Part shown: piece by piece, positions 1-64,000 of the stretch
Layout: each line of letters begins with the position of its first letter
Numbering within the stretch: position 1 is the first letter of the stretch
NCBI GenBank assembly: GCA_029717555.1
Contig: JAMDHS010000032.1
Span: 157,507 to 221,506, forward strand
Direction: 5' to 3'
DNA: 64,000 bases
From: Peribolospora baueri
Taxonomy: Eukaryota; Basidiomycota; Peribolosporomycetes; Peribolosporales; Peribolosporaceae
The notes under the pieces: model-generated
Told to the model about the DNA's origin: nothing
The model's input: the letters and a program-made list of their open reading frames with translations, nothing else
Database searches by the model: none
Made by a program: the position numbers and the translations under genes

Positions 1-1839
1 GAGGCCGACGAAGGCAAGTCTCTGCGACGCTCAGAAATGGGGCTACGAGCGGACAAGGGATGACGGCTTGCTCACATTGTTTTCATCCACAGGATCAACG
101 CAAGGCGTTCTTTTCCGAGCTGCTCTCCCACATCGAGCGTCCTCCCGACCAATTCCCCGACGCGGTGCCGAGAAAGCGTCGCTTGCTCGAAGAGCTGCCC
201 AAGGCCCCACCACGCCCGCCGCGCATGCCGAGCAAAGAGGAGCTGCAGCAGCAAGAGGAGAGCGACGCGCGTCTGTTCGAGTATCTAAAGTTCAGACTGA
301 ACATCGTCTTCAACGAGCTGAAGAAGAAAGCGCACAAGTTCAGGAAGAGCATCTTGGTGAGTGGAATCGGGGGCCTCGGGATTCAATTCGTAAGAAAGAG
401 CTATGTGCTGACCCGATTTCTCTGTTTCGTAGGAGGACATGGACTTTGACAATCCGAGTTTTGTGGTTGAACGCAAAGGAGAAGAGGTCATCATCACCGT
501 CCACCCTCCCGCGCAGCCCCCAGCGAAGACTACGGGCCCAGCGGGGACTACGGACCCAGCGGAGGTTACCGGCCCAGCGGGGACTACGGGCCCAGCGGAG
601 GTTACCGGCCCGAATGGGGAGAACGGGGAGACCGTTGTGATGCTTGATTTGCCTGAGCGGGCTTCCACCGTTACGGCCACCGCCGAAACCGCACTCAATG
701 GCGATGTAGTCGTTCAAGCGGAGGCTACCGTTCAGGAGGGGGCCATCGCTGCTGCTCCTCCATCTCAGACGCAGCCGGGACCGAACGGCGTCTCTGCCCA
801 TCCCACCACCCCTCCGCCAGGAACAGTACCACAGTATCAACCACAGGTTCACACAATGTACGACGTCGACCTGGAGAAGATGCACCGCAAGCTGTACGAC
901 AGCGCGTACTTGACCGTCGAAGCGTTCTTACAGGACCTGGACAAGATCGTGACCAACGCCACCATCTTTGTCGGCGATGGAGAGGGGACCGACGTGGAGC
1001 TACTGCTCAAGGCGCAGGCGATGCGCACCAACGCCAACATACTGGTCGACCAGAACTTTGAGCTAGCCTTCCGCCAGGAATGCCAGCGCATGGCCGAGAG
1101 GCAGGCACAACGCATGGCAGCCAAGAAGGCAGCGAGAAAGCGAGCAAAAGAGGAAGCGGCCGCAGCAGCACTACCTCACAAACCGGCCGGCACACGTCAT
1201 AGCGCGCGCAACAGCGGCGAGGCTCCAGAGTTTTCGTTGCAGGACCCTCTGTTGGTGGAGCGCGAGAACAAGCGACTGAAGCGCAGCTCCGTGGAGGCAA
1301 GCTCAGATGACGCAGAGTCGGAGGGCTTGCGAAAGCGGGCGAGGACTGAGAATTCTGTCGAGCCGCAACTACCGGCTGCCTCCATTGGCAGTCAAGTCCA
1401 GAGCCACTCTCCTGGTACATCGGGGCCTCTATTCGTCTCGATGAACGCCGAGTCTGCAGCGACGACGTCGTCGAGCGAAAACTATCAGCCTGGCCCGCCG
1501 CCGGTGTTGGACGAAACGGGCGGCGTGGCCGTCGCGGAGCAGGTCGGATCCGTTCTCGATCCTGCTCAGCCGTCGGCGCCTTCTCCGCCATTGCACCCCG
1601 CTTTCAACCTTTCCCCTCACGTTCTTGCAGAGCTGACCTCTCTCTTGGTCGAGTCGACGGATGATCTGACGGTCGAAGAGCTGGAGCAGCTCCGGGCGGC
1701 TTCATTCGACATGGTGTGGCATCATCGGAGCGAGTGGGATCGCGATGGGCTCGTGAGGCGGCTCGTCGAGCTGTCTACCGAGTTTTTGGACCAGGTCAGG
1801 GAGGACAGGAGGAGTCGTACGGCTTTGGCGGATGAATGA
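1..1839 (+). CDS. Yta7/ATAD2 (Abo1)-type AAA-ATPase, C-terminal part with bromodomain; 5' end outside window
   Basis: Only the C-terminal part is present. Exons seen: 93-356 and 433-1839, both phase 0, separated by a GTGAGT...GTAG intron of 76 nt. Positions 14-92 read as another intron ending CACAG; its donor may be the GC-type GCAAGT at 14. The first exon carries the region after the AAA domains that is typical of ATAD2/Yta7 (FF..LL....RPP, then LEELPKAPPRPP, then a charged helix). The bromodomain begins there and continues at about 856-1080 (YDVDLEKMHRKLYD, VEAFLQDLDKIVTNA). A Pro/Thr-rich insert with tandem TTGPAG/AEVTGP repeats separates the two parts. A basic helix and an acidic/Ser-rich tail follow. 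Family members act on chromatin as nucleosome or histone H3-H4 handling ATPases. The catalytic AAA modules cannot be judged because they lie upstream of base 1. Confidence 0.85.
527..613 (+). repeat. Tandem repeat coding TTGPAG/AEVTGP units
   Basis: Alternating 16-24 bp units (actacgggcccagcgg / gttaccggcccagcgg) repeat in frame inside the Yta7-like gene and give a Thr-Gly-Pro-Ala-rich linker within the bromodomain region. Confidence 0.8.
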
Positions 1840-3671
1840 AGTCGACATGGTCGTCGTCGTTCTCGTCGAGAGGTGCTCCGCTCATCACGCCGGTAAATAC
1901 CATCTGTCTCTCTGTATCTACGTCATCTCTCGCTGTCATCGTTAGCCAGATTTTCCTTTTTATCCTCAGTCCTAGTCCAAATCCGCGTCTTCTCTTAGTC
2001 TTCCCGTCCCCCTTGTACACCTTGGCCAGTTCCCGTCCTCGTCCTCTCTTAGTCCGGGGGCGTTGCCCGCCTTGCTTTGAACAGTCGGAAGGGGCACCGA
2101 GAGGAGGGAAGAAATGAGGCAGAGTCGTCGATTGAGGACCAAGTTGAGAGGCGCGAAGCTCTGCGAGCCGTTCGGGAAACGGGTACAGGCGAGGGCAATA
2201 TCTGCCCTGCCGACTGCCAGTACAAACAGCGGCGCCCGTGGAAGCTAAAGGCCGAAGGAGCGTGGGTTACTACTGATGGACCTGGGAAGAGAAGGGGGAG
2301 TGCGTGACTGGAGAGAGGAGGTGGACGCAAGCCGGGGCGGCGACTGACTTCTGGACGGAACCGATGTTCGCACATGGATTGATTGGATGGGAGAGCCTGG
2401 GATCGGATCGGATCGCACGCCTCTTATCGACTGACATGATAAGCGTCGTCGTTGATCCGCGCAGTTCACGAATGACGCCGAGACCGCTAACAGGCGTAAC
2501 TGTCTCGGACCGCGAACGAGCCAAGCTGTCCGTCGCGTCCGCCTCGGATGGATGCCCACGAAGACTCGCGCTGGACTTGGGGGGGGCAGGCACTCGCAAA
2601 ACCTGCGGTCGGCCTTCGGGTCTGGGATCGATCGATCGTTCGTTATCTGCTGATATGATGTGCTCGCTCTCCTTCGCGAACAAAAAAAAAAAAAAAGCCG
2701 GCCCCGGCTCGGCTTCGGCTTCGGCTTTGGCTTTGGATTTGGATTTGGATTTGGGTTGGTGCGCACGACGCGTGGGCGTATGTGACGCATGTAACGTATG
2801 CAACATATGTAATGCGTGTATATGTATGTATGCATTATGCCGGCGGGGACGGCGTAGGTTTGTTTGTGTCCCACGGCCATCAACGCAAAATGAAATGAAA
2901 TGGAGATGAAACAAATATGAAGACGATCAGATCATGGACGACCAGTACAGTACAGTCAAAAAAGTAGGGATGGATAGACAATCTTATCCGTCCGTCCCTC
3001 TTCGCGCTTGGACGCAACGTCGTCGTCGTCGTCGTCATCACTGACCGTGGACACTGCACTCTCGTCGGCGCCGGTGGATAGATGGACAGATGAGCAGGTC
3101 GCTGGCAGAACCAACGGCAACGGCGTTCGGAGCAGGGAGACGAGTCGCCGAGAGAGTCGATTCGCGCAAAAAGTGGAAAAAAAAAGAAAACACCGACGCG
3201 AAGGAGGCGCCCTCTACTATTTTTTTTGGTGGTGGGGAGGGTAGTACAACAAATACAAGGGGCGGGCCGGGCGATCTGGGCGTCGTGTACGAGGCCTGGG
3301 CGTGTAGATAGCACGAGAGCAGGCGAGCAGGCGGCGAGCGAGCGAGCGGGAGGGTGGGTGGGTGGGGCGTGGCGGGAGAGGGGAGAACTGGTACAAGCAA
3401 GCGGAAATGGAAAAGGGGCAGGCGCCGCGAAAAGGAGAAAGGCGGGGGGAAGGACCATGAGGGATGTCCACCACGAAGGAAAGAAAACAACAACAAAACG
3501 CGACCGTGACAGGGAGAAAAGAAGAAAATTGTCTATCTATGTGTCTGCATCTAATAACACTCCAAGCAAGCGGGGTATATATCTACTCTCCTTCCCCTCA
3601 CCGCCGTCAAATGCAGCCGCCACGCCACGGGCTATGGAAGGAAGGAAGGAGAGGCAGCACTCCACTGTCCA
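1840..3671. other. Convergent intergenic region, no gene supported
   Basis: The segment lies between the stops of the Yta7-like gene (+) and the C2H2 gene (-), so it holds both 3' ends. Several overlapping open frames on both strands are compositionally biased and show no domain. It contains an A15 run near 2682-2696, an interrupted hexanucleotide tract (ggcttc/ggcttt/ggattt) at about 2706-2760, a TATG/CATG-rich patch at 2775-2840, and small GTC and GC-rich runs. I see nothing coding. Confidence 0.6.
2706..2760 (+). repeat. Degenerating hexanucleotide repeat (GGCTTC -> GGCTTT -> GGATTT)
   Basis: Consecutive 6-bp units change stepwise along the array, from GGCTTC through GGCTTT to GGATTT, ending in GGGTTGG. 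It lies in the 3' intergenic region. Confidence 0.8.
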
Positions 3672-5024
3672 TCAGCGCCCCGGCCTCGGCGGCGGCGGCG
3701 ACCCCGATTCGTCGACCAAGAGCGCGGTGAGCTCATCGAGAAAGGCCGGAAAGAGCTGATAAGGCGGGTACTGGGGGTGATGTTCGGGATGTGGGTGCGA
3801 CGGCGGCGGCGGCGGCGACAGGTGTGGAGGAAGCGACTGTGGTTGTTGGGCGTCGTGTTGCAGCGAGGACTCGAAGGAGTGCTGCATCTCTGGTGAGATC
3901 TGTTCCGTCGAGCTGCTTCCCCACGCCGATGGGAGTTGCTCGAACCGTTGCACATCAGGCGAGACGTGTCCGACGGGCGTGGGCGTAGAAAGGCTGGAGG
4001 TGGAGAGAGTGGAGGTGGACGAAAGTGGGGCCATACCAGAAGGAGAATACGTGGGAGGTACATCATGACCTCCTCCTGATTGAGCGAGCAGAGCGACAAA
4101 GTCGACAGGGAAGTGTGAGGGTGAATCGACGACGGGCGACTCGACGACGCCGTCGCTGCCGCCGACACTACCGGAAAAGGAGTAGGAGTGCGAAGGCAGC
4201 TCGATGTCGGTCCTTCCCGGAAACGAATAGGAGAGCATCATTGGCTCGGAGCCGGCGAGTTGGGAGGGGGCCGAGATGGCCGTGAGCTGGTAGGAAGGGT
4301 GGGAGGTGACTGCGCCCGTGGCAGGGACGTAGGTGTAGGCGAGCGGCTCAGCGGAATAAGGGAGGCCGTAGTAAGGAGCGGTGGAGGGGCCATATTCGGA
4401 ATAGGTGAAGGCGCGAGAGGGTCGGGTCATAGGCCGGGAAATAGGCACGCTGGAAGGTACGACGTAGGAACGGGAGGCGGGCACGTTGGAAGGCACCACG
4501 TAATTGGGTATGGTGGAGGCGGACATGGTCGAAGGCGGTATGGTGGACCAGGGGTGACCACCCCCAGGAGGCGCAGAGGGCGTGCAAGTAAGAAAAGGCG
4601 CCGACGAGTCCCCGGCGGAGGTGTTGGCCATGCCGCCGGAAGCTCCGACGTTCGAAGACGGGCCGGCTACGGGAGAAGAGGGGGGCGAGGAGCCGGAAGC
4701 GGACGCAGAGTTGCTCGAGGCGGCCGCGGCCTCCTTGGCCTTTTCCTTTCCCTTGCGACCCTTCCCTAGCCTGCCGATCCTGGACGCGCAGTGTGCCGTA
4801 TGCCGATTGAGGAGGTCGCTGAAGCGAGACGAGAAGCCGAAAGAGCAGACGCAACGAGAAGCCAAAAGAGCAGACACAAAGACGTGAGTCGGACACGACT
4901 CGACGTCCAGACCTCGAACGGTCAAACCAGCTCACCTCCGAGAGAAGCCTTTGGTGCATGTCAGACACTTGTAAGGCTTGTCTCCGGTGTCTGGACGACG
5001 GCGGAGTAAAAAAAAAAAAAACGA

Positions 5025-5083
<59 letters not shown>

Positions 5084-5249
5084 CTGTGTGAGACCCAACG
5101 TCTTGACGATCCTTTCTCCACCTCCCTTCCCTCCGATCGACCTCTACTGCCCTTATCCACAGCTCTTGCTCGCTCGCTGCCTTTTCCCCACGGCTCCGAC
5201 CACGTTCCCACAAAGCCGTTCAACGTCGCGCCGAACACGACCGACGTCG

Positions 5250-5301
<52 letters not shown>

Positions 5302-5414
5302 CCGCGGCCCCCACCCGCCAGTCATGCAAACTCACGAGATCGCATGTGCCGCGCGACATGCTGCTGCCGCGTAAACGTGGCTGGGCAGACGGGACATTTA
5401 TGCATGCCGACCAT
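3672..5414 (-). CDS. Two-finger C2H2/C2HC zinc-finger transcription factor
   Basis: Exons (minus): 5336-5414, 4936-4990, 3672-4818; 426 aa from the ATG at 5414. The frame stays open upstream to 5588 but only with a GTG, so an upstream exon is possible. Joining exons 1 and 2 restores a perfect inter-finger linker, HTGDKPY. Finger 1 is C-x2-C-x12-H-x3-H (CPVC...H). Finger 2 ends FSRSDLLNRHTAHC, giving a C-x2-C-x12-H-x3-C pattern common in fungal regulators. A basic patch (GRLGKGRKGKEKAKE), which may be nuclear-targeting, follows. The remaining ~340 residues are Ser/Pro/Tyr-rich and disordered, as in activation regions. Nuclear DNA binding is expected; the target genes are unknown. Intron 1 is 345 nt, much longer than others here, and holds two microsatellites. 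Confidence 0.8.
5023..5083 (+). repeat. (GAAA)n microsatellite, about 15 units
   Basis: An uninterrupted GAAA repeat follows an A14 run (5008-5021). It lies in intron 1 of the C2H2 gene, close to the acceptor at 4991-4993 on the minus strand, so in the transcript it forms part of a long U/C-rich tract before the splice site. Confidence 0.95.
5250..5299 (+). repeat. Poly(C) run of 50 (poly(G) in the sense of the C2H2 gene)
   Basis: Fifty consecutive C residues, followed by GGCCGCGG. The tract lies within the first intron of the C2H2 gene, 36 nt downstream of the donor. The true length may differ because such runs are hard to sequence. Confidence 0.9.
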
Positions 5415-7534
5415 GGTTGATTGGTCTTTTCGGAGAGGTCGTATGAATTTCGACCAGAGAGGAAGAGGTGATCGACTGGAGGGAGGGAGACGGGGACGAA
5501 TCGGCGGCGCCGAACGACCAAGGCCGGAGGGGGCCGACCCGTCGGAGGAAGGGGGAATGGAGAGGGGGGGAGGAAGGGAGTTCGCCACGCGCTGTTGAGG
5601 CGCGGTGGGATGGCAGCGGTGTCGGGAGGGTGATCGATGGCGCGACGGGTGGAGGTGGAGAGGCGGTGGAAAGGTGGAGCGGGTCAGCTTAAGTACAGAG
5701 TGGGGCGACGGACTGGTGAAGAGACGTTATCTGGTGTGTCGAAGGGGTCCAGCGACTGAAGCCGCGCGAATAAGTCCGGATCGAGGAGAGGGCCCTGATA
5801 GAAGGGCCGAAGCCGGCGGCGGCGTGAAGAAGGCAAAATGGACGGGGCACGGGTAGGAAGGTATGGAGAGTAGGAGGAAGAGTAGGACCGGCGGACGCAG
5901 CGGCTTCAAGCCGATGACGACACTTGAGCCGGGACGACCGACTAGTCGTGCCGTGGGATCTGCCGCACAGGCGGGCCGAACTGGGCCGTTCGTTACGGTT
6001 ACGTCAAGCGGCGACGGAAGAGTAGGGGCGGCAAGGCAAGGCGAGCGAGCGAGCGAGCGAGTGCGAGCGCGAGCGTCGTCCGACGTCCGACCACCTTCCC
6101 TCCGTCCTTCCTTCCTCGATCCCTGCGTCACGCCGCGGGCGGCCCACGCGCTGCTTCGTTCGCTGCCGCGGGGCCCGACTGGGTCGGGTCAGCTTGCGCT
6201 GCTTGTGGAAGGACGGGCACCTGGTCTGGTATCGCGTGATCAGTTAAGGGTAGGACAGTTAGGACGGCGGAAGGGGAGGCAAGTTTGCCCAGAAGGAGTG
6301 GCCGCGACGAGGGCTGGCGGGGGCTAGAGCTAGCGTAGGCACGTAAGTCGAGCCGCATCGAGAGGAGGACAGGATGGACGGAAGGACGAGTGAGGCCGTG
6401 CCGCGGACGGGCGGGCGAAGGCAGAGAAGAGGAGACGGGCGTCAAGGGGACTAAAAACGAGGGTGGTGGGCAGAAGGAGGAGGCGGAGGAGGAGGAAGGA
6501 CGACGTTGCGGGGAGAGACGGGGTGCGGTGGTGATAGATGGACCTGCTGATCAGCCGGGCGGCGTAGAGTTAGCATTAACAAGAGCAAGAGCCGCTTGTT
6601 TGGTTTGGCTCTGTTTGCTCGGTCGCCACCGCCGTCGGATCCGACTTGCTCGAGCGACCGCCACGGGACGGCGCCGAGCGCGGATACATAGCAAGAGGCC
6701 ACGAGCAAGGCAGGGCAAAACGAAGCGACGGCACAAGGGTCGCGACGATAAGGACGGAGATGCGACGGCGACGCGGAGGCGGACCATGTATGTCCCCGGC
6801 GCCGACCATCGTCGGCCGAACCGACGCGAACGGAGCGGTTCAACCGCGGACGGCGGAGCGGTAGCGATCGAACGGAGGGCGACCCGTGCAAGCAAGTTGC
6901 AGTTGGCGATAGTCGGGCGACAGGAGACGGACAGAGTAGAGCAGAGCAACGAGCGATAGAACCAAGGGACACAACCACATGGTCAGTCGGCCCGGCGCTA
7001 AAACGTCGTAGGACCGGAAGAGCAGAGTAGGACCCGATGCCGACGCACGTCTGTCCCACTTACGCACCGATACGCAGACACGACAGGTTGCACACGGGGG
7101 AACAAGAGGAAGACCGACGATGGGCGTCAAGGCTACGGCGCGGATGTCGTGGAGGCGCCGAGGAAGAGGGCGCGCAGGGACGGACGGAGGAGGGATGCAG
7201 GCGGGCGACGACCGGGTTGATCAAAGTCGTCGAAAAAGGGACGCCTCCAAGCGGGGTCCAACGATCACCGCTCGGCGCCGAATACGACGGCGGACGAGGG
7301 CGTCCGTGCGCCCGGTGTCCGTCTGTCAGAGCCTCCGTCGACGTCGCAGCAGGCAGGCAGGCGGTCGATAAGGACGTGGGCGGCGGATGGTGTCATCCTC
7401 ATCCGCCCACACGAGCGTCGCCAGAGGTCAGCCGAAGGAGGGAGCAACCTTCGGCGCGGTCCGACCAGCGAGCGTCGACGAGCTTTCCTCTCTGGGACGC
7501 ATACGTAGCGGCAGGCAGATGGACGGCATATACA

Positions 7535-7569
7535 TCCGTCCGTCCGTCCGTCCGTCCGTCCGTCCGTCC
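7535..7569 (+). repeat. (CCGT)n microsatellite
   Basis: About eight TCCG units in a row, flanked by non-repetitive GC-rich DNA. Confidence 0.9.
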
Positions 7570-9422
7570 ACACACGACACACACAGATGTAAGCAGTGAG
7601 AGCCGCTGCCTCGTCACGGCTAGACAGTCTGCAGAGACGAGAGCTTTCGCCATGTTCGCAGTGGTAGGCTAGAGGGACCGACGCCGATCGATCATGGACG
7701 TACACCCGGCCCGTTCACTCGGCCCCCCCGGCCCCCCTTGGCCTTGGCCGGTCGTTGGAACCAAGGGCTGGCAGTACCCGGTTGACAAAGGTGCCAAGGA
7801 CAGGTCGATCCGAAACCTCGGGACTATCTATCTATCCCCCACCCGGTTCGTTTCCCCCCGCTTTCCCTCGACGGGCGGCGGCGACGCGCGCCTACCTCGT
7901 CCGTCTGTCTGACCCCCCTCTTGTGTCTCCGGGTCGGACGGCCTTCTCAGACAGGCGAGGCGACGAGCAGGGGCGAAGCAGGCCGGGAGCTCGGCGATCG
8001 CGAAGAGGACGAAGGGAGGGGAGGGGACGAATATCCGGTCTGTTTTACACATCGCCGACGTTGCTAGCTGACTAGCGTACCCCCTCCCTCCCTTGCCGTT
8101 GTCTTCTTCTTGCCTTGGGCGCAGTGAACGCCGGTCGGTCGTCCTTCCCGGCGGCTGCGGCTGCCCTCAGCGGCCCTGGGTGTAATCACGTCCTCCGTCC
8201 CTCAGCCCTCGACTGCGGCGGCGCCCGGCCGCCCGTGTTAGTTAGGGGGCCATCCGCTGGCCTTGCTGGCTTGCATACAGCTGCCCACCTAGCTACTGGA
8301 GCTAGCTAGCTAAGCCCGCTGAGCGCCCGCTGAGCGCCCCCAGCACCCACCCGCTCGGTTCTAACTAGGCTCGACCTCGTCAGCAGCCGCCCCCCGCCCG
8401 GCCGTCTTGGCTAACTACTGTAGTCCGTCACGTCTTCTGCTTAGTTGGCGCTCTACGTACGTCGCCCGCCCCCCCGCCCGCCTGCCGAACTCGGCGCTGT
8501 GGATCGATGGATGGACGCCCTCACGCCGATATCCGCCGGCTCCACGCGGAAGGCGGGACGCGACCGCGTTATGGGCGCCGTCGAGGGCGCCGTCGAGGGC
8601 GCAGCAGAGGGACGGCGGAGGCGTGCCCCCGTGTGAGCGCATAGGCGCTCGTGGTGGTCACCTGCTGTTCAGATGGGGCAGCCAGGAGCGACGCGAGCGG
8701 CGAGGAACGCTCGGTCGTCGATCACTGTTTTTTCCACACTCCTCGTTCCGCACGATCGATCGATTCATGCGCTCCATCAGGGTCGCGGCCCGCAGGGACT
8801 TGGGTGTGTGCATGAGATCACGTCTTTCGACGGAACGTTAGGCGGCCAGGGGGGGCGTAGAAGATACAGCGCGAGAGGCGAGAGAGAGAGCGAGGAGGAG
8901 GAGAGCTGGTCAGAGTACACGGACAGCGACAACCCCGGCGCTGCGGCCGACGTTGGTCAAACAGGCAACCCTAATGCTTTTTTTTGGCCCTCGTTCGTGG
9001 GACGGGGCGCACACTTACAGTCAGTCGCCGACGTTCCGCGTATTCGGCCCCTTCGAAGGCGCTTCCGTCTCGAAGCGCTCGCCAAGCATGTGCTTCGAGC
9101 CCTGGAATCGATACATCGATAACTCATATCCTGCCAGGAATCTTCGCCGTCTAGCTTTTTAGTCGTGTCCTCGACGCACCGCGCCGCGGGCCCGCTCGCG
9201 GCTTTGCTCTCTGACGTCTTCCATTACTCTCCGGGGCCCGTCGCGCCCTCTGCGCCGCCGCTCGCGTGCCTCGCTCTGAGACCCGACTCGCCTGGCTGCC
9301 GTCCCCCGTCCCGCGCGCACAGTCAAGTGTTGTCTGTCAGACGAGGCGAATCCCGATCAGACACGCAGTCACTCGCTGCAACGGCACCTTGGTCGTGTCA
9401 GCGACGGCGAACGCGAAGCGCC

Positions 9423-9423
<1 letters not shown>

Positions 9424-9453
<30 letters not shown>
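9424..9453 (+). repeat. (GACA)n microsatellite
   Basis: Seven AGAC units in tandem. A short CATA repeat (9519-9537) follows 66 bp later. Confidence 0.9.
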
Positions 9454-9454
<1 letters not shown>

Positions 9455-10307
9455 CCTTGTGTCGTTGACACACCCTCTATTACTTACCCGCGCCCCGTTC
9501 AGACACGCACGCAATCGGCATACATACATACATACAGTTCGGGTGCGCCTCCTCGAGGCGGGAGCTGACGTTCTGCAAGAAATCCCTCGGGACGGCCGGC
9601 CCAACCCAACAACGTGGAGTCAACGCTTTTTCCCAACGACGCCCGCGTGTCTCGTCGCCGACTTGCCCGACGTACCCGGCGTGCCCGCATGTCTGAGCAG
9701 ACCACTGTACCCGATCCAATGCCGAAACGAAATTAGTCAAATCGAAAACGGTCCCCCAAGTCACGCGGTTCAGCTTCCTCGACACGCGCTTAGCAATGTC
9801 TTCCGCCCGCTTCGGTCCTTTCGGCCGCCCCCTGTCAAGGTTTGCTATACGGTCCGATCCGATCCCATGCCACGCACGCGCCTGGGACGGGACTTGTGGT
9901 GGTGACGTTGCCCATGTCCTTGCCTCCGCGTCTGTGCTTCTTCTTTCTCTACGCCGCCTCGAAGCTCGCGGGAAGAAGAAGAAGAAGAAGAAGGGAGAGA
10001 CGGGCGGCGTCCATCTAGAGGATCTCCAGGTATCTGCCGCAAGGACGGCCCAACGCTCGTTGTCCCCCACGGCCACCGCTCCTCCGATCTCTTCCCGTTG
10101 CTCTTCACCTCGTGGCTCACTCACGCCTTAGCGCGCGAAGAAGGAGAATCTAAGTCCGGCCCGAGAGAAAGAAGAACATGTCGCGTTTCAGTCCAACCAC
10201 TAGCGTACCTACACGAGTCAATCAAGGCCCTCCATTTCCCGTCTTTCTCTCTTCTTATCCATCGATTCTTGAAAAATTTCCTTGAGACGGTATCATCGGT
10301 GACCCAT

Positions 10308-12738
10308 CTAAATCTTAGCCTTCCCGAACATCGAGTCCATATCTCCGCGGGCCCAAGATGCGAGGAGGACGCCCTGGGGGCCGTGGACGGGGTAGGGGGG
10401 GGGGGGGCCAACCGTGGCGGCGTGAGGTTAATCATTCAGTCAATACTCGACTCGGGCCGACCCGACTTCGTCTTCGGCGTCGAGGCCGATCTCGGACTCA
10501 CCGCGAGCGCCGTCTTGGCCGGCACCTTGATCCCTTTGACCTTGTCCTTGGCGTCCACGGCGGCGCTGCTCTCGTCCTTGGCGACGACCTTGCCAGCGCC
10601 CTCCTCGCCTTTATCGACCATCTGCTTCTTCGCACCGTTCCCCTCGGCGTCCACCAGGGCTTTCACGTTCGCGTCCATCCCTTCCAGGTCCTTTTGCGTG
10701 AGCGCCGAGTTGCCTGAGCGCTGCAGGGCTGCGACCACCTCAGCGCGGGAGAAGAAACGAGCGTCTATGGAGGCGGACGGAGAGAGAGAGAGAACGACGG
10801 AAGAAAGAGGTGAGTCATCCACAAAGGCCAGGCCAAAACGATGTCGATCGAAAGAGGACGACAGCGGGGGCCAACTGACCTTCCAACTCGTTGTCCAGGT
10901 CCAGACGGATCTTTTCACCGGGCACTGCTTCGGCAAACAGGCCAGCCATCATGTTGGCCGGGAAAGGCCAAGGCTGATTCGTTGGTTCCGACAGTCCGTC
11001 AGCCTCGGACGCGAAAGAAAGAGAAAGCGTTGCGCGGCTCACGACCAGTCCAGGTGAGCAGTTCAGCCGCCGTGTCCTTCACCCACCTGACTCGAGTGAT
11101 AGACAATCTTTCCAAGCTGGATTCCAGCCTCTTCGAGCACCTCGCGACGCACCGCCTGCTCGAGCGCCTCTCCCGGCTCGACGAAGCCGGCGAGGCACGA
11201 GTAGAAGCCTATCGATGCGAGAGCGCGCGTCCGCATGGAGACGAACGGCAACGTTGCACAGGTCAGGACACCGTAACTTATACCAAAGTGTACACGCATG
11301 AATTCGCAGACAAACGACGCTGCATAGACACTCGCCTTTGGGCCAAGTCTTCTGACGACCGAGGAGGACCTTGTCGTTTTCCGGCGAGACGATGGCCATA
11401 ATGATGACCGGATCGGTGCGCGGGTAGTTGTAGTTTTGCAAGCCTTTCCTGTGGCGGCACGGAGTCAGCGGAGGAAAGGGAAAAAATAGGTCTGAATGAG
11501 CCGTCACGCTCGCCGATTTGAGCTAGTCAACAGCCACCCGCTACCAAACGATCTGCTCACCCGCTGGGGCACTCGCGTACATGCTCGCTCCCCTTGGCCA
11601 TGGCCTCCAACGCGGAGCCATGAGCCGCGGAGCCGAGCAGAGAGATGCAAGAGCGCTTGTATCCTCCCCATAGAGCGTACATGCGACTGGCACATCCTGG
11701 ACAGTACTAGGTCGGGATGGGGCGTGTATAAAATGGGAACGGGACGTGAGCGGACGCACACAAACATAGGGGAGGCGGTATGCCTGAGGGCTCACTGTGT
11801 TACGCTCGTTCCAGTCGATCAAGCTCCTGGCCTGTGCGACGACACCGGCGTCGTGGTCGTCCCAAGTGCCGGCCGTCAGGCTGCGCGTGTCCACAAAGTT
11901 GTACTTTCCGGTCTTCTCGAGCTTCTGGAGCAGCTCTTGGACCGGTGACTCTGTGTTCACGTCCACCTCCGGGGCGCGGTAGGTGAGGGAGAGAGCAAAA
12001 TAAGGCGTTCCCGTCGGCGCGCTGGCGCTGGCGTTCGTGTTAGTGCCCGAGGCAGCCGCCGAAGAGGCGGGCTGGCCGGGGAGCGAGTCTGCACCCGTCG
12101 CTGACTCGTCAATGCCGAGGAAGACGAGCGCGAGCTGAGGAGGAACAAGGCCCTCGGTTTGCTTCTTCACGTCGACGTTGGGACCAGCACCCACGCTGTC
12201 GTCGATCAGAGAGCCCTTCGGTCCGAAAACTTCGCATTTGCTCGCATCCTGTCCCCGCAGCGCCGGAGGAAGGGAGCCAAGGACGGCGGGGGCGACGTCG
12301 GACCAGGAGAGAGTAGCGAGCTTTCCATTGAGAGGAGAGGACTCGTCAGCGTGCGCGAGAGGGTTGAGGTTCTTCAGAAGGACGAAGCGAGTGGTCGGCT
12401 GGGTGAGGGTGGAGGTCAGGAAGCTCGCGTTCTGGCGCAACCAGGATAGCCTAGAGAGGACGAAAATGGAACGGCGGAGAGAGGCAGGATGACGACGCCC
12501 GACTCAGTCTAGCATGCTCGCGTCTTCCCTATCTCTCCCCATGCGAGCCCCAAAGATAAGCCTAACCTGTTAAGCCTTGAACCCGCGTAAAAGTTAACTG
12601 CATGAAGCGCAAAGATCGGCTGAGTTCAAAATTGAGCCTGGGGGCGATCGGATACGATCAAGGCTTGTGCGCCTGCCTGCGGCTATGGCCTCACTGCACA
12701 AGCATCACGCGGATAAAATGCGTACCTGTCTGTGCCAT
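10308..12738 (-). CDS. NPY1: NADH pyrophosphatase (NUDT12/Npy1-type Nudix hydrolase), peroxisomal form
   Basis: Nine exons (minus): 12726-12738, 12567-12597, 11796-12450, 11561-11706, 11336-11448, 11087-11208, 10880-10973, 10502-10764, 10308-10373; 500 aa, all phases consistent. It starts MAQT then [11 protein letters not shown], the NPY1/NUDT12 opening. Zn-ribbon ligands are probably C235, C238, C253 and C279; the gap between the last two is about 20 residues longer than usual. The Nudix box is complete (G327 ... E333 ... REVLEEAGI ending at 349), followed by [11 protein letters not shown], the NADH-type signature, and ELEDARFF. The enzyme splits NAD(H) to NMN(H) and AMP. The C-terminus is AKI, a known PTS1 variant. 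Intron 5 uses a GC donor (AAAG|GCGAGT). Intron 8 contains C13 (sense). Retaining it gives a different C-terminus with a stop at 10436. Confidence 0.93.
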
Positions 12739-13324
12739 CTTGAGCGCGTTTCCTCTAAATCGTACGTCTTTTACGAATGGATGCAGGGGCAAGAGGAGTG
12801 GAGGAGGCACGGAGACGGCCGGGAATCGTGCGTGCCTGGTCACGTGGATGCCCCGCTTTTCATTTGTTTCATCGTGCATTCCTGATCACACGTCGCTCTC
12901 CTCCTATCCCCTCCTATCTCCTCCTATTCCTTTTGCTTCAATCGCATGTCACGTGCCGCGGGTTTAGATATCGCCGTTGTTGCCCCCTTCGCGTACCTGC
13001 GTTGGGAGTAAGAGCGCGTGCGGACTGCGGCACCCTATTCAGCGCCTGGACAGAATCTATCGCGAGGCTCCACTTGGCGACTCTCCAGTGCACCGTCCAC
13101 CATCTTCCTTTCCGGTCGCTCGTCTCTTCTCGCGACGCGCGAGCATTCGTGCTCTTCACCCACCCATCGCATCCCAGGCGTTGGACACGCCTCGTCTCAC
13201 GTCGCATCTCCACTCACCTCACCCCACCCAGACCTGTACGCGTCCCTTCAACGATTCCTCTCGGCACGCTCGGCTGTTTTCCCGCGCGCGCTGCCCCTAT
13301 CGCTCCAGGTCGAAGCATTCGCGT
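12739..13324. promoter_or_regulatory. Divergent promoter NADH pyrophosphatase / RasGEF with two CACGTG sites
   Basis: Between two start codons facing away from each other. Two GTCACGTG E-boxes occur, with cores at 12841-12846 and 12950-12955. A CTCCTATC/CTCCTATT run (12897-12930) lies between them. The 13000-13320 part is CT-rich and probably the RasGEF leader. The sites match the Cbf1-type RTCACGTG consensus; binding is inferred. Confidence 0.55.
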
Positions 13325-16300
13325 ATGACTCCCTCAGCTACCCCTTCCGTACCCCCTCGCCGCCGGCCTTCCTATGTCTTCTGGGATCGGACGCGCAAAT
13401 CTTCGGGCTCTTCCGCCCACAACACCACCGCCGTCGAACCCGCTCCGGTGAAGGCGCTCCATGACGACGATGCGCAGCAGGCTGCTCAAGACCCGGCGTT
13501 CGGCGACATGCACAAAGTTGCGTCGGCGACTGCGACTTCCGGACCGTCTGATGGTCTCGGCAACGTTGAAGGCGGCGCGAATGGGGGCAATCAGGACTTC
13601 GACGAGGAACTGGACTGGAAAGAGCGGAGGGAATTGGCCATGCAAGTGGCCGTCGGGCTGACGGCTCCGCAGGCGGCTGGAAGTGGGAATGGGGATGAAG
13701 GCGATGGCGACTTTGGGCTGCCTCGACCTTCGTTCGACAGCTTCACATTCCCTTCCTTCGGTAGTTCGCCGCCGGCGTCGCTCCAAAATGACGTCGGCGC
13801 AGGTCAGGAAGGCTCCGCGCAGCTGGTAACGGCGGACGCTAGGGCGCACCCGCAGCTTCAACATGTCTTCGGCGTTCCTCGCCTCTTCACCGTTCCGCCG
13901 TCGCCCGAGAACCCCTCGTCGGCACGGGCTCATCGCGATCCTCGCACTAGTCGGCAAAGTGTCCTGAATCCTTCTGGGAGGGATAGGAGCGGCTCTTTGG
14001 GGCATATTGACGAGCTGCGCTCGCGAGGCGGACGCTACGAGCGCCCTCACGACGGCCGTCAAAACTCTCATGCTCCCGGCATGAGCGTCGACGGCGGTCG
14101 CCCGATCTCCCCCAGCGCTGCCAGCGTGTCCGAGACGGAGACTTTCATACACGAATTGCGCCAAGCGAAACGTCCTCACCAAGGGATAGTGGGTGCAGAC
14201 GAAGCGGGCATGAGCTTCAGTGCGGACGAAGGCGACGAGTACACCGATGATGATGGCGAGTATGACATTTCGTACGCAAGCCAAACGGAGGTTGATGTTG
14301 CCCAAGGCAAAGACACCCGAGCGTGGACGCGATATATGACGGACGAGGATGAGGATGCGACTCGATACGACTCAACTTCGCGTTCCACGCATCCCAGTGG
14401 GCTCACCCCTACCCCTGCAGATCCACACGCTGCGGTCACTCCGACGCCTGTTCAACCTTCCCCGCAGGCCAATAGGTCGCGCTCCGGTTCCTCCTCCTCT
14501 AGCCTTGGCCGTTCCGGTCAACAGCACGGCGCAAGGCAGGCGCCGGCCAACGATGAGGGCACCTCGCCGAGTGGAAGTGTGGTTGGGGATTCCAGTGGCG
14601 CCGGGAGCGTAGGCGGCAGCAACCACAAGGGAAGGTCGCGCGAGGGTAGCTCGGTCTCTGGAGCAGGAGGTAGTGGCGGTAGCGGAGCGGGAGGTGGCCG
14701 CTCCAGAAGCGGCAGTTCAGCAAGTCTGCTGAGAGAGATCGGCGTGCCCAAGAGCCAGGCGTCCTTCGTCATCGCCGTCGTGGGGCACCGCCACGTCGGA
14801 AAGTCTACCGTGATCAGGAAGGGTCTCCGGCAATTTGGGCTAAGTAGGCCGGTCGTGCTGAGTGATCGCGGTGAGTGGCAGCGCTTCGGTTGGAACCTAC
14901 ATTGTGTATATGCGCGCCCCTCATACTGTCACTTGTCTTATTTCACCCGTATGTCTGCAGTCACCTCTCATTCCACCGTCTGCGTCGTGGATTCTGAGCA
15001 GCGGACCATCGAAGTGCTCGAGATTGAAGCCTCTGTGCTACTCAGTGGCCCTGGCAAGCGTTTCGCTTGGCCCAAGTTCTTGCCTCGAATCGATGCCGTC
15101 ATTCTATGTTATGATGCTGGTAATATTGCCAGCTTCCGAGGCATGAGTGATCTTCTGGGTGAGTGTATGCTGTGGCGGGTGAGAACTTGACTCGGAGACC
15201 GGCTGAACGTGGCTTTGCGTCTCACTTGCAGAGGAGTTTGCCATGGCTAGCTTGACGACCGTCATGCTTGCTTGCAAGTCTGAGATCGTGCCCAAGGCGG
15301 TGGATCCATACTACGCTTCCGATATGGCATTTGTTTACAAGGTTGGGCTGGCAGAATGCACTGTCGAGAGCGAGGAGGGAAAAAGGAGGATGCGCGACTG
15401 CTTCTCTTATCTCGTCAAGGAGGTGGCCAAGTCCCGCAAGGGGATGGAGAAGAAAGACCACACGAACACGGCCTCTTCCCCCACGACGGGTTCGGCGTCT
15501 GGCGATGTCGGATTGAAGAGGGCGGGGGGCAAGAGCCTCAAGTCTGAGAGCTCCTTAGACTCATTGGCGTCCCAGCTGTCTAGCGCACCTTCTTCTTCTT
15601 TGCCCGTACTTCCTCGCAGCGATAGCCTTCCCCGGACTGCCGTCTCTTCCGCCCCACCAACGCTGGCAAATGCGCCCGGAGAAAGCCAGCAGGGTCAGCG
15701 AGCCACAACTTCTCCGGCAGCCGCCGCCGGTGTTCCTGGCGTTCCTGCATCTGCCTCGGACGAGACTGTCTCCGAAGATCCCTCCGCTGCTCGTGGGGCT
15801 CAGCCCAAGAAACACACCGATGCTGGATCGTCTTTGGCGGCCAGTGCCTATAGCGAGACGTCGTCTTCGGTTCACTATGGAGCAGAGCTAGGAGAGGATC
15901 CTGCTCTGAAGGAGGTCATGGAGAAGACGCGGAGGGGGATCCTCGAATCGTGAGTCTCGTATTCTTGCTCGACCATTTCGTTGGCTCGCGAACATTTTCT
16001 CACCGTCTCTACCCCATCGCCATATTCCTCTTGGATGTGTGTACAGTCGAGCCAGCGGCGGATACGTCACCCTGGAAGAGCTTTGGGACAAGTTCTTCTT
16101 TGCTGGCGTCTCTAACAACGGTGAGCGATCTTGTGGTATGTGTCTCACCAGAGGCCGTTTATGACTCATTGTTCCGACTTCTTTCCAACAGACGAGCGCT
16201 TCGTGCATACTTTCTTGGTCTTCTATCGAGCGTTCACGCGCCCGATCGAACTTTTGAAGCAGATAGCCATTCGATTTGAGGACCTGGCTGGTCGAGACGA

Positions 16301-18073
16301 AGGTCCCGGGTCTGCTATCGTCAGATTCGCCATGATGAGGTGAATCCCCCTTTACCTTGTTGAATCGCCCATTGCCGTGTCAGCATCTGACCAAGCTTGC
16401 TTCCGCGCTCAGACTTGTAAATCTACTCGGCGACTGGCTGGAGCAGTACCCGGGTGACTTCTCGCATCCTCGGACGTACGCACTGTTGCGCCAGTTCTAC
16501 GATGCCCTCTCCCGGCACCATTACACGATATACGTTGCGACTCCGCTCCTGTCCCTCATTCAAGTGGCCGAAGGCGTGCCCGATCTTGATGGTCCATGGG
16601 CAGTTTCGGCTGAGGACGAGGCACAAGTCGATGGTGTGGAGGGCGGAAAATCAGCTCCTGCTCAAAACGCGCCGTTCAAGTCGATGGGCAGCGTGGATAC
16701 CCCGGCATCCATAAAGAGTGGAAGCACCGGCGGAGGCGCGAATTCCTCTTCTAATCCTCCGGCCATCTCGATGACGAATGCTGATCCGGGCAGCGAGCAA
16801 TCGAGAGCTGCGTCGCGCACGACGTCTCACGGTTCTTCATCTTCTGGGCATTTAAACAAGCCCGGAGGGGACTTGTCCGCAGCTCACGGCCGGGCGCGGA
16901 GCGCATCGGACGTCACGAACGCGACCGGAGAGGGTGCAGCCAACCGCGCCTTGAGCTTCTTCGTCGGTAGCGGTTCATACCTTAGCCAGAGCACAGGCGT
17001 TGAAGTTGCTTTGAGGGGTATCCACTCCAAGATCTCCGACGCGCTGGCTTCGGTTCCCGAGGAAGCCATCGTCACTCAACTGAATAGGATTGAGTGGGAG
17101 CTCTTCATGGCTATCAGTCCGAGGGATTTACTTCGCCATGTTCTCGTCCCACGCGACAAGCGCGCGCAGAATGGCCCGGTGGCAAGGTCCATCGCTCATT
17201 TCAACTATGTGTCGTCTTGGTGAGTGACATGAATTGGTCACTTCAGCTCCATAGCAGATCGTTGATTGATACTTTCCGCGTTTCCCGCTGCTCCAGGGTG
17301 TGCACGATCATCCTCGCCCAGTCCAAGACGAAGTCTCGCGCGCGTATGCTGGAGAAATTCATGCACATTGCCCAGCTTCTGCGGGTAGAAAATAATTACA
17401 ACACACTGATGGCCGTCCTGGCGGGCTTGAGCAGCGCCTCAATCCATCGTCTCAAGGCGACACGTGAACTGATCCAGGGCAAGCCTGTCAACAAGGTGTA
17501 CCAGAGCCTCTGTAGGCTGATGCACCCCGATCGTAGCTTTGCCGCGTACAGGCTGGCGCTCAGCAATTCGGAGGGTCGCACGGTTCCTTATCTGTGAGAC
17601 ATCTCGACGCCTTTTACAGTCCTATACCGTGCATGGCTGACTGTCTCTGCTTTGGCTCCAACCTGCTTCCTCATTCCACCTCTCAGGGGTGTGCATCTGC
17701 AAGACGTGCTGTCCATCTCGGATGGCAACAAGTCCGTACGTCTCTCGGACGGCAACATCCATTGGCGCAAGTTCAGTCTTATGGACGAGGCCGTCATGGC
17801 TATTGTCCAGTGCCAGACATACTCGAAGACGCCGCGCAGGGATCAGTCCATCGAACGGCTGATCATGGACGTGCCAGTCATGGACGAGGAGGTGAGCTGT
17901 ACGGACGCCGGGACTGGCGAGCATTTCGCAATCGACTCACTGATCTGGATGGTGGAGCACCGTCCTTCCGCGTACCGCAGACCCTATACGAGCACTCACT
18001 CGCTGTCGAACCGCGCCAATCGGCCAATACGACCCCGTCGAACAAGCTCAAGAAGTTGATGGGCGGCAACTGA
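13325..18073 (+). CDS. Ras guanine nucleotide exchange factor (CDC25 type) with an N-terminal degenerate GTPase-like domain
   Basis: Nine exons: 13325-14870, 14961-15158, 15232-15949, 16047-16120, 16192-16339, 16413-17219, 17297-17593, 17687-17891, 17981-18073; 1,361 aa, phases consistent. I chose the ATG at 13325 (MTPSATP); an upstream frame is open but its ATG is far away in a CT-rich leader. Residues 1-475 are Ser-rich and disordered. About 480-640 form a Ras-like P-loop domain (GHRHVGKS) lacking a clear DxxG and with CKSE in place of NKxD. RasGEF_N is at about 820-910 (GGYVTLEELWDKFF ... LVNLLGDWLEQYP). The catalytic CDC25 domain is at about 1075-1330 (LNRIEWELFMAI, the MLEKFMHIA helix, NNYNTLMAVLAGLSS). 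It should load Ras-family GTPases with GTP at membranes and may govern morphogenesis or cAMP/MAPK signalling (inferred). No SH3 domain is seen. Confidence 0.92.
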
Positions 18074-18926
18074 TCTGTCAGATCTCGCTCGAGATAGCGG
18101 AATCGGACACCTTTACACGACATTTTCAGAATACCCAGGATGTTGTTCGACGCAAGACGTGGCGTGACGAACGAGGCGGTCAAGCGATTGATACCGTCAC
18201 CGTTCCAGCTCTCTTCCATTGGTTCCTTCTATCGCGCTTTTGTTTAGTCTTGGGCATTCGAGTCGATTCGCTATTGTGGATACCCCGCTGTCTTTGCGCA
18301 ACCTTGATCACCTCCTGGTCATGGGGCTCTCATTTGCCATGTTGCGACTGAGTGCCCTCGGCCCTGCGCGTGAAGAGCTGTTCATTCCCCTCATCATTTT
18401 GTCTCGACTCGCGACGACCTTGTATTGCTACCGTCCCGTTGAAAGCGACCTAGGAGTCTCCAGACCTTCAACAAGGCAACGTCTGTGCACGTGATACGTT
18501 CGTCGCGTGCTCTATCGACGCGCCAACGTTCGTCGACGGTCCTTCTTTCGTGCTCCTCCATGCTCATTGCGCCTGGCTCAGGTCTGTTTTCTTTTGCGTG
18601 CGAAAGAGTGCTAATAAAAGATGGCGACGGGAATAAGGGTGTGGGTACGTGTAGGCGTGAAGGGTGCGCGTGTGTGCTCACGTGAACGTGCGCAGTCAAG
18701 CCCGTCCGACCACCACGTTCGGCCGAACACCGCCGGGATGGCGACGCGTGAGACGTCACTAACTTCGGCAACGTCGTCCAAGGGAACAGATATTAAATGG
18801 CAGACATCACTTCTCTTTCCTCCCATCAGCTCACTTCATTCGGCCTTTCACTGTCCCTCGAAGCAGCAACAGCAGCTCCGCTCCCGTGGACCCTTCCACT
18901 TCTTCACCCACTTCACGCTCAGCGCC
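18074..18926. promoter_or_regulatory. RasGEF 3' region and dienelactone hydrolase promoter
   Basis: No gene supported. Two CACGTG cores occur upstream of the hydrolase, at 18488-18493 (reverse strand reads ATCACGTG) and 18679-18684 (TCACGTGA). The last 130 bp before the ATG at 18927 are CT-rich with the run TTCACTT/CTTCACCC, typical of a short fungal leader. Confidence 0.5.
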
Positions 18927-20714
18927 ATGTCTACCGCGGCCGACATCAAGCCAGAGGCGACCGCCACGACCGACGCAGCTCCGCCTCAGCCGGCGCCCGC
19001 TTTGGCCGCCGCACCCGGGGAGCCCTCTGAAACGACGGGAGTCACCGAGCCCGCTGCTCCTCAGCCTGCAGAGGCACCCGCCGAGGCTTCGTCGTCCAAA
19101 GCACCTGCCGACGAGGGTGAGCAGAAGGGGTTGTGCGAAAAGGTGAGCGGGCGATGCATTCGGGACGGTCGTAGATTGGCTAGGCGACGCCCTTATAACC
19201 TGTATAAGACACAGTCCTGAACGTCGAACCCCCGCCCCCCGCTTTACCCCTGTCCCGATGTGACGCTTCTCCGGATGTACTACGTTTGGACTGTGCACAG
19301 TGCATAACCGGTGTTGTGATGACCGGTACCCCGGCAGGCCAGAAGACCCATAACTCTGCCGCAGGTTTTGACGTCTACACGGCCCTCCCACCTCCGAAGG
19401 AGGTGGCAGAGGGCGACAAGGACAAGACCGGGAAGAAGCCTGTCATCGTCCTCGGTCCCGATGTCTTCGGTCTTGGGATCCCCAATTCCATGCTAGTCGC
19501 CGATAGGCTGGCCAAGGAGACGGGATACAGGGTCGTCATCCCGGACTACTTCTTCGGTGAGTCAAGCAGCCAGCCGGTCGATCGACATCTCGATCGAGGC
19601 GTCTCGTGGTATTGTGATTCCATGCTCCTTGGACCTGCATCCATCGCCTGCCTTCTGCTCTGTCTTCGTTTCTCGACTAGGAAAACCGTTTTCTTGCGGC
19701 GACAGCCTTTTGAAGAACGAACCGTCGGACAAGATCGGATTCTTTACGAAAGTCGCCTTTATGTCCAAGCTCGTGCCCTTCTTCCTAGTGAACTTGCCCA
19801 CTGGCAAAAATTGGGAGGCTACTCGGAAGGTGAGGAAACACCACCGACGGTAGATCGGCCGCGCGGACTTTTCATGATTTCTTCAAAATTACCTCCGTGC
19901 TAAGCCGCCAGCGCGGCCGCTGAAAGCGTCGTTGACCAACGACTCACACCTACGCTCTTGACTTTGCATGCCGCTCTGCTCTCTTCCAGTATCTTAAAGA
20001 ACTCAGGGCGGATGAGAGCGTTGGAAAGATTGGAATGATCGGGTGAGCATGTTACGCCGGGTTTCATATGGTAAACGGCGTCCTGCAGGTTGAGCGTCTG
20101 ACCCTTCTCGCCCCAACCGATGCCTTCACCCACCTTTTCTTTTCTCCGCAGCTACTGCTACGGCGGGAAGATGACCGTGCTCGCCGCGATAGACAAGCTC
20201 ATCGACTGTGGCGTATTATGCCACCCGAGTGCGCTTTCTGTCTCCGAGGCGTCCAAGGTCCAGGTAAGAACAACGTTGGGAGGAGCAGAGGAGACCTTCT
20301 GAGACAGTCTGGAGCGCTCACTCTCCCTGTATGCTTATTTTCCGGTGGAAATCGTACTCCGATCGCAAGGTACCCTTGCTCTTCCAAATGGCCGAGGAGG
20401 ACCACACGTTCAGCGAAAAGGAGAAGGAAGGGTTCCTTAAGACGCTCAAGGAGCGTGGCTTGCTCGACAGCGGCAGCAAGACATACGAAGGTGCGTGAAA
20501 GTCCATCGTCTCCCCAAGCCCGCCAGGCTCTTCCCATGGAACGGTCTTGTGCACTCAGACTGTCCACCTCTCGCCACCTTTCTACTTCCCTCCCCTCGCA
20601 GGCACCGTCCACGGCTACGCCTGCCGTCCAGCGCTGTGGAACCCAAAGATCAAAGAGGCCTACGAGCAGACGATGAAAGCGTCCGTCGACTTTTTCCACG
20701 AACGGCTCGGCTAG
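18927..20714 (+). CDS. Dienelactone hydrolase family protein (alpha/beta hydrolase)
   Basis: Seven exons: 18927-19142, 19301-19556, 19681-19829, 19990-20042, 20152-20263, 20370-20490, 20602-20714; 339 aa. The first exon encodes a 72-aa Ala/Pro/Glu-rich leader that the family usually lacks. The catalytic core follows: the nucleophile is Cys227 in GYCYGG, the acid probably Asp273 (MAEEDHTF), and the histidine His306 in TVHGYA. The oxyanion and cap region includes GPDVFGLGIPN and IPDYFFG. Family members hydrolyse dienelactone or related esters and lactones, usually in the cytosol; the substrate here is unknown. The exon 6 acceptor is AAG rather than CAG/TAG (20367-20369); the frame allows no nearby alternative. 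The 18927 ATG follows AGCGCC and is in frame with the rest. Confidence 0.9.
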
Positions 20715-21073
20715 ACCCGTCTTGGCCCTCCGTTCTTGTCGCAGCCGCTTTCCCGCGCCACGATACCTTTGATTCTTTGACACGAAGCTGCCGAGGCCGA
20801 TGTAATCTTGTCTAAACACACCCTGTCGTGTCGGTACCTCTACTCGTTTGCTACCCATGTGGGATGTCCCATTCACCACTTCGTTTATGCTGTAGTAGCC
20901 TCGTCCTCTTTCCGCTTCTAACAATGTCAATGTCTCGGCGCCTGTGATGATTGTCCGTTAATTAATCAATCTCCCCCCACGAGCTTCCATGATGAACGCC
21001 TCGCCGACGACGTCAAGAAAAAGCGCTTCGTTGATGGCATGGAGACCCCCACGCTTTCACGGCATCGTCCACG
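20715..21073. other. Convergent intergenic region, hydrolase / kinesin-8
   Basis: Contains the two 3' ends; TTAATTAATCAAT near 20959-20970 is a plausible polyadenylation neighbourhood. Nothing coding seen. Confidence 0.5.
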
Positions 21074-24000
21074 TCATCGTGGACACCGGGGTCCGCTCTG
21101 CGGCCGAGAACGTCGAGGGAACGTAGACGAGCCTCCCGGCCCTTTCGAAGCGTCGGGGAAGGTGGCGGTCGTCAGGCGCTGAGCCGTGCCGAGTGAAGGC
21201 GTGTTGTTCCCCAGCACGCTGAAAGGCGCCCGCGCAACAGAGCCGACCGTCTTCGGCGTGGTCCGGTCCAACGACTTGTCCTCCTCCGCGTCCTCGACGA
21301 TGCTGCCTATTGTCCTGTTAGCTGCGCCGCCAGCCCTCTTCTTTCCTCCCCCGATGCCCCCAACGGAGAACAAGCTGCTTCGGCGTATAGCCCTGCCGGA
21401 CGCTGCCCCGGGTCGGTGGACGGAGGGTTGATGCGCCTTGGCGGTAGCCGACGAGCCCAAGCCCGTGCTGCTATTGTTGCTGGGCGTATTCACGTCCGAG
21501 GCGTCCTCCCACTCTCCGGTCGAGCTGCCGTCCGCATCGCTGGCATTGCCAGGTCCAGAGACAGAAGCGGAGGACGGTTCGCTCGACTTCTTCGCAACGA
21601 CGATGCTTCCAGAGCTGTCGTCCGCCTCGCTGCTCGCAGTGTCACCGGGACTGGTGCCAGCGCTACTGCTGCCACTGCTGCTGACTTGAGCGCCGTTCGG
21701 CATGTGTCCCGACCTGTGTACGCCTCCTTTCCCACCATCGTCTATGGCTCCTTCCCCGGCTTCGTCTGCCCACCTGAACGCCTTCTTCTGCGCCGCCGGC
21801 TGCAAGGATGGGCGAGAGAACGACGGAGGGGAAATTCCGCTGAGTCTTCTTCCGCTGCTCGACATGCGCGGCCGACGCTTGGCGGGCGACGGCACTTTGT
21901 AAGGACTCGTTACTGACGAACTGCTGCGCACCGTGCGCCGCGTTGGCGCCGGAGAGCTCGCAACCGCCACAACCGCAGAGGGGCGGCGAGACCGCGCAGT
22001 CGCCGCGGTAGACCGAGTGGTCGCTGGGGCAGCGTGGGAGGCGGGCGGGATGGAGGCACGAGCCTTTGTATGGGGCCTATATGAAGAAGCGAGAGTGGCT
22101 TTGGCGCCTTGTGCGGCGGACGGTCGAGGAGGAGAGACGGTAGCCTTGCCGGCGATCTTGATGAACGCCTCGTCGTTCGTCTTGCTCACCGCTCTCAGCG
22201 TCTCGGCGAGCGCCCTGAGCGATGCGCTCGTCTCAGGCTGGCCCTCCCTCCCATCTTCATTCACCATGGCTGCCGCTCGCACCTCGAGCACGCCAGCCGC
22301 GTCCTTGAGAGCGACGGTTGCCCTTGCACCAATGCTGGCCGTCATCGCCACGCGGTCCATTTCAGCCTCTAGAGCAGCCATCATACGCTCGTACCGGATT
22401 TTGAGCGCAGCGTGCTCCCGGTCAAGAGTCAACTTCTTTGCCTGCTCGCGCATCGCCTCAGCAGTCTCCTCGTCGAAGTGGTTGTTCCGATGCGCCATAA
22501 GCAGAGCCCCGTCGTGTAGGTTGATGGTATTGGAGAGACTCGAGATCTGACGTTGCGACTCCGACTCAGTCGTCTGAACAAGCTCGCGCTGGAGCAGCTC
22601 CTGCAACAAAGCGCGCTCCGCTTCGACGTCTGCGGGTGCAGCCTGTCCGTTCGAGGTGCGCGACGCGATCTCCTCGTCAAGGGACTGAATGCGTTTCCGA
22701 AGAGGCCGAAGACGAGCTTCTGCGGCGGCGACCCGGGCCTGAGCGGCAACTCCTTCCTTGAGGGCGGAACGAATGACCTGGTCGGTGCGCGTACACATGT
22801 CGCGCTTGACGCCCTCGTACTCCCTTCTCATTTCCGCTTTCCTTCGTCGGTCCGCGTCGCTCTCCGCAGCCACCCGGTCGGCCAGCTTGGCTTTGAGCTC
22901 CTCCACCTCCTTGCGGAGCTCGTAAATCGCCTGAACGTACTGCGCCACGTGCCTCTCCACGTTGACGAGGTTGCGCGACACTTTCGTCTTGATGTTTTTC
23001 GCCCGGTTGGCGTACTGCAACGTGTTCCTCGTCTCGTCGTAGTGCGTCGAAATGGGACTGATGCAGACGATCATCACCGTCTTACAGTTCCCGCCGAGCG
23101 AGAATTTGAGCAGCCGGGTAAGCTTGCTGTCTCGGTAGGGTATATGACCGCCCTTACGCCCGCCGGATTCGCACAGCGCGTTGATGCAGTTGCCCAGGGC
23201 AAGGAGGCTCTTGTTGATATTGGCTCCCTCCTTCATTCTCATGCCCATGTTTGTAGTAGCACTGGCCCTCTCGCTGCCAGCCAGGTCGATGATGCTCAGC
23301 GTGGCAGACGTGGTCGTCCTCGTGACGTCCGCGGTACGGGGCTGTTGCGTGATGTTGATCTGAAGCACGGCGTGTGAGCGTGAGCTAACCGCGTTAGCTT
23401 GAGTGGGAGACATGGTTCGGCGATTGTTGCCTTCGTGGATCAAGTTGAGCACCTCCTGCGGCGACGAGGGGCGATGCTCGGTGAGGTTGTTGACCGAGAT
23501 CTTGTTCGCGCTGTCCTCGCGCAGAGCCAGACCACTGGCATTGGTGGTAGGGGTGGGAGAGAGCAGGTCGCGAATGGTTTCGTTATAAATCTCCAGGTAA
23601 GAGAGGCTGATCTCAGTAATCTGCTCGTCCTTCACATCTTCTATCCTGTTGAAGAGCTCCTCCATCGTCAAAAATACAAGTCCTGGGTCTTCGGGTGTGC
23701 CGCTGATGGTGTGCGTCTTGCCGCAACCGGTGGCCTGTAATCAGAGAAAAGGCGAGAAGAGCCGAGGTAAGCGATCAGATGCGCCGAATTTAACATACGG
23801 GCGCATGCAGCTTGACTTTCATCACTCACGCCGTAAGCAAAGACCGTTGCATTGTATCCGTTCATTAACCCGTCCAAAAGAGGTTTACTCGTCCCCTCAA
23901 AGACATCCCTCTGCCCGTGCTGAGCACCAAAGACTCGATCAAAAGCGTACCGCATGTCCTTGGCTCGCCGGTTGCCATGAGCGAAAGAGTTTTGAAAGCG

Positions 24001-24333
24001 CTGCACCGGGTTGGCCTCAGGCGGGTCGAAGATGAGCACCTTGTCGTCGACGATCTCGATGATGGATCTGAGGTATTTGGCTCGCTTGAGAGGCGTCGAG
24101 GAGGAGCTGGAGCCTCCGGTGAGGGCGCCGTCGCCGAGAAAAGGCGCATATTCGTCTGTGGGAGCAAGCTGGCCGACTTCCTTGGATGACAGCGGCCGCG
24201 CGCGGACTGTGGATGGTTGGAGCACAAGCAGAAGCGCTCAGAACCACGCCGGACGGTAGACGGTACAATGCATAACGGCAGCAGCGGACGGCAACGTACC
24301 GGCCACTTGGATAGAGGCGTCAGCACCGAGCAT
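21074..24333 (-). CDS. Kinesin-8 family motor (Kip3/Klp5-Klp6 type)
   Basis: Exons (minus): 24300-24333, 23830-24206, 21074-23734; 1,023 aa. Joining exons 1 and 2 gives SIQVAVRARPLSSKE, the start of a kinesin motor; joining 2 and 3 restores the P-loop GATGCGKTHT. Switch I (NAVSSRSHA) and switch II (DLAGSERAS) are intact, so the motor (about 7-385) should be active. After it come ERHVAQYVQAIYELRKEVEELK, diagnostic of kinesin-8, then coiled coil to about 680. The tail is basic, Ser-rich and disordered, with KAFRWADEAGEG and polyserine; it probably binds microtubules. Kinesin-8 motors walk to plus ends and promote catastrophe, setting microtubule and spindle length. The start codon at 24333 lies 418 bp from the divergent TFIIIC gene. 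Confidence 0.95.
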
Positions 24334-24751
24334 TACTGTTGGGTACGGCCTTGGTGCACCGTTGAGGAGGGTTTACGGCTGTGAGGTGGTATCGGCATCG
24401 ACACCAGCTGGTCGCTGGCGGAAGGGTGTGTGTGAGTCGAGTGAAGGGGGGAGTAAAGATGGAAGTGAAACAGCGAGTGGCGTCGAAGTACATTAAGTGT
24501 GTGTCCGTGACGATTCCCTCCCTCCCGCTCTCTCCCGTCATCTCCCTGCGCCGACCATTCATAAGATCGGTGGATGTTACTTTTGGTGCCGCACGGCGCG
24601 CCCTTCGCGTCTGGTGCGTGTCAGTCACGTGCCACTAGGGATATCACGTGCCGATCACTACTCCGCCACATGCCGTTGAGTCGAGGGAGAGCGAGCGAGC
24701 GATTGAACTCTCGTACTCGACGCACGGACCGCACAAGATCCGCGGCTCACT
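24334..24751. promoter_or_regulatory. Divergent promoter kinesin-8 / TFIIIC subunit with paired CACGTG sites
   Basis: Two nearly identical sites, GTCACGTGCC (core 24626-24631) and ATCACGTGCC (core 24645-24650), sit 19 bp apart on the same strand, about 100 bp upstream of the TFIIIC ATG. Both fit RTCACGTG. Confidence 0.6.
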
Positions 24752-27496
24752 ATGAGTGGCACATCGCGAGCAGAAGAAGCCGAAAATGCGCCTCCTTTGG
24801 CGCCCATTGACACATTGCCGACAACGAACATCATGGCGATTGAATATCCTGGCCACGTCTCCACCCAGTCCATCCCTGCCGCCCTGCACACGCTCGGTGG
24901 GAATCAAGCGATGGCCCGGGCGTTCAAGCGCAACGGCGGGTTGCTCGAGTTGAGGTTCAGCCCGGAGAACTCTTATTTACATTCCATTCCAGGAGAAGTG
25001 CTTGACACAGGCAATTTGGTCCTGAAAATCGTCAAGCGGCGGAGGAAGCGGAAGGCTGCCGCCGGTCGAAGCTCAGAGGCGATGGATGTGGATGGCACGG
25101 CGGATGGCATGTCAACGTCGGTCGCACAGTCCTCCAGGGACGGTGAACAGGAAGTTGCGACACAAAGATCGGGCCAATATTCAGCCGAGCTGGTTGGTTT
25201 GGTCAAGAAGACGGCCAGGTTCAGAGGTGAGCATGCATTTGGCATGGTAGTGAGCTTCGCGGTGATCCTTGTTCCTCACTTCACACGTGTTTTTAGCCAT
25301 CGCCGACTACTCATATCAGCCGGACATGGACCAGCCCATTCCGAAGCTTCTCGAGTCTATGATAAAGATGGATGGTTAGTATTTTCTCGGACTTGGAGGT
25401 CATGGTCTTTCGCCACCATCGCTCATCTCGATCCTGCGTCTTACTGCCTTCAAGCCGCTGCCCTTCAGGCCTTTCGTTTCGGGCCACGGACCGAGGAGTA
25501 TACCGTTTTCGAAAAACTTTCAGACGTGGAGACGAGCGCGGCTTCCGAGAAGGGAAAGGGCAAAGCGAGGCGAGGGGGTGTCGAAGAGAACGGCATGTTG
25601 CGCAAAAGCAACCTCCACCTCATTCCGCCGCCGGTGTTCAGTCGCATAAGCGTGCCCGGATCTTACAAGTGAGCTCGCTTTTCGTACACAAGCTTAGTAC
25701 GCATGAAATATTGCTGATTTCTATCAATATTGACAGCTACAAGCAGAATTCCGCTTCCCAAATCGTATCGGCCACACGTCCAGACAGTACTGAAATCCAG
25801 CGGTATAGCTATACAATGAAGTGGAAAGCACTGGGCTCTGAACCGATGCGACACGCTGATCCAGGACCTGTGAGTGAGATGTCAGTCTCCTACCCCAAAT
25901 TCTTCTCCGAGCACTCTCCTCACCGCGGCTCTCCGCTGTGTGATAGGTACCCAGCGGTCCGACGAAAGAGGTGGAGGCCGAAAAGAAGAACCTGGACCCG
26001 AGATTGCTCAAGAAGCTCGAGGAGGTGCGCGAAGAGGGCACTGTTTTTTTTGCGTTGGTTGGTCGTCCTGACCCGATCCATTTTTGGCTGCCCTCGTCCA
26101 GCTCTTCCAAGAACGACCCATTTGGACGCGTTTGGCGTTGATGAACCAATTTCCGGCAGAGGACCAGAAATCGCTTCATCTGTAGGTTCACAGAGAACAC
26201 TAACGTTTATAAGATGGCTTTTTCGTAGCTGGCGCTCTGGCCTCGCGATGATCGCTGACCCGTCGCTTGTCGTTGTATTCCCGTTCTAAGCACCAAGGCA
26301 TACGTCGTATCTGTTTCGTACTGCTTTGTCGACGGGCCCTTCCGCGGCACTCTAGTCCGCTTCGGCTATGATCCGCGACAAGATCCTGATTCCAGATTGT
26401 GCGTTCTCCTCGTCTCTTCTAACCTATCGTAGCCAGGTACACTGATGCGGAGCTTGGCTCGTCTCTGCAGTTATCAGCGCGTTGTTCTTCGAAATCTCGG
26501 CAACACTACCGTTAGGGGTCAGTCCGCTGCCAAGAGCCGGCTTGAAGGCAGACAGAGCACGGGCAATGGGGTTGAAGGCGCTGCTGAGTGCGTTCACCTT
26601 CTGTTCGCGGGGCTCTAGAGATAATCGTTAACGGCTCTTTTGCCGTCCCTTCTCAACTGATCTTCTCCGACTCTCGTCCACCCGACCACTGACCTGTTTC
26701 GCGCAGAATGTCCCACATCTTCGACGGGGTGCACCTCCACCGCAACGTGGGCAACTTCCAGTTGTGCGACATCACAGATCCTCTCATCCGCCACTACGTC
26801 TACTGCACCGACCGAGGCGTGCGGGAGCGCTGCGAAGACCCCTATGGCTGGTACCCTTATTCCACGTTCGAGTGCATTCGCGAGCTCGTGAAGACCAAGT
26901 TCTTCGCCTTGCTCGAGGGGAAGCCGATACCGGAAGGAGAATCTAGCAGAATCCTGGCAGCGTACAACCAACAACACGACGGTGAGGGAGAGGGGGGTTG
27001 GGACGAGGATGCGGCCGTTGTGCAGATGGAGGACGCGGTGGAAGAGGGAGGCCGAGGTGGAGGGGACTCAGCGTCGGCTCCGTCTGCGCAGGGCACGCAG
27101 TCGACGTCGACGTCGACGCCACCACAGCCGAAGAAGGGGAGGGGGAGAGGTAAACAATCCGGAGTGAATACCGCCGCTGAGATGGTGAGTCTTTTCTGGT
27201 TCTATCATTGCTCTTGTATTCGTTCAGTGTGCTAAAGATCCGTCGGTCCCTTTCCACGTGACGCGCGTGACTTGCTCCCACTTTACCTATCTGGAACTGG
27301 CCGCCCCTACCTTGTTTCGTGTTCGACTCGACCCTGTCCCGTCATGTCTTGACAGGCGGCACGCCTCAACTATGCACTGGAGCATGAGAGAGTGATTGCA
27401 GCTGCGACAACCCCGGCTGCGGAGATGAGTCCTTCGGAGGCGGGAGGAGCGGCGGATGACGAGGGCGAGGGCGGAGGGGAGGCGCCAGTGGCTTAG
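24752..27496 (+). CDS. TFIIIC subunit 5 (S. pombe Sfc1 / yeast Tfc1 tau95 / human GTF3C5 homologue)
   Basis: Ten exons: 24752-25226, 25297-25374, 25455-25668, 25737-25869, 25947-26024, 26102-26181, 26291-26398, 26471-26587, 26707-27184, 27356-27496; 633 aa. Family features in order: EYPGHVSTQS and LHTLGG (N-terminal dimerisation part), LELRFSPENSY, a basic KRRRKRK, NLHLIPPPVFSR, ERPIWTRLALMNQ, VDGPFRGTLVRFGYDPRQDPDSR, and IFDGVHLHRNVGNFQLCDI. The C-terminus is acidic and Gly-rich. TFIIIC binds the A box of tRNA and 5S promoters and recruits TFIIIB for RNA polymerase III. The acceptors of exons 3 (TTCAAG) and 7 (TCTAAG) are AAG; exon 7 has a good branch site (CGCTGAC) and pyrimidine tract. Three donors are GTGCGC/GTGCGT. 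The exon 3 start is the least certain junction. Confidence 0.88.
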
Positions 27497-28373
27497 GGAG
27501 TCGAGGGCGGGAGAAAGCATCGCCATCGTTGTCGCTCTCTCACACCGGGTTCGCCGCCAATGCGGAAATGGGCAAATTGGTGTTCAGGATCCTTCCCTCA
27601 GTGTCGCGCGTCGTCTGCGGCCGCCACCATGCCGCAGACGTGCGCGGCCCAGTTTGTCGGCCGCGTCTGCTTGTCTTCCCGCGAACCTTCCGAAAACCAT
27701 CTGCGAGTTGAAGGCAGGCGATGTGTTTGTTTAAAGTGGCGTGTCATCGTAGTCAATCTAAACGAAGTCGTGCCTCGAGACGTGTCTGCCAAAGCCCGAC
27801 GTGGATGCAACGAAGCCGAACCGGTTTCGGTCTGCGGACCATCGTCCTTGTTAGAGCTGTGAAGAGAGAGGCCCGTACCGGCAGGGATGGCTGGGTGAAG
27901 TGGATTGAAGAGTGCTGAGATGAACTGGTGAAGTGTCCCAGGACAAAAGAGGCATGTTCACATGTAGGCCGAGTAGAGAGCACAGCCGAGCCCGGCTGAT
28001 CGCTCGGGCGGGACGCGACTCGACGGACGTCTTTCCGATTGCCAGCGCGAACCTGAGCACGCCGTCGATCTCGATCTTCCTCCCCACAACTACCATCCCT
28101 TGTTGCAAACTCGTTGAGCAGGGCCGTCAAGGTCGGGACGCTGGCAGCCCCGGCCCCTCTGTTGGCTCGAGGTGAGCAACCAGTCGGATCTTTTTTTCGC
28201 TCCTCTTTGCCTATATCATCACCCGCCGACCGATACGCGCCTGATCGCTCGAGTCTCTTCGGTCACGTTGCTCCCAGGCTGACCGCCCGGACCCACCGCG
28301 CTCCGCCTCCTTTTGCCGTCGCCCTTTCCATGAACCCCCCCGCCGTCTACCTCTCTGCCCCTCTCAGCTTGTG
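27497..28373. other. Intergenic region upstream of the PHD-finger gene
   Basis: No gene supported. It holds the TFIIIC 3' end and the leader of the PHD gene. A 14-codon upstream open frame (28330-28374) ends at the main start codon and is listed separately. Confidence 0.5.
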
Positions 28374-28374
28374 A
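28330..28374 (+). promoter_or_regulatory. Upstream ORF of 14 codons whose stop overlaps the PHD-gene start (TGATG)
   Basis: ATG at 28330 opens MNPPAVYLSAPLSL and ends with TGA at 28372-28374, sharing its A with the main ATG. It would be present in the mRNA unless CTCTCAG at 28362-28368 is used as a splice acceptor in the leader. Confidence 0.5.
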
Positions 28375-31300
28375 TGAGACCCCCCTGCTGCTACAGATGC
28401 AACAGCTACCGCCATAACCACCAGTCCTACCTCCTCGCCTGCGCCCGCTGCCTTCGGACCGTCCACCACAGCTGCGACGACCCACCGACGATCGACGCCG
28501 AGCTACGGTATATGATCCGCTGCGACGATCTGGGCAAAGGCGGCGGCACGGACGACTGGACGTGCGGCAGTTGTCGCGGTCGCCTCTCTCAGGCCCTTGG
28601 ACGCAGGTGGAGCGACACCACAGCCGTGGCGCGGGCGCAGGGCGTCAACGGCCAGGGCACCACCGAGTGGTCTTGCAGGGAGAGAGATGGAGGAGAGGAG
28701 TACATGTCCAGGACAAGCTTTCCGGAGGAGTTGTGGCGGCAAGCGGGTCCGTCGCGACCCGCTTCGACCGCCCCGACCAAGGTATTCGTGCCGCGCGTGA
28801 GCAACTTGGAGTCGCATTCGTACACGTCGTCCCTATTCGACCGTCTCCCAATACCTTCCACAGTCCCGTCCGGTCACCATCAACCAGACCCCGCTCCATC
28901 CAAACCTCTGGCCCCGCAGCCATGCGCACCTCCACCGACATTCGTCTCCTCGCCTACTTACCGCCCGTCTAGACCGTTCACTTCGCCCGCCCAACCGACT
29001 GTCGCTAACGACGTACATCGCTATCCATCTGTAGCATCGCCTCGAGAACCTGGCCAGGCCGGCATGAACGGGCCTTTCCTTCTTCACCCCAGTCCAACCC
29101 AGCACCCTGTGATGTCGCTCTCCCCAGACCATCGTATGGTGGCGCAATCGCACCCACCGCCCACAACTACGAGACCGCTAGGCAGCGTTCCGCAGCTTTT
29201 CCCTGCTCATGGCCTCATGCGCGTGCCAACGTACGCCGACGATGAACGTCTTGAACAGGCCGTCGACAAGCCCTTTTCTCCTCGCCTCTTAGGACATCCG
29301 GCTGTTAGTCTGCCACGGATGGTGGGTGCTCCCACTTACGCTCCTCCTCATTCTCCTGTTTCTCAGGCCCCGGCAAACCGAGAGAATCTTCAGACGCCTC
29401 CGAGGACGCCCGAGACATTTTATCCGGACGGCTGGCCTCCTCCATGGAGGCCCTCAGTAGAGCCGTTCAGCCCGGCTGCAAACCAGGAACATCTTCTTAT
29501 GTCTCAGTCTCCCTCGCAAGCCTCGCCAGGAGCTACGACGTCTCCTGCGGAATCGCGAATGTCATCTTCGAGCCTGTCCAGTCCGGATCGACTTCCAATC
29601 TCACCTGCGCCTCCCCCTGCGCCGCCTTTGGTGGCGCGGAGTGCACCCGCGGGGGGCGTCCTGCGCTCGCCGCCCAATGATGTTGCTCCGCCTCTTTCTC
29701 CTGTTCGTTCGGCCCCTCCCAAAGCGGCCACGATAAGGCTGAGCGCACGCTCCCAGCAGTATCTGCAGCATGCTTCTTCAAGCTCCAGATTCTCTTCGCC
29801 CTCTCTTTCGTCTTCTCGTTCCCTGTCACCTTCAAAGGGCGCTACGGATCCGAACGGCATTCATCATCAATCGCTGGAGGACGCGACCAGACATGTCAAC
29901 GAAGCCGTCCGCGGAGATAGAGGCAGAGGCGGGGGCCTCAAGCTCATTTTGAAGCCACCGTCTCCACATGCTCCTGCCCCTCCAGCGACAGATGGCGATG
30001 TAGCCGGAACCGGTACGGACGGCGTGCAAACGCAAGACTCGCCAACAACACCCTCTCATACTTTCTCCCAAGCCGCCACCACTCCGTCGCCTTCTTGCCA
30101 TCCGGAAACGCCCGTCATCAGTTTGGTGGATGTGGCTCCGGGGACGGCGAGCGCCATGGCGACAAACGCCAACAGCAAGGTGGGCGTGATCACAGGCACA
30201 AGGAAGCTGCTCCCAGGCCGTAAGCGATCGGCCAGCTCGTATTCCACGTTCGCAATCCCGTCCGCGGATCCCACGACGTCCGGAGTGCCAGTTCCGGAAC
30301 GGCAGCAGCTATCGCTAACGCGCGTGAAGAAGCGGCGAGAGGAGGAGGAAATTTCAGGTGCCAATCTCGCGCTGAGGAGGGTTGTCGCTTCGCGGCAACA
30401 GCAGCTGCACCAACATCAGTGGGAACAGTCGCAGCACCAGCTCCAGCAGCATGGTCAGAGCCAACAGCAGAACCCTCGTCGATCGGAGAAGCAGAAACAG
30501 AGAGCGGAGAGCGATATGGAGGTAGACACGAATTCGGGGGAAGGGGATGGGGAAGGGGAATTTGGTTCCTCTCGAGGAGTAGATGGAGGGACAGCGTACT
30601 ATCCAAAGGTACCGCAGGTTGGAGGCGCATCCTCGAACAGGTCGGGCAGGCTGGGTACGCCTTTCCAACACCATTTTACCGGCCAGGACGAAGCGCCGGC
30701 ACCAGCTCCGTCATCATCATCACATTTCCATCCTCCCTTATCCCCCGTCGTCACTACCCTCGGCACCTCCCTCGACTCGTCCACCGACTCCGCGGACTCT
30801 TCGGAGGAGCAGGACGAGTACTCCATCCGTTACGTCTTGCGTGGGTTTACTGATAAGGAGCTTGAGAAGGAGTTAGCAAGGAGAAGGGGTCGGAAGAGGA
30901 AGTTGGCGATTCCATCGGCCCATGCGGACGGACCCTCAGTGGCCTCTTCCTCCCGATCCGTCTCACCTTCAACGGATCGTAATGAAGAGGGGGCGGTCGA
31001 GCGCGAGTTGGTGGGAGATGAGGATTTGGAGAAGGGCCCGTGGCTGGACGGGAAACTGCTTGCCCGCGCCGTGGCCGTCCTCCGATCCGCCGATGAAGCT
31101 GGCTTAGGTCCACAACGACAGTCTGCAAAGCAAGGAGGAGGTGAGGAAGGGCCGGGCGCAGGAAGGTCGTGGTGGGACCTGCGTCCTCCTTCTCCATCTT
31201 TTCAGCCGCCTCCGTTGGATCCCTCCGCTCCGCTCTTAGACATGCGCTGGTACCGACCTGGCCCGTCCGCCGGCCCACTGGACGCGCTTAGAGCCGGATG

Positions 31301-31748
31301 GCCATCGTGGGTGTTCGCCGCGCTTGGAACGATCCGACTGGGCGACGTCGTGGGCCTTCGTGGGGAGGGGTGGAAAGGCGGCGTGGACTTTTTACAGGAG
31401 GCTGGAGTAGGTGTCCGGAAGGGCCTGGAGATGATTGTGTGCGGCGGTGGCGGCGGTGGCGGCGGTGGCGGCGGACGAGGGAGGACTTCGCTGGTATGGC
31501 AGGGACAGGCTCGTGAAGCGGAGAAGAATGGGAGGAGAGGATGGGCGGGGATGAAGGAGAGCGTGGCCAGCAGGATCAAGAAGACGAGTCCTTCCGTCAC
31601 CCACGCTCACGCTTTTGGAGGCGCGGGGGGCCTGCCAAGTAAAGGCCGCCCTGCCAAAGGTGCTGCCAATGGCCGCGGGTCGCCGCCGACGTTGTCGACT
31701 ACCACGTATGTGCTCAAGGTGTCTAGGAAGGGAGCACGAGCCCACTAG
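28374..31748 (+). CDS. PHD-finger protein, large disordered
   Basis: A single exon of 1,124 aa from the ATG at 28374. The first 70 residues form a C4HC3 PHD finger: CYRC, then CARC, HHSC preceded by aromatic/valine, then DDWTCGSC with the conserved Trp two residues before the seventh ligand. PHD fingers read histone H3 tails, so a chromatin role is likely (inferred). The middle (100-850) is Pro/Ser-rich and disordered, with a Gln/His tract around 680-710. A moderately conserved-looking C-terminal block (WWDLRPPSPSFQPP ... PLLDMRWYRPGPSAG) precedes a Gly run and a basic end. No catalytic domain is seen. Codon use is like that of its neighbours. Confidence 0.82.
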   Translation: MRPPCCYRCNSYRHNHQSYLLACARCLRTVHHSCDDPPTIDAELRYMIRCDDLGKGGGTDDWTCGSCRGRLSQALGRRWSDTTAVARAQGVNGQGTTEWSCRERDGGEEYMSRTSFPEELWRQAGPSRPASTAPTKVFVPRVSNLESHSYTSSLFDRLPIPSTVPSGHHQPDPAPSKPLAPQPCAPPPTFVSSPTYRPSRPFTSPAQPTVANDVHRYPSVASPREPGQAGMNGPFLLHPSPTQHPVMSLSPDHRMVAQSHPPPTTTRPLGSVPQLFPAHGLMRVPTYADDERLEQAVDKPFSPRLLGHPAVSLPRMVGAPTYAPPHSPVSQAPANRENLQTPPRTPETFYPDGWPPPWRPSVEPFSPAANQEHLLMSQSPSQASPGATTSPAESRMSSSSLSSPDRLPISPAPPPAPPLVARSAPAGGVLRSPPNDVAPPLSPVRSAPPKAATIRLSARSQQYLQHASSSSRFSSPSLSSSRSLSPSKGATDPNGIHHQSLEDATRHVNEAVRGDRGRGGGLKLILKPPSPHAPAPPATDGDVAGTGTDGVQTQDSPTTPSHTFSQAATTPSPSCHPETPVISLVDVAPGTASAMATNANSKVGVITGTRKLLPGRKRSASSYSTFAIPSADPTTSGVPVPERQQLSLTRVKKRREEEEISGANLALRRVVASRQQQLHQHQWEQSQHQLQQHGQSQQQNPRRSEKQKQRAESDMEVDTNSGEGDGEGEFGSSRGVDGGTAYYPKVPQVGGASSNRSGRLGTPFQHHFTGQDEAPAPAPSSSSHFHPPLSPVVTTLGTSLDSSTDSADSSEEQDEYSIRYVLRGFTDKELEKELARRRGRKRKLAIPSAHADGPSVASSSRSVSPSTDRNEEGAVERELVGDEDLEKGPWLDGKLLARAVAVLRSADEAGLGPQRQSAKQGGGEEGPGAGRSWWDLRPPSPSFQPPPLDPSAPLLDMRWYRPGPSAGPLDALRAGWPSWVFAALGTIRLGDVVGLRGEGWKGGVDFLQEAGVGVRKGLEMIVCGGGGGGGGGGGRGRTSLVWQGQAREAEKNGRRGWAGMKESVASRIKKTSPSVTHAHAFGGAGGLPSKGRPAKGAANGRGSPPTLSTTTYVLKVSRKGARAH

Positions 31749-32520
31749 CATTCTTTGCGCTTCGTCGCAAAGGCTCTGCATCCCGGGCCGGTACGGACAG
31801 GTCGCATCTCGATAGGCCTTTCCACCGAAACGTGATGTTTTTGCCTTGTCACTTTACGCCATTCATACGTTTCTGGTTTTTTTTTTTGGCGCCATCCTGT
31901 ACCTGTCTCCACATATTCCCGGCTCCGCCTCTGAGCTCGACTTATGACGTCGCGCCACGTCGTGTCGCGTCTTTCCTTCTTACGATTATCTCAGACCGTC
32001 ATCGATCGAACTGCCATCGTTCGCTCACTTGTGTACGTGGACGAGAATCCACGAGGGCTTTGCGCTCCTCCAAAGAGTCTGTCTATGATCTATTTTCGCC
32101 TCTTCTACTCCGCACTCCATCCATCCCACCCATTTCCGGCAGTGCCTGCATGCCATGCTGATAGGATGAACTCCGTCCTGCCTTTCCTCCCAGCCCGCCC
32201 GCACTCTCCTACCACGGGAAACGCGCTTGTTTGTCCGCCTCCAGATCTTGCTCCAACCTGGACAGCCGCTTTTCCTCTTCTCCGCTTCGAGGCCAGCAGT
32301 GTCTTGGCTGATCGCTGGAAGTTGGAATGCCAGTGCGCGCGCTCGCGGTCCTCGCCAGTCCTCGACAGCCGCCATGTTGTTGGACGTCGTTCCGCCAGCT
32401 GAGGAAGTCAACCGCCCAACGACAAAACGTCTGAGAGGACAGAAGTGCTCCAGCCCTCGGCGGGAAGTGCTGGGAGTTCGAGGTGCTCATCCATCGTCCC
32501 GTTCATGCTAGTCATCGTCC
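31749..32520. other. Convergent intergenic region, PHD gene / EIF1AD gene
   Basis: Holds the two 3' ends; a T10 run lies near 31878-31888. Open frames on both strands lack domains. Nothing coding seen. Confidence 0.5.
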
Positions 32521-33340
32521 TCAGGCCGCGGCCACTTTCGTCCCGGCGGACTGTTCCTGCTCGCCCTCCATGTCATCGTCGTCACCCTCCTCTTCCTCGC
32601 TCTCTTCCTCCTCTTCCTCCCAGGCGGCTCGTCTTCTATGGTTGGGATTGGCCATGAACAAGTCATCCCCGTCATCATCGCTTTCACGCCCGGTCCGCTC
32701 CTCGTCGCCCGTCCCGCCGCGATCGAGCTTTTCGTCTTGGCCGTGCGGCTGGGTCGTTTTAACGTCGAACTCTTTCGGCCTGGATGCGCGGGGCCAACGC
32801 AGCAGAGTGAAGACAATCAGCGAGTCGTCCTAAAGCACAGATGGCTCTTACCACCTCATCCTCGCGATCCGCTTGCAAACTCACCATCTGCCCTCCTTCC
32901 TCATCTCTCGCACCTGCTGAGCCGATAGAGGCAAGACGATCTCCCCGCCGATTTTCGTGCCTTGTCCTGCTGAGGACGCGCTGCGGTCCATTATTACATA
33001 GGAGCCTTGCGAGGGTAGACAGTAAGGAAGGAAGGACGGGATGAGTGTCAGCGGTATGGTGGCGGACATTGTCCTCGTCACCGCCAGCCAGGTCGAAATT
33101 GAATTTTCGTGTAGTCGCCGACGGCGGGGCGAAAGCGAGGAGAACACGTAAATACGCACCTCTTCGAATCCAGACGCTTCTTCTAAACCTCGCTGGTAGC
33201 TCGAGAAGCGTGACGTCTCCTCGGACATCCCGCACCTCGAACAAGTTCTGGCCCCTTGGAGCTCCCACGAGGCCGAGCTCTTGATGAGCGGCGAGGGGAG
33301 GTGGCGTGGCGTTGAGGTCGTAGGCGTTCTGGCGAGGCAT
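32521..33340 (-). CDS. EIF1AD-like protein (eIF-1A-like S1/OB domain)
   Basis: Three exons (minus): 33160-33340, 32885-33005, 32521-32779; 186 aa. The OB fold reads RGQNLFEVRDVRGD, ELPARFRRSVWIRRGSYVIMD, then IGGEIVLPLSAQQVREMRKEGRWPKEFD, matching human EIF1AD (LPSKFRKNIWIKRGDF ... EGFWPEAF). The tail is strongly acidic (runs of E and D) and ends GTKVAAA. EIF1AD-type proteins are nuclear and small; a role in late 40S ribosome maturation is reported for the human protein. The exon 2 acceptor is AAG (CTCGCAAG). Donors are GTGCGT and GTGAGT. It is divergent from the gene at 33805. Confidence 0.9.
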
Positions 33341-33804
33341 AGTGACGGCTCAACGGGGCTATTCCGCCTCACTCGTTCCTTTCAGGGCTGATCTGCCTCT
33401 TCTCTATGACAACGACGTGGAAGTGTTCCTCTCCATCCACTCACTGTCTTCCGTCTGAATCTGATGTCGGAAGAGGCCACGCGAAGAATCGGCCGGCGGG
33501 GTCGTCGGGCAAGTTAGGGTTACCGTCATTAGCCCGCGCGCCAGTCGGCGATTGCCTGTGACAGTAAGTGCCTGCCACACGTCGCCCGACGTCTCCCCTC
33601 TGTCCCCCCCACATCTTCCTTCCCTCCCCATGGGCAGTCGACGCCCAGATACCCCGCACCTCTCTCGCACATCTGCTCCGCTCTGGTCACAGTGCGGGCT
33701 TCCTTCACCGCCACCCGTAAACAGCTCGCACCGCCGGCGATTCCAGCCGAGCTGTGCTCACGTAACCTGCCCGGCGAGCGGAGTGGAGCTGATCGAGAGT
33801 GAGG
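33341..33804. promoter_or_regulatory. Divergent promoter EIF1AD-like / 1,529-aa protein
   Basis: 464 bp between opposing start codons. A short upstream frame (33464-33517, MSEEATRRIGRRGRRAS then stop) lies on the + side and may be in the leader of the downstream gene. No CACGTG site is present. Confidence 0.4.
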
Positions 33805-36800
33805 ATGGCGTCTTCATCCTCTGGACAGTTGGGACAGACGGCGAAGAGCCCTTCTTCTCCGTCTCGTTCGCTCATCAATCTTGGTCCCTATCGTGAGTGG
33901 TTAAGATGATCCTCCTTTGATCCTTTCCGCCCGGCGGAAGGCAGCGCGGTTGGAGCCCCAGAGTAAAGACGGCAGAGTAAAGGTAGCACGGTCGCCGTGA
34001 GGGCGCCCGTAGTTACGGGTGGAGGTGTAGCTTGCCCCCGGCAAACTTGCTTTCATTCTTTCTTTGTCTCTTCTCTCCGGTCCGCATTGGAAATTGGATG
34101 TGCGCGCCCGGTCTGACTTGCGCTGCCATTCTTCCCCGCAGCGGCCCCCCCTGTTCGAGGAGACACAGCCACCTCAGATACCTCCTTCTCCATCTCACTC
34201 TATGAACGGACGCCCTCCCCTCGCGCCGAAGACTCCGAGGACTATGATACTGCCTCCTCCACAGCAGGTCCTGCACCCTTGTCGACGTTATCCACCGCTC
34301 CCTCTGTCGGTCTCGGCATCGATACGCTTGGGCGCGTCACCAAAGCCGCCGTGATGGGCGACGGCGACGTGGACGAGGAGGTCAACACGGATGGGAGCCA
34401 CTACGACGAAGACGATGACAATGATATCCAAGCATCCTCGCACAGCGGCTCTCGCTACGAAGATGCTTACTCCACGTCACCTTCCGTTCCTCCTCGGAGG
34501 TCATCCCAACGCGGCTCTCCCCGGATCGGCGGTCCTCACACTGGCGGTGTTCCCCATACCAATATTTCAAGTCCTCCTCCGTCACGCTCGCCGCCTTCTT
34601 CCCGTTCTCCCAACACCGAGTGGAATAGGAATATCAGCCTCGTAGGGACGCCTTCATCGCATCACTCCGTCTTCCGGTCTCCAACAAGACCACCTGTCTC
34701 TATGGACGACCTTGACAGTATACTCGGTCTGGACCTCGCTGGGAAGCAGCAGCCTACTTCTGGGATCTCTGCAGCCGACATAAAGAGCGGAGGTGCAGTA
34801 ACACCTCCCGTGCGCCCTCCGCGACGGTCGCCTTCTTCTTCGTCCATGTCCTCTCAGTTCGCCAGCCCGCCTTTGCCGTTTGAGCCTGTCCCTCCCGTCC
34901 CGACCACCCTCCCCGACGTCGCTTCTGCTTCCCCTGCTTCTAAAGATCAGCAACAAATGCTCCTTGCTCAGGTCGCTGTACTCGCGCCTCCTCAGATCGC
35001 TAAAATTTCTACAACAGAGAGCGGCAGTACCGGTGGGCTGTCGGTAGCATCTGCCAAGGCGGGCGGGGATGTCCAACTCACACTCAGCCCGGCCACGCCT
35101 TCACATTCCGAACTCTACGAGGGAAATGCGGAAGGACAAAGAAGGTCTACAATGCCTCTTTTTGGTCCTAGCTCGACCTCTGCCGCTGCTACGACTATTA
35201 TCGCTTCTCCTCCGATGAACGCAATCCGCTTCGAGGCCGGGAACCTCAGCCGGTCTGTCTCCTTGGGGTCCCGCCACTCGTCGAACAGCGGTCCGGAAAG
35301 GCCACCGCGCAACCCTCGAAGGCCTCCGAGCAGGCCCGGCAGCGATGTCGGCAGCGCGAAGAGTAGCCCTTGGCCCAGTCCGCTATCATCTTCTATTGCG
35401 CTTCCCACAGGGGATGACGGAGGGGGCACTGCGGGCGACACAGACGGTGAAAGGAGATTAAGTAGTAGCAGTGCCAGACCTAGGCCCAAAAGCACGCCGA
35501 GTCCTTTAGGCGGAGCTATCCTATCTTTAGCCGAGATTCAGCAAGACGAGCGGGACAAGAAGGGCTATGGCGACAGTTTCTCCGCCTTCGGCAGCAGTGA
35601 CCAGACCGGCAACTGCTTCGAGAACGGCCCTGGCGGCCTTTCGGATCTATCATCCCTTCCTCCCCCCATGTCCAACCCAAGTCCGCGCCAACTGACGCCT
35701 GGCATCGGCGAGGGCGAAAACGTTGCGCCGACCATGACGCCGTCACAAGATGTGATACTGCCTGCCCTGTCTTCTCCAGATAAATTTCAGACGGCTACGG
35801 GGGCTCCTGTGCTCTCTCAACGTCCCAACCAGCCCGTTTTGTCGGTCGATGGGCCTGAGAACGGGAACGAACAGGGCCAGGACCGTAAGCATGAGCCCGG
35901 TCATGAGCCCGATACCGGCATTGTCACTGCTTGGGAGGCCGAACCAAGGGCTTCCTTGGATGGCGGACGGCCGAAGACGTTGGCGGAAGCGAGAGCTTTG
36001 GCGAAGAGTCGGGCAACCGCAAGGAAGATGAGCACCACGATGAAGGTCAGTCCTGTGGCTGAGCATGAGGGCGAAGCCGGTGCGGTTGCGGCAGCTGGGA
36101 CTGGCGCAGATGACGCCGGCCGCAACGCTCTGGCGCGTCGTTCTGAAGATATCAACGCCATTATGGACGACCAAACTCTATCGCAGTCCCTGTCTCCTAG
36201 CGAAGGTAGCTCCGTCTACTCGCAAAACTCGGAGAGCCTGCTGGACCACCGCGGACCTCCGCCGTCCTCGTCGACTGGGGCCGGGACAGGGACGGGGAGA
36301 CGAGGGTCGATCAAGTCCATCAAGTCGCTCAAGGGTCTCATGAGCTCTGAGCGGCGGAGAAGTATGAGAAAGAGTAGGAGCGACACCGTGTCGTCGTCGT
36401 CGCCTGGTCCGTCTTCTATGGAAAGGTGTTCCTCTGCCGGCGCTGTAATCGGGCATGGAAGTCGGCTAGACGAAACCGGTCCTGGTGGTAGTCATGGGTT
36501 TGGCGTGGGAGAGAACCCTAGGCGCGCCAGTCATATTCGGGAAGGCGCACACAGCAGGGTATCGATTTCCGAGGACGGCCCGCAGCTGGTGGAAGTGCCG
36601 GATGGCAGCACCGATTTGGAACTGCTGCCTACGCCAAGAAAGCCGTCACACAAGCGGCAAGGCACGACGAACAGCATCAAAGAGCTTCAGGACGCTGTCC
36701 AGGCTGCTATGAAGGACCTTGGCAGCACTGGCGAGGAGGACGATGTCAGCCTTTCCCCTCCCTCCACCGTGAGCTCCCACGCTGAGAACGAGGTGCTGAG

Positions 36801-38741
36801 AGACATTTCTAGGTTGTCACCCCGTCTGCCTAGTGGTGATAAAGGGTTGTCGAAAGCTACACGGACGTCTCTGGCGCCCATTTCCATCCTTCCTCCAGGA
36901 CGACATTCCATCTCCAGCGACTACCGCCCCGAACGGCCGTTGCTGGACGAACACGGTACTGGCATTCGTTCTAGCCCTTCCACGCCCCAACTACACAGCA
37001 CTGCCACCTCCCCTCGTACACCCACAAACGCCAAACCTTATCCTCACCCCCTGTCTCCTATGAGTCAGGCCGGCGGCATTCAGTCTGCAAGGTCAGCCGT
37101 TGGTCCGTCCCCGCTCAGGTCGCCCCATGGATCTTCATCAGCGGGTAGCAAGGCTACATTTGACAGCGGGTTCAGTGCTGCGAAGAAGTCACCCACCTCC
37201 CTCCGCTCTTTCAACACTACGAGCACCACCACTGCGTACATCCCTCGTAGTACCTCAACCGGTCTTACAGGAGGCGCGGTCGCCGGACTTCCCGTCCGGC
37301 TGCCCATATACGGAAAGACATTGCCGTGGCCGGACGCCTTCGAGGCGCATCAGATTGCAAGGGCTAAGGCGATGACGACGTGGGATCGTGCGAGCGCGTA
37401 TGCACGAAGGACGAATGAGCTACTGGCTATGCCTAGTGGCTTTGGCTTCTGGATGGTGTATACCATAGAGGGGAAGAGATCCGGAGGAGGTGAGCTGAGC
37501 ATAAACCCGCCTTGGACTAATACGTGCTCCGGAACGAATTCTGTGGCTGATGTTTCCTTTCGCCCACTCGTACACGTCCAATACCAGTTGTGACCAATTC
37601 GGCGAATACTTTTCCGACCAATCTGCGAATTCCCTCCCATGTCAGCAGCCCTTTGTCCACCGTCTCACGGTTAGGTCACGTCCGTGATGAGGGGTCGTAC
37701 GCTCAGTCGATAGCTTCGGAAGCCACATTCCCCATGCGGGCCGACGCGGTGAAGGCAAAGGACCTTACGCTCTCTCCCGACCTCACTGCGTCTCCGCCTA
37801 GAACAGTCCCGCCCGATCTTCCTTATCCTGGCCTCGTCAGCCCTCCACGGTCGACCGCCGCCGCGGACAGGACCACGTCGACGCTCTCAGTCGTTTCAAA
37901 TCGCGCCCTCCCGAATCAGTCTTTCTCTAATTCTGCGGCGCTCACCCGTGCGCGCAGTGCCTTGCCGACGCTACCACCCAAAGATGTCCAGCTAGGCGCC
38001 TCTCAAGGCCGCTTCGCTACGTTTTCCTCTGTCAGCATCGCCGGCGAAAAGGCCGCGAAGTCCCCCTCTCTCGGCGGCAAGTCGGTTTCCTTCTTTTCCA
38101 GCCTAGGACGTAAGGGTAGTAAACGCGGTGGCATGACGGGCCCGAGGGGACCGCGTGGCAACAACGGAAGGTCGAGCAGTCTCTCCGGAGAGACCATCAT
38201 CAACCCGCTGCATCTTACCTCTTCGCCTCCTACCTCACCCATCATGAGCTCGCATGGTTCTTTCTCCGTCATGTCGACGAGTTCCAACTTGGAGAGCGTA
38301 TCTCGACCCCTCGCTACGCTCCCCGAAGGTACTCCCGCACCTTATTCCGGCCCCACTTCGACGACCAGCACTGGCGGTAGTGGCTCCAGAAGCTTTGGCA
38401 GAAGTCTCGGTTCTGAATCGAACCTCAGCTCGCCCAACCTCTTGTCTGTCAGCGGCAACGGAGGCAGCGGCACTGACTACGGCCACTCGGCGTCGTCGGG
38501 GTCGGTACGCAGCACCTTCTCGTACGGTTCCACCCTCCGCCGCTCTCGCTCTCCTGGCCAGCTGCCGGCAGGCATGGATGAGGCATCGTTCGAGGCGGCG
38601 CTCGAGAAGCTCGCCGATATTCTCCCTCATGCTGACCGTAGCACGCTCGTTATCTACCTTCGTCGCGCTGGAGGGAGCGACCTCAAAGCTATCGGCGACT
38701 ATCTTAGCGACGAGAGTCAGGGTCAGCTCAAGACTAAGTAA
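33805..38741 (+). CDS. Large Ser/Pro-rich protein with a C-terminal CUE-like helical segment
   Basis: Exons: 33805-33892, 34142-37489, 37588-38741; 1,529 aa, phases consistent. The first exon starts MASSSSGQLG; the junction yields INLGPYPAPPVRGDT. Most of the protein is low-complexity Ser/Pro with basic patches such as RRGSIKSIKSLKGLMSSERRR, probable phosphorylation targets. A more ordered stretch near 1045-1105 (LPIYGKTLPWPDAFEAHQIARAKAMTTWDRA) looks conserved. The last 50 residues (EKLADILPHADRSTLVIYL then GGSDLKAIGDYLSD) fit the three-helix CUE/UBA pattern, suggesting ubiquitin binding (inferred). I do not recognise an orthologue. No transmembrane segment is seen. Confidence 0.75.
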
Positions 38742-39227
38742 CGTCAGCAATTTTCTTTTTCGTCGTTGTCTACGATTTCTCAACCTGGTTCCGACGTGTG
38801 CGTCCCAAATATCATCCCGGTCGGTTTATGGGCACTCGTTTCACCGCATATTTTCCGTGTCTCCATGTAACATACCATCCACATGACACCCCTTCATTTC
38901 TGCCTCGTTTTCAGCGCCAAACGGCTCGATGTCGTACTTTTGTATTCTCTCACTCTCTCTGATTTCCACAACTTCAACTCGGTCTGTCCGTACGTGCGGA
39001 ACGAAGGAATGTAACTGGATCAATTTCGCTGGTACCTCATTGTCATCCTGAACCGGGCAAAAGGGTCCTCGCCCATTTCTGAGAAACTCGAGCGCCGGCA
39101 CTGAAGCGGAAAAGGCTGCTGTCGCTCGGCGGCGACGAGCTATGGCGGTGAAATGAGTCCGGTGCATTGGGGTTGCCACTCCGTGTCCAGACCAGGAGCT
39201 TTTTTATTGCTTGGCGTCTCACCATGC
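38742..39227. other. Convergent intergenic region
   Basis: Between the stops of the 1,529-aa protein and the HEI10-like gene. Nothing coding or repeated seen. Confidence 0.5.
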
Positions 39228-41350
39228 TCACCCCGCAGTGGCGTGAGGCTCTGCGTAAGCTCCTCCGCCCAAATCGTGGGCGCGGTCGGATGGGCGAAAG
39301 CGTTGAGGCGTCTGGAAGGTGTTCATGGATTGCTACAGAGAAGGGAGCATGGGAGTCACATGAAAATCACCGCGCATTATTCCTGTACTTCCTCGCTGGC
39401 GTCGATCGCCTCCGACCAACTTTGCTCACTCACAGGCTGACGATGGTGAACCGAGTGAATAGAGGGCGGCGCGTTACCGTGCACCCTGTCTCCTTCGTCC
39501 GAGCGCGGCGGCCCGTATCCACGCCTCCCATCGTCAACCGCTGACCAACGGGGAGAGTATGAGCCGCCTCCCACACTAACAGGCGCTGGTACGAATCGGC
39601 CAATACGCCTGGGCGTGCCCGTCGAGCTCGGTTCCGGGCCCATTCTTGGCTGCTGCTGCTGCTGCTGCTTTGGGATAGTAACGAATTGACCGTGGTTCCT
39701 GCTGACGTTCCCGGCCGTGTGGACAGGTGTGACGTTGACCGGTGTTCCTGTACTTTGACCTTGCCAAAAGGATGTTGACGTTCTTATGGGTGTAGGGCTT
39801 CCGTCGAAGTGACCGAGGCCTGCCTGCTGCTAAGGACCAGTCCGCATAAGACGCGTCCTGTGAATTTTTGTCTGACCACCTGAATGAGAGAACATTTCGA
39901 GCTTACTCTACTGAAGAAACTGGCTGTATCTGAAGAGCCCCCACTTGGACCTTGGCCGTCCCTCTGTGCGAGCGATGGATGGAGAGCTAGCTTGATCTTG
40001 TTCTTGTCGAGTTGCTTCTTGAGCTTCTCGTACTCTTTCGAGCTCGTCCTCATATTTTCCTGGAACTCGTAGTTCTTCCGCTTCTCAATTGCGAGATCTG
40101 CTGAAGAGTCGTTCGTAAGCTGGGCACGAACTGCTATTTGGTAGAAGTCCCCACGGTCCCACCTCTTTCGAGGGCTGAAAGAAAGACAAGCAAAGTTTGT
40201 AATGAGATTCGTGACGACTAGGGTATGCATGTAAATAGCATATGCTCACCTTCCGTCTTCGCCTTCAACAGGGAAATCTCTGTCTTGGCTAGAAAGGCGG
40301 AAGAGAATCAACTCCAGCTCGACAACGAAAAGAGCGCATCCCGAGCACCGTTCCTATTACCTTCAGTCAAAAGGTTCTGGTACCTCTTCTCCTTGATAAC
40401 GTTATCCTCTTGAGTTTTGCGCAGCATCATTTGTTGGAACAGGGCCTGCGGACCAAGAGATCGTTGTGAGCGCTTTCTTCCTCGGAAGAGCCATGGGTAC
40501 GATGCTGGAAAAGTCGGCGGAGTACCTCCTGGCTGGACTGGTATTGCCAGAACTGCAGAGAACGCGTAGCAATCTCCATTACAATGCTGGGCGACATTCC
40601 GGCGAGAACAGACTGCTAGGGCCGGTGGCAACGTTAATCACCAGCATTCAAACATGTCTGGCAGCCCGTGGGGGTGGAATAGCTCACAGTGCGATAGTCC
40701 GCCGACTGTAGAGGCGCAAAAGATCAAACATAAATCGCGCGTTGAGAACTGTTGGCGAAAGAAAAGTATGGCTCCCAAGTCGCGCAAAGGGTCCAAACAC
40801 TCGCCGGGTTCAGGAAGTTGATCTAAGCAGACTGGTCATCAGCATAAACTTGTTTAAACCACGGACGTGCACCTTCGGACGTCACGCACCATGACATCTT
40901 CGGGCTCGGTTAGGGAAGTCTCGCAGGCGGGGCAAGTCTTCTCCTGGAGTCAGTCCGAAAAGGAAGAAACATTTTTGGAGGATGGTGTCTCGCGAAATCT
41001 CCTCAAGTGGCCTCTGAGTAGGCGGCGAGTGGTCACGCACAGCAGTGAAGAGTCTGGTGGCACAGTCGACTTCGGGCATCGTCCAGCGGGAAAAAAACAT
41101 CAGCAAACCGTCGGTGGCCGCTACTCCGGTTATCGACGACACGGAAGATGAACATTTACCACAAAAGATGTCTGGATGGGTGCTCCTTTAGGTCAGCTCA
41201 CAATCCTTTCCGCTCCCAACCCATCCTGGGGAGGTGCCAGCGCTTCACTCCGTGTTCAGACTTACGAGAGCACGTCGTCACGACGGCCTTTCCCTCGATC
41301 GCGAGCGGCCTACGACAATTTAGCCAGTTGCAGTGCAGATCACCTTCCAT
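39228..41350 (-). CDS. HEI10/CCNB1IP1-like RING protein (meiotic crossover E3 ligase family)
   Basis: Twelve exons (minus): 41266-41350, 41160-41171, 41041-41069, 40890-40943, 40805-40822, 40688-40705, 40526-40612, 40361-40445, 40250-40288, 39907-40100, 39434-39829, 39228-39332; 373 aa. The RING is complete only after splicing: C7-x4-C12-x14-C27-x-H29-x2-C32-x2-C35-x10-C46-x2-C49. Then come INFLNPSADYRTSVLAGMSP and ATRSLQFWQYQSSQE, the HEI10 hallmark, a coiled coil (ALFQQMMLRKTQ ... EYEKLKKQLDKNK) and a disordered tail with a Q7 run. HEI10/Zip3 proteins mark crossover sites as SUMO or ubiquitin ligases. Exons 2, 5 and 6 are 12, 18 and 18 nt. Intron 5 uses a GC donor; exon 3 follows an AAG acceptor. 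Less certain: the exon 10 start (alternative at about 40128) and whether the last intron is spliced (otherwise stop at 39377). Confidence 0.87.
39650..39669 (-). repeat. CAG-type repeat coding polyglutamine in the HEI10-like protein
   Basis: CTG units on the + strand read as CAG on the minus strand, giving about seven Gln in the tail of the RING protein. Confidence 0.85.
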
Positions 41351-41770
41351 GGTTGCGGCGGAAAATACGCCGAGAGGACGTGCCGGATATGAACTGATGA
41401 TGGCTTCCAAGCGCCCGTGCGAATCGGTCCAAACAAATCTCCTTCAAGGCCCCCTGTTCCGCCCCTCAATGGATGATTTCGTGAGCGCGGGGTATCAAGC
41501 CAAGCGCCCAGTGTTATCTACGAGCTGTGCGTTCCCGTTCGCGTAGAACTTGAAAGCTGATGGATGATGACGACGACGATGATGGTGGTTCAACGGAGAA
41601 TCGGTGCGGTCACTGATCGGACGCGCACGTCAGTCTTCATCCCACTACCATCCCACGACTCGACCCAGCATCGAAAACCGGGGTGCTCGAGTCGCCTTGT
41701 ACCACTAGCAAGACCGCATCGCGGCCTCGTTCTGACACCTTCCCTGTTTTTATCAGCTTCCGGGAACACC
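41351..41770. promoter_or_regulatory. Divergent promoter HEI10-like / conserved orphan
   Basis: 420 bp between opposing start codons. A GATGATGACGACGACGATGATGG patch lies at about 41561-41586. No recognised site. Confidence 0.4.
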
Positions 41771-43584
41771 ATGCGCTTCTCCCAACGGAACGTGTACTAT
41801 CTCCGGACGTCGCCCCGAACGGTCATTCAAATGATCCTTTACTTGGATGATCGGCATGTGCGATGGATGAACGAGAACGAGTTTGTGCTCGACAAGGTGT
41901 TGAGCGAGCTTAGGACAAGGTGAGCATCATGCTATCATTGCATAGCGACATAGGGACGGCACATGCGCTCGCTAACCCGTGTACACCTGCCATTCAGGAT
42001 CTTTCCTAAACTCCGAAATGAGGCTGGTACGAGCGGCGTGCTGGGCATGAAGTCGAACAAGGAGACGGTGGACGTCTTTCGAGGAGGTGAGTTTTCCGCT
42101 TTTCCATCTTCTCTCCGGGCTCGTCAACCATCACTCAGTGCAAATGCGTTGGCGCCGTGTCTCTGAAGACACTTTTCAAATGGGCTACTTTTTCCGCAAG
42201 ATGGATCAAAGACACGCAGTGCTTCTCAAGGCATGTATGCTCTTCATGGCCCGATGTCCAGAAAGACATTTCTGATAAACTTAATCCATTTGACAGGATA
42301 AAGAACTCGTTTTTCCATCCCCTTCTCTTCATCCCGTCGATGATGCTGCTGGATGCGAGGAGATCTCCACGTCAGAGCCTAAGGCGTCAGGCACACAGTT
42401 TTCGGCGACCCGCAAGAGAAAGAGGCAAAGTAGTGGCAATTGTGATGCAGACGAATCCCCACGGACCGATTCAGTAGCTGGTCCGTCCAGCCGCCCTTTG
42501 TTTCGAGCGGAGACCGAAGAGCCAGCGGAGGCGGACGCACACGAGCGTTTGTTGGGAACGAGGCGCTCAATGCGGCAACGAAAAAACCAGTCGTATGCGG
42601 AGGGTGACGAAATCGGTTTGGACGACGTTGACGATCAAGATTACCAGAGCGTCCCGACGAGTGAAGGCTCGGGCGGCCCGCCCGAGCGGCGACAACCTCG
42701 AAGTGGGTTTGCGGACGATGCTGTCGAGGTCAAACAGGAGGAGGAGGAAGGAATGGGGATTTCGTTGCTCGATGATGTGCCCACTGGAGCCCCTCTGGGG
42801 TCCACGCTCGAGATAGATGAGGATACGAAGGACGAGAAACTAAAACCCAAATTGCGCGTAAATGTGAGTGCCTTCCCTCTTCCGTGTTTCCAGAATCATT
42901 GTACACGTCCTCTCCTGACGCGACCGCTTGTAGTACTCGGGCTTCCAAATTTTTGGCAAGCTGCTTGTCGTCGTTGTGGAGCCTCTCAAATCCGAAATTT
43001 CACGACAACCGGAGCTTTTCGCCTCGCAAGCGCCGTCTCAACGTCGCGAGCTGTCGGCCACGCCGTCGCGAGACCGCGGGGAAACTCCTCAGAACCGCAA
43101 CGGAGCCTCTTTCCGGTCGATGTCCAGGTCTGTCTCTCTTATGCCTCCACCGACGAGCTCGAGACGTGGCGGTGGCGGTATGGAACGACGCCCTCTATTT
43201 AGAAGTGAGACGCCGGAGAGTACGGCAGGGAGCATCGCCCCGAGTGTGGCAGGCGGAGGAGGGCTCGAGTTTGAGCCTCTCGAAGGGAACGCCCACCACT
43301 TCCTCGATCCTGCTGCGCCACCCATGCCACGACGACAGTCTATCCCTCCGCCGCCGACGTTCACGGAGGCGCAGGCCGCCGCCGAAGCGCGGGAGATGAT
43401 CGAGCCGAACGAAGGGCGTAGGACGACGGGCCGGCAGAACGAGGAAGAAGACTTGAGCAGGAGTGACTGGGAGTGGGAGACGGAGGAACCCGGAGACCTC
43501 GGTGGAGGGTTTACGCTAGCTAGTCAGATGCTGCACAGGGACGATGAGGAGAGGGCAGCGGACGAAATGGACGGAGACGAATAA
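41771..43584 (+). CDS. Conserved-looking protein of unknown function, two short ordered blocks and an acidic Ser-rich rest
   Basis: Five exons: 41771-41919, 41998-42086, 42169-42230, 42297-42863, 42934-43584; 505 aa. The N-terminal block (RNVYYLRTSPRTVIQMILYL, then IFPKLRNE, KETVDVFRGDTFQMGYFFR and HAVLLKDKEL) and a second block (KLRVNYSGFQIFGKLLVVVVEP) read like a real fold, split by an acidic, KR-containing linker. The tail is acidic. I do not recognise the family and offer no function. Intron 3 has a GC donor (CTCAAG|GCATGT). Exon 3 probably starts after an AAG acceptor; an in-frame CAG acceptor 30 nt earlier (exon start 42139) would add ten residues, so both forms may exist. Confidence 0.78.
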
Positions 43585-44291
43585 TTAATCTAATCTGGGC
43601 GGACACACAGTCACGTAGGCCCTCCAGATCGCGCCGTTGTCTACTGGACGTGCCGGCCGATGCGCTGTTCACCTTCAGCTGGATGGTTCCGCCTATCCGC
43701 ATGTGAACCCGAAAAAAACTCTTGATCATGAGGATCTACGGAGGACACGTTGCCCAGGCCAGTATGTGCATCGCTCTAGTCAAATTCAGCGAGCTGGGCC
43801 CGTGACGTGGAAAGCTGAGACAAGTGCGCCAGATTCTGTCGAAACTAGCCGTCACGTCCTTGACGGTGTCCGTCCAGCAGAGAGCCAGTGCTAGCCGATA
43901 GGAAGTTTACTTACATGGGAAGGGGCCTACCCTAGCCAACGCGGCCGAGCTTTGGCTTCTGACCGTGTGTTTATCTCTCGAGCCAAGCAGATAAGTGACG
44001 ACGAGGTCCGCGATTGAATAACGAGAGTGCCTCGGATGTTCGGATCAGATAGGCGTCAAGCCGATCGGGACGCTCCGAGGCCCTGTTCGTGGCGACTCGC
44101 ATGTACGTGGCAGATCGAAGACCGCATTTCCTTTTTCTTTCCTCCATCTCTCTCCTCGGAACGTTTGCCGTTTTTGTTTCGCCCTCACAAAGCCCATCCG
44201 TCGCGGAACGCTTGCAAACTCGTACGTAGGGAACTCACCGTCTACAAACTCACCCTCCACCGGTCGACGGGCGAGCAAAACCGTTGACGAC
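43585..44291. other. Tandem intergenic region, no gene seen
   Basis: Holds the 3' end of the orphan and the promoter of the Apd1-type gene. CT-rich leader (CTTTTTCTTTCCTCCATCTCTCTCC) near 44128-44155. Nothing coding seen. Confidence 0.5.
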
Positions 44292-45939
44292 ATGTTCAGC
44301 GCAGTCAAGAACGTTTTCTCGGCCTCGTCCGGCGACGGGCAGGTAGACAATGCCTCGGCGCTCCCTACGGCAACGAAGAAGTCGTCGCTCTGGCCCACCC
44401 CTCGCGAGCCGAGCAAGGCGGCCCTCCAGTCCCTTTCGCTGAACCAGATCACGACCATCTCGTGCAGCGCTTGCCCCCACCCCTGCGCGGATGGCACAGA
44501 GGGCTCGTCTGGGGAGGACGAAGAAGGGATGCGGCGGTGGGCGAAGATGGGGGTCGATATGAGCAGCGAGATGATGGGCAGCGTGAAGCCTTACCGACGG
44601 CACGTCGTCATTAGCACGGGCAAACGGGACTGGGTGCGAGAGGTGACGGAGGAGAAAGGCAGCCTGGCCAAGGCGATCAACGGGGCCTCCGAAAAGCTCG
44701 GTCGGAAGGGCTTCGATACGGAGAAGGCCAAGGGTGCGGAAGGGGAGGAAGGCAGGCCAGCTTTGCCTCCTGGATGCTTTGCGTCGTCGTCTTCAGCGGC
44801 GACGACTAGGCTGACGATCAACAACGGCTCCAACATCTCGTCGTCGTCCTCGGCCTCACGGCAGTCCATCCTCGTGTTCCCAGATTACATAGCATTGAAC
44901 GAGGTGCCTAACCGGTCGGACGAGACGGAGGCAGGTGCGCTCTATGAAAGCTATCTCGCCTTTGACGCGCCGAGACCCGGCGCCCTCAAGACACTCAAGG
45001 ACATCGGCGAACGCGACGGCGGCGCAAAGGTCAGGGCCCAACCGCTGCCCTACTTTGCTACCGTTCTCCTATGTAAGAACTCTGTCGACTCTGTCGTACT
45101 TTTTTTTGCTCGATTTACTGCTCGCTTTTGTTCTCCCTTCCTTTTTCTCTCTTCTGTCCCTTCTGGCTGACGTCTTTTCCTTTCTCTCCCCCGGCTGCGC
45201 CACACAAAGGCTCCCACAAGAAGCGCGATGTAAAGTGCCACATAGCGGCCCCTCTCCTGTCCGAGTCACTCCAGCGATGTGCGGAACGCGAGGGCTGGGA
45301 AGTGGACACGAGAGGAGACGACTTGGGTGACATCCCGGACCTCGACGACAACGCTGGTGAGGATGACGTGGAGCCAGAGGAGGCCGTCGCGAGGAGGACG
45401 GAGGTGTTGCGGACAAACTTGAGGCAGGCGGCCGCAGGCTTTGATGGGGTCAAGAATCTAGGCGTCTTTTTCGTGTCGCACGTTGGTGAGTTGGATGGCT
45501 GAAGCTCGTCCCCGTGATTTCGCGCGCCCTGCATGCACGTCTAGGATTCGCTTATCCATCTCCTTCGTCTTGCGAAATTTCTTTCAGGCGGCCACAAGTT
45601 TGCCGGCAACATGATCATTTACTTCCCCAACGGAGCCGGCGTGTGGTACGGCCGAGTGACCCCGAGAGACGTTCCACTAATCGTGAGTCGCGTCATCAGC
45701 TTATGCTTTCCTTCTCGTCGCGGGAGGCCGGCCGTTTGATGTTGAGCCGGGGCTGACTGACCCACTTGTTTGGTTTCGTCGTTGCTCGCGACCGGATGAT
45801 ACGCGTCACATGTCAGGTCGAACAGACGCTCAAGCAAGGCAAAATCATTCCAGAGTTCCTCCGCGGTGGCGTGAACCTGGTTCGAGATGACATCGCCGGT
45901 GGTGGGGAAGGAGGCGGCGACGGAATCCTGAAGTGGTGA
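44292..45939 (+). CDS. Apd1/Aim32-type sucrase/ferredoxin-like [2Fe-2S] protein
   Basis: Four exons: 44292-45072, 45210-45485, 45588-45682, 45817-45939; 424 aa. The thioredoxin-like ferredoxin core shows both cluster-ligand motifs of Apd1. CSHKKRDVKC (C-x8-C, created by joining exons 1 and 2) and HVGGHKFAGN (H-x3-H, created by joining 2 and 3) together give two Cys and two His ligands. FPNGAGVWYGRVTPRDVP follows, also typical. Apd1 is a cytosolic redox protein linked to hydroxyurea and metal tolerance; Aim32 is its mitochondrial relative. No targeting peptide is evident, so Apd1 is the better match. A Ser-rich, Gly/Asn loop (about 165-190) is inserted in the N-terminal lobe. Exon 2 follows an AAG acceptor (CACAAAG). 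Confidence 0.9.
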
Positions 45940-46201
45940 ATTGCCCGCCTGGCTGCCAGTACGGCCATTGGCTACTGTTGGAGACGCCACGCCTTGCTCT
46001 CTTGTCTTATCTTCCGTCTAGAATTTCTTTATCGGTGATCGCGCCGCATTCCATGTAGAGACTGGAATACATGAGGTAGACTGGATCGTCCGTTGTTGGC
46101 ATCGCCAGCGTTCGCACCTGTCGAGCACACGTACACACAGAGAGAGAGAGAGAGCCGAGTGCCTTAAGCTTCGCTGCCGAGCGGGAGGGCGGCGCGCTGG
46201 C

Positions 46202-47045
46202 TCATTCAAATGCCCACCCGGCCTCGGAGAGGGCGGAGACGGCTTTGGAGACGTCTGGCTCGTGGACGAGGATGTAGTCCGTGTCCCTGGATCCATCAGA
46301 TCGGACACAAAACGAAAAGCGAGCGCACCGACAGACGAACACGGACGTGCGGTCAGCGGAGAACGAAGGGAGGCCGCGATGCCACTGAGCTGAAAGAAGG
46401 CCAACCGGAGTGACTCCTTCGTCCATCCGTCCCTTCCTTCCTTCCACCGCCGCCGACTCACCAAGTACTCTCCATTAACACCGCCACGCCCTTGTCCATG
46501 AGCGGACCAGTAAGTTCGTGAGCGACGCCGGTCATGGAAAGATCCATGGGTCCTCGGACTTTGAGTGCCCTCCACGGGCCTTCGATTCCGAAGCGTGCCG
46601 CCTCCTCCTCCTCCGCCTCCTCCGCCGTCGCCGCTGCTCCATCAGCAGGTCGAGGCACGGCCGAGCCATCCCAATCCGGTGGGAGATGATGAGCGGGCGG
46701 AAAGCCGGGGAGCAGGGGGATGGAAGCCAGGAGGTCCGTGCGCAGGGAGAGGAGAGCAGAGGAAGGGAGGGAGAGCAGGAGGGAGAGCTCGGTGGGCGTG
46801 CGGACAACGGAGACGAACGAGGCCGATGGCGCTCCCGAGCCGCCGCCGCCGCCGCCGCTGCCGGACGACGAGGAGAAGAAACGCAGCGTCGGCTCAAGAT
46901 ACGGCCGGAGGCATTCTGGCAACGCAGAAGTGGGCGGCAAGCGAACGAGGAGGAAAGGGTCTGGGAGGAGGGAGAGAAAAAGGGCTTTGTCGGTCGTGCG
47001 ACGGTCGAGCCAAGAGGGGGGCTGGCTTTGGGGAACGTATAACAT
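46202..47045 (-). CDS. CASTOR-like ACT-domain protein
   Basis: Two exons (minus): 46462-47045 and 46202-46286; 222 aa from the ATG at 47045. In-frame sequence upstream runs only to a stop near 47113, so a further exon is possible only beyond the AT-rich island. The C-terminal ACT domain reads FGIEGPWRALKVRGPMDLS, TGVAHELTGPLMDKGVAVLM, then ESTWDTDYILV. The N-terminal lobe has FFSSSSGS in the place where CASTOR has FFSLTETPE. Glycine and Glu/Ala runs interrupt the link between lobes. Human CASTOR1 senses arginine for TORC1; fungal members are less studied, so an amino-acid sensing role is inferred. It is convergent with the Apd1-type gene (262 bp between stops). Confidence 0.82.
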
Positions 47046-47104
47046 CGTCCGGGTGGAGAAGCTGGTTGGAGCCACGTCGTCGTCGTCGGCGTTAGGGGAG
47101 AGTA

Positions 47105-47345
47105 GAATGGGCGCACCTTATATGAATTACTTCGGAGGAGCTCATTATTTTAATTTTTTTTTATATAACGCTCCGCTGGCTCCTTATTTTTGTTTCACAA
47201 AATTAGCGTAAAATTCGAATTTTTATACGCTGCTGGCTCCGCCCCGCCTGAAAAGTTTTTTTAAAATAAAAGAAAAGAATATAATATTTATATTATTATA
47301 GGTATTATATAAATATATAAAATTTTATTATTGATATAACTCCGG
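47105..47345. other. AT-rich island of about 240 bp, possible nuclear mitochondrial insertion
   Basis: Composition changes abruptly: T9, TATATAA, AATATAATATTTATATTATTATAG and similar strings, broken by short GC clusters (GGAGGAGCTC, CGCTGGCTCC, GGCTCCGCCCCGCC, CTCCGGGGC). The flanks are ordinary GC-rich DNA. Such AT spacer with GC clusters is typical of fungal mitochondrial intergenic DNA. No reading frame is recognised. It sits 60 bp upstream of the CASTOR-like start codon. Confidence 0.55.
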
Positions 47346-48371
47346 GGCTGACCGTGACGGTTCATGTCGTCGTCGTTGTCCGAGAGATGGGACAGAATGA
47401 GAAACGAGATGATGATCCCCACAGCACGAGGCGACGCTATCAGGCGGACAAACGTCGCTCTCAACATGTATGGACCACCCATTGCGTTCTTTTCATACCC
47501 AGCCGCCACGCCGCCAGCCATACCACCGCAGCACCAGCCGAGCCAAGCCGAGACAAGCCGAGCCGAGCTAGCGGAGGAGGAGGAGGCGATGCGACGACGA
47601 GGAGCGTATAGAAAACAAAAGAAAAATGATGAGAGGAGGGGGTCGGGGCCGGTGCAAGGCGAGCGTCACAGTAGGCGAGGCGGGCGGAAGGATAGACGGG
47701 CGGGGAGATGAAGGGCGGGCGGGGGTATACCTAACTATACCGGACAGACGGACAAGGCCGGAAGGAAGGGGGAAGGAAGAAGGGAGCAAGGAAGGAGGAA
47801 GGAAAAGGTACTGAGAGTGTAGAAAAGGGGGGGCAGTCGGAGAGGGAGAGGGGTACTTGGCAGCACATCGACGGAGCCAGGTCGACAGTGCGGACACAGA
47901 TAGGGCTACGTATGTACAGTAGGAAGGGGGTAGGAGCCAGATGGCCAAACAAGTGTCAGTGTCCGTTTGGTGAGACGTATACGGGCCGTACAACGACGAC
48001 GATGACGGCGGCGGCGGCAACCAGAAGCCGGATGGAATCGAACCGTCATCGAACATGTCAAGGGAGGAGTAAAGACGGGGAGGGGGAGAGAGAGACGGAG
48101 AAGGACAAAACTCTTTCGACTGTGCGAGCAAGGAAAAGGACAGGAAAGGAAGCCTTTTCGTCCCTACGTCGGTACGGAGCGATAGAGCTCGGTTGCGTCA
48201 GGAAGGAAGACGGGGTTGGCGTTGGCCGAAGAGTGCGAGGCCGTTCCGTCTTTGTCGGTTCGGCTCGTGTGCCCCAGCTGGGGAGACGACGCACAGAGCC
48301 CTGCAGTTCTCCTAGCCCGCACATGAGCCGAACGACGAGCAATGGATCGATCGGTCGGTCGGTCGATCGAC
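47346..48371. other. Intergenic region between PP2A 3' end and the AT island
   Basis: No gene supported on either strand. Many GGAAGG/GGAGG purine runs (47640-47860) and a GATCGATCGGTCGGTCGGTC patch at 48343-48368 directly after the PP2A stop. A T-loop-like GGTTCGATTCC on the minus strand (about 48033-48043) has no tRNA around it. Confidence 0.5.
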
Positions 48372-50059
<1,688 letters not shown>

Positions 50060-51306
50060 GGGAAATGGGGGGGGAGGGGGGGCTATGCGTTTTTGTTTAT
50101 TCGGCGGGGGGGGTGTTGGGGTGGGGTGGGAGTGGTGAGGGCAAGGTGTCTTGTGGTCTGTCCAGGTTATCTGACGGTGGGCTCGAGCGAGGATAGGATG
50201 CGATGCGATGCGAGCGGGGATGGCGCGGGGAAGCGAAGGCGAAGGGGGCCGTGTGCGCGCGTGCGTCTTGGACGGACGGAGGGAGGAGAGGAAGGGATGG
50301 ATGGTCTAACTGACGAACGAACGGGCGTTCTTCACGTGGCGGTCGGAAGAAGGCGGGGGTGGGGGGGAACAGGGAAGAGGGAAGAGGGAGGGGTCGAGCG
50401 AGGGGCGCGGAGCGGGATCGGTGGACGGGAGCAAAGCGGAGGGCGCGGGCGTGGATAGATGATGGATGGGCGATGGAGTGGGGAAGCGAAGCGGTGGAGG
50501 AAGAGGAGATGGAAGATGGAGGGATGGGAGATGGTTGGATGTTATGTTATGGGATGATGGTTAGAAGGTTGGATGGTTAGACGACGGACGAAGAAAGTGC
50601 GCGGAGGGCGCGAGTGCGACATTCGGACGACGACGGCCGTCACGCGTGGGCGGGCCGTAATGTAATAAGCCTGACCGACCGACGACCAAAGATCGACGAT
50701 GCTCTCCTCCTCCTGTCATCTGCAATCACCAGCACGAGAAAGCAAAAAGGGCAAACAATCCGGTACATAGAAATTCATCATCATCATCATCAAGAAAAGA
50801 GCACGAAACTAGGCGGCGTATCGGGAAAGGACACGCTGGGCGAATGGGGAGGAAGGGGGGTGGGGACTGACTGAACGAGCAGTCGAGCAAGAAATAAGAA
50901 CGGGAAAGAGAACGGGTCGGCCGCCAACCGGAGATGAAAGGGGGGGAGGAGAAACGGGTAGGAGGGTGCATAGAGGGAGGGACGGGGGCGGCGGCGGCAC
51001 CGGACAGGCGACGTGGACCGTCCGTCGGGCGGCTCGAACCAGAGAAAGCGAACGGACACGAATGGATGAATGGATGGATGGATGGATGGATGGATGGATG
51101 GATGAGGCATCGAAGGACATGAAAGGAGTTATGAGGAGCTAGCGAGGGAACAAACGACAGCGTCCCGAGCGAGTCCTGGGGTAACTTGGTAGCGACTGGA
51201 TGGGTGACGGGGCAAGGAGGGACGACGTGTGGAAGAAGGATGGAAGACGACAACGAACAAATACAAGCAGAAGTGGGACGGCCAAAAGAAAGAGAGAGGA
51301 CCGACA
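50060..51306. other. Intergenic region upstream of PP2A, repeat-bearing
   Basis: No gene supported. G-rich runs near 50067-50130 and 50350-50400; a CACGTG core at 50333-50338 about 275 bp from the PP2A start; a (GGAT)n array at 51063-51104; a CAT run at 50769-50791. Confidence 0.5.
51063..51104 (+). repeat. (GGAT)n microsatellite
   Basis: About ten tandem GGAT units, one interrupted by GAA. Confidence 0.9.
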
Positions 51307-54300
51307 TCACAGCTCGATCAACGCGCCCCTGCACTCGCATCCCGTCGCGCCTCGGAAATCGAGGCGGCCCAACGGCGCGGCAAACGGCGGGGGTTGGTCG
51401 TCACGGCGAACGAACGCCTTGGGTCGCCACGCCGTCGTGGGAAGCGGCGAAGGATCCGGTGTGGGCACGGACATGGGCGACAGAGGCGCTCCGACGCCGA
51501 TGCGCATCGGCACCTTGGCCGTGGCGGCAGCGGTCGCGGCGTTGGCGAGGAGGCGCTGGTGATCGCGTTGCTCAAACTCGCCCATCCGACTGAGCACCCA
51601 GTTGCCGCTCATCTGTCGGTCCTCCTCCTGCTCGCCGTTGCACAGTCTGCTCGCCGCGCCGGCAGCGTTGGCGGCCACCGAGGCTGCCGCGGCGACGCCC
51701 ATCCCCATGCCACTACTGCTCGTCGGCGTGACAGCGCCGGTGGAGAAGTAGGAGCCGACAAAGGAGCCAATGTTCTGAAGGCTCAGGCGGGACAACGTGC
51801 GGCCTGCGGCGGCGGGAGAGACGACGGACGAGGCCGGGGCGGGGAGAGAGGTGGCCGAGGAACCGGAGCCGTATTGGGCGTGCGAGCGAGCGGAGCGAGC
51901 GACGGGAGGAACGGGCGAACGTACACTTCCCCAGGCCTGTCTACCGAAGCCGACCGACGACCGAGGTGAAGGGAAGACAGAGGAACTTGCGGGGGAAGCC
52001 GCGACATCCATGACGCCCTCGTCATATTCTACCGTCTGGCCTTCCTCCTCTTCCGCACTAGCTTCGTCAACGACGAAAGGCGGCAGGTCGAGCGAGCTCT
52101 CTCGCACCTCGACCGGCGGGACCTTCTCGGCGGTGATGTGGAGGTTGAGACCGAAAAAGTCTTCCCCGCCGTCGTCGAACACGAGCTTGGCGGGACTGGG
52201 TGTGACGGGCCCGCGAGGGAAGCGCCATTGGCGGACGAAGGACTGGGTGTGTCGGTGCTGGGTGGCCTGCTGAGAGGTGGCGTCCACGATCTCCAACGTC
52301 TGTCCTCCTCCCGGCGAGCCAACGGGGGACGAGATGGAGCTATCGGACGACGAGTTGGAGTGTTGCTGCTGTTGTTGTCGTTGTTGTTGCAGATGCTGCT
52401 GCTGCTGTTGCTGCTCGCCGTCGGCGGCGGTGTGGTTGGACACCTGCAACTGCAACGACGACGGCCGCGCCTTCTCCGTCGGCGCCTGCGCGGAGCCGAG
52501 AGAGCCGTGCGTCTCGTCGCGTTCGAGCTCGGGCGTAGCAGGATAGCTCTCGGCAGCGAGCGAAGGAGGGTGAAGGCGTGCAACGTCATCTCGCTTCTGT
52601 TCTTGTTGTTCTTGTTCTTGTTGTTGCCCCTTCTCCTGCTCCGTCTCCTTAGCCTCCTCACCGTCGTCCTCTTCCTCCGCCTCCTCAAGCGTGTGCAACG
52701 GTCCAAGGCCAAACGTGGCGGCCGAAGCGGAAGGAGGGGGCGAAGGTGAGAGGACGTTATCGAAGCTCGTCTTCGCCAGGTCGTTGTCGATCAGGCGAAG
52801 CAGGTCGCCAGCACCGACGGCGGCGGGGAAGGCGGGACGGGCGGCAGCGGCCGAGGAGTCCTCGACGTCGGTCGCGCCGCCTTCTTCGACGGTCGTGGCC
52901 GAAGACCGCGAGAAGCTTCCGAGCGATGCGGACATGGACGACCGGCAGTTGACGGAGCCGACGGAGCTGTCGTAGGCGAAGACGTGCCTCCTCCGCGTCT
53001 CCTCATCCTCGTCCTCCCGCGCGGTGGCGGCACCCTTGGAGTCGGCAGCAAAGACGAGGTGGGGATGATGCTCTTGAGAAGAAACAGGGACCGTCTCGTC
53101 TGCCCCTTCGGTCGCCTGGAGGCGGCGGCGCAGGTGCGAATCGAGCCTGACGTTCTCCTCAACGACGCGAACGACCTCGGCCTTGGTCTGCTCGTGCGCC
53201 TCTCTCTCCTTCTCGAGCGATGCGGCAAGAGTAAAGATTTGCTGTCGCATGTCCGCCAGCAGCTGCACTGTCTGTGGCGGGGGGGCCGTCGCGGTGGGGG
53301 CGTCCACCGCTTCGATGACGCCAACGACGCCGTCGTTGCCGCCGTTGAGGGCCTGGAAGGGCGGCGAGTCGCCAAATTTGGCCTCGAGGATGGGGGAGCG
53401 AAGGATATCGGCGTGACCGGTGATGTCCGTCTCGCTCGGCTCAACATCAAGGCCAGCCTCGTCGCGGAGCCTCCTCGCCAGGTCGTCGATCCTCCGTTTG
53501 GCCACACCGACTAGCCTCTCTTCGTCATCCCCGCGCAGCTTCTCCCTCTGCACCTTCTCCTCCAGATCTTTCACGCGACCCCTCCAACCCTCCACGTCCT
53601 CCCTGAGCGAATCGCGCTCCATCTCGGCCTCCTCGAGAGCCTGCTTGGTCTCCTCGAGCTCGGACTTGACCGCAGCCAACTCGGCCTGCTCGCTCTCTCC
53701 GCTCTCAGTGGCCGCGGCGACGAGCACGTCGCGTTCCATCTCCAGCTCCTCCAAACTGCGCATAGCCAGCTCCTTCTCCTCCTGTGACCACCTCTCCAGC
53801 TCGGCGTACTCGGCCGCCGCGCGCTCGGCCTGAGAGGCCAGCTCGCCGGTGAGCCGCTCGACCTGTTTGCGCAACGCCGCAAGCTCCGACGCGTCCCTGT
53901 CGGCGCGGGCCTGAGCGTTGGCGAGCGCGGAGGACGACACGGCGTTAGAGGCGTTGGCGGACGCCAAGGCCGCCTCTAGCTCGCGCTTCTCCCTTTCGAC
54001 GTTGGCCCGCTGCTCGCGCTCGCGTGCCACCGCGGCGGCGGCGGCGGCGGAAGCGGCGGCAGTGGGGGTGGTGACGGCGAGAGAAAAGGAGACCGACGAG
54101 TTGGACCGGTCCGTCTCGGCGCTGGAGCGCGAGTCGTCGACCGAGTCGCCGGTGGACTTGTGGTAGCTGATGCTACTCTTCCTCGTCGGCGTGCCAGCCG
54201 AGCCGGGCCCGGGCCCGGCGTGGCCAGGGGAGAAGGAGGGTGTGTTGGGGGAGGAGCCAAACATGTTCCTCCTCGGTGTGGAGAGGCTGGCGGAATGAGG

Positions 54301-57270
54301 ACCGGTGGGGTGCGTCGAGCCTACGGGGCTGGAGAACGACGAGTTGGCGAGTGGAGACGTGGCGCCCGAGTCGAGGCTAGTCATGCTGCCGAGACGAAGG
54401 CTGCGAAGGCCGGGACGCATTGGCGTAGGAGCGACTGGACTGGAGGTGGTTGTGGGCGAGGACAAGGAGGGAGAGGCGCCGGCGGAGTTCATCGTGCCTC
54501 TCATGGGAGTCTTGGCGGCCGCGGCCGACGCACGATCCTCGTTGGCTGCCGTGTGGACAGAAGCGGCGGCGTCGGACGAGGCGGCGGGCGTGGTGGACGT
54601 GAAAGGGGTGAGACCGAGTACCGGGTTCGGGTTCGGATTCAAGTTGGAAGACGTCCTAGCGGCCGACGCCGACGCGGGACCGCCGGCAGGCAAAGAAGAG
54701 GAAAAAGCAGACGGGGAAGAAGAGTTCCTCTCGATCGCCAATCCCGCAGCGTACTGAGCCTGGCTCCGAGCAAAACTCCAACCCTTGGCGGCGCCAGCCG
54801 GCAATTCCGACTCATCATCATCGACAGAGGAAGGAGGTCTAGCCAAGGGCGACGAGCGGCTGTGAACGGCGTTGTCGTCCTTGGCCTCCATTTTGGCGAT
54901 TCCGGGCGGGAGGAGAGGCGAGAGTGTGGGAGAGATGTACAAGCTCGCCGGTCGGGATTTGAGCCTGAGGGGCTTGGGCTGGAGGCTTAGCCTGCGGCTA
55001 TTCCTCCTACGCCGCTGCTCCTCGTCTTCGTCGTTCTCAGCTGTCGTCGAGGAAGACTCGGGGCGGCCGTCGGCGGCGGCCACCCCGCGACCCTCTGACG
55101 GGAGCGAGCGATGCGGCTGGACGGGGCTCGACTCCTCCTCTTCCTCTTCCTCAGCCAGCGTCTCCAGCCCTTCGGGACCGGCGTGGAGACCGTAGGACGA
55201 GGGCGAAGCGCCGGAGAGAGCTTGCATCTGGGCGTTACCGAAAGAGTCGAGACCGTCGCTGGGCGGGAGGGCATTGGGGGAGGAAAGCGGAGACGAGAAA
55301 GAACCGAGGGTCGAAGTGGCCACTCCGTTCGCACCGGCGGAGGGAGCGGAGGGAGGCGGTGGCGGACCGAGGGACATGCCGAGCGACGACCGACGGAGGC
55401 CGCCGCCATCACCGGCGTTGGTCGCGCCCGAGAGGGGCGCCAATCCGGCAATCTCGGCGAGAGGATCGAAAAAGGCTGCGCCGACGCCGCCGGGGGACGG
55501 CCTCTCGGGAACGTCGTCTCCGTGGACGCTGTCGAAATCGGGCAACACGACCGCGTCGCTGTTAGAGTCGGCCTCGCTCGGGTCCGACGACGACGACGTG
55601 TCGGCGAAACGGGGCAGCGGGGAGAGGGACCGGCTGCGCCGTTTGGTCGGGCGGGGCGAGGCGAGTAGACTAGCGTGCGGCGAGCCGGAAGGGGACAGGG
55701 CGGTGGAGAGGTGGCGCGGGAGGGGCGAGACGACGGCGGAGGGCGAAGGGAATCCGCCGCCGGCGGGAGCCGACAAAGGATGCGGCGGCAAAGGCGAGGT
55801 CGACCTGGACCTACCTTCGAGTGCCGCCAGCGCGCTCTCCCTGCCCGACCGATGGCCGGTATCGTCATTGTCGTCTTCGTCGTCGTCCCCGAGACCGAGA
55901 CTCTTCCAGTCCCAAGCCGTCGGAGCGCCGCTGGCAGTAGCAGCAGCAGCGGTCGAAGGACCAGCCTCGGCGCCGCTGCCGCTGCCGCTGCCGAATGGAT
56001 GCGAAGAGTTGGACATACTGTTGCCGGCGCCGTAGCTCAGCCTCCTAAACCCGCTCCGACGGTCGGCGCCGGAGGAAGCGGGCGCAGAAGCGAGGGGTGC
56101 GGAAGAAGCGGAAGGGACGACGCCGACGCCGCCCATGATCTCCATGCTCTCCCGTCGGGTGGCCACGCTCGTCCGTCGGACGTGGCGAGAAGACCGGCGA
56201 GTGTGCTTGTTCGGCGCGCCGTCCGCCGGTTCCGATGATGGTGGAGCGACGCTCGTGGTAGAGCTTGGGGGCGGGAAGGTGAAGAGACTCGCGCTCCACG
56301 GTCGCACGCGGGGCGAGCCCGGAGGGTTGGCGGACGTCTCGTCGACGGGGTCCGGCCGCTGCTGCTCCCGGTGTTGCCGAGCGCCAAGGGCGGTCATCTG
56401 CCCGTCGACGGCCTCAGGGACCATCTCGACGGTCTTGCCGCCGGGTGGACTGGTGAGAGGGCCGTCAACGGCCGTGGGAGCCTGACCGTGGAGGCCGACG
56501 ATGCTGACTGGGCGGACGCGCGTGCCGGCGGAGTGGCCGGTAAAGGCGTGCATGCCGGAGCGCGACGCGGAGCGAGAGTGGGAACGGCCGTGAGTGGGGC
56601 CAGCGAAGCTTAGCGGCCGAACGGAGGGTGCTGTAGAGGTCGAGGGGACGGAGGCCGACGACGAGGCGATGGGGATGGAGATCGAGCTCGTCCTCGAGTG
56701 GCCGCGAGCGTGTCCGGAACCGGCGGCGCCGCGACTCGGCATGCGTGCGTGGGTGCGACTCGCGCTCCGAGAGTGGGTGCGAACATGGGAGTAATTGGTG
56801 GAGGTAGCGGCGACAGCGACAGCGACGGCGGCGGCCGCGGCGGAAGAGGAACCAAGGACGAGGCTGGAGCGCTTGGTTTCCATCGTCGTCGACGACAGCC
56901 GGCGCGAGGCACGGAGCGCGGCGGCGGCCGAAGGGGCGATCGCTGGAGAGGCAGCCTCCTGGGACGAGGTGGAACTCGCCTTGCGTTTGTGGGTCGCTCC
57001 ACCGCCAGAGGCGGCGAGCGCGGCCTGACGGGCGCGGAAAGACTTGAGCTGCGGGGAGAAGGGGCGAGAGAACGGTGGACGAGGCTCAGTCAGCGGTAGG
57101 GTGACAGTGGTCGAGCCACTTCCTTTCATGCGCTTCACGAGGGCTCGGCCACTCACCTTCTTCTTCGCGGCGGCCAGCTTATCCTCCTTCCTCCTCTGTT
57201 CCTCCCGCTGGCGCTGGAGGAAGGTCGAGTCGGCCTCAGCGGGCGATTCGCGCGGCGGGAGCGTAGACAT
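51307..57270 (-). CDS. Giant coiled-coil, Ser/Ala-rich orphan protein (1,951 aa)
   Basis: Two exons (minus): 57157-57270 and 51307-57048; the 108-nt intron (GTGAGT ... CCGCAG) is a multiple of three and open, so retention would add 36 residues. The first exon encodes a charged helix (LQRQREEQRRKEDKLAAAKKK). Residues 50-1050 are disordered, Ser/Pro/Ala-rich, with many RRSS/RRLS-type sites. A long coiled coil follows (about 1080-1300: EREKRELEAALASAN, LRKQVERLTGELASQAER, ELEETKQALEEAEMERDSLRED). Beyond it is a Gln-rich run and an acidic, disordered C-terminus. No enzymatic domain, membrane segment or signal peptide is seen. A scaffold, cortical or septin/polarity role is possible but not shown. 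I do not recognise an orthologue. Strong GC bias leaves long antisense frames over it; these are shadows. Confidence 0.72.
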   Translation of the reverse strand: MSTLPPRESPAEADSTFLQRQREEQRRKEDKLAAAKKKVSGRALVKRMKGSGSTTVTLPLTEPRPPFSRPFSPQLKSFRARQAALAASGGGATHKRKASSTSSQEAASPAIAPSAAAALRASRRLSSTTMETKRSSLVLGSSSAAAAAVAVAVAATSTNYSHVRTHSRSASRTHARMPSRGAAGSGHARGHSRTSSISIPIASSSASVPSTSTAPSVRPLSFAGPTHGRSHSRSASRSGMHAFTGHSAGTRVRPVSIVGLHGQAPTAVDGPLTSPPGGKTVEMVPEAVDGQMTALGARQHREQQRPDPVDETSANPPGSPRVRPWSASLFTFPPPSSTTSVAPPSSEPADGAPNKHTRRSSRHVRRTSVATRRESMEIMGGVGVVPSASSAPLASAPASSGADRRSGFRRLSYGAGNSMSNSSHPFGSGSGSGAEAGPSTAAAATASGAPTAWDWKSLGLGDDDEDDNDDTGHRSGRESALAALEGRSRSTSPLPPHPLSAPAGGGFPSPSAVVSPLPRHLSTALSPSGSPHASLLASPRPTKRRSRSLSPLPRFADTSSSSDPSEADSNSDAVVLPDFDSVHGDDVPERPSPGGVGAAFFDPLAEIAGLAPLSGATNAGDGGGLRRSSLGMSLGPPPPPSAPSAGANGVATSTLGSFSSPLSSPNALPPSDGLDSFGNAQMQALSGASPSSYGLHAGPEGLETLAEEEEEEESSPVQPHRSLPSEGRGVAAADGRPESSSTTAENDEDEEQRRRRNSRRLSLQPKPLRLKSRPASLYISPTLSPLLPPGIAKMEAKDDNAVHSRSSPLARPPSSVDDDESELPAGAAKGWSFARSQAQYAAGLAIERNSSSPSAFSSSLPAGGPASASAARTSSNLNPNPNPVLGLTPFTSTTPAASSDAAASVHTAANEDRASAAAAKTPMRGTMNSAGASPSLSSPTTTSSPVAPTPMRPGLRSLRLGSMTSLDSGATSPLANSSFSSPVGSTHPTGPHSASLSTPRRNMFGSSPNTPSFSPGHAGPGPGSAGTPTRKSSISYHKSTGDSVDDSRSSAETDRSNSSVSFSLAVTTPTAAASAAAAAAVAREREQRANVEREKRELEAALASANASNAVSSSALANAQARADRDASELAALRKQVERLTGELASQAERAAAEYAELERWSQEEKELAMRSLEELEMERDVLVAAATESGESEQAELAAVKSELEETKQALEEAEMERDSLREDVEGWRGRVKDLEEKVQREKLRGDDEERLVGVAKRRIDDLARRLRDEAGLDVEPSETDITGHADILRSPILEAKFGDSPPFQALNGGNDGVVGVIEAVDAPTATAPPPQTVQLLADMRQQIFTLAASLEKEREAHEQTKAEVVRVVEENVRLDSHLRRRLQATEGADETVPVSSQEHHPHLVFAADSKGAATAREDEDEETRRRHVFAYDSSVGSVNCRSSMSASLGSFSRSSATTVEEGGATDVEDSSAAAARPAFPAAVGAGDLLRLIDNDLAKTSFDNVLSPSPPPSASAATFGLGPLHTLEEAEEEDDGEEAKETEQEKGQQQEQEQQEQKRDDVARLHPPSLAAESYPATPELERDETHGSLGSAQAPTEKARPSSLQLQVSNHTAADGEQQQQQQHLQQQRQQQQQHSNSSSDSSISSPVGSPGGGQTLEIVDATSQQATQHRHTQSFVRQWRFPRGPVTPSPAKLVFDDGGEDFFGLNLHITAEKVPPVEVRESSLDLPPFVVDEASAEEEEGQTVEYDEGVMDVAASPASSSVFPSPRSSVGFGRQAWGSVRSPVPPVARSARSHAQYGSGSSATSLPAPASSVVSPAAAGRTLSRLSLQNIGSFVGSYFSTGAVTPTSSSGMGMGVAAAASVAANAAGAASRLCNGEQEEDRQMSGNWVLSRMGEFEQRDHQRLLANAATAAATAKVPMRIGVGAPLSPMSVPTPDPSPLPTTAWRPKAFVRRDDQPPPFAAPLGRLDFRGATGCECRGALIEL
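52350..52420 (-). repeat. CAG/CAA repeat coding a glutamine-rich tract
   Basis: CTG/TTG units on the + strand give runs of Gln broken by His and Leu on the minus strand, in the C-terminal part of the 1,951-aa protein. Confidence 0.85.
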
Positions 57271-60200
57271 GGTGGGCGTGGCAGACGTCGGCGTCGGCGA
57301 GGCAAGTGGGAGCAGTGGGAGGATTGGGGGCCGTAGCCAAGGTCAAGATGAGGGCGGACCTGCGCAAGGAGGGAAGGGAGGGAAGGGAGAGACACGAGGC
57401 TATCGAAGTCGGTGCAGCTGCGCTTCGAGCGAGCGACGACGACGTTCCGACGGCCGGAAGGAGAGGAGAGGGGAAGAGAGACGAGAGAGAGAGAGGCGGC
57501 GGTGCAGCGACGACGACGACGACGACGTTGGCGCAAAAAGTGCAAGTCGAACGCCGAGACGAGGCGTATGCGTCGAAGGTGCGGCCGGGCGGGGTCAGGG
57601 ACGTGAGGAAAGGGAAGAAGATGTTAATGCCGCTTCGCTGTCCCTGGCTATCCTTGGGGCGGTCGTCGCGCTGGGAGCGTGGGGCGTGGGGGGTTGGAAG
57701 TTGAGAGAGCGTGGACGCGTCGAGGGAGCGGATGGGAGGGTTAGCGGATGGGACGAAAGGAAAGTGGGTTGGAAGGGAGGGAGGGGGTTGCCGACGAGGA
57801 CGGCGAGGAGACGACGAGCGAGCACGGCTGGGCTGGTGGTGGAGCGGGAGAGAAGAAGAGAAGGGCGCGGGTGATGGTGATGGATGTGAGAGAGAGAGAC
57901 AAGGACGAGCGTGCGGAGGCTGACTTGGCTGGGCGAGGGCGAGGGCGTGGCCGGAGGCACTGCCAAGCGAGGGGCCACGCTCACAACGACTGCGGCAATG
58001 CCAGCGCGCCGCGCACCGGGTCGTCGGCCGGCGGCAGGCGGAGGGCAAGGCAAGCAGGCAAGCAAGGCAAGGAAGAGACAGACAGAGACGGGCCGCTGCG
58101 GCGGCGCACGTGACCGCGTTTGCCCATGCCCATGCCCATATGCGCATGAACGGGCGACCTATTTAAGAAGCAACTGGATTTGATTTCGCGAGCGCATCAA
58201 AAGGACATTTCAAAGTCGCATCAAGGCAGGGGGATTATTATTTGATAGCTTAACTCCTATGTTATGCGCAGTATTAGGTGTGACAGCCAGACAGACGCCC
58301 GACGAGCCACAGACGAAGGACGATGGGAGCACGGCCGACGGATGGATGAGAGAGAGAGAGACAGTCAGAGATAGAAGAGAACGGACGACGGCTGTCTACA
58401 TGTACGGCTGCGAGCGAGCGTCGGCGGCCTTCTTTATTACATGTTCTCTTTCCCGTCGGCATTCCTCCTTCCGGCGGAGGCAGGGAGGGATGAAGGAAGG
58501 GAAGGGTCGGATCGCCGGCCGACTCGACGGGGACAAGGAAGACAAGGAAGGAGCGAAGGAACGTCGAGCAGGGAGGGAGGGAGGGACCCGGTTACCGGCG
58601 ACGACGAGCGCGGAAAGGAAAGGAAAAAGGGTGTCAGAAATCAGGGTCACGTAAGTACGGGCGCGGGTGACGGCGCACGACCATCACGTCTTAGAATAGA
58701 ACAGAAGGACAGAAGGACAGAAGGCGGACGTGGCAGAGAAGAGAAGAGAAGGACAGCTGGCGTCCGTGCGTTCGTTCTTCCGTTCAATCGCGCGGAAGAG
58801 AAGAGAAGAGAAGCCGGAGGGGGCGACGATGAATCGGGCGTAGGAGGCGGAGGAGGAGGTTTGGGAACGTTCTCAAGGCCGTCTGGTCTCAGCGGGGTCT
58901 ACCTACGCGCCTAGTCTCGCTTTTCCTTCCCTCCCTCGCTGACGATGACGAGGCGGCGAGCTCAGCCTAGCTGCAGAGTGAGCGAGCTGTATGAGACGCC
59001 CATGGTTTGTTTCCTTTCAGTTTCGCCCTTCTTCACCGGTCTATCCATGGTCGATGAGCGTACACAGACAGACAGACAGACGTAGGATGGCAGGAAAAGA
59101 GAAAAGCTGCGATGCGATTCTGCCTGCCCTAATTAGGTGGAGGAACCGAGGTGGAGCTGGACGGAGAGGAGACGAGTAGAGGAGCGACGGGCGACCGCCG
59201 GCCGCGTCTTCGGGCTGAGTCCGTCCGTGGCGTTTTGAGATCGTCCGTCGATCCGTCGCCGTCGATCCGCTCAGGTGCGTTCCTTCATCCGTCGTCGTCG
59301 TAGTCGTCGTCGTCGTCATTGTCCAACCTCGCGCGAGACCGTCGTGACGATCGATGGCTGCAGTGCCCCCCTCGGGATGGTCAGCAAGGCGTCCCCGTCC
59401 CTGTCGGACGGGCACGCGCGATCTGGAACCGAGCAAATCACGTCCGCTTGCGATTCCTTTCTTTCTTTCTTTCTTCCCTTTGTCTCTTTTTCTGGCACCC
59501 ACCCGCTGGCGTCGACCTTAGACCCGGCCCATGCTGAGCTACGCACAACCCGAGGGCGTTAGTGTGTCTGTGTAACCCTAATAACTCGCTCCCGTCTCGC
59601 GCCCGTCCCGTCTCTCCCTCGCCCCGGTTGCCAGTGACTGCGGCAGGTCAGGCGCAGGAGTGGTGTCGCCACTCGAGCGTCGTCGACCGCAGCAACAGCC
59701 GCAGCACGGCGTCCGTCAGTTAGCGTGGCCCAGGCGGGGCGCCGAGCGAGACGAGAGTGACCCGCTTTCCGCCTTGCTTACCTCGCTCGCCATCCGCCCA
59801 TCGCCCGTCTCCCGTCGTCGCCCATCCATCTCTCCCATCTCCATCCATCCATCCTCCATCTTCCCTTAACCTCTCTGACGCTCCTTTCTTCCTTCCCTCC
59901 TACTCACCCTCCTTCTCATATACCTATCCACCGCCCTCCTCCAAGGGCGCGTGCCGCTCGCTACCCACCCCCGCCCTCGCCGCGACGCCTTGCTTTTGTT
60001 TACAGTACCCCTCCCCCCGTCCTCTCGCCCGCTTCTCGACAAATACTCACTCACCTAATCCGCCCTCGCTCCTTTCCCCGCCCATCACCCTCCGCCCCTC
60101 TCTTCGCCTCCCCACCCTTTCCAGCTCGCCAGCCTCTTCTTGGAACGGCGACGGGAACGAACGACGACCGCCCCCTTCCTTCTTCATTCTTTTTCACCGA

Positions 60201-60385
60201 GGTGATCACCGTGCTCGTTTAGTCTGTCCATCCTCGTCCAACGGCCTACTTTCTCCTTTCTCCGTTTCCCCCTGCCAGGCTGCGCCGGTGGATACACGCT
60301 CGCTACCTCCATTCACCTTCCCTTCTCCCGTTGCCCTTTCGGATTGGCCCCAGTCTGAGACTACGTCTCCACCCCGCTCCCTCCC
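57271..60385. promoter_or_regulatory. Long divergent intergenic region between the coiled-coil orphan and the membrane protein
   Basis: 3.1 kb without a supportable gene. One CACGTG core at 58107-58112 (minus strand GGTCACGTGC). A less GC-rich patch at about 58160-58275 contains TATTTAAG and AATTA-like strings. A (CTTT)n run lies near 59455-59480. The stretch 59760-60385 is strongly pyrimidine-rich (CCATCC, CTCCC) and looks like the leader of the membrane protein gene. Confidence 0.5.
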
Positions 60386-62497
60386 ATGCCCCCACCCTCC
60401 AACCAGCGCGTAAGCTTTGCGCCGGCTCATGGCCCCTCGGGCTCTAACGGCTCCCTCTCCACCTCTCGCTCCGCCTTCGGCCCTGACCGACCAGAAAGCA
60501 CGTTCGACTACTACTTCTACGACCCCGACGACCTCACCTCCTCGGATCCCCGCAGACGCAGCCTTGCCCGCAAGAGCCTCATGATGCAGAACAAGCGTAA
60601 AAGCATGCTTGCCGCCGCCAACGCCGAGTACGCCGGCGGCGCCGGTGGCCGCAAGGCCCAGGCCGCCTCTGGCCCACGGCCTCGTGACCGTAGGAGTATG
60701 GCCTTTACCAACACCACCAACGGCGGTGGGAACAGGGACAGCGCCGCCTTCGGCCTCGGCCTCGGCATGCTTGGCGGCGGCGAATCGGACGACGACGATG
60801 ACGCTTCCTCCTTCGTCTCTGATCCCACCGACGACAACGACGCCAGACGTCCTCCGCCTTCCTCTTCTTTACACGCGCCCCCGGATCGCGACCGCCCCGA
60901 CAGCGTTCTGGTGCGCCAAATCGGCTCGCGACCGCCCGATAACGTGAGCCAGAACCCGCCATCGCTTAAGCTCGCCGGCCTAAAGAGCCTCGGCAGAGGT
61001 GGCGGCGGCTCCCCGTCACCGACCGGGCCCGCCGTCACCGTCGACGAGCCCTCGCCCACTAGGGGTCCCAGTGGCGAACGGGGCAGGAACACCAGCCCGT
61101 TCGCCGATCCGCCGTCCTACGGCAGTCCGCCTCGAGGTCCTAGAGGGTTTGACGACGCCGGCGCCGGTCCTCGCAGCCCTGTCGGTCCTCACAGCCCTCG
61201 CACCGCTGCTCTCCACTCGCAGCTCGGCCTCGGATCGGACGCCAACGGTTCTCCCCGCAACGGCCCTTATCCTCCTCCCTCTCCCGGTCCTCCCGGTACG
61301 CCGGCAAGCTGGAACCTGCCCAGCCCTTCGGCGCCCCAGGCCATCGTACCCGAACGACCGCTCGGAGGCGGCAAAGGGCCTCCCCCGTCGCGCCTGTCCC
61401 CCGAATCGGCAGCGCGCGGCAGGGAGGACAACAGCGAGGCGCCTGGAGGCTACCCTCCTCGCGGGCCTCCCGGCGGGCCGTCTCGCGGGCCGTCTGACAG
61501 GCCCATCCGAGCCCCTCCACCGGCGGCCTTGAGGATCCCTCCGGCCGGTCAGAACGCTCGCCCGGTGAATGGCCCTCCGTCGCCTTACGGCCCCCCGAAT
61601 GGAGGACCCCCTTCACCTTATGGCCCCCCAGGCGGACCGGGTGGGCCAGGCGGTCGAGGGCCTTACCCTGGCAGCCCCGGCGGACGTCCGGGAGGAGGCC
61701 CGCCGGGTAGTCCGGGAGGTCCGGGAAGCCCGATGCCGGAACGCGTGCCTCGTCCGCCAAAGGCGGCGATGCTTGAACCACCCTGCGGACCCAACGGCGA
61801 AAAGAAGTCTTTCTCCGATTCGCCCGGCCCGACGGAGCGGGCGAGGACGAACCCGAACCGGGCGAGCATGTTTTCGCTGTCGGGCAGACCGAGGAACGCG
61901 TGGAGGAAGAGCGTCGCTTGGTTGACTGGCAAAGGAGGAGGTGGCGTGCCTAGCCCTGGCATGATGGTGGGAGGGAGGGAACCCGAGCAGCCGCGCGAGA
62001 GGGGCCCAGGTGTGTTGAGGAGCGGGCAGGAGAAGGAGGACGACGAGTTTTGGAGGAGGTTCAGTATCGCGGGCCACGTTCAAGAGAGGGAAGCTGCTTC
62101 TGACAACCGTCGTAACTGGCTCCGGACAAACATGTCCAAGCAGAAAAAGCTGTCCATTGTCGGCTTTATCATCGGCTTTGTCATCATCATCATCGTCGTC
62201 GTCGTCTTGAGCTATCACTTCACCCACGAGACCAACACGTCGGATCAAGCGCCTGGCACGATCGGTGGGCCCAAGAAGGCCGCCGGCGAGAGGAGGACGG
62301 ACGAGGACGCCCTCCTCGTCGCCGCACAACTTCCAACGCCTGCTCCGTCCGTGTCATCGTCGTCAGCCGGCGACGGCGACAGCGACAGGCTAGCGATCGA
62401 GCGCATCGTCGTCGCCGCTGCCGAACCTCCGATCGCGGCGCGCTCGTTGGTTTCGACGAGAGCGGGCCACCGACGTAGAGTTCCAAAGATGTTCTGA
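60386..62497 (+). CDS. Single-pass membrane protein with long Pro/Gly-rich N-terminal region, function unknown
   Basis: One exon, 703 aa from the ATG at 60386. The N-terminus has an acidic/aromatic motif FDYYFYDPDD followed by RRRSLARKSLMMQNKRKSML, a basic Ser stretch. Residues about 180-470 are Pro/Gly-rich (PPGGPGGPGGRGPYP and similar) and disordered. A charged segment (RNAWRKSVAWLTGKG) precedes one strong hydrophobic helix near 592-612 (GFIIGFVIIIIVVVVLSY), preceded by MSKQKK. The basic side faces the N-terminus, so an N-in, C-out orientation is expected, with about 90 residues outside or luminal. No signal peptide. Resembles fungal plasma-membrane or septum anchors in layout only; I do not recognise the family. 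Confidence 0.75.
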   Translation: MPPPSNQRVSFAPAHGPSGSNGSLSTSRSAFGPDRPESTFDYYFYDPDDLTSSDPRRRSLARKSLMMQNKRKSMLAAANAEYAGGAGGRKAQAASGPRPRDRRSMAFTNTTNGGGNRDSAAFGLGLGMLGGGESDDDDDASSFVSDPTDDNDARRPPPSSSLHAPPDRDRPDSVLVRQIGSRPPDNVSQNPPSLKLAGLKSLGRGGGGSPSPTGPAVTVDEPSPTRGPSGERGRNTSPFADPPSYGSPPRGPRGFDDAGAGPRSPVGPHSPRTAALHSQLGLGSDANGSPRNGPYPPPSPGPPGTPASWNLPSPSAPQAIVPERPLGGGKGPPPSRLSPESAARGREDNSEAPGGYPPRGPPGGPSRGPSDRPIRAPPPAALRIPPAGQNARPVNGPPSPYGPPNGGPPSPYGPPGGPGGPGGRGPYPGSPGGRPGGGPPGSPGGPGSPMPERVPRPPKAAMLEPPCGPNGEKKSFSDSPGPTERARTNPNRASMFSLSGRPRNAWRKSVAWLTGKGGGGVPSPGMMVGGREPEQPRERGPGVLRSGQEKEDDEFWRRFSIAGHVQEREAASDNRRNWLRTNMSKQKKLSIVGFIIGFVIIIIVVVVLSYHFTHETNTSDQAPGTIGGPKKAAGERRTDEDALLVAAQLPTPAPSVSSSSAGDGDSDRLAIERIVVAAAEPPIAARSLVSTRAGHRRRVPKMF

Positions 62498-64000
62498 GCC
62501 GTCGTCGCCCCCACGACGACGCTCGTCTTCGTCCTCGACCTCGTCTTGTCGCTCGCCATCGCTCCCGTTCCTCGCTTCCTCCCGCTTCTAGCTTCCGCTC
62601 GCCTGTCGGAACGTATACCACTCCTCCGCCAACCTACGTGCCCCGCTTTTGGTCGGTCGGCCGCCTTTCTCGGCCCCCCCCTTTCGTCGGCCCTTCGTTC
62701 CTTCCTTGCGCGCTCGAGGCGGCTCCCTCTTCGGATTTCGACTTCTATACCCGAGAAGGAGCGGTCGGGCGGGCGGATGGGGGGCTCAGCAAAACAATAC
62801 TCTCTTCTTTCCAAGCCAAGCCAAGCCGACCGGGTGTTGGAGCGGCCTTCTCCTTTCGCTTACTTCCTCCTTCGTCGCACCCTTCTTCTTTCCCATCTTG
62901 CTGCCGACGCCTCTCGCTCGCTCGTCGGAGTCGGGCGCCCCCTTCCGTCTCGTCTTTTCTTCCCCTCATCTCTCCGCCCGCCCGTCCGTCCGTCCTTCCT
63001 CGCTCGCTCGCTCCCTTCTTGTGCCTTCTTGTGCCCCCACCCTTTCTTCCTTTGTCGCGTACATCATCGATCGACCATCGAGTCGAATCATCATCACCAT
63101 CGGATCATCTAAGGTTTAGGTAGCTAGTGAAACCAGTCAGCCAGTCAGTCAGTAGTCAGTCGGGCCGGAGCCGTTCGTTCGTTTCTTGCCAGAGCCCATC
63201 GTCGTCATCGTCGTCGTACCCGTTTGTTGTTTCTTCCTCTCTGCCTCGTTCGTAGGTCGGCTTGGCTTGGCTTGTAACGCCGCCCCGCCCGGCTGTGCTG
63301 TTTTCGTTTGCCTTGACTGGAATGGAAACGTTGAGATGGATGAGAAGGGACGAGAGGAGTGGGACTGGAAGGAGAGGCTGAGTGCGCGCATGTTCCGAGC
63401 CGTGACCAAAGACAACCAAAGCCACTCGAGCGAAGAAGGGGGACACACTGCGAGCGGGCCGCGGGGCGCTTGTACGTCTCTCCATCTGTCTATCCTTCTA
63501 TCCATCCGTCTATCTATCTATCGGACTGCGCTCGGAGCCCCGAAGTGTCCCTCGTATGGGGTGGGGTGTGGCCCACGACGGTCGTGCGACGACGACGGCG
63601 ACCACCACCACTACCACCACCACCGACGGACGGACATACACGACGAGCAAGCGAGCGGGCCAGGCGGGGCACCCCGCACACACATACATACATACACACG
63701 TACATACATGCATGTGCACGTCGAACGCTTCGATTCTTCTCGGTCAATCAGTCAGTCAGTCCATCCGTCGGTTCACATTCCGTCTCTGTGGCGGTGCCAG
63801 GGGGGCAGGTAAGGTAAGGTAAGGTAAGGAAAGTAGTAAGGAAGATAGTAAAGAAGGTGAAGAAAGCATGGAGAGGGTACGAGATAGGCCTCGGGCACCC
63901 CTCCCTGACCGCGCCCGACCGACCGCGACCGACGGACGGACGCGACGGGACGCGGGCCAAAGCAAGCCAACGAACGAACGAACGACGAACGGGAAAAAAA
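62498..64000. other. Downstream region to window end, no gene seen
   Basis: CT-rich 3' region (62500-63060), then repeat-bearing DNA: TATC/CATC runs at 63485-63520, ACCACC runs at 63600-63630, CATA/CACA at 63680-63715, GGTAA x4-5 at 63808-63829, and CGAAC/AACG units at 63965-63990. Open frames on both strands are biased and lack domains. Confidence 0.5.
63808..63829 (+). repeat. (GGTAA)n pentanucleotide repeat
   Basis: Four to five consecutive GGTAA units followed by degenerate copies (GGAAAG, TAGTAAGG). It is internal, not at the window edge. Confidence 0.85.

Follow-up and report, generated by a model that had tools for sequence, protein, structure and literature searches.

The last intron of the NADH pyrophosphatase gene at this locus raises the question of whether its removal or retention decides where the enzyme works. 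Splicing completes a protein ending in AKI, a probable peroxisomal signal (PTS1), and the retained intron can be read as a different C-terminus, from which the first-pass annotation had proposed dual targeting of the enzyme. Were such a switch real, one intron would couple peroxisomal NADH breakdown to the cytosolic removal of NAD caps. The reading preferred here, and considered likely, is that the gene encodes a peroxisomal NADH pyrophosphatase and that its last intron is an ordinary one, spliced out of most transcripts. The features concerned are listed below, with positions numbered along the window, i.e. the whole 64-kb stretch of DNA that was analysed.

12738-10308, minus strand: NADH pyrophosphatase gene from start to stop codon, nine exons and 510 amino acids in the hand model
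10502..10764, minus strand: exon 8, encoding the end of the Nudix domain, an insert rich in lysine and aspartate, and VPAKTALA as the first half of the last helix
10374..10501, minus strand: intron 8 of the hand model, phase 0, GTGAGT...CCCCAG, 128 nt
10436..10438, minus strand: in-frame TGA reached in the sequence when intron 8 is retained, after 21 residues ending ESSID
10407-10395, minus strand: C13 tract in the sense strand of intron 8
10373-10308, minus strand: exon 9, its coding part (10311..10373) giving 21 residues, the remaining half of the last helix and a tail
10311..10319, minus strand: C-terminal AKI, a probable PTS1
10308..10310, minus strand: TAG stop of the spliced frame

The nine-exon model was built by hand from reading frames and splice sites. 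Exon 8 ends with the codon GCG at 10502 on the minus strand. Intron 5 (11209-11335) was a GC-AG intron in this model (GCGAGT...GATAG), and intron 3 had a weak donor, GTCCGC, which was chosen since it kept the frame and restored the CxxC of a zinc ribbon. As judged from its sequence, the gene at 10308..12738 on the minus strand is an NADH pyrophosphatase of the Npy1/NUDT12/NudC type, as the first-pass annotation had named it. Pfam found the NUDIX (PF00293, E 2.3e-16) and NUDIX-like (PF09296, E 9.9e-07) domains in the spliced product, the closest PDB chains were those of NUDT12 (E about 5e-47), and the NCBIfam model for NAD(+) diphosphatase scored 141.1, which was under its cut-off of 158. The Nudix box GFx4Ex7REx2EE was present at residues 337-356 and SQPWPFP at residues 369-375, while a zinc ribbon CVRC...C at 245-263 rests on the weak intron 3 donor that was picked partly to restore this motif. 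The whole-stretch NudC pattern (PMC6856373), whose first class was assumed to be [CS] as its opening letters were cut off in the passage, gave no match as written and matched once its gap of 5-35 was widened, the gap here being 36. A search of the gene's own genome returned seven matches up to E 1, all of them exons of the NADH pyrophosphatase gene itself, which indicates a single gene copy at that search sensitivity.

The protein shares with yeast Npy1 and mammalian NUDT12 the NUDIX-like and Nudix domains, the zinc-ribbon cysteines, the Nudix box, SQPWPFP, the conserved VPP..AIA..LI..W end and a probable C-terminal PTS1. It differs from them in the lysine/aspartate-rich insert before the last helix, in the final Ser of the SQPWPFPxS signature, which is Asn here, in having AKI as its PTS1 and in that no ankyrin repeats were found in it by Pfam.

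The last junction was supported by homology. When the lysine-rich insert was removed, phmmer aligned the joined 16-residue end with NUDT12 VPPSRAIAHQLIKHWV; with the insert left in, the alignment stopped at residue 419, short of the joined end. The alignment obtained without the insert thus argues for the intron 8 splice, and as it spans the junction, this lies within the conserved last helix, which in NUDT12 reads VPPSRAIA before the corresponding point and HQLIKHW after it. The donor at 10501, the exon at 10373 and the AKI end of the first-pass annotation were confirmed. In E. coli NudC the six-stranded Nudix sheet is described as sandwiched by helices alpha2 and alpha3 (PMC6856373), and the last helix here is taken, by analogy, as the counterpart of alpha3. 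Alternative splicing of the 3' end was examined with strict, consensus-like site patterns only, and of the nine usable combinations of three donor-like and 14 acceptor-like sites, the annotated splice alone gave a PTS1-like end, AKI. Allowing up to three mismatches, the window had no second match to the 21 bases around the intron 8 donor, and no tandem repeats were found at score 30 in 10200-10900. A plus-strand open stretch of 383 residues (9906-11057) overlies intron 8 in antisense.

AKI as the end of the spliced protein is probably a working PTS1 in this species, as far as sequence and comparison with other fungi can indicate. An AKI end is known from the trifunctional enzyme of Candida tropicalis. 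The first-pass annotation had regarded AKI as a functional PTS1 variant in some yeasts, and AKI does work in at least one fungus, as it was enough to bring a fluorescent protein to the peroxisomes of Histoplasma (PMC13343957). Npy1 has been described as peroxisomal in Debaryomyces (PMC10526880) and NUDT12 is named as peroxisomal in its PDB entry. The malate synthase of Ustilago ends in ARI (PMC9133605), so that a terminal Ile is used in a basidiomycete. By chance, about 0.5% of proteins would be expected to have a C-terminus of the form [SAPC][KRH][LIM] and about 0.006% to end in AKI itself, as calculated from the composition of eight long open stretches in the window, not all of which are surely genes. 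Exons with Pex5-like TPRs were found on contig C156, and C163, C108 and C11 gave weaker matches. For yeast Npy1, C-SWAT fusions gave a homogeneous, cytosol-like signal (PMC7606564). These fusions are taken to be C-terminal tags that would mask a PTS1, and a real cytosolic share of Npy1 is possible. Yeast Npy1 has been implicated in removal of the NAD cap from RNA, which the authors place in the cytosol (PMC7606564), and with such a role it would be reasonable for part of the enzyme to be cytosolic.

For 11 other peroxisome-associated enzymes of the genome the C-terminus was read by eye, in seven of them through a splice that was also chosen by eye.

Acyl-CoA oxidases: AKL (C134, splice chosen by eye), SKE (C22, splice chosen by eye) and PKL (C11)
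Catalase: IGL (C65, splice chosen by eye)
MaoC proteins: SKL (C95) and LAK (C44)
Malate synthase: AKL (C95, splice chosen by eye)
Carnitine acyltransferases: AKL (C28), AKL (C77, splice chosen by eye) and VGE (C44, splice chosen by eye)
Uricase: KTA (C178, splice chosen by eye)

Six had a PTS1-like end (AKL four times, PKL and SKL once each), five had none and a -KI end was seen in none of the 11. Left out of this set were the MaoC matches on C123 and C106, which were read as fatty-acid-synthase-like, and a catalase on C89 that was not read through to its end. A Fox2-like multifunctional enzyme on C44 (about position 225500) ends TLAK with a GTGAGT overlapping its stop codon, and no PTS1-like last exon was found for it in the 1400 nt downstream with the patterns tried.

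Retention of intron 8 leads to the frame that the first-pass annotation had described, with 21 residues ending ESSID followed by the TGA at 10438-10436, and by coincidence the retained and spliced proteins are both 510 residues long. That annotation had the last helix and AKI lost together; AKI is indeed lost, whereas only the second half of the helix goes, being replaced by VSPRSAS. The sequence accordingly does not give two isoforms that each have an intact catalytic domain. Halving of the helix would be expected to destabilise the Nudix domain, and the retained form would probably be a damaged protein and not a cytosolic enzyme. Pfam scored the two forms alike, and as its NUDIX match ends at residue 416 the profiles are blind to the loss of the helix.

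The retained frame was unremarkable both among the introns of the gene and against shuffled sequence. A stop was reached inside the intron upon retention in six of the eight introns (introns 1, 2, 4, 6, 7 and 8), or in five of the seven besides intron 8, and introns 3 and 5 were open throughout, the reading then continuing out of frame into the following exons. When the intron 8 body was shuffled 5000 times, at least 21 codons were likewise open in 71% of cases. The locus is of value as a caution that a readable retained intron is no evidence of an isoform. The C13 tract, which had been suggested to make splicing variable, was present in the sense strand as the first-pass annotation had reported, and it was one of two C/G runs of at least 10 in the window. 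In the genome there were 1682 overlapping C13 positions, both strands taken together and long runs counted many times. The window also holds a run of 50 C at 5250-5299, and further long C/G runs occurred in the genome, including one with which contig C9 begins.

The start of intron 8 resembled coding sequence. In the retained frame its first 63 nt (10439-10501) had a coding score of 0.258, with a median of 0.21 for the coding windows of the gene, and this score was matched or exceeded by two of 333 windows from introns 1-7 and by 4.1% of 3000 dinucleotide shuffles. A second, composition-dependent score was 0.362 compared to 0.214 for coding sequence. The coding model was derived from eight open stretches of at least 400 codons in the window, which are not verified genes. 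The frame two bases on in the same 63 nt scored higher, at 0.302, so the coding-like three-base periodicity, seen in these two frames, does not single out the retained one. The coding-like start of intron 8 is an unexplained, weak hint toward a switch.

Peroxisomal isoforms made by alternative splicing are documented in fungi (PMC3798809, PMC4207609, PMC9549241), so that the general premise of the first-pass annotation was sound. The spliced peroxisomal forms described include GAPDH of Ustilago maydis, PGK of Aspergillus nidulans and Mdh of Yarrowia lipolytica, the Yarrowia Mdh isoforms being highly similar and the Ustilago GAPDH form being a C-terminal extension (PMC3798809). As in these cases, splicing of an intron would in principle decide here whether the PTS1 end is made. 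Unlike in the GAPDH and Mdh cases, it is the default product that bears the tag here, and a retained intron would disrupt a conserved helix. Splicing of pumpkin hydroxypyruvate reductase similarly yields forms that carry a C-terminal peroxisomal (putative microbody) signal and forms that lack it, although that is a plant gene and its splicing depends on light (PMC3798809). A splice switch for Npy1 was not among the matches listed in the openly licensed literature, as far as titles and the openings of abstracts go. The switch idea is therefore a known kind of mechanism, and the step from there to intron 8 of this gene is an inference.

According to the preferred reading of a constitutively peroxisomal enzyme, intron 8 would be spliced in the ordinary course, which would complete the last Nudix-domain helix and add the AKI tail. 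AKI would most likely be recognised by Pex5 as a PTS1, and the enzyme would then act on NADH within peroxisomes. Any transcript that retained intron 8 would be noise or would lower expression, because half of a core helix would be missing from its protein. Intron retention is reported to be common in Cryptococcus and for the most part insensitive to NMD, and proteome diversity there was judged not to be greatly affected by alternative splicing (PMC5006051).

Several other explanations were weighed against this one. Regulated retention of intron 8, giving a cytosolic ESSID isoform beside the peroxisomal AKI isoform, could draw on the fungal precedents (PMC3798809), on the implication of yeast Npy1 in cytosolic NAD-cap removal (PMC7606564), on the coding-like codons at the intron start and on the finding of a single gene copy, since an enzyme active at two sites would then have to come from that one gene. 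It is nevertheless very improbable, as its cytosolic product would be deprived of half the conserved helix, a stop upon retention is typical of the introns of this gene (6/8), another frame carries the stronger coding-like signal and the C13 run is not the only one in the genome. The intron switch is, on the sequence, unsupported and unlikely because retention would break the conserved helix, and the proposal of dual targeting by this intron was not upheld. A retention event that, if it occurs, is simply unproductive and lowers expression of the enzyme would be in line with the tuning of expression by retention described in Cryptococcus (PMC5006051); this is an unlikely but conceivable account of intron 8.

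The enzyme may also be divided between two compartments by its signal, without any part for splicing, if AKI were a weak PTS1 and a share of the protein stayed in the cytosol. AKL was the commonest of the 11 enzyme ends and AKI was absent from them, and the Pex5 paralogues of Ustilago differ over PTS1 variants, with two ARI ends preferring Pex5b (PMC9133605), yet the sufficiency of AKI in Histoplasma (PMC13343957) speaks against a weak signal, and this explanation is rather unlikely. That AKI is a chance ending of a wholly cytosolic enzyme is quite improbable, even though PTS1-like ends arise by chance at the rate given above and five of the 11 peroxisome-associated enzymes lacked one, because the orthologues NUDT12, by its PDB name, and Debaryomyces Npy1 (PMC10526880) are described as peroxisomal.

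Two other genes of the same genome, malate synthase and phosphoglycerate kinase, are leads that appear to be better candidates for dual targeting than NADH pyrophosphatase, and the value of the present locus is in part that it points to them. The malate synthase gene (C95, about 212411-213700) has a phase-2 last intron of 125 nt with a GTGAGT donor that overlaps a stop codon, so that retention ends the protein in LTPHLE, while a splice chosen by eye leads to LTPHLDDYASTEPAKL followed by a stop, the last exon having 10 codons and ending EPAKL. As a lead this would be a cleaner on/off arrangement for a PTS1 than intron 8 of NADH pyrophosphatase. A mechanism shared by malate synthase and Npy1, in which retention of the last intron gives enzymes without a PTS1 and, for Npy1, a cytosolic form that decaps RNA, is highly improbable. 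For GAPDH on C167 no PTS1-like read-through end was seen (IAIAH). In phosphoglycerate kinase (C101, about 417700-418404, minus strand) the reading frame ends ALSEK and is followed by TAG CAA and then, in frame, by QSTPFARL and a stop. UAG CAA resembles the read-through context of the tobacco mosaic type. The ARL-ending extension is a possible read-through peroxisomal signal, and read-through of PGK is known in Ustilago (PMC3798809).
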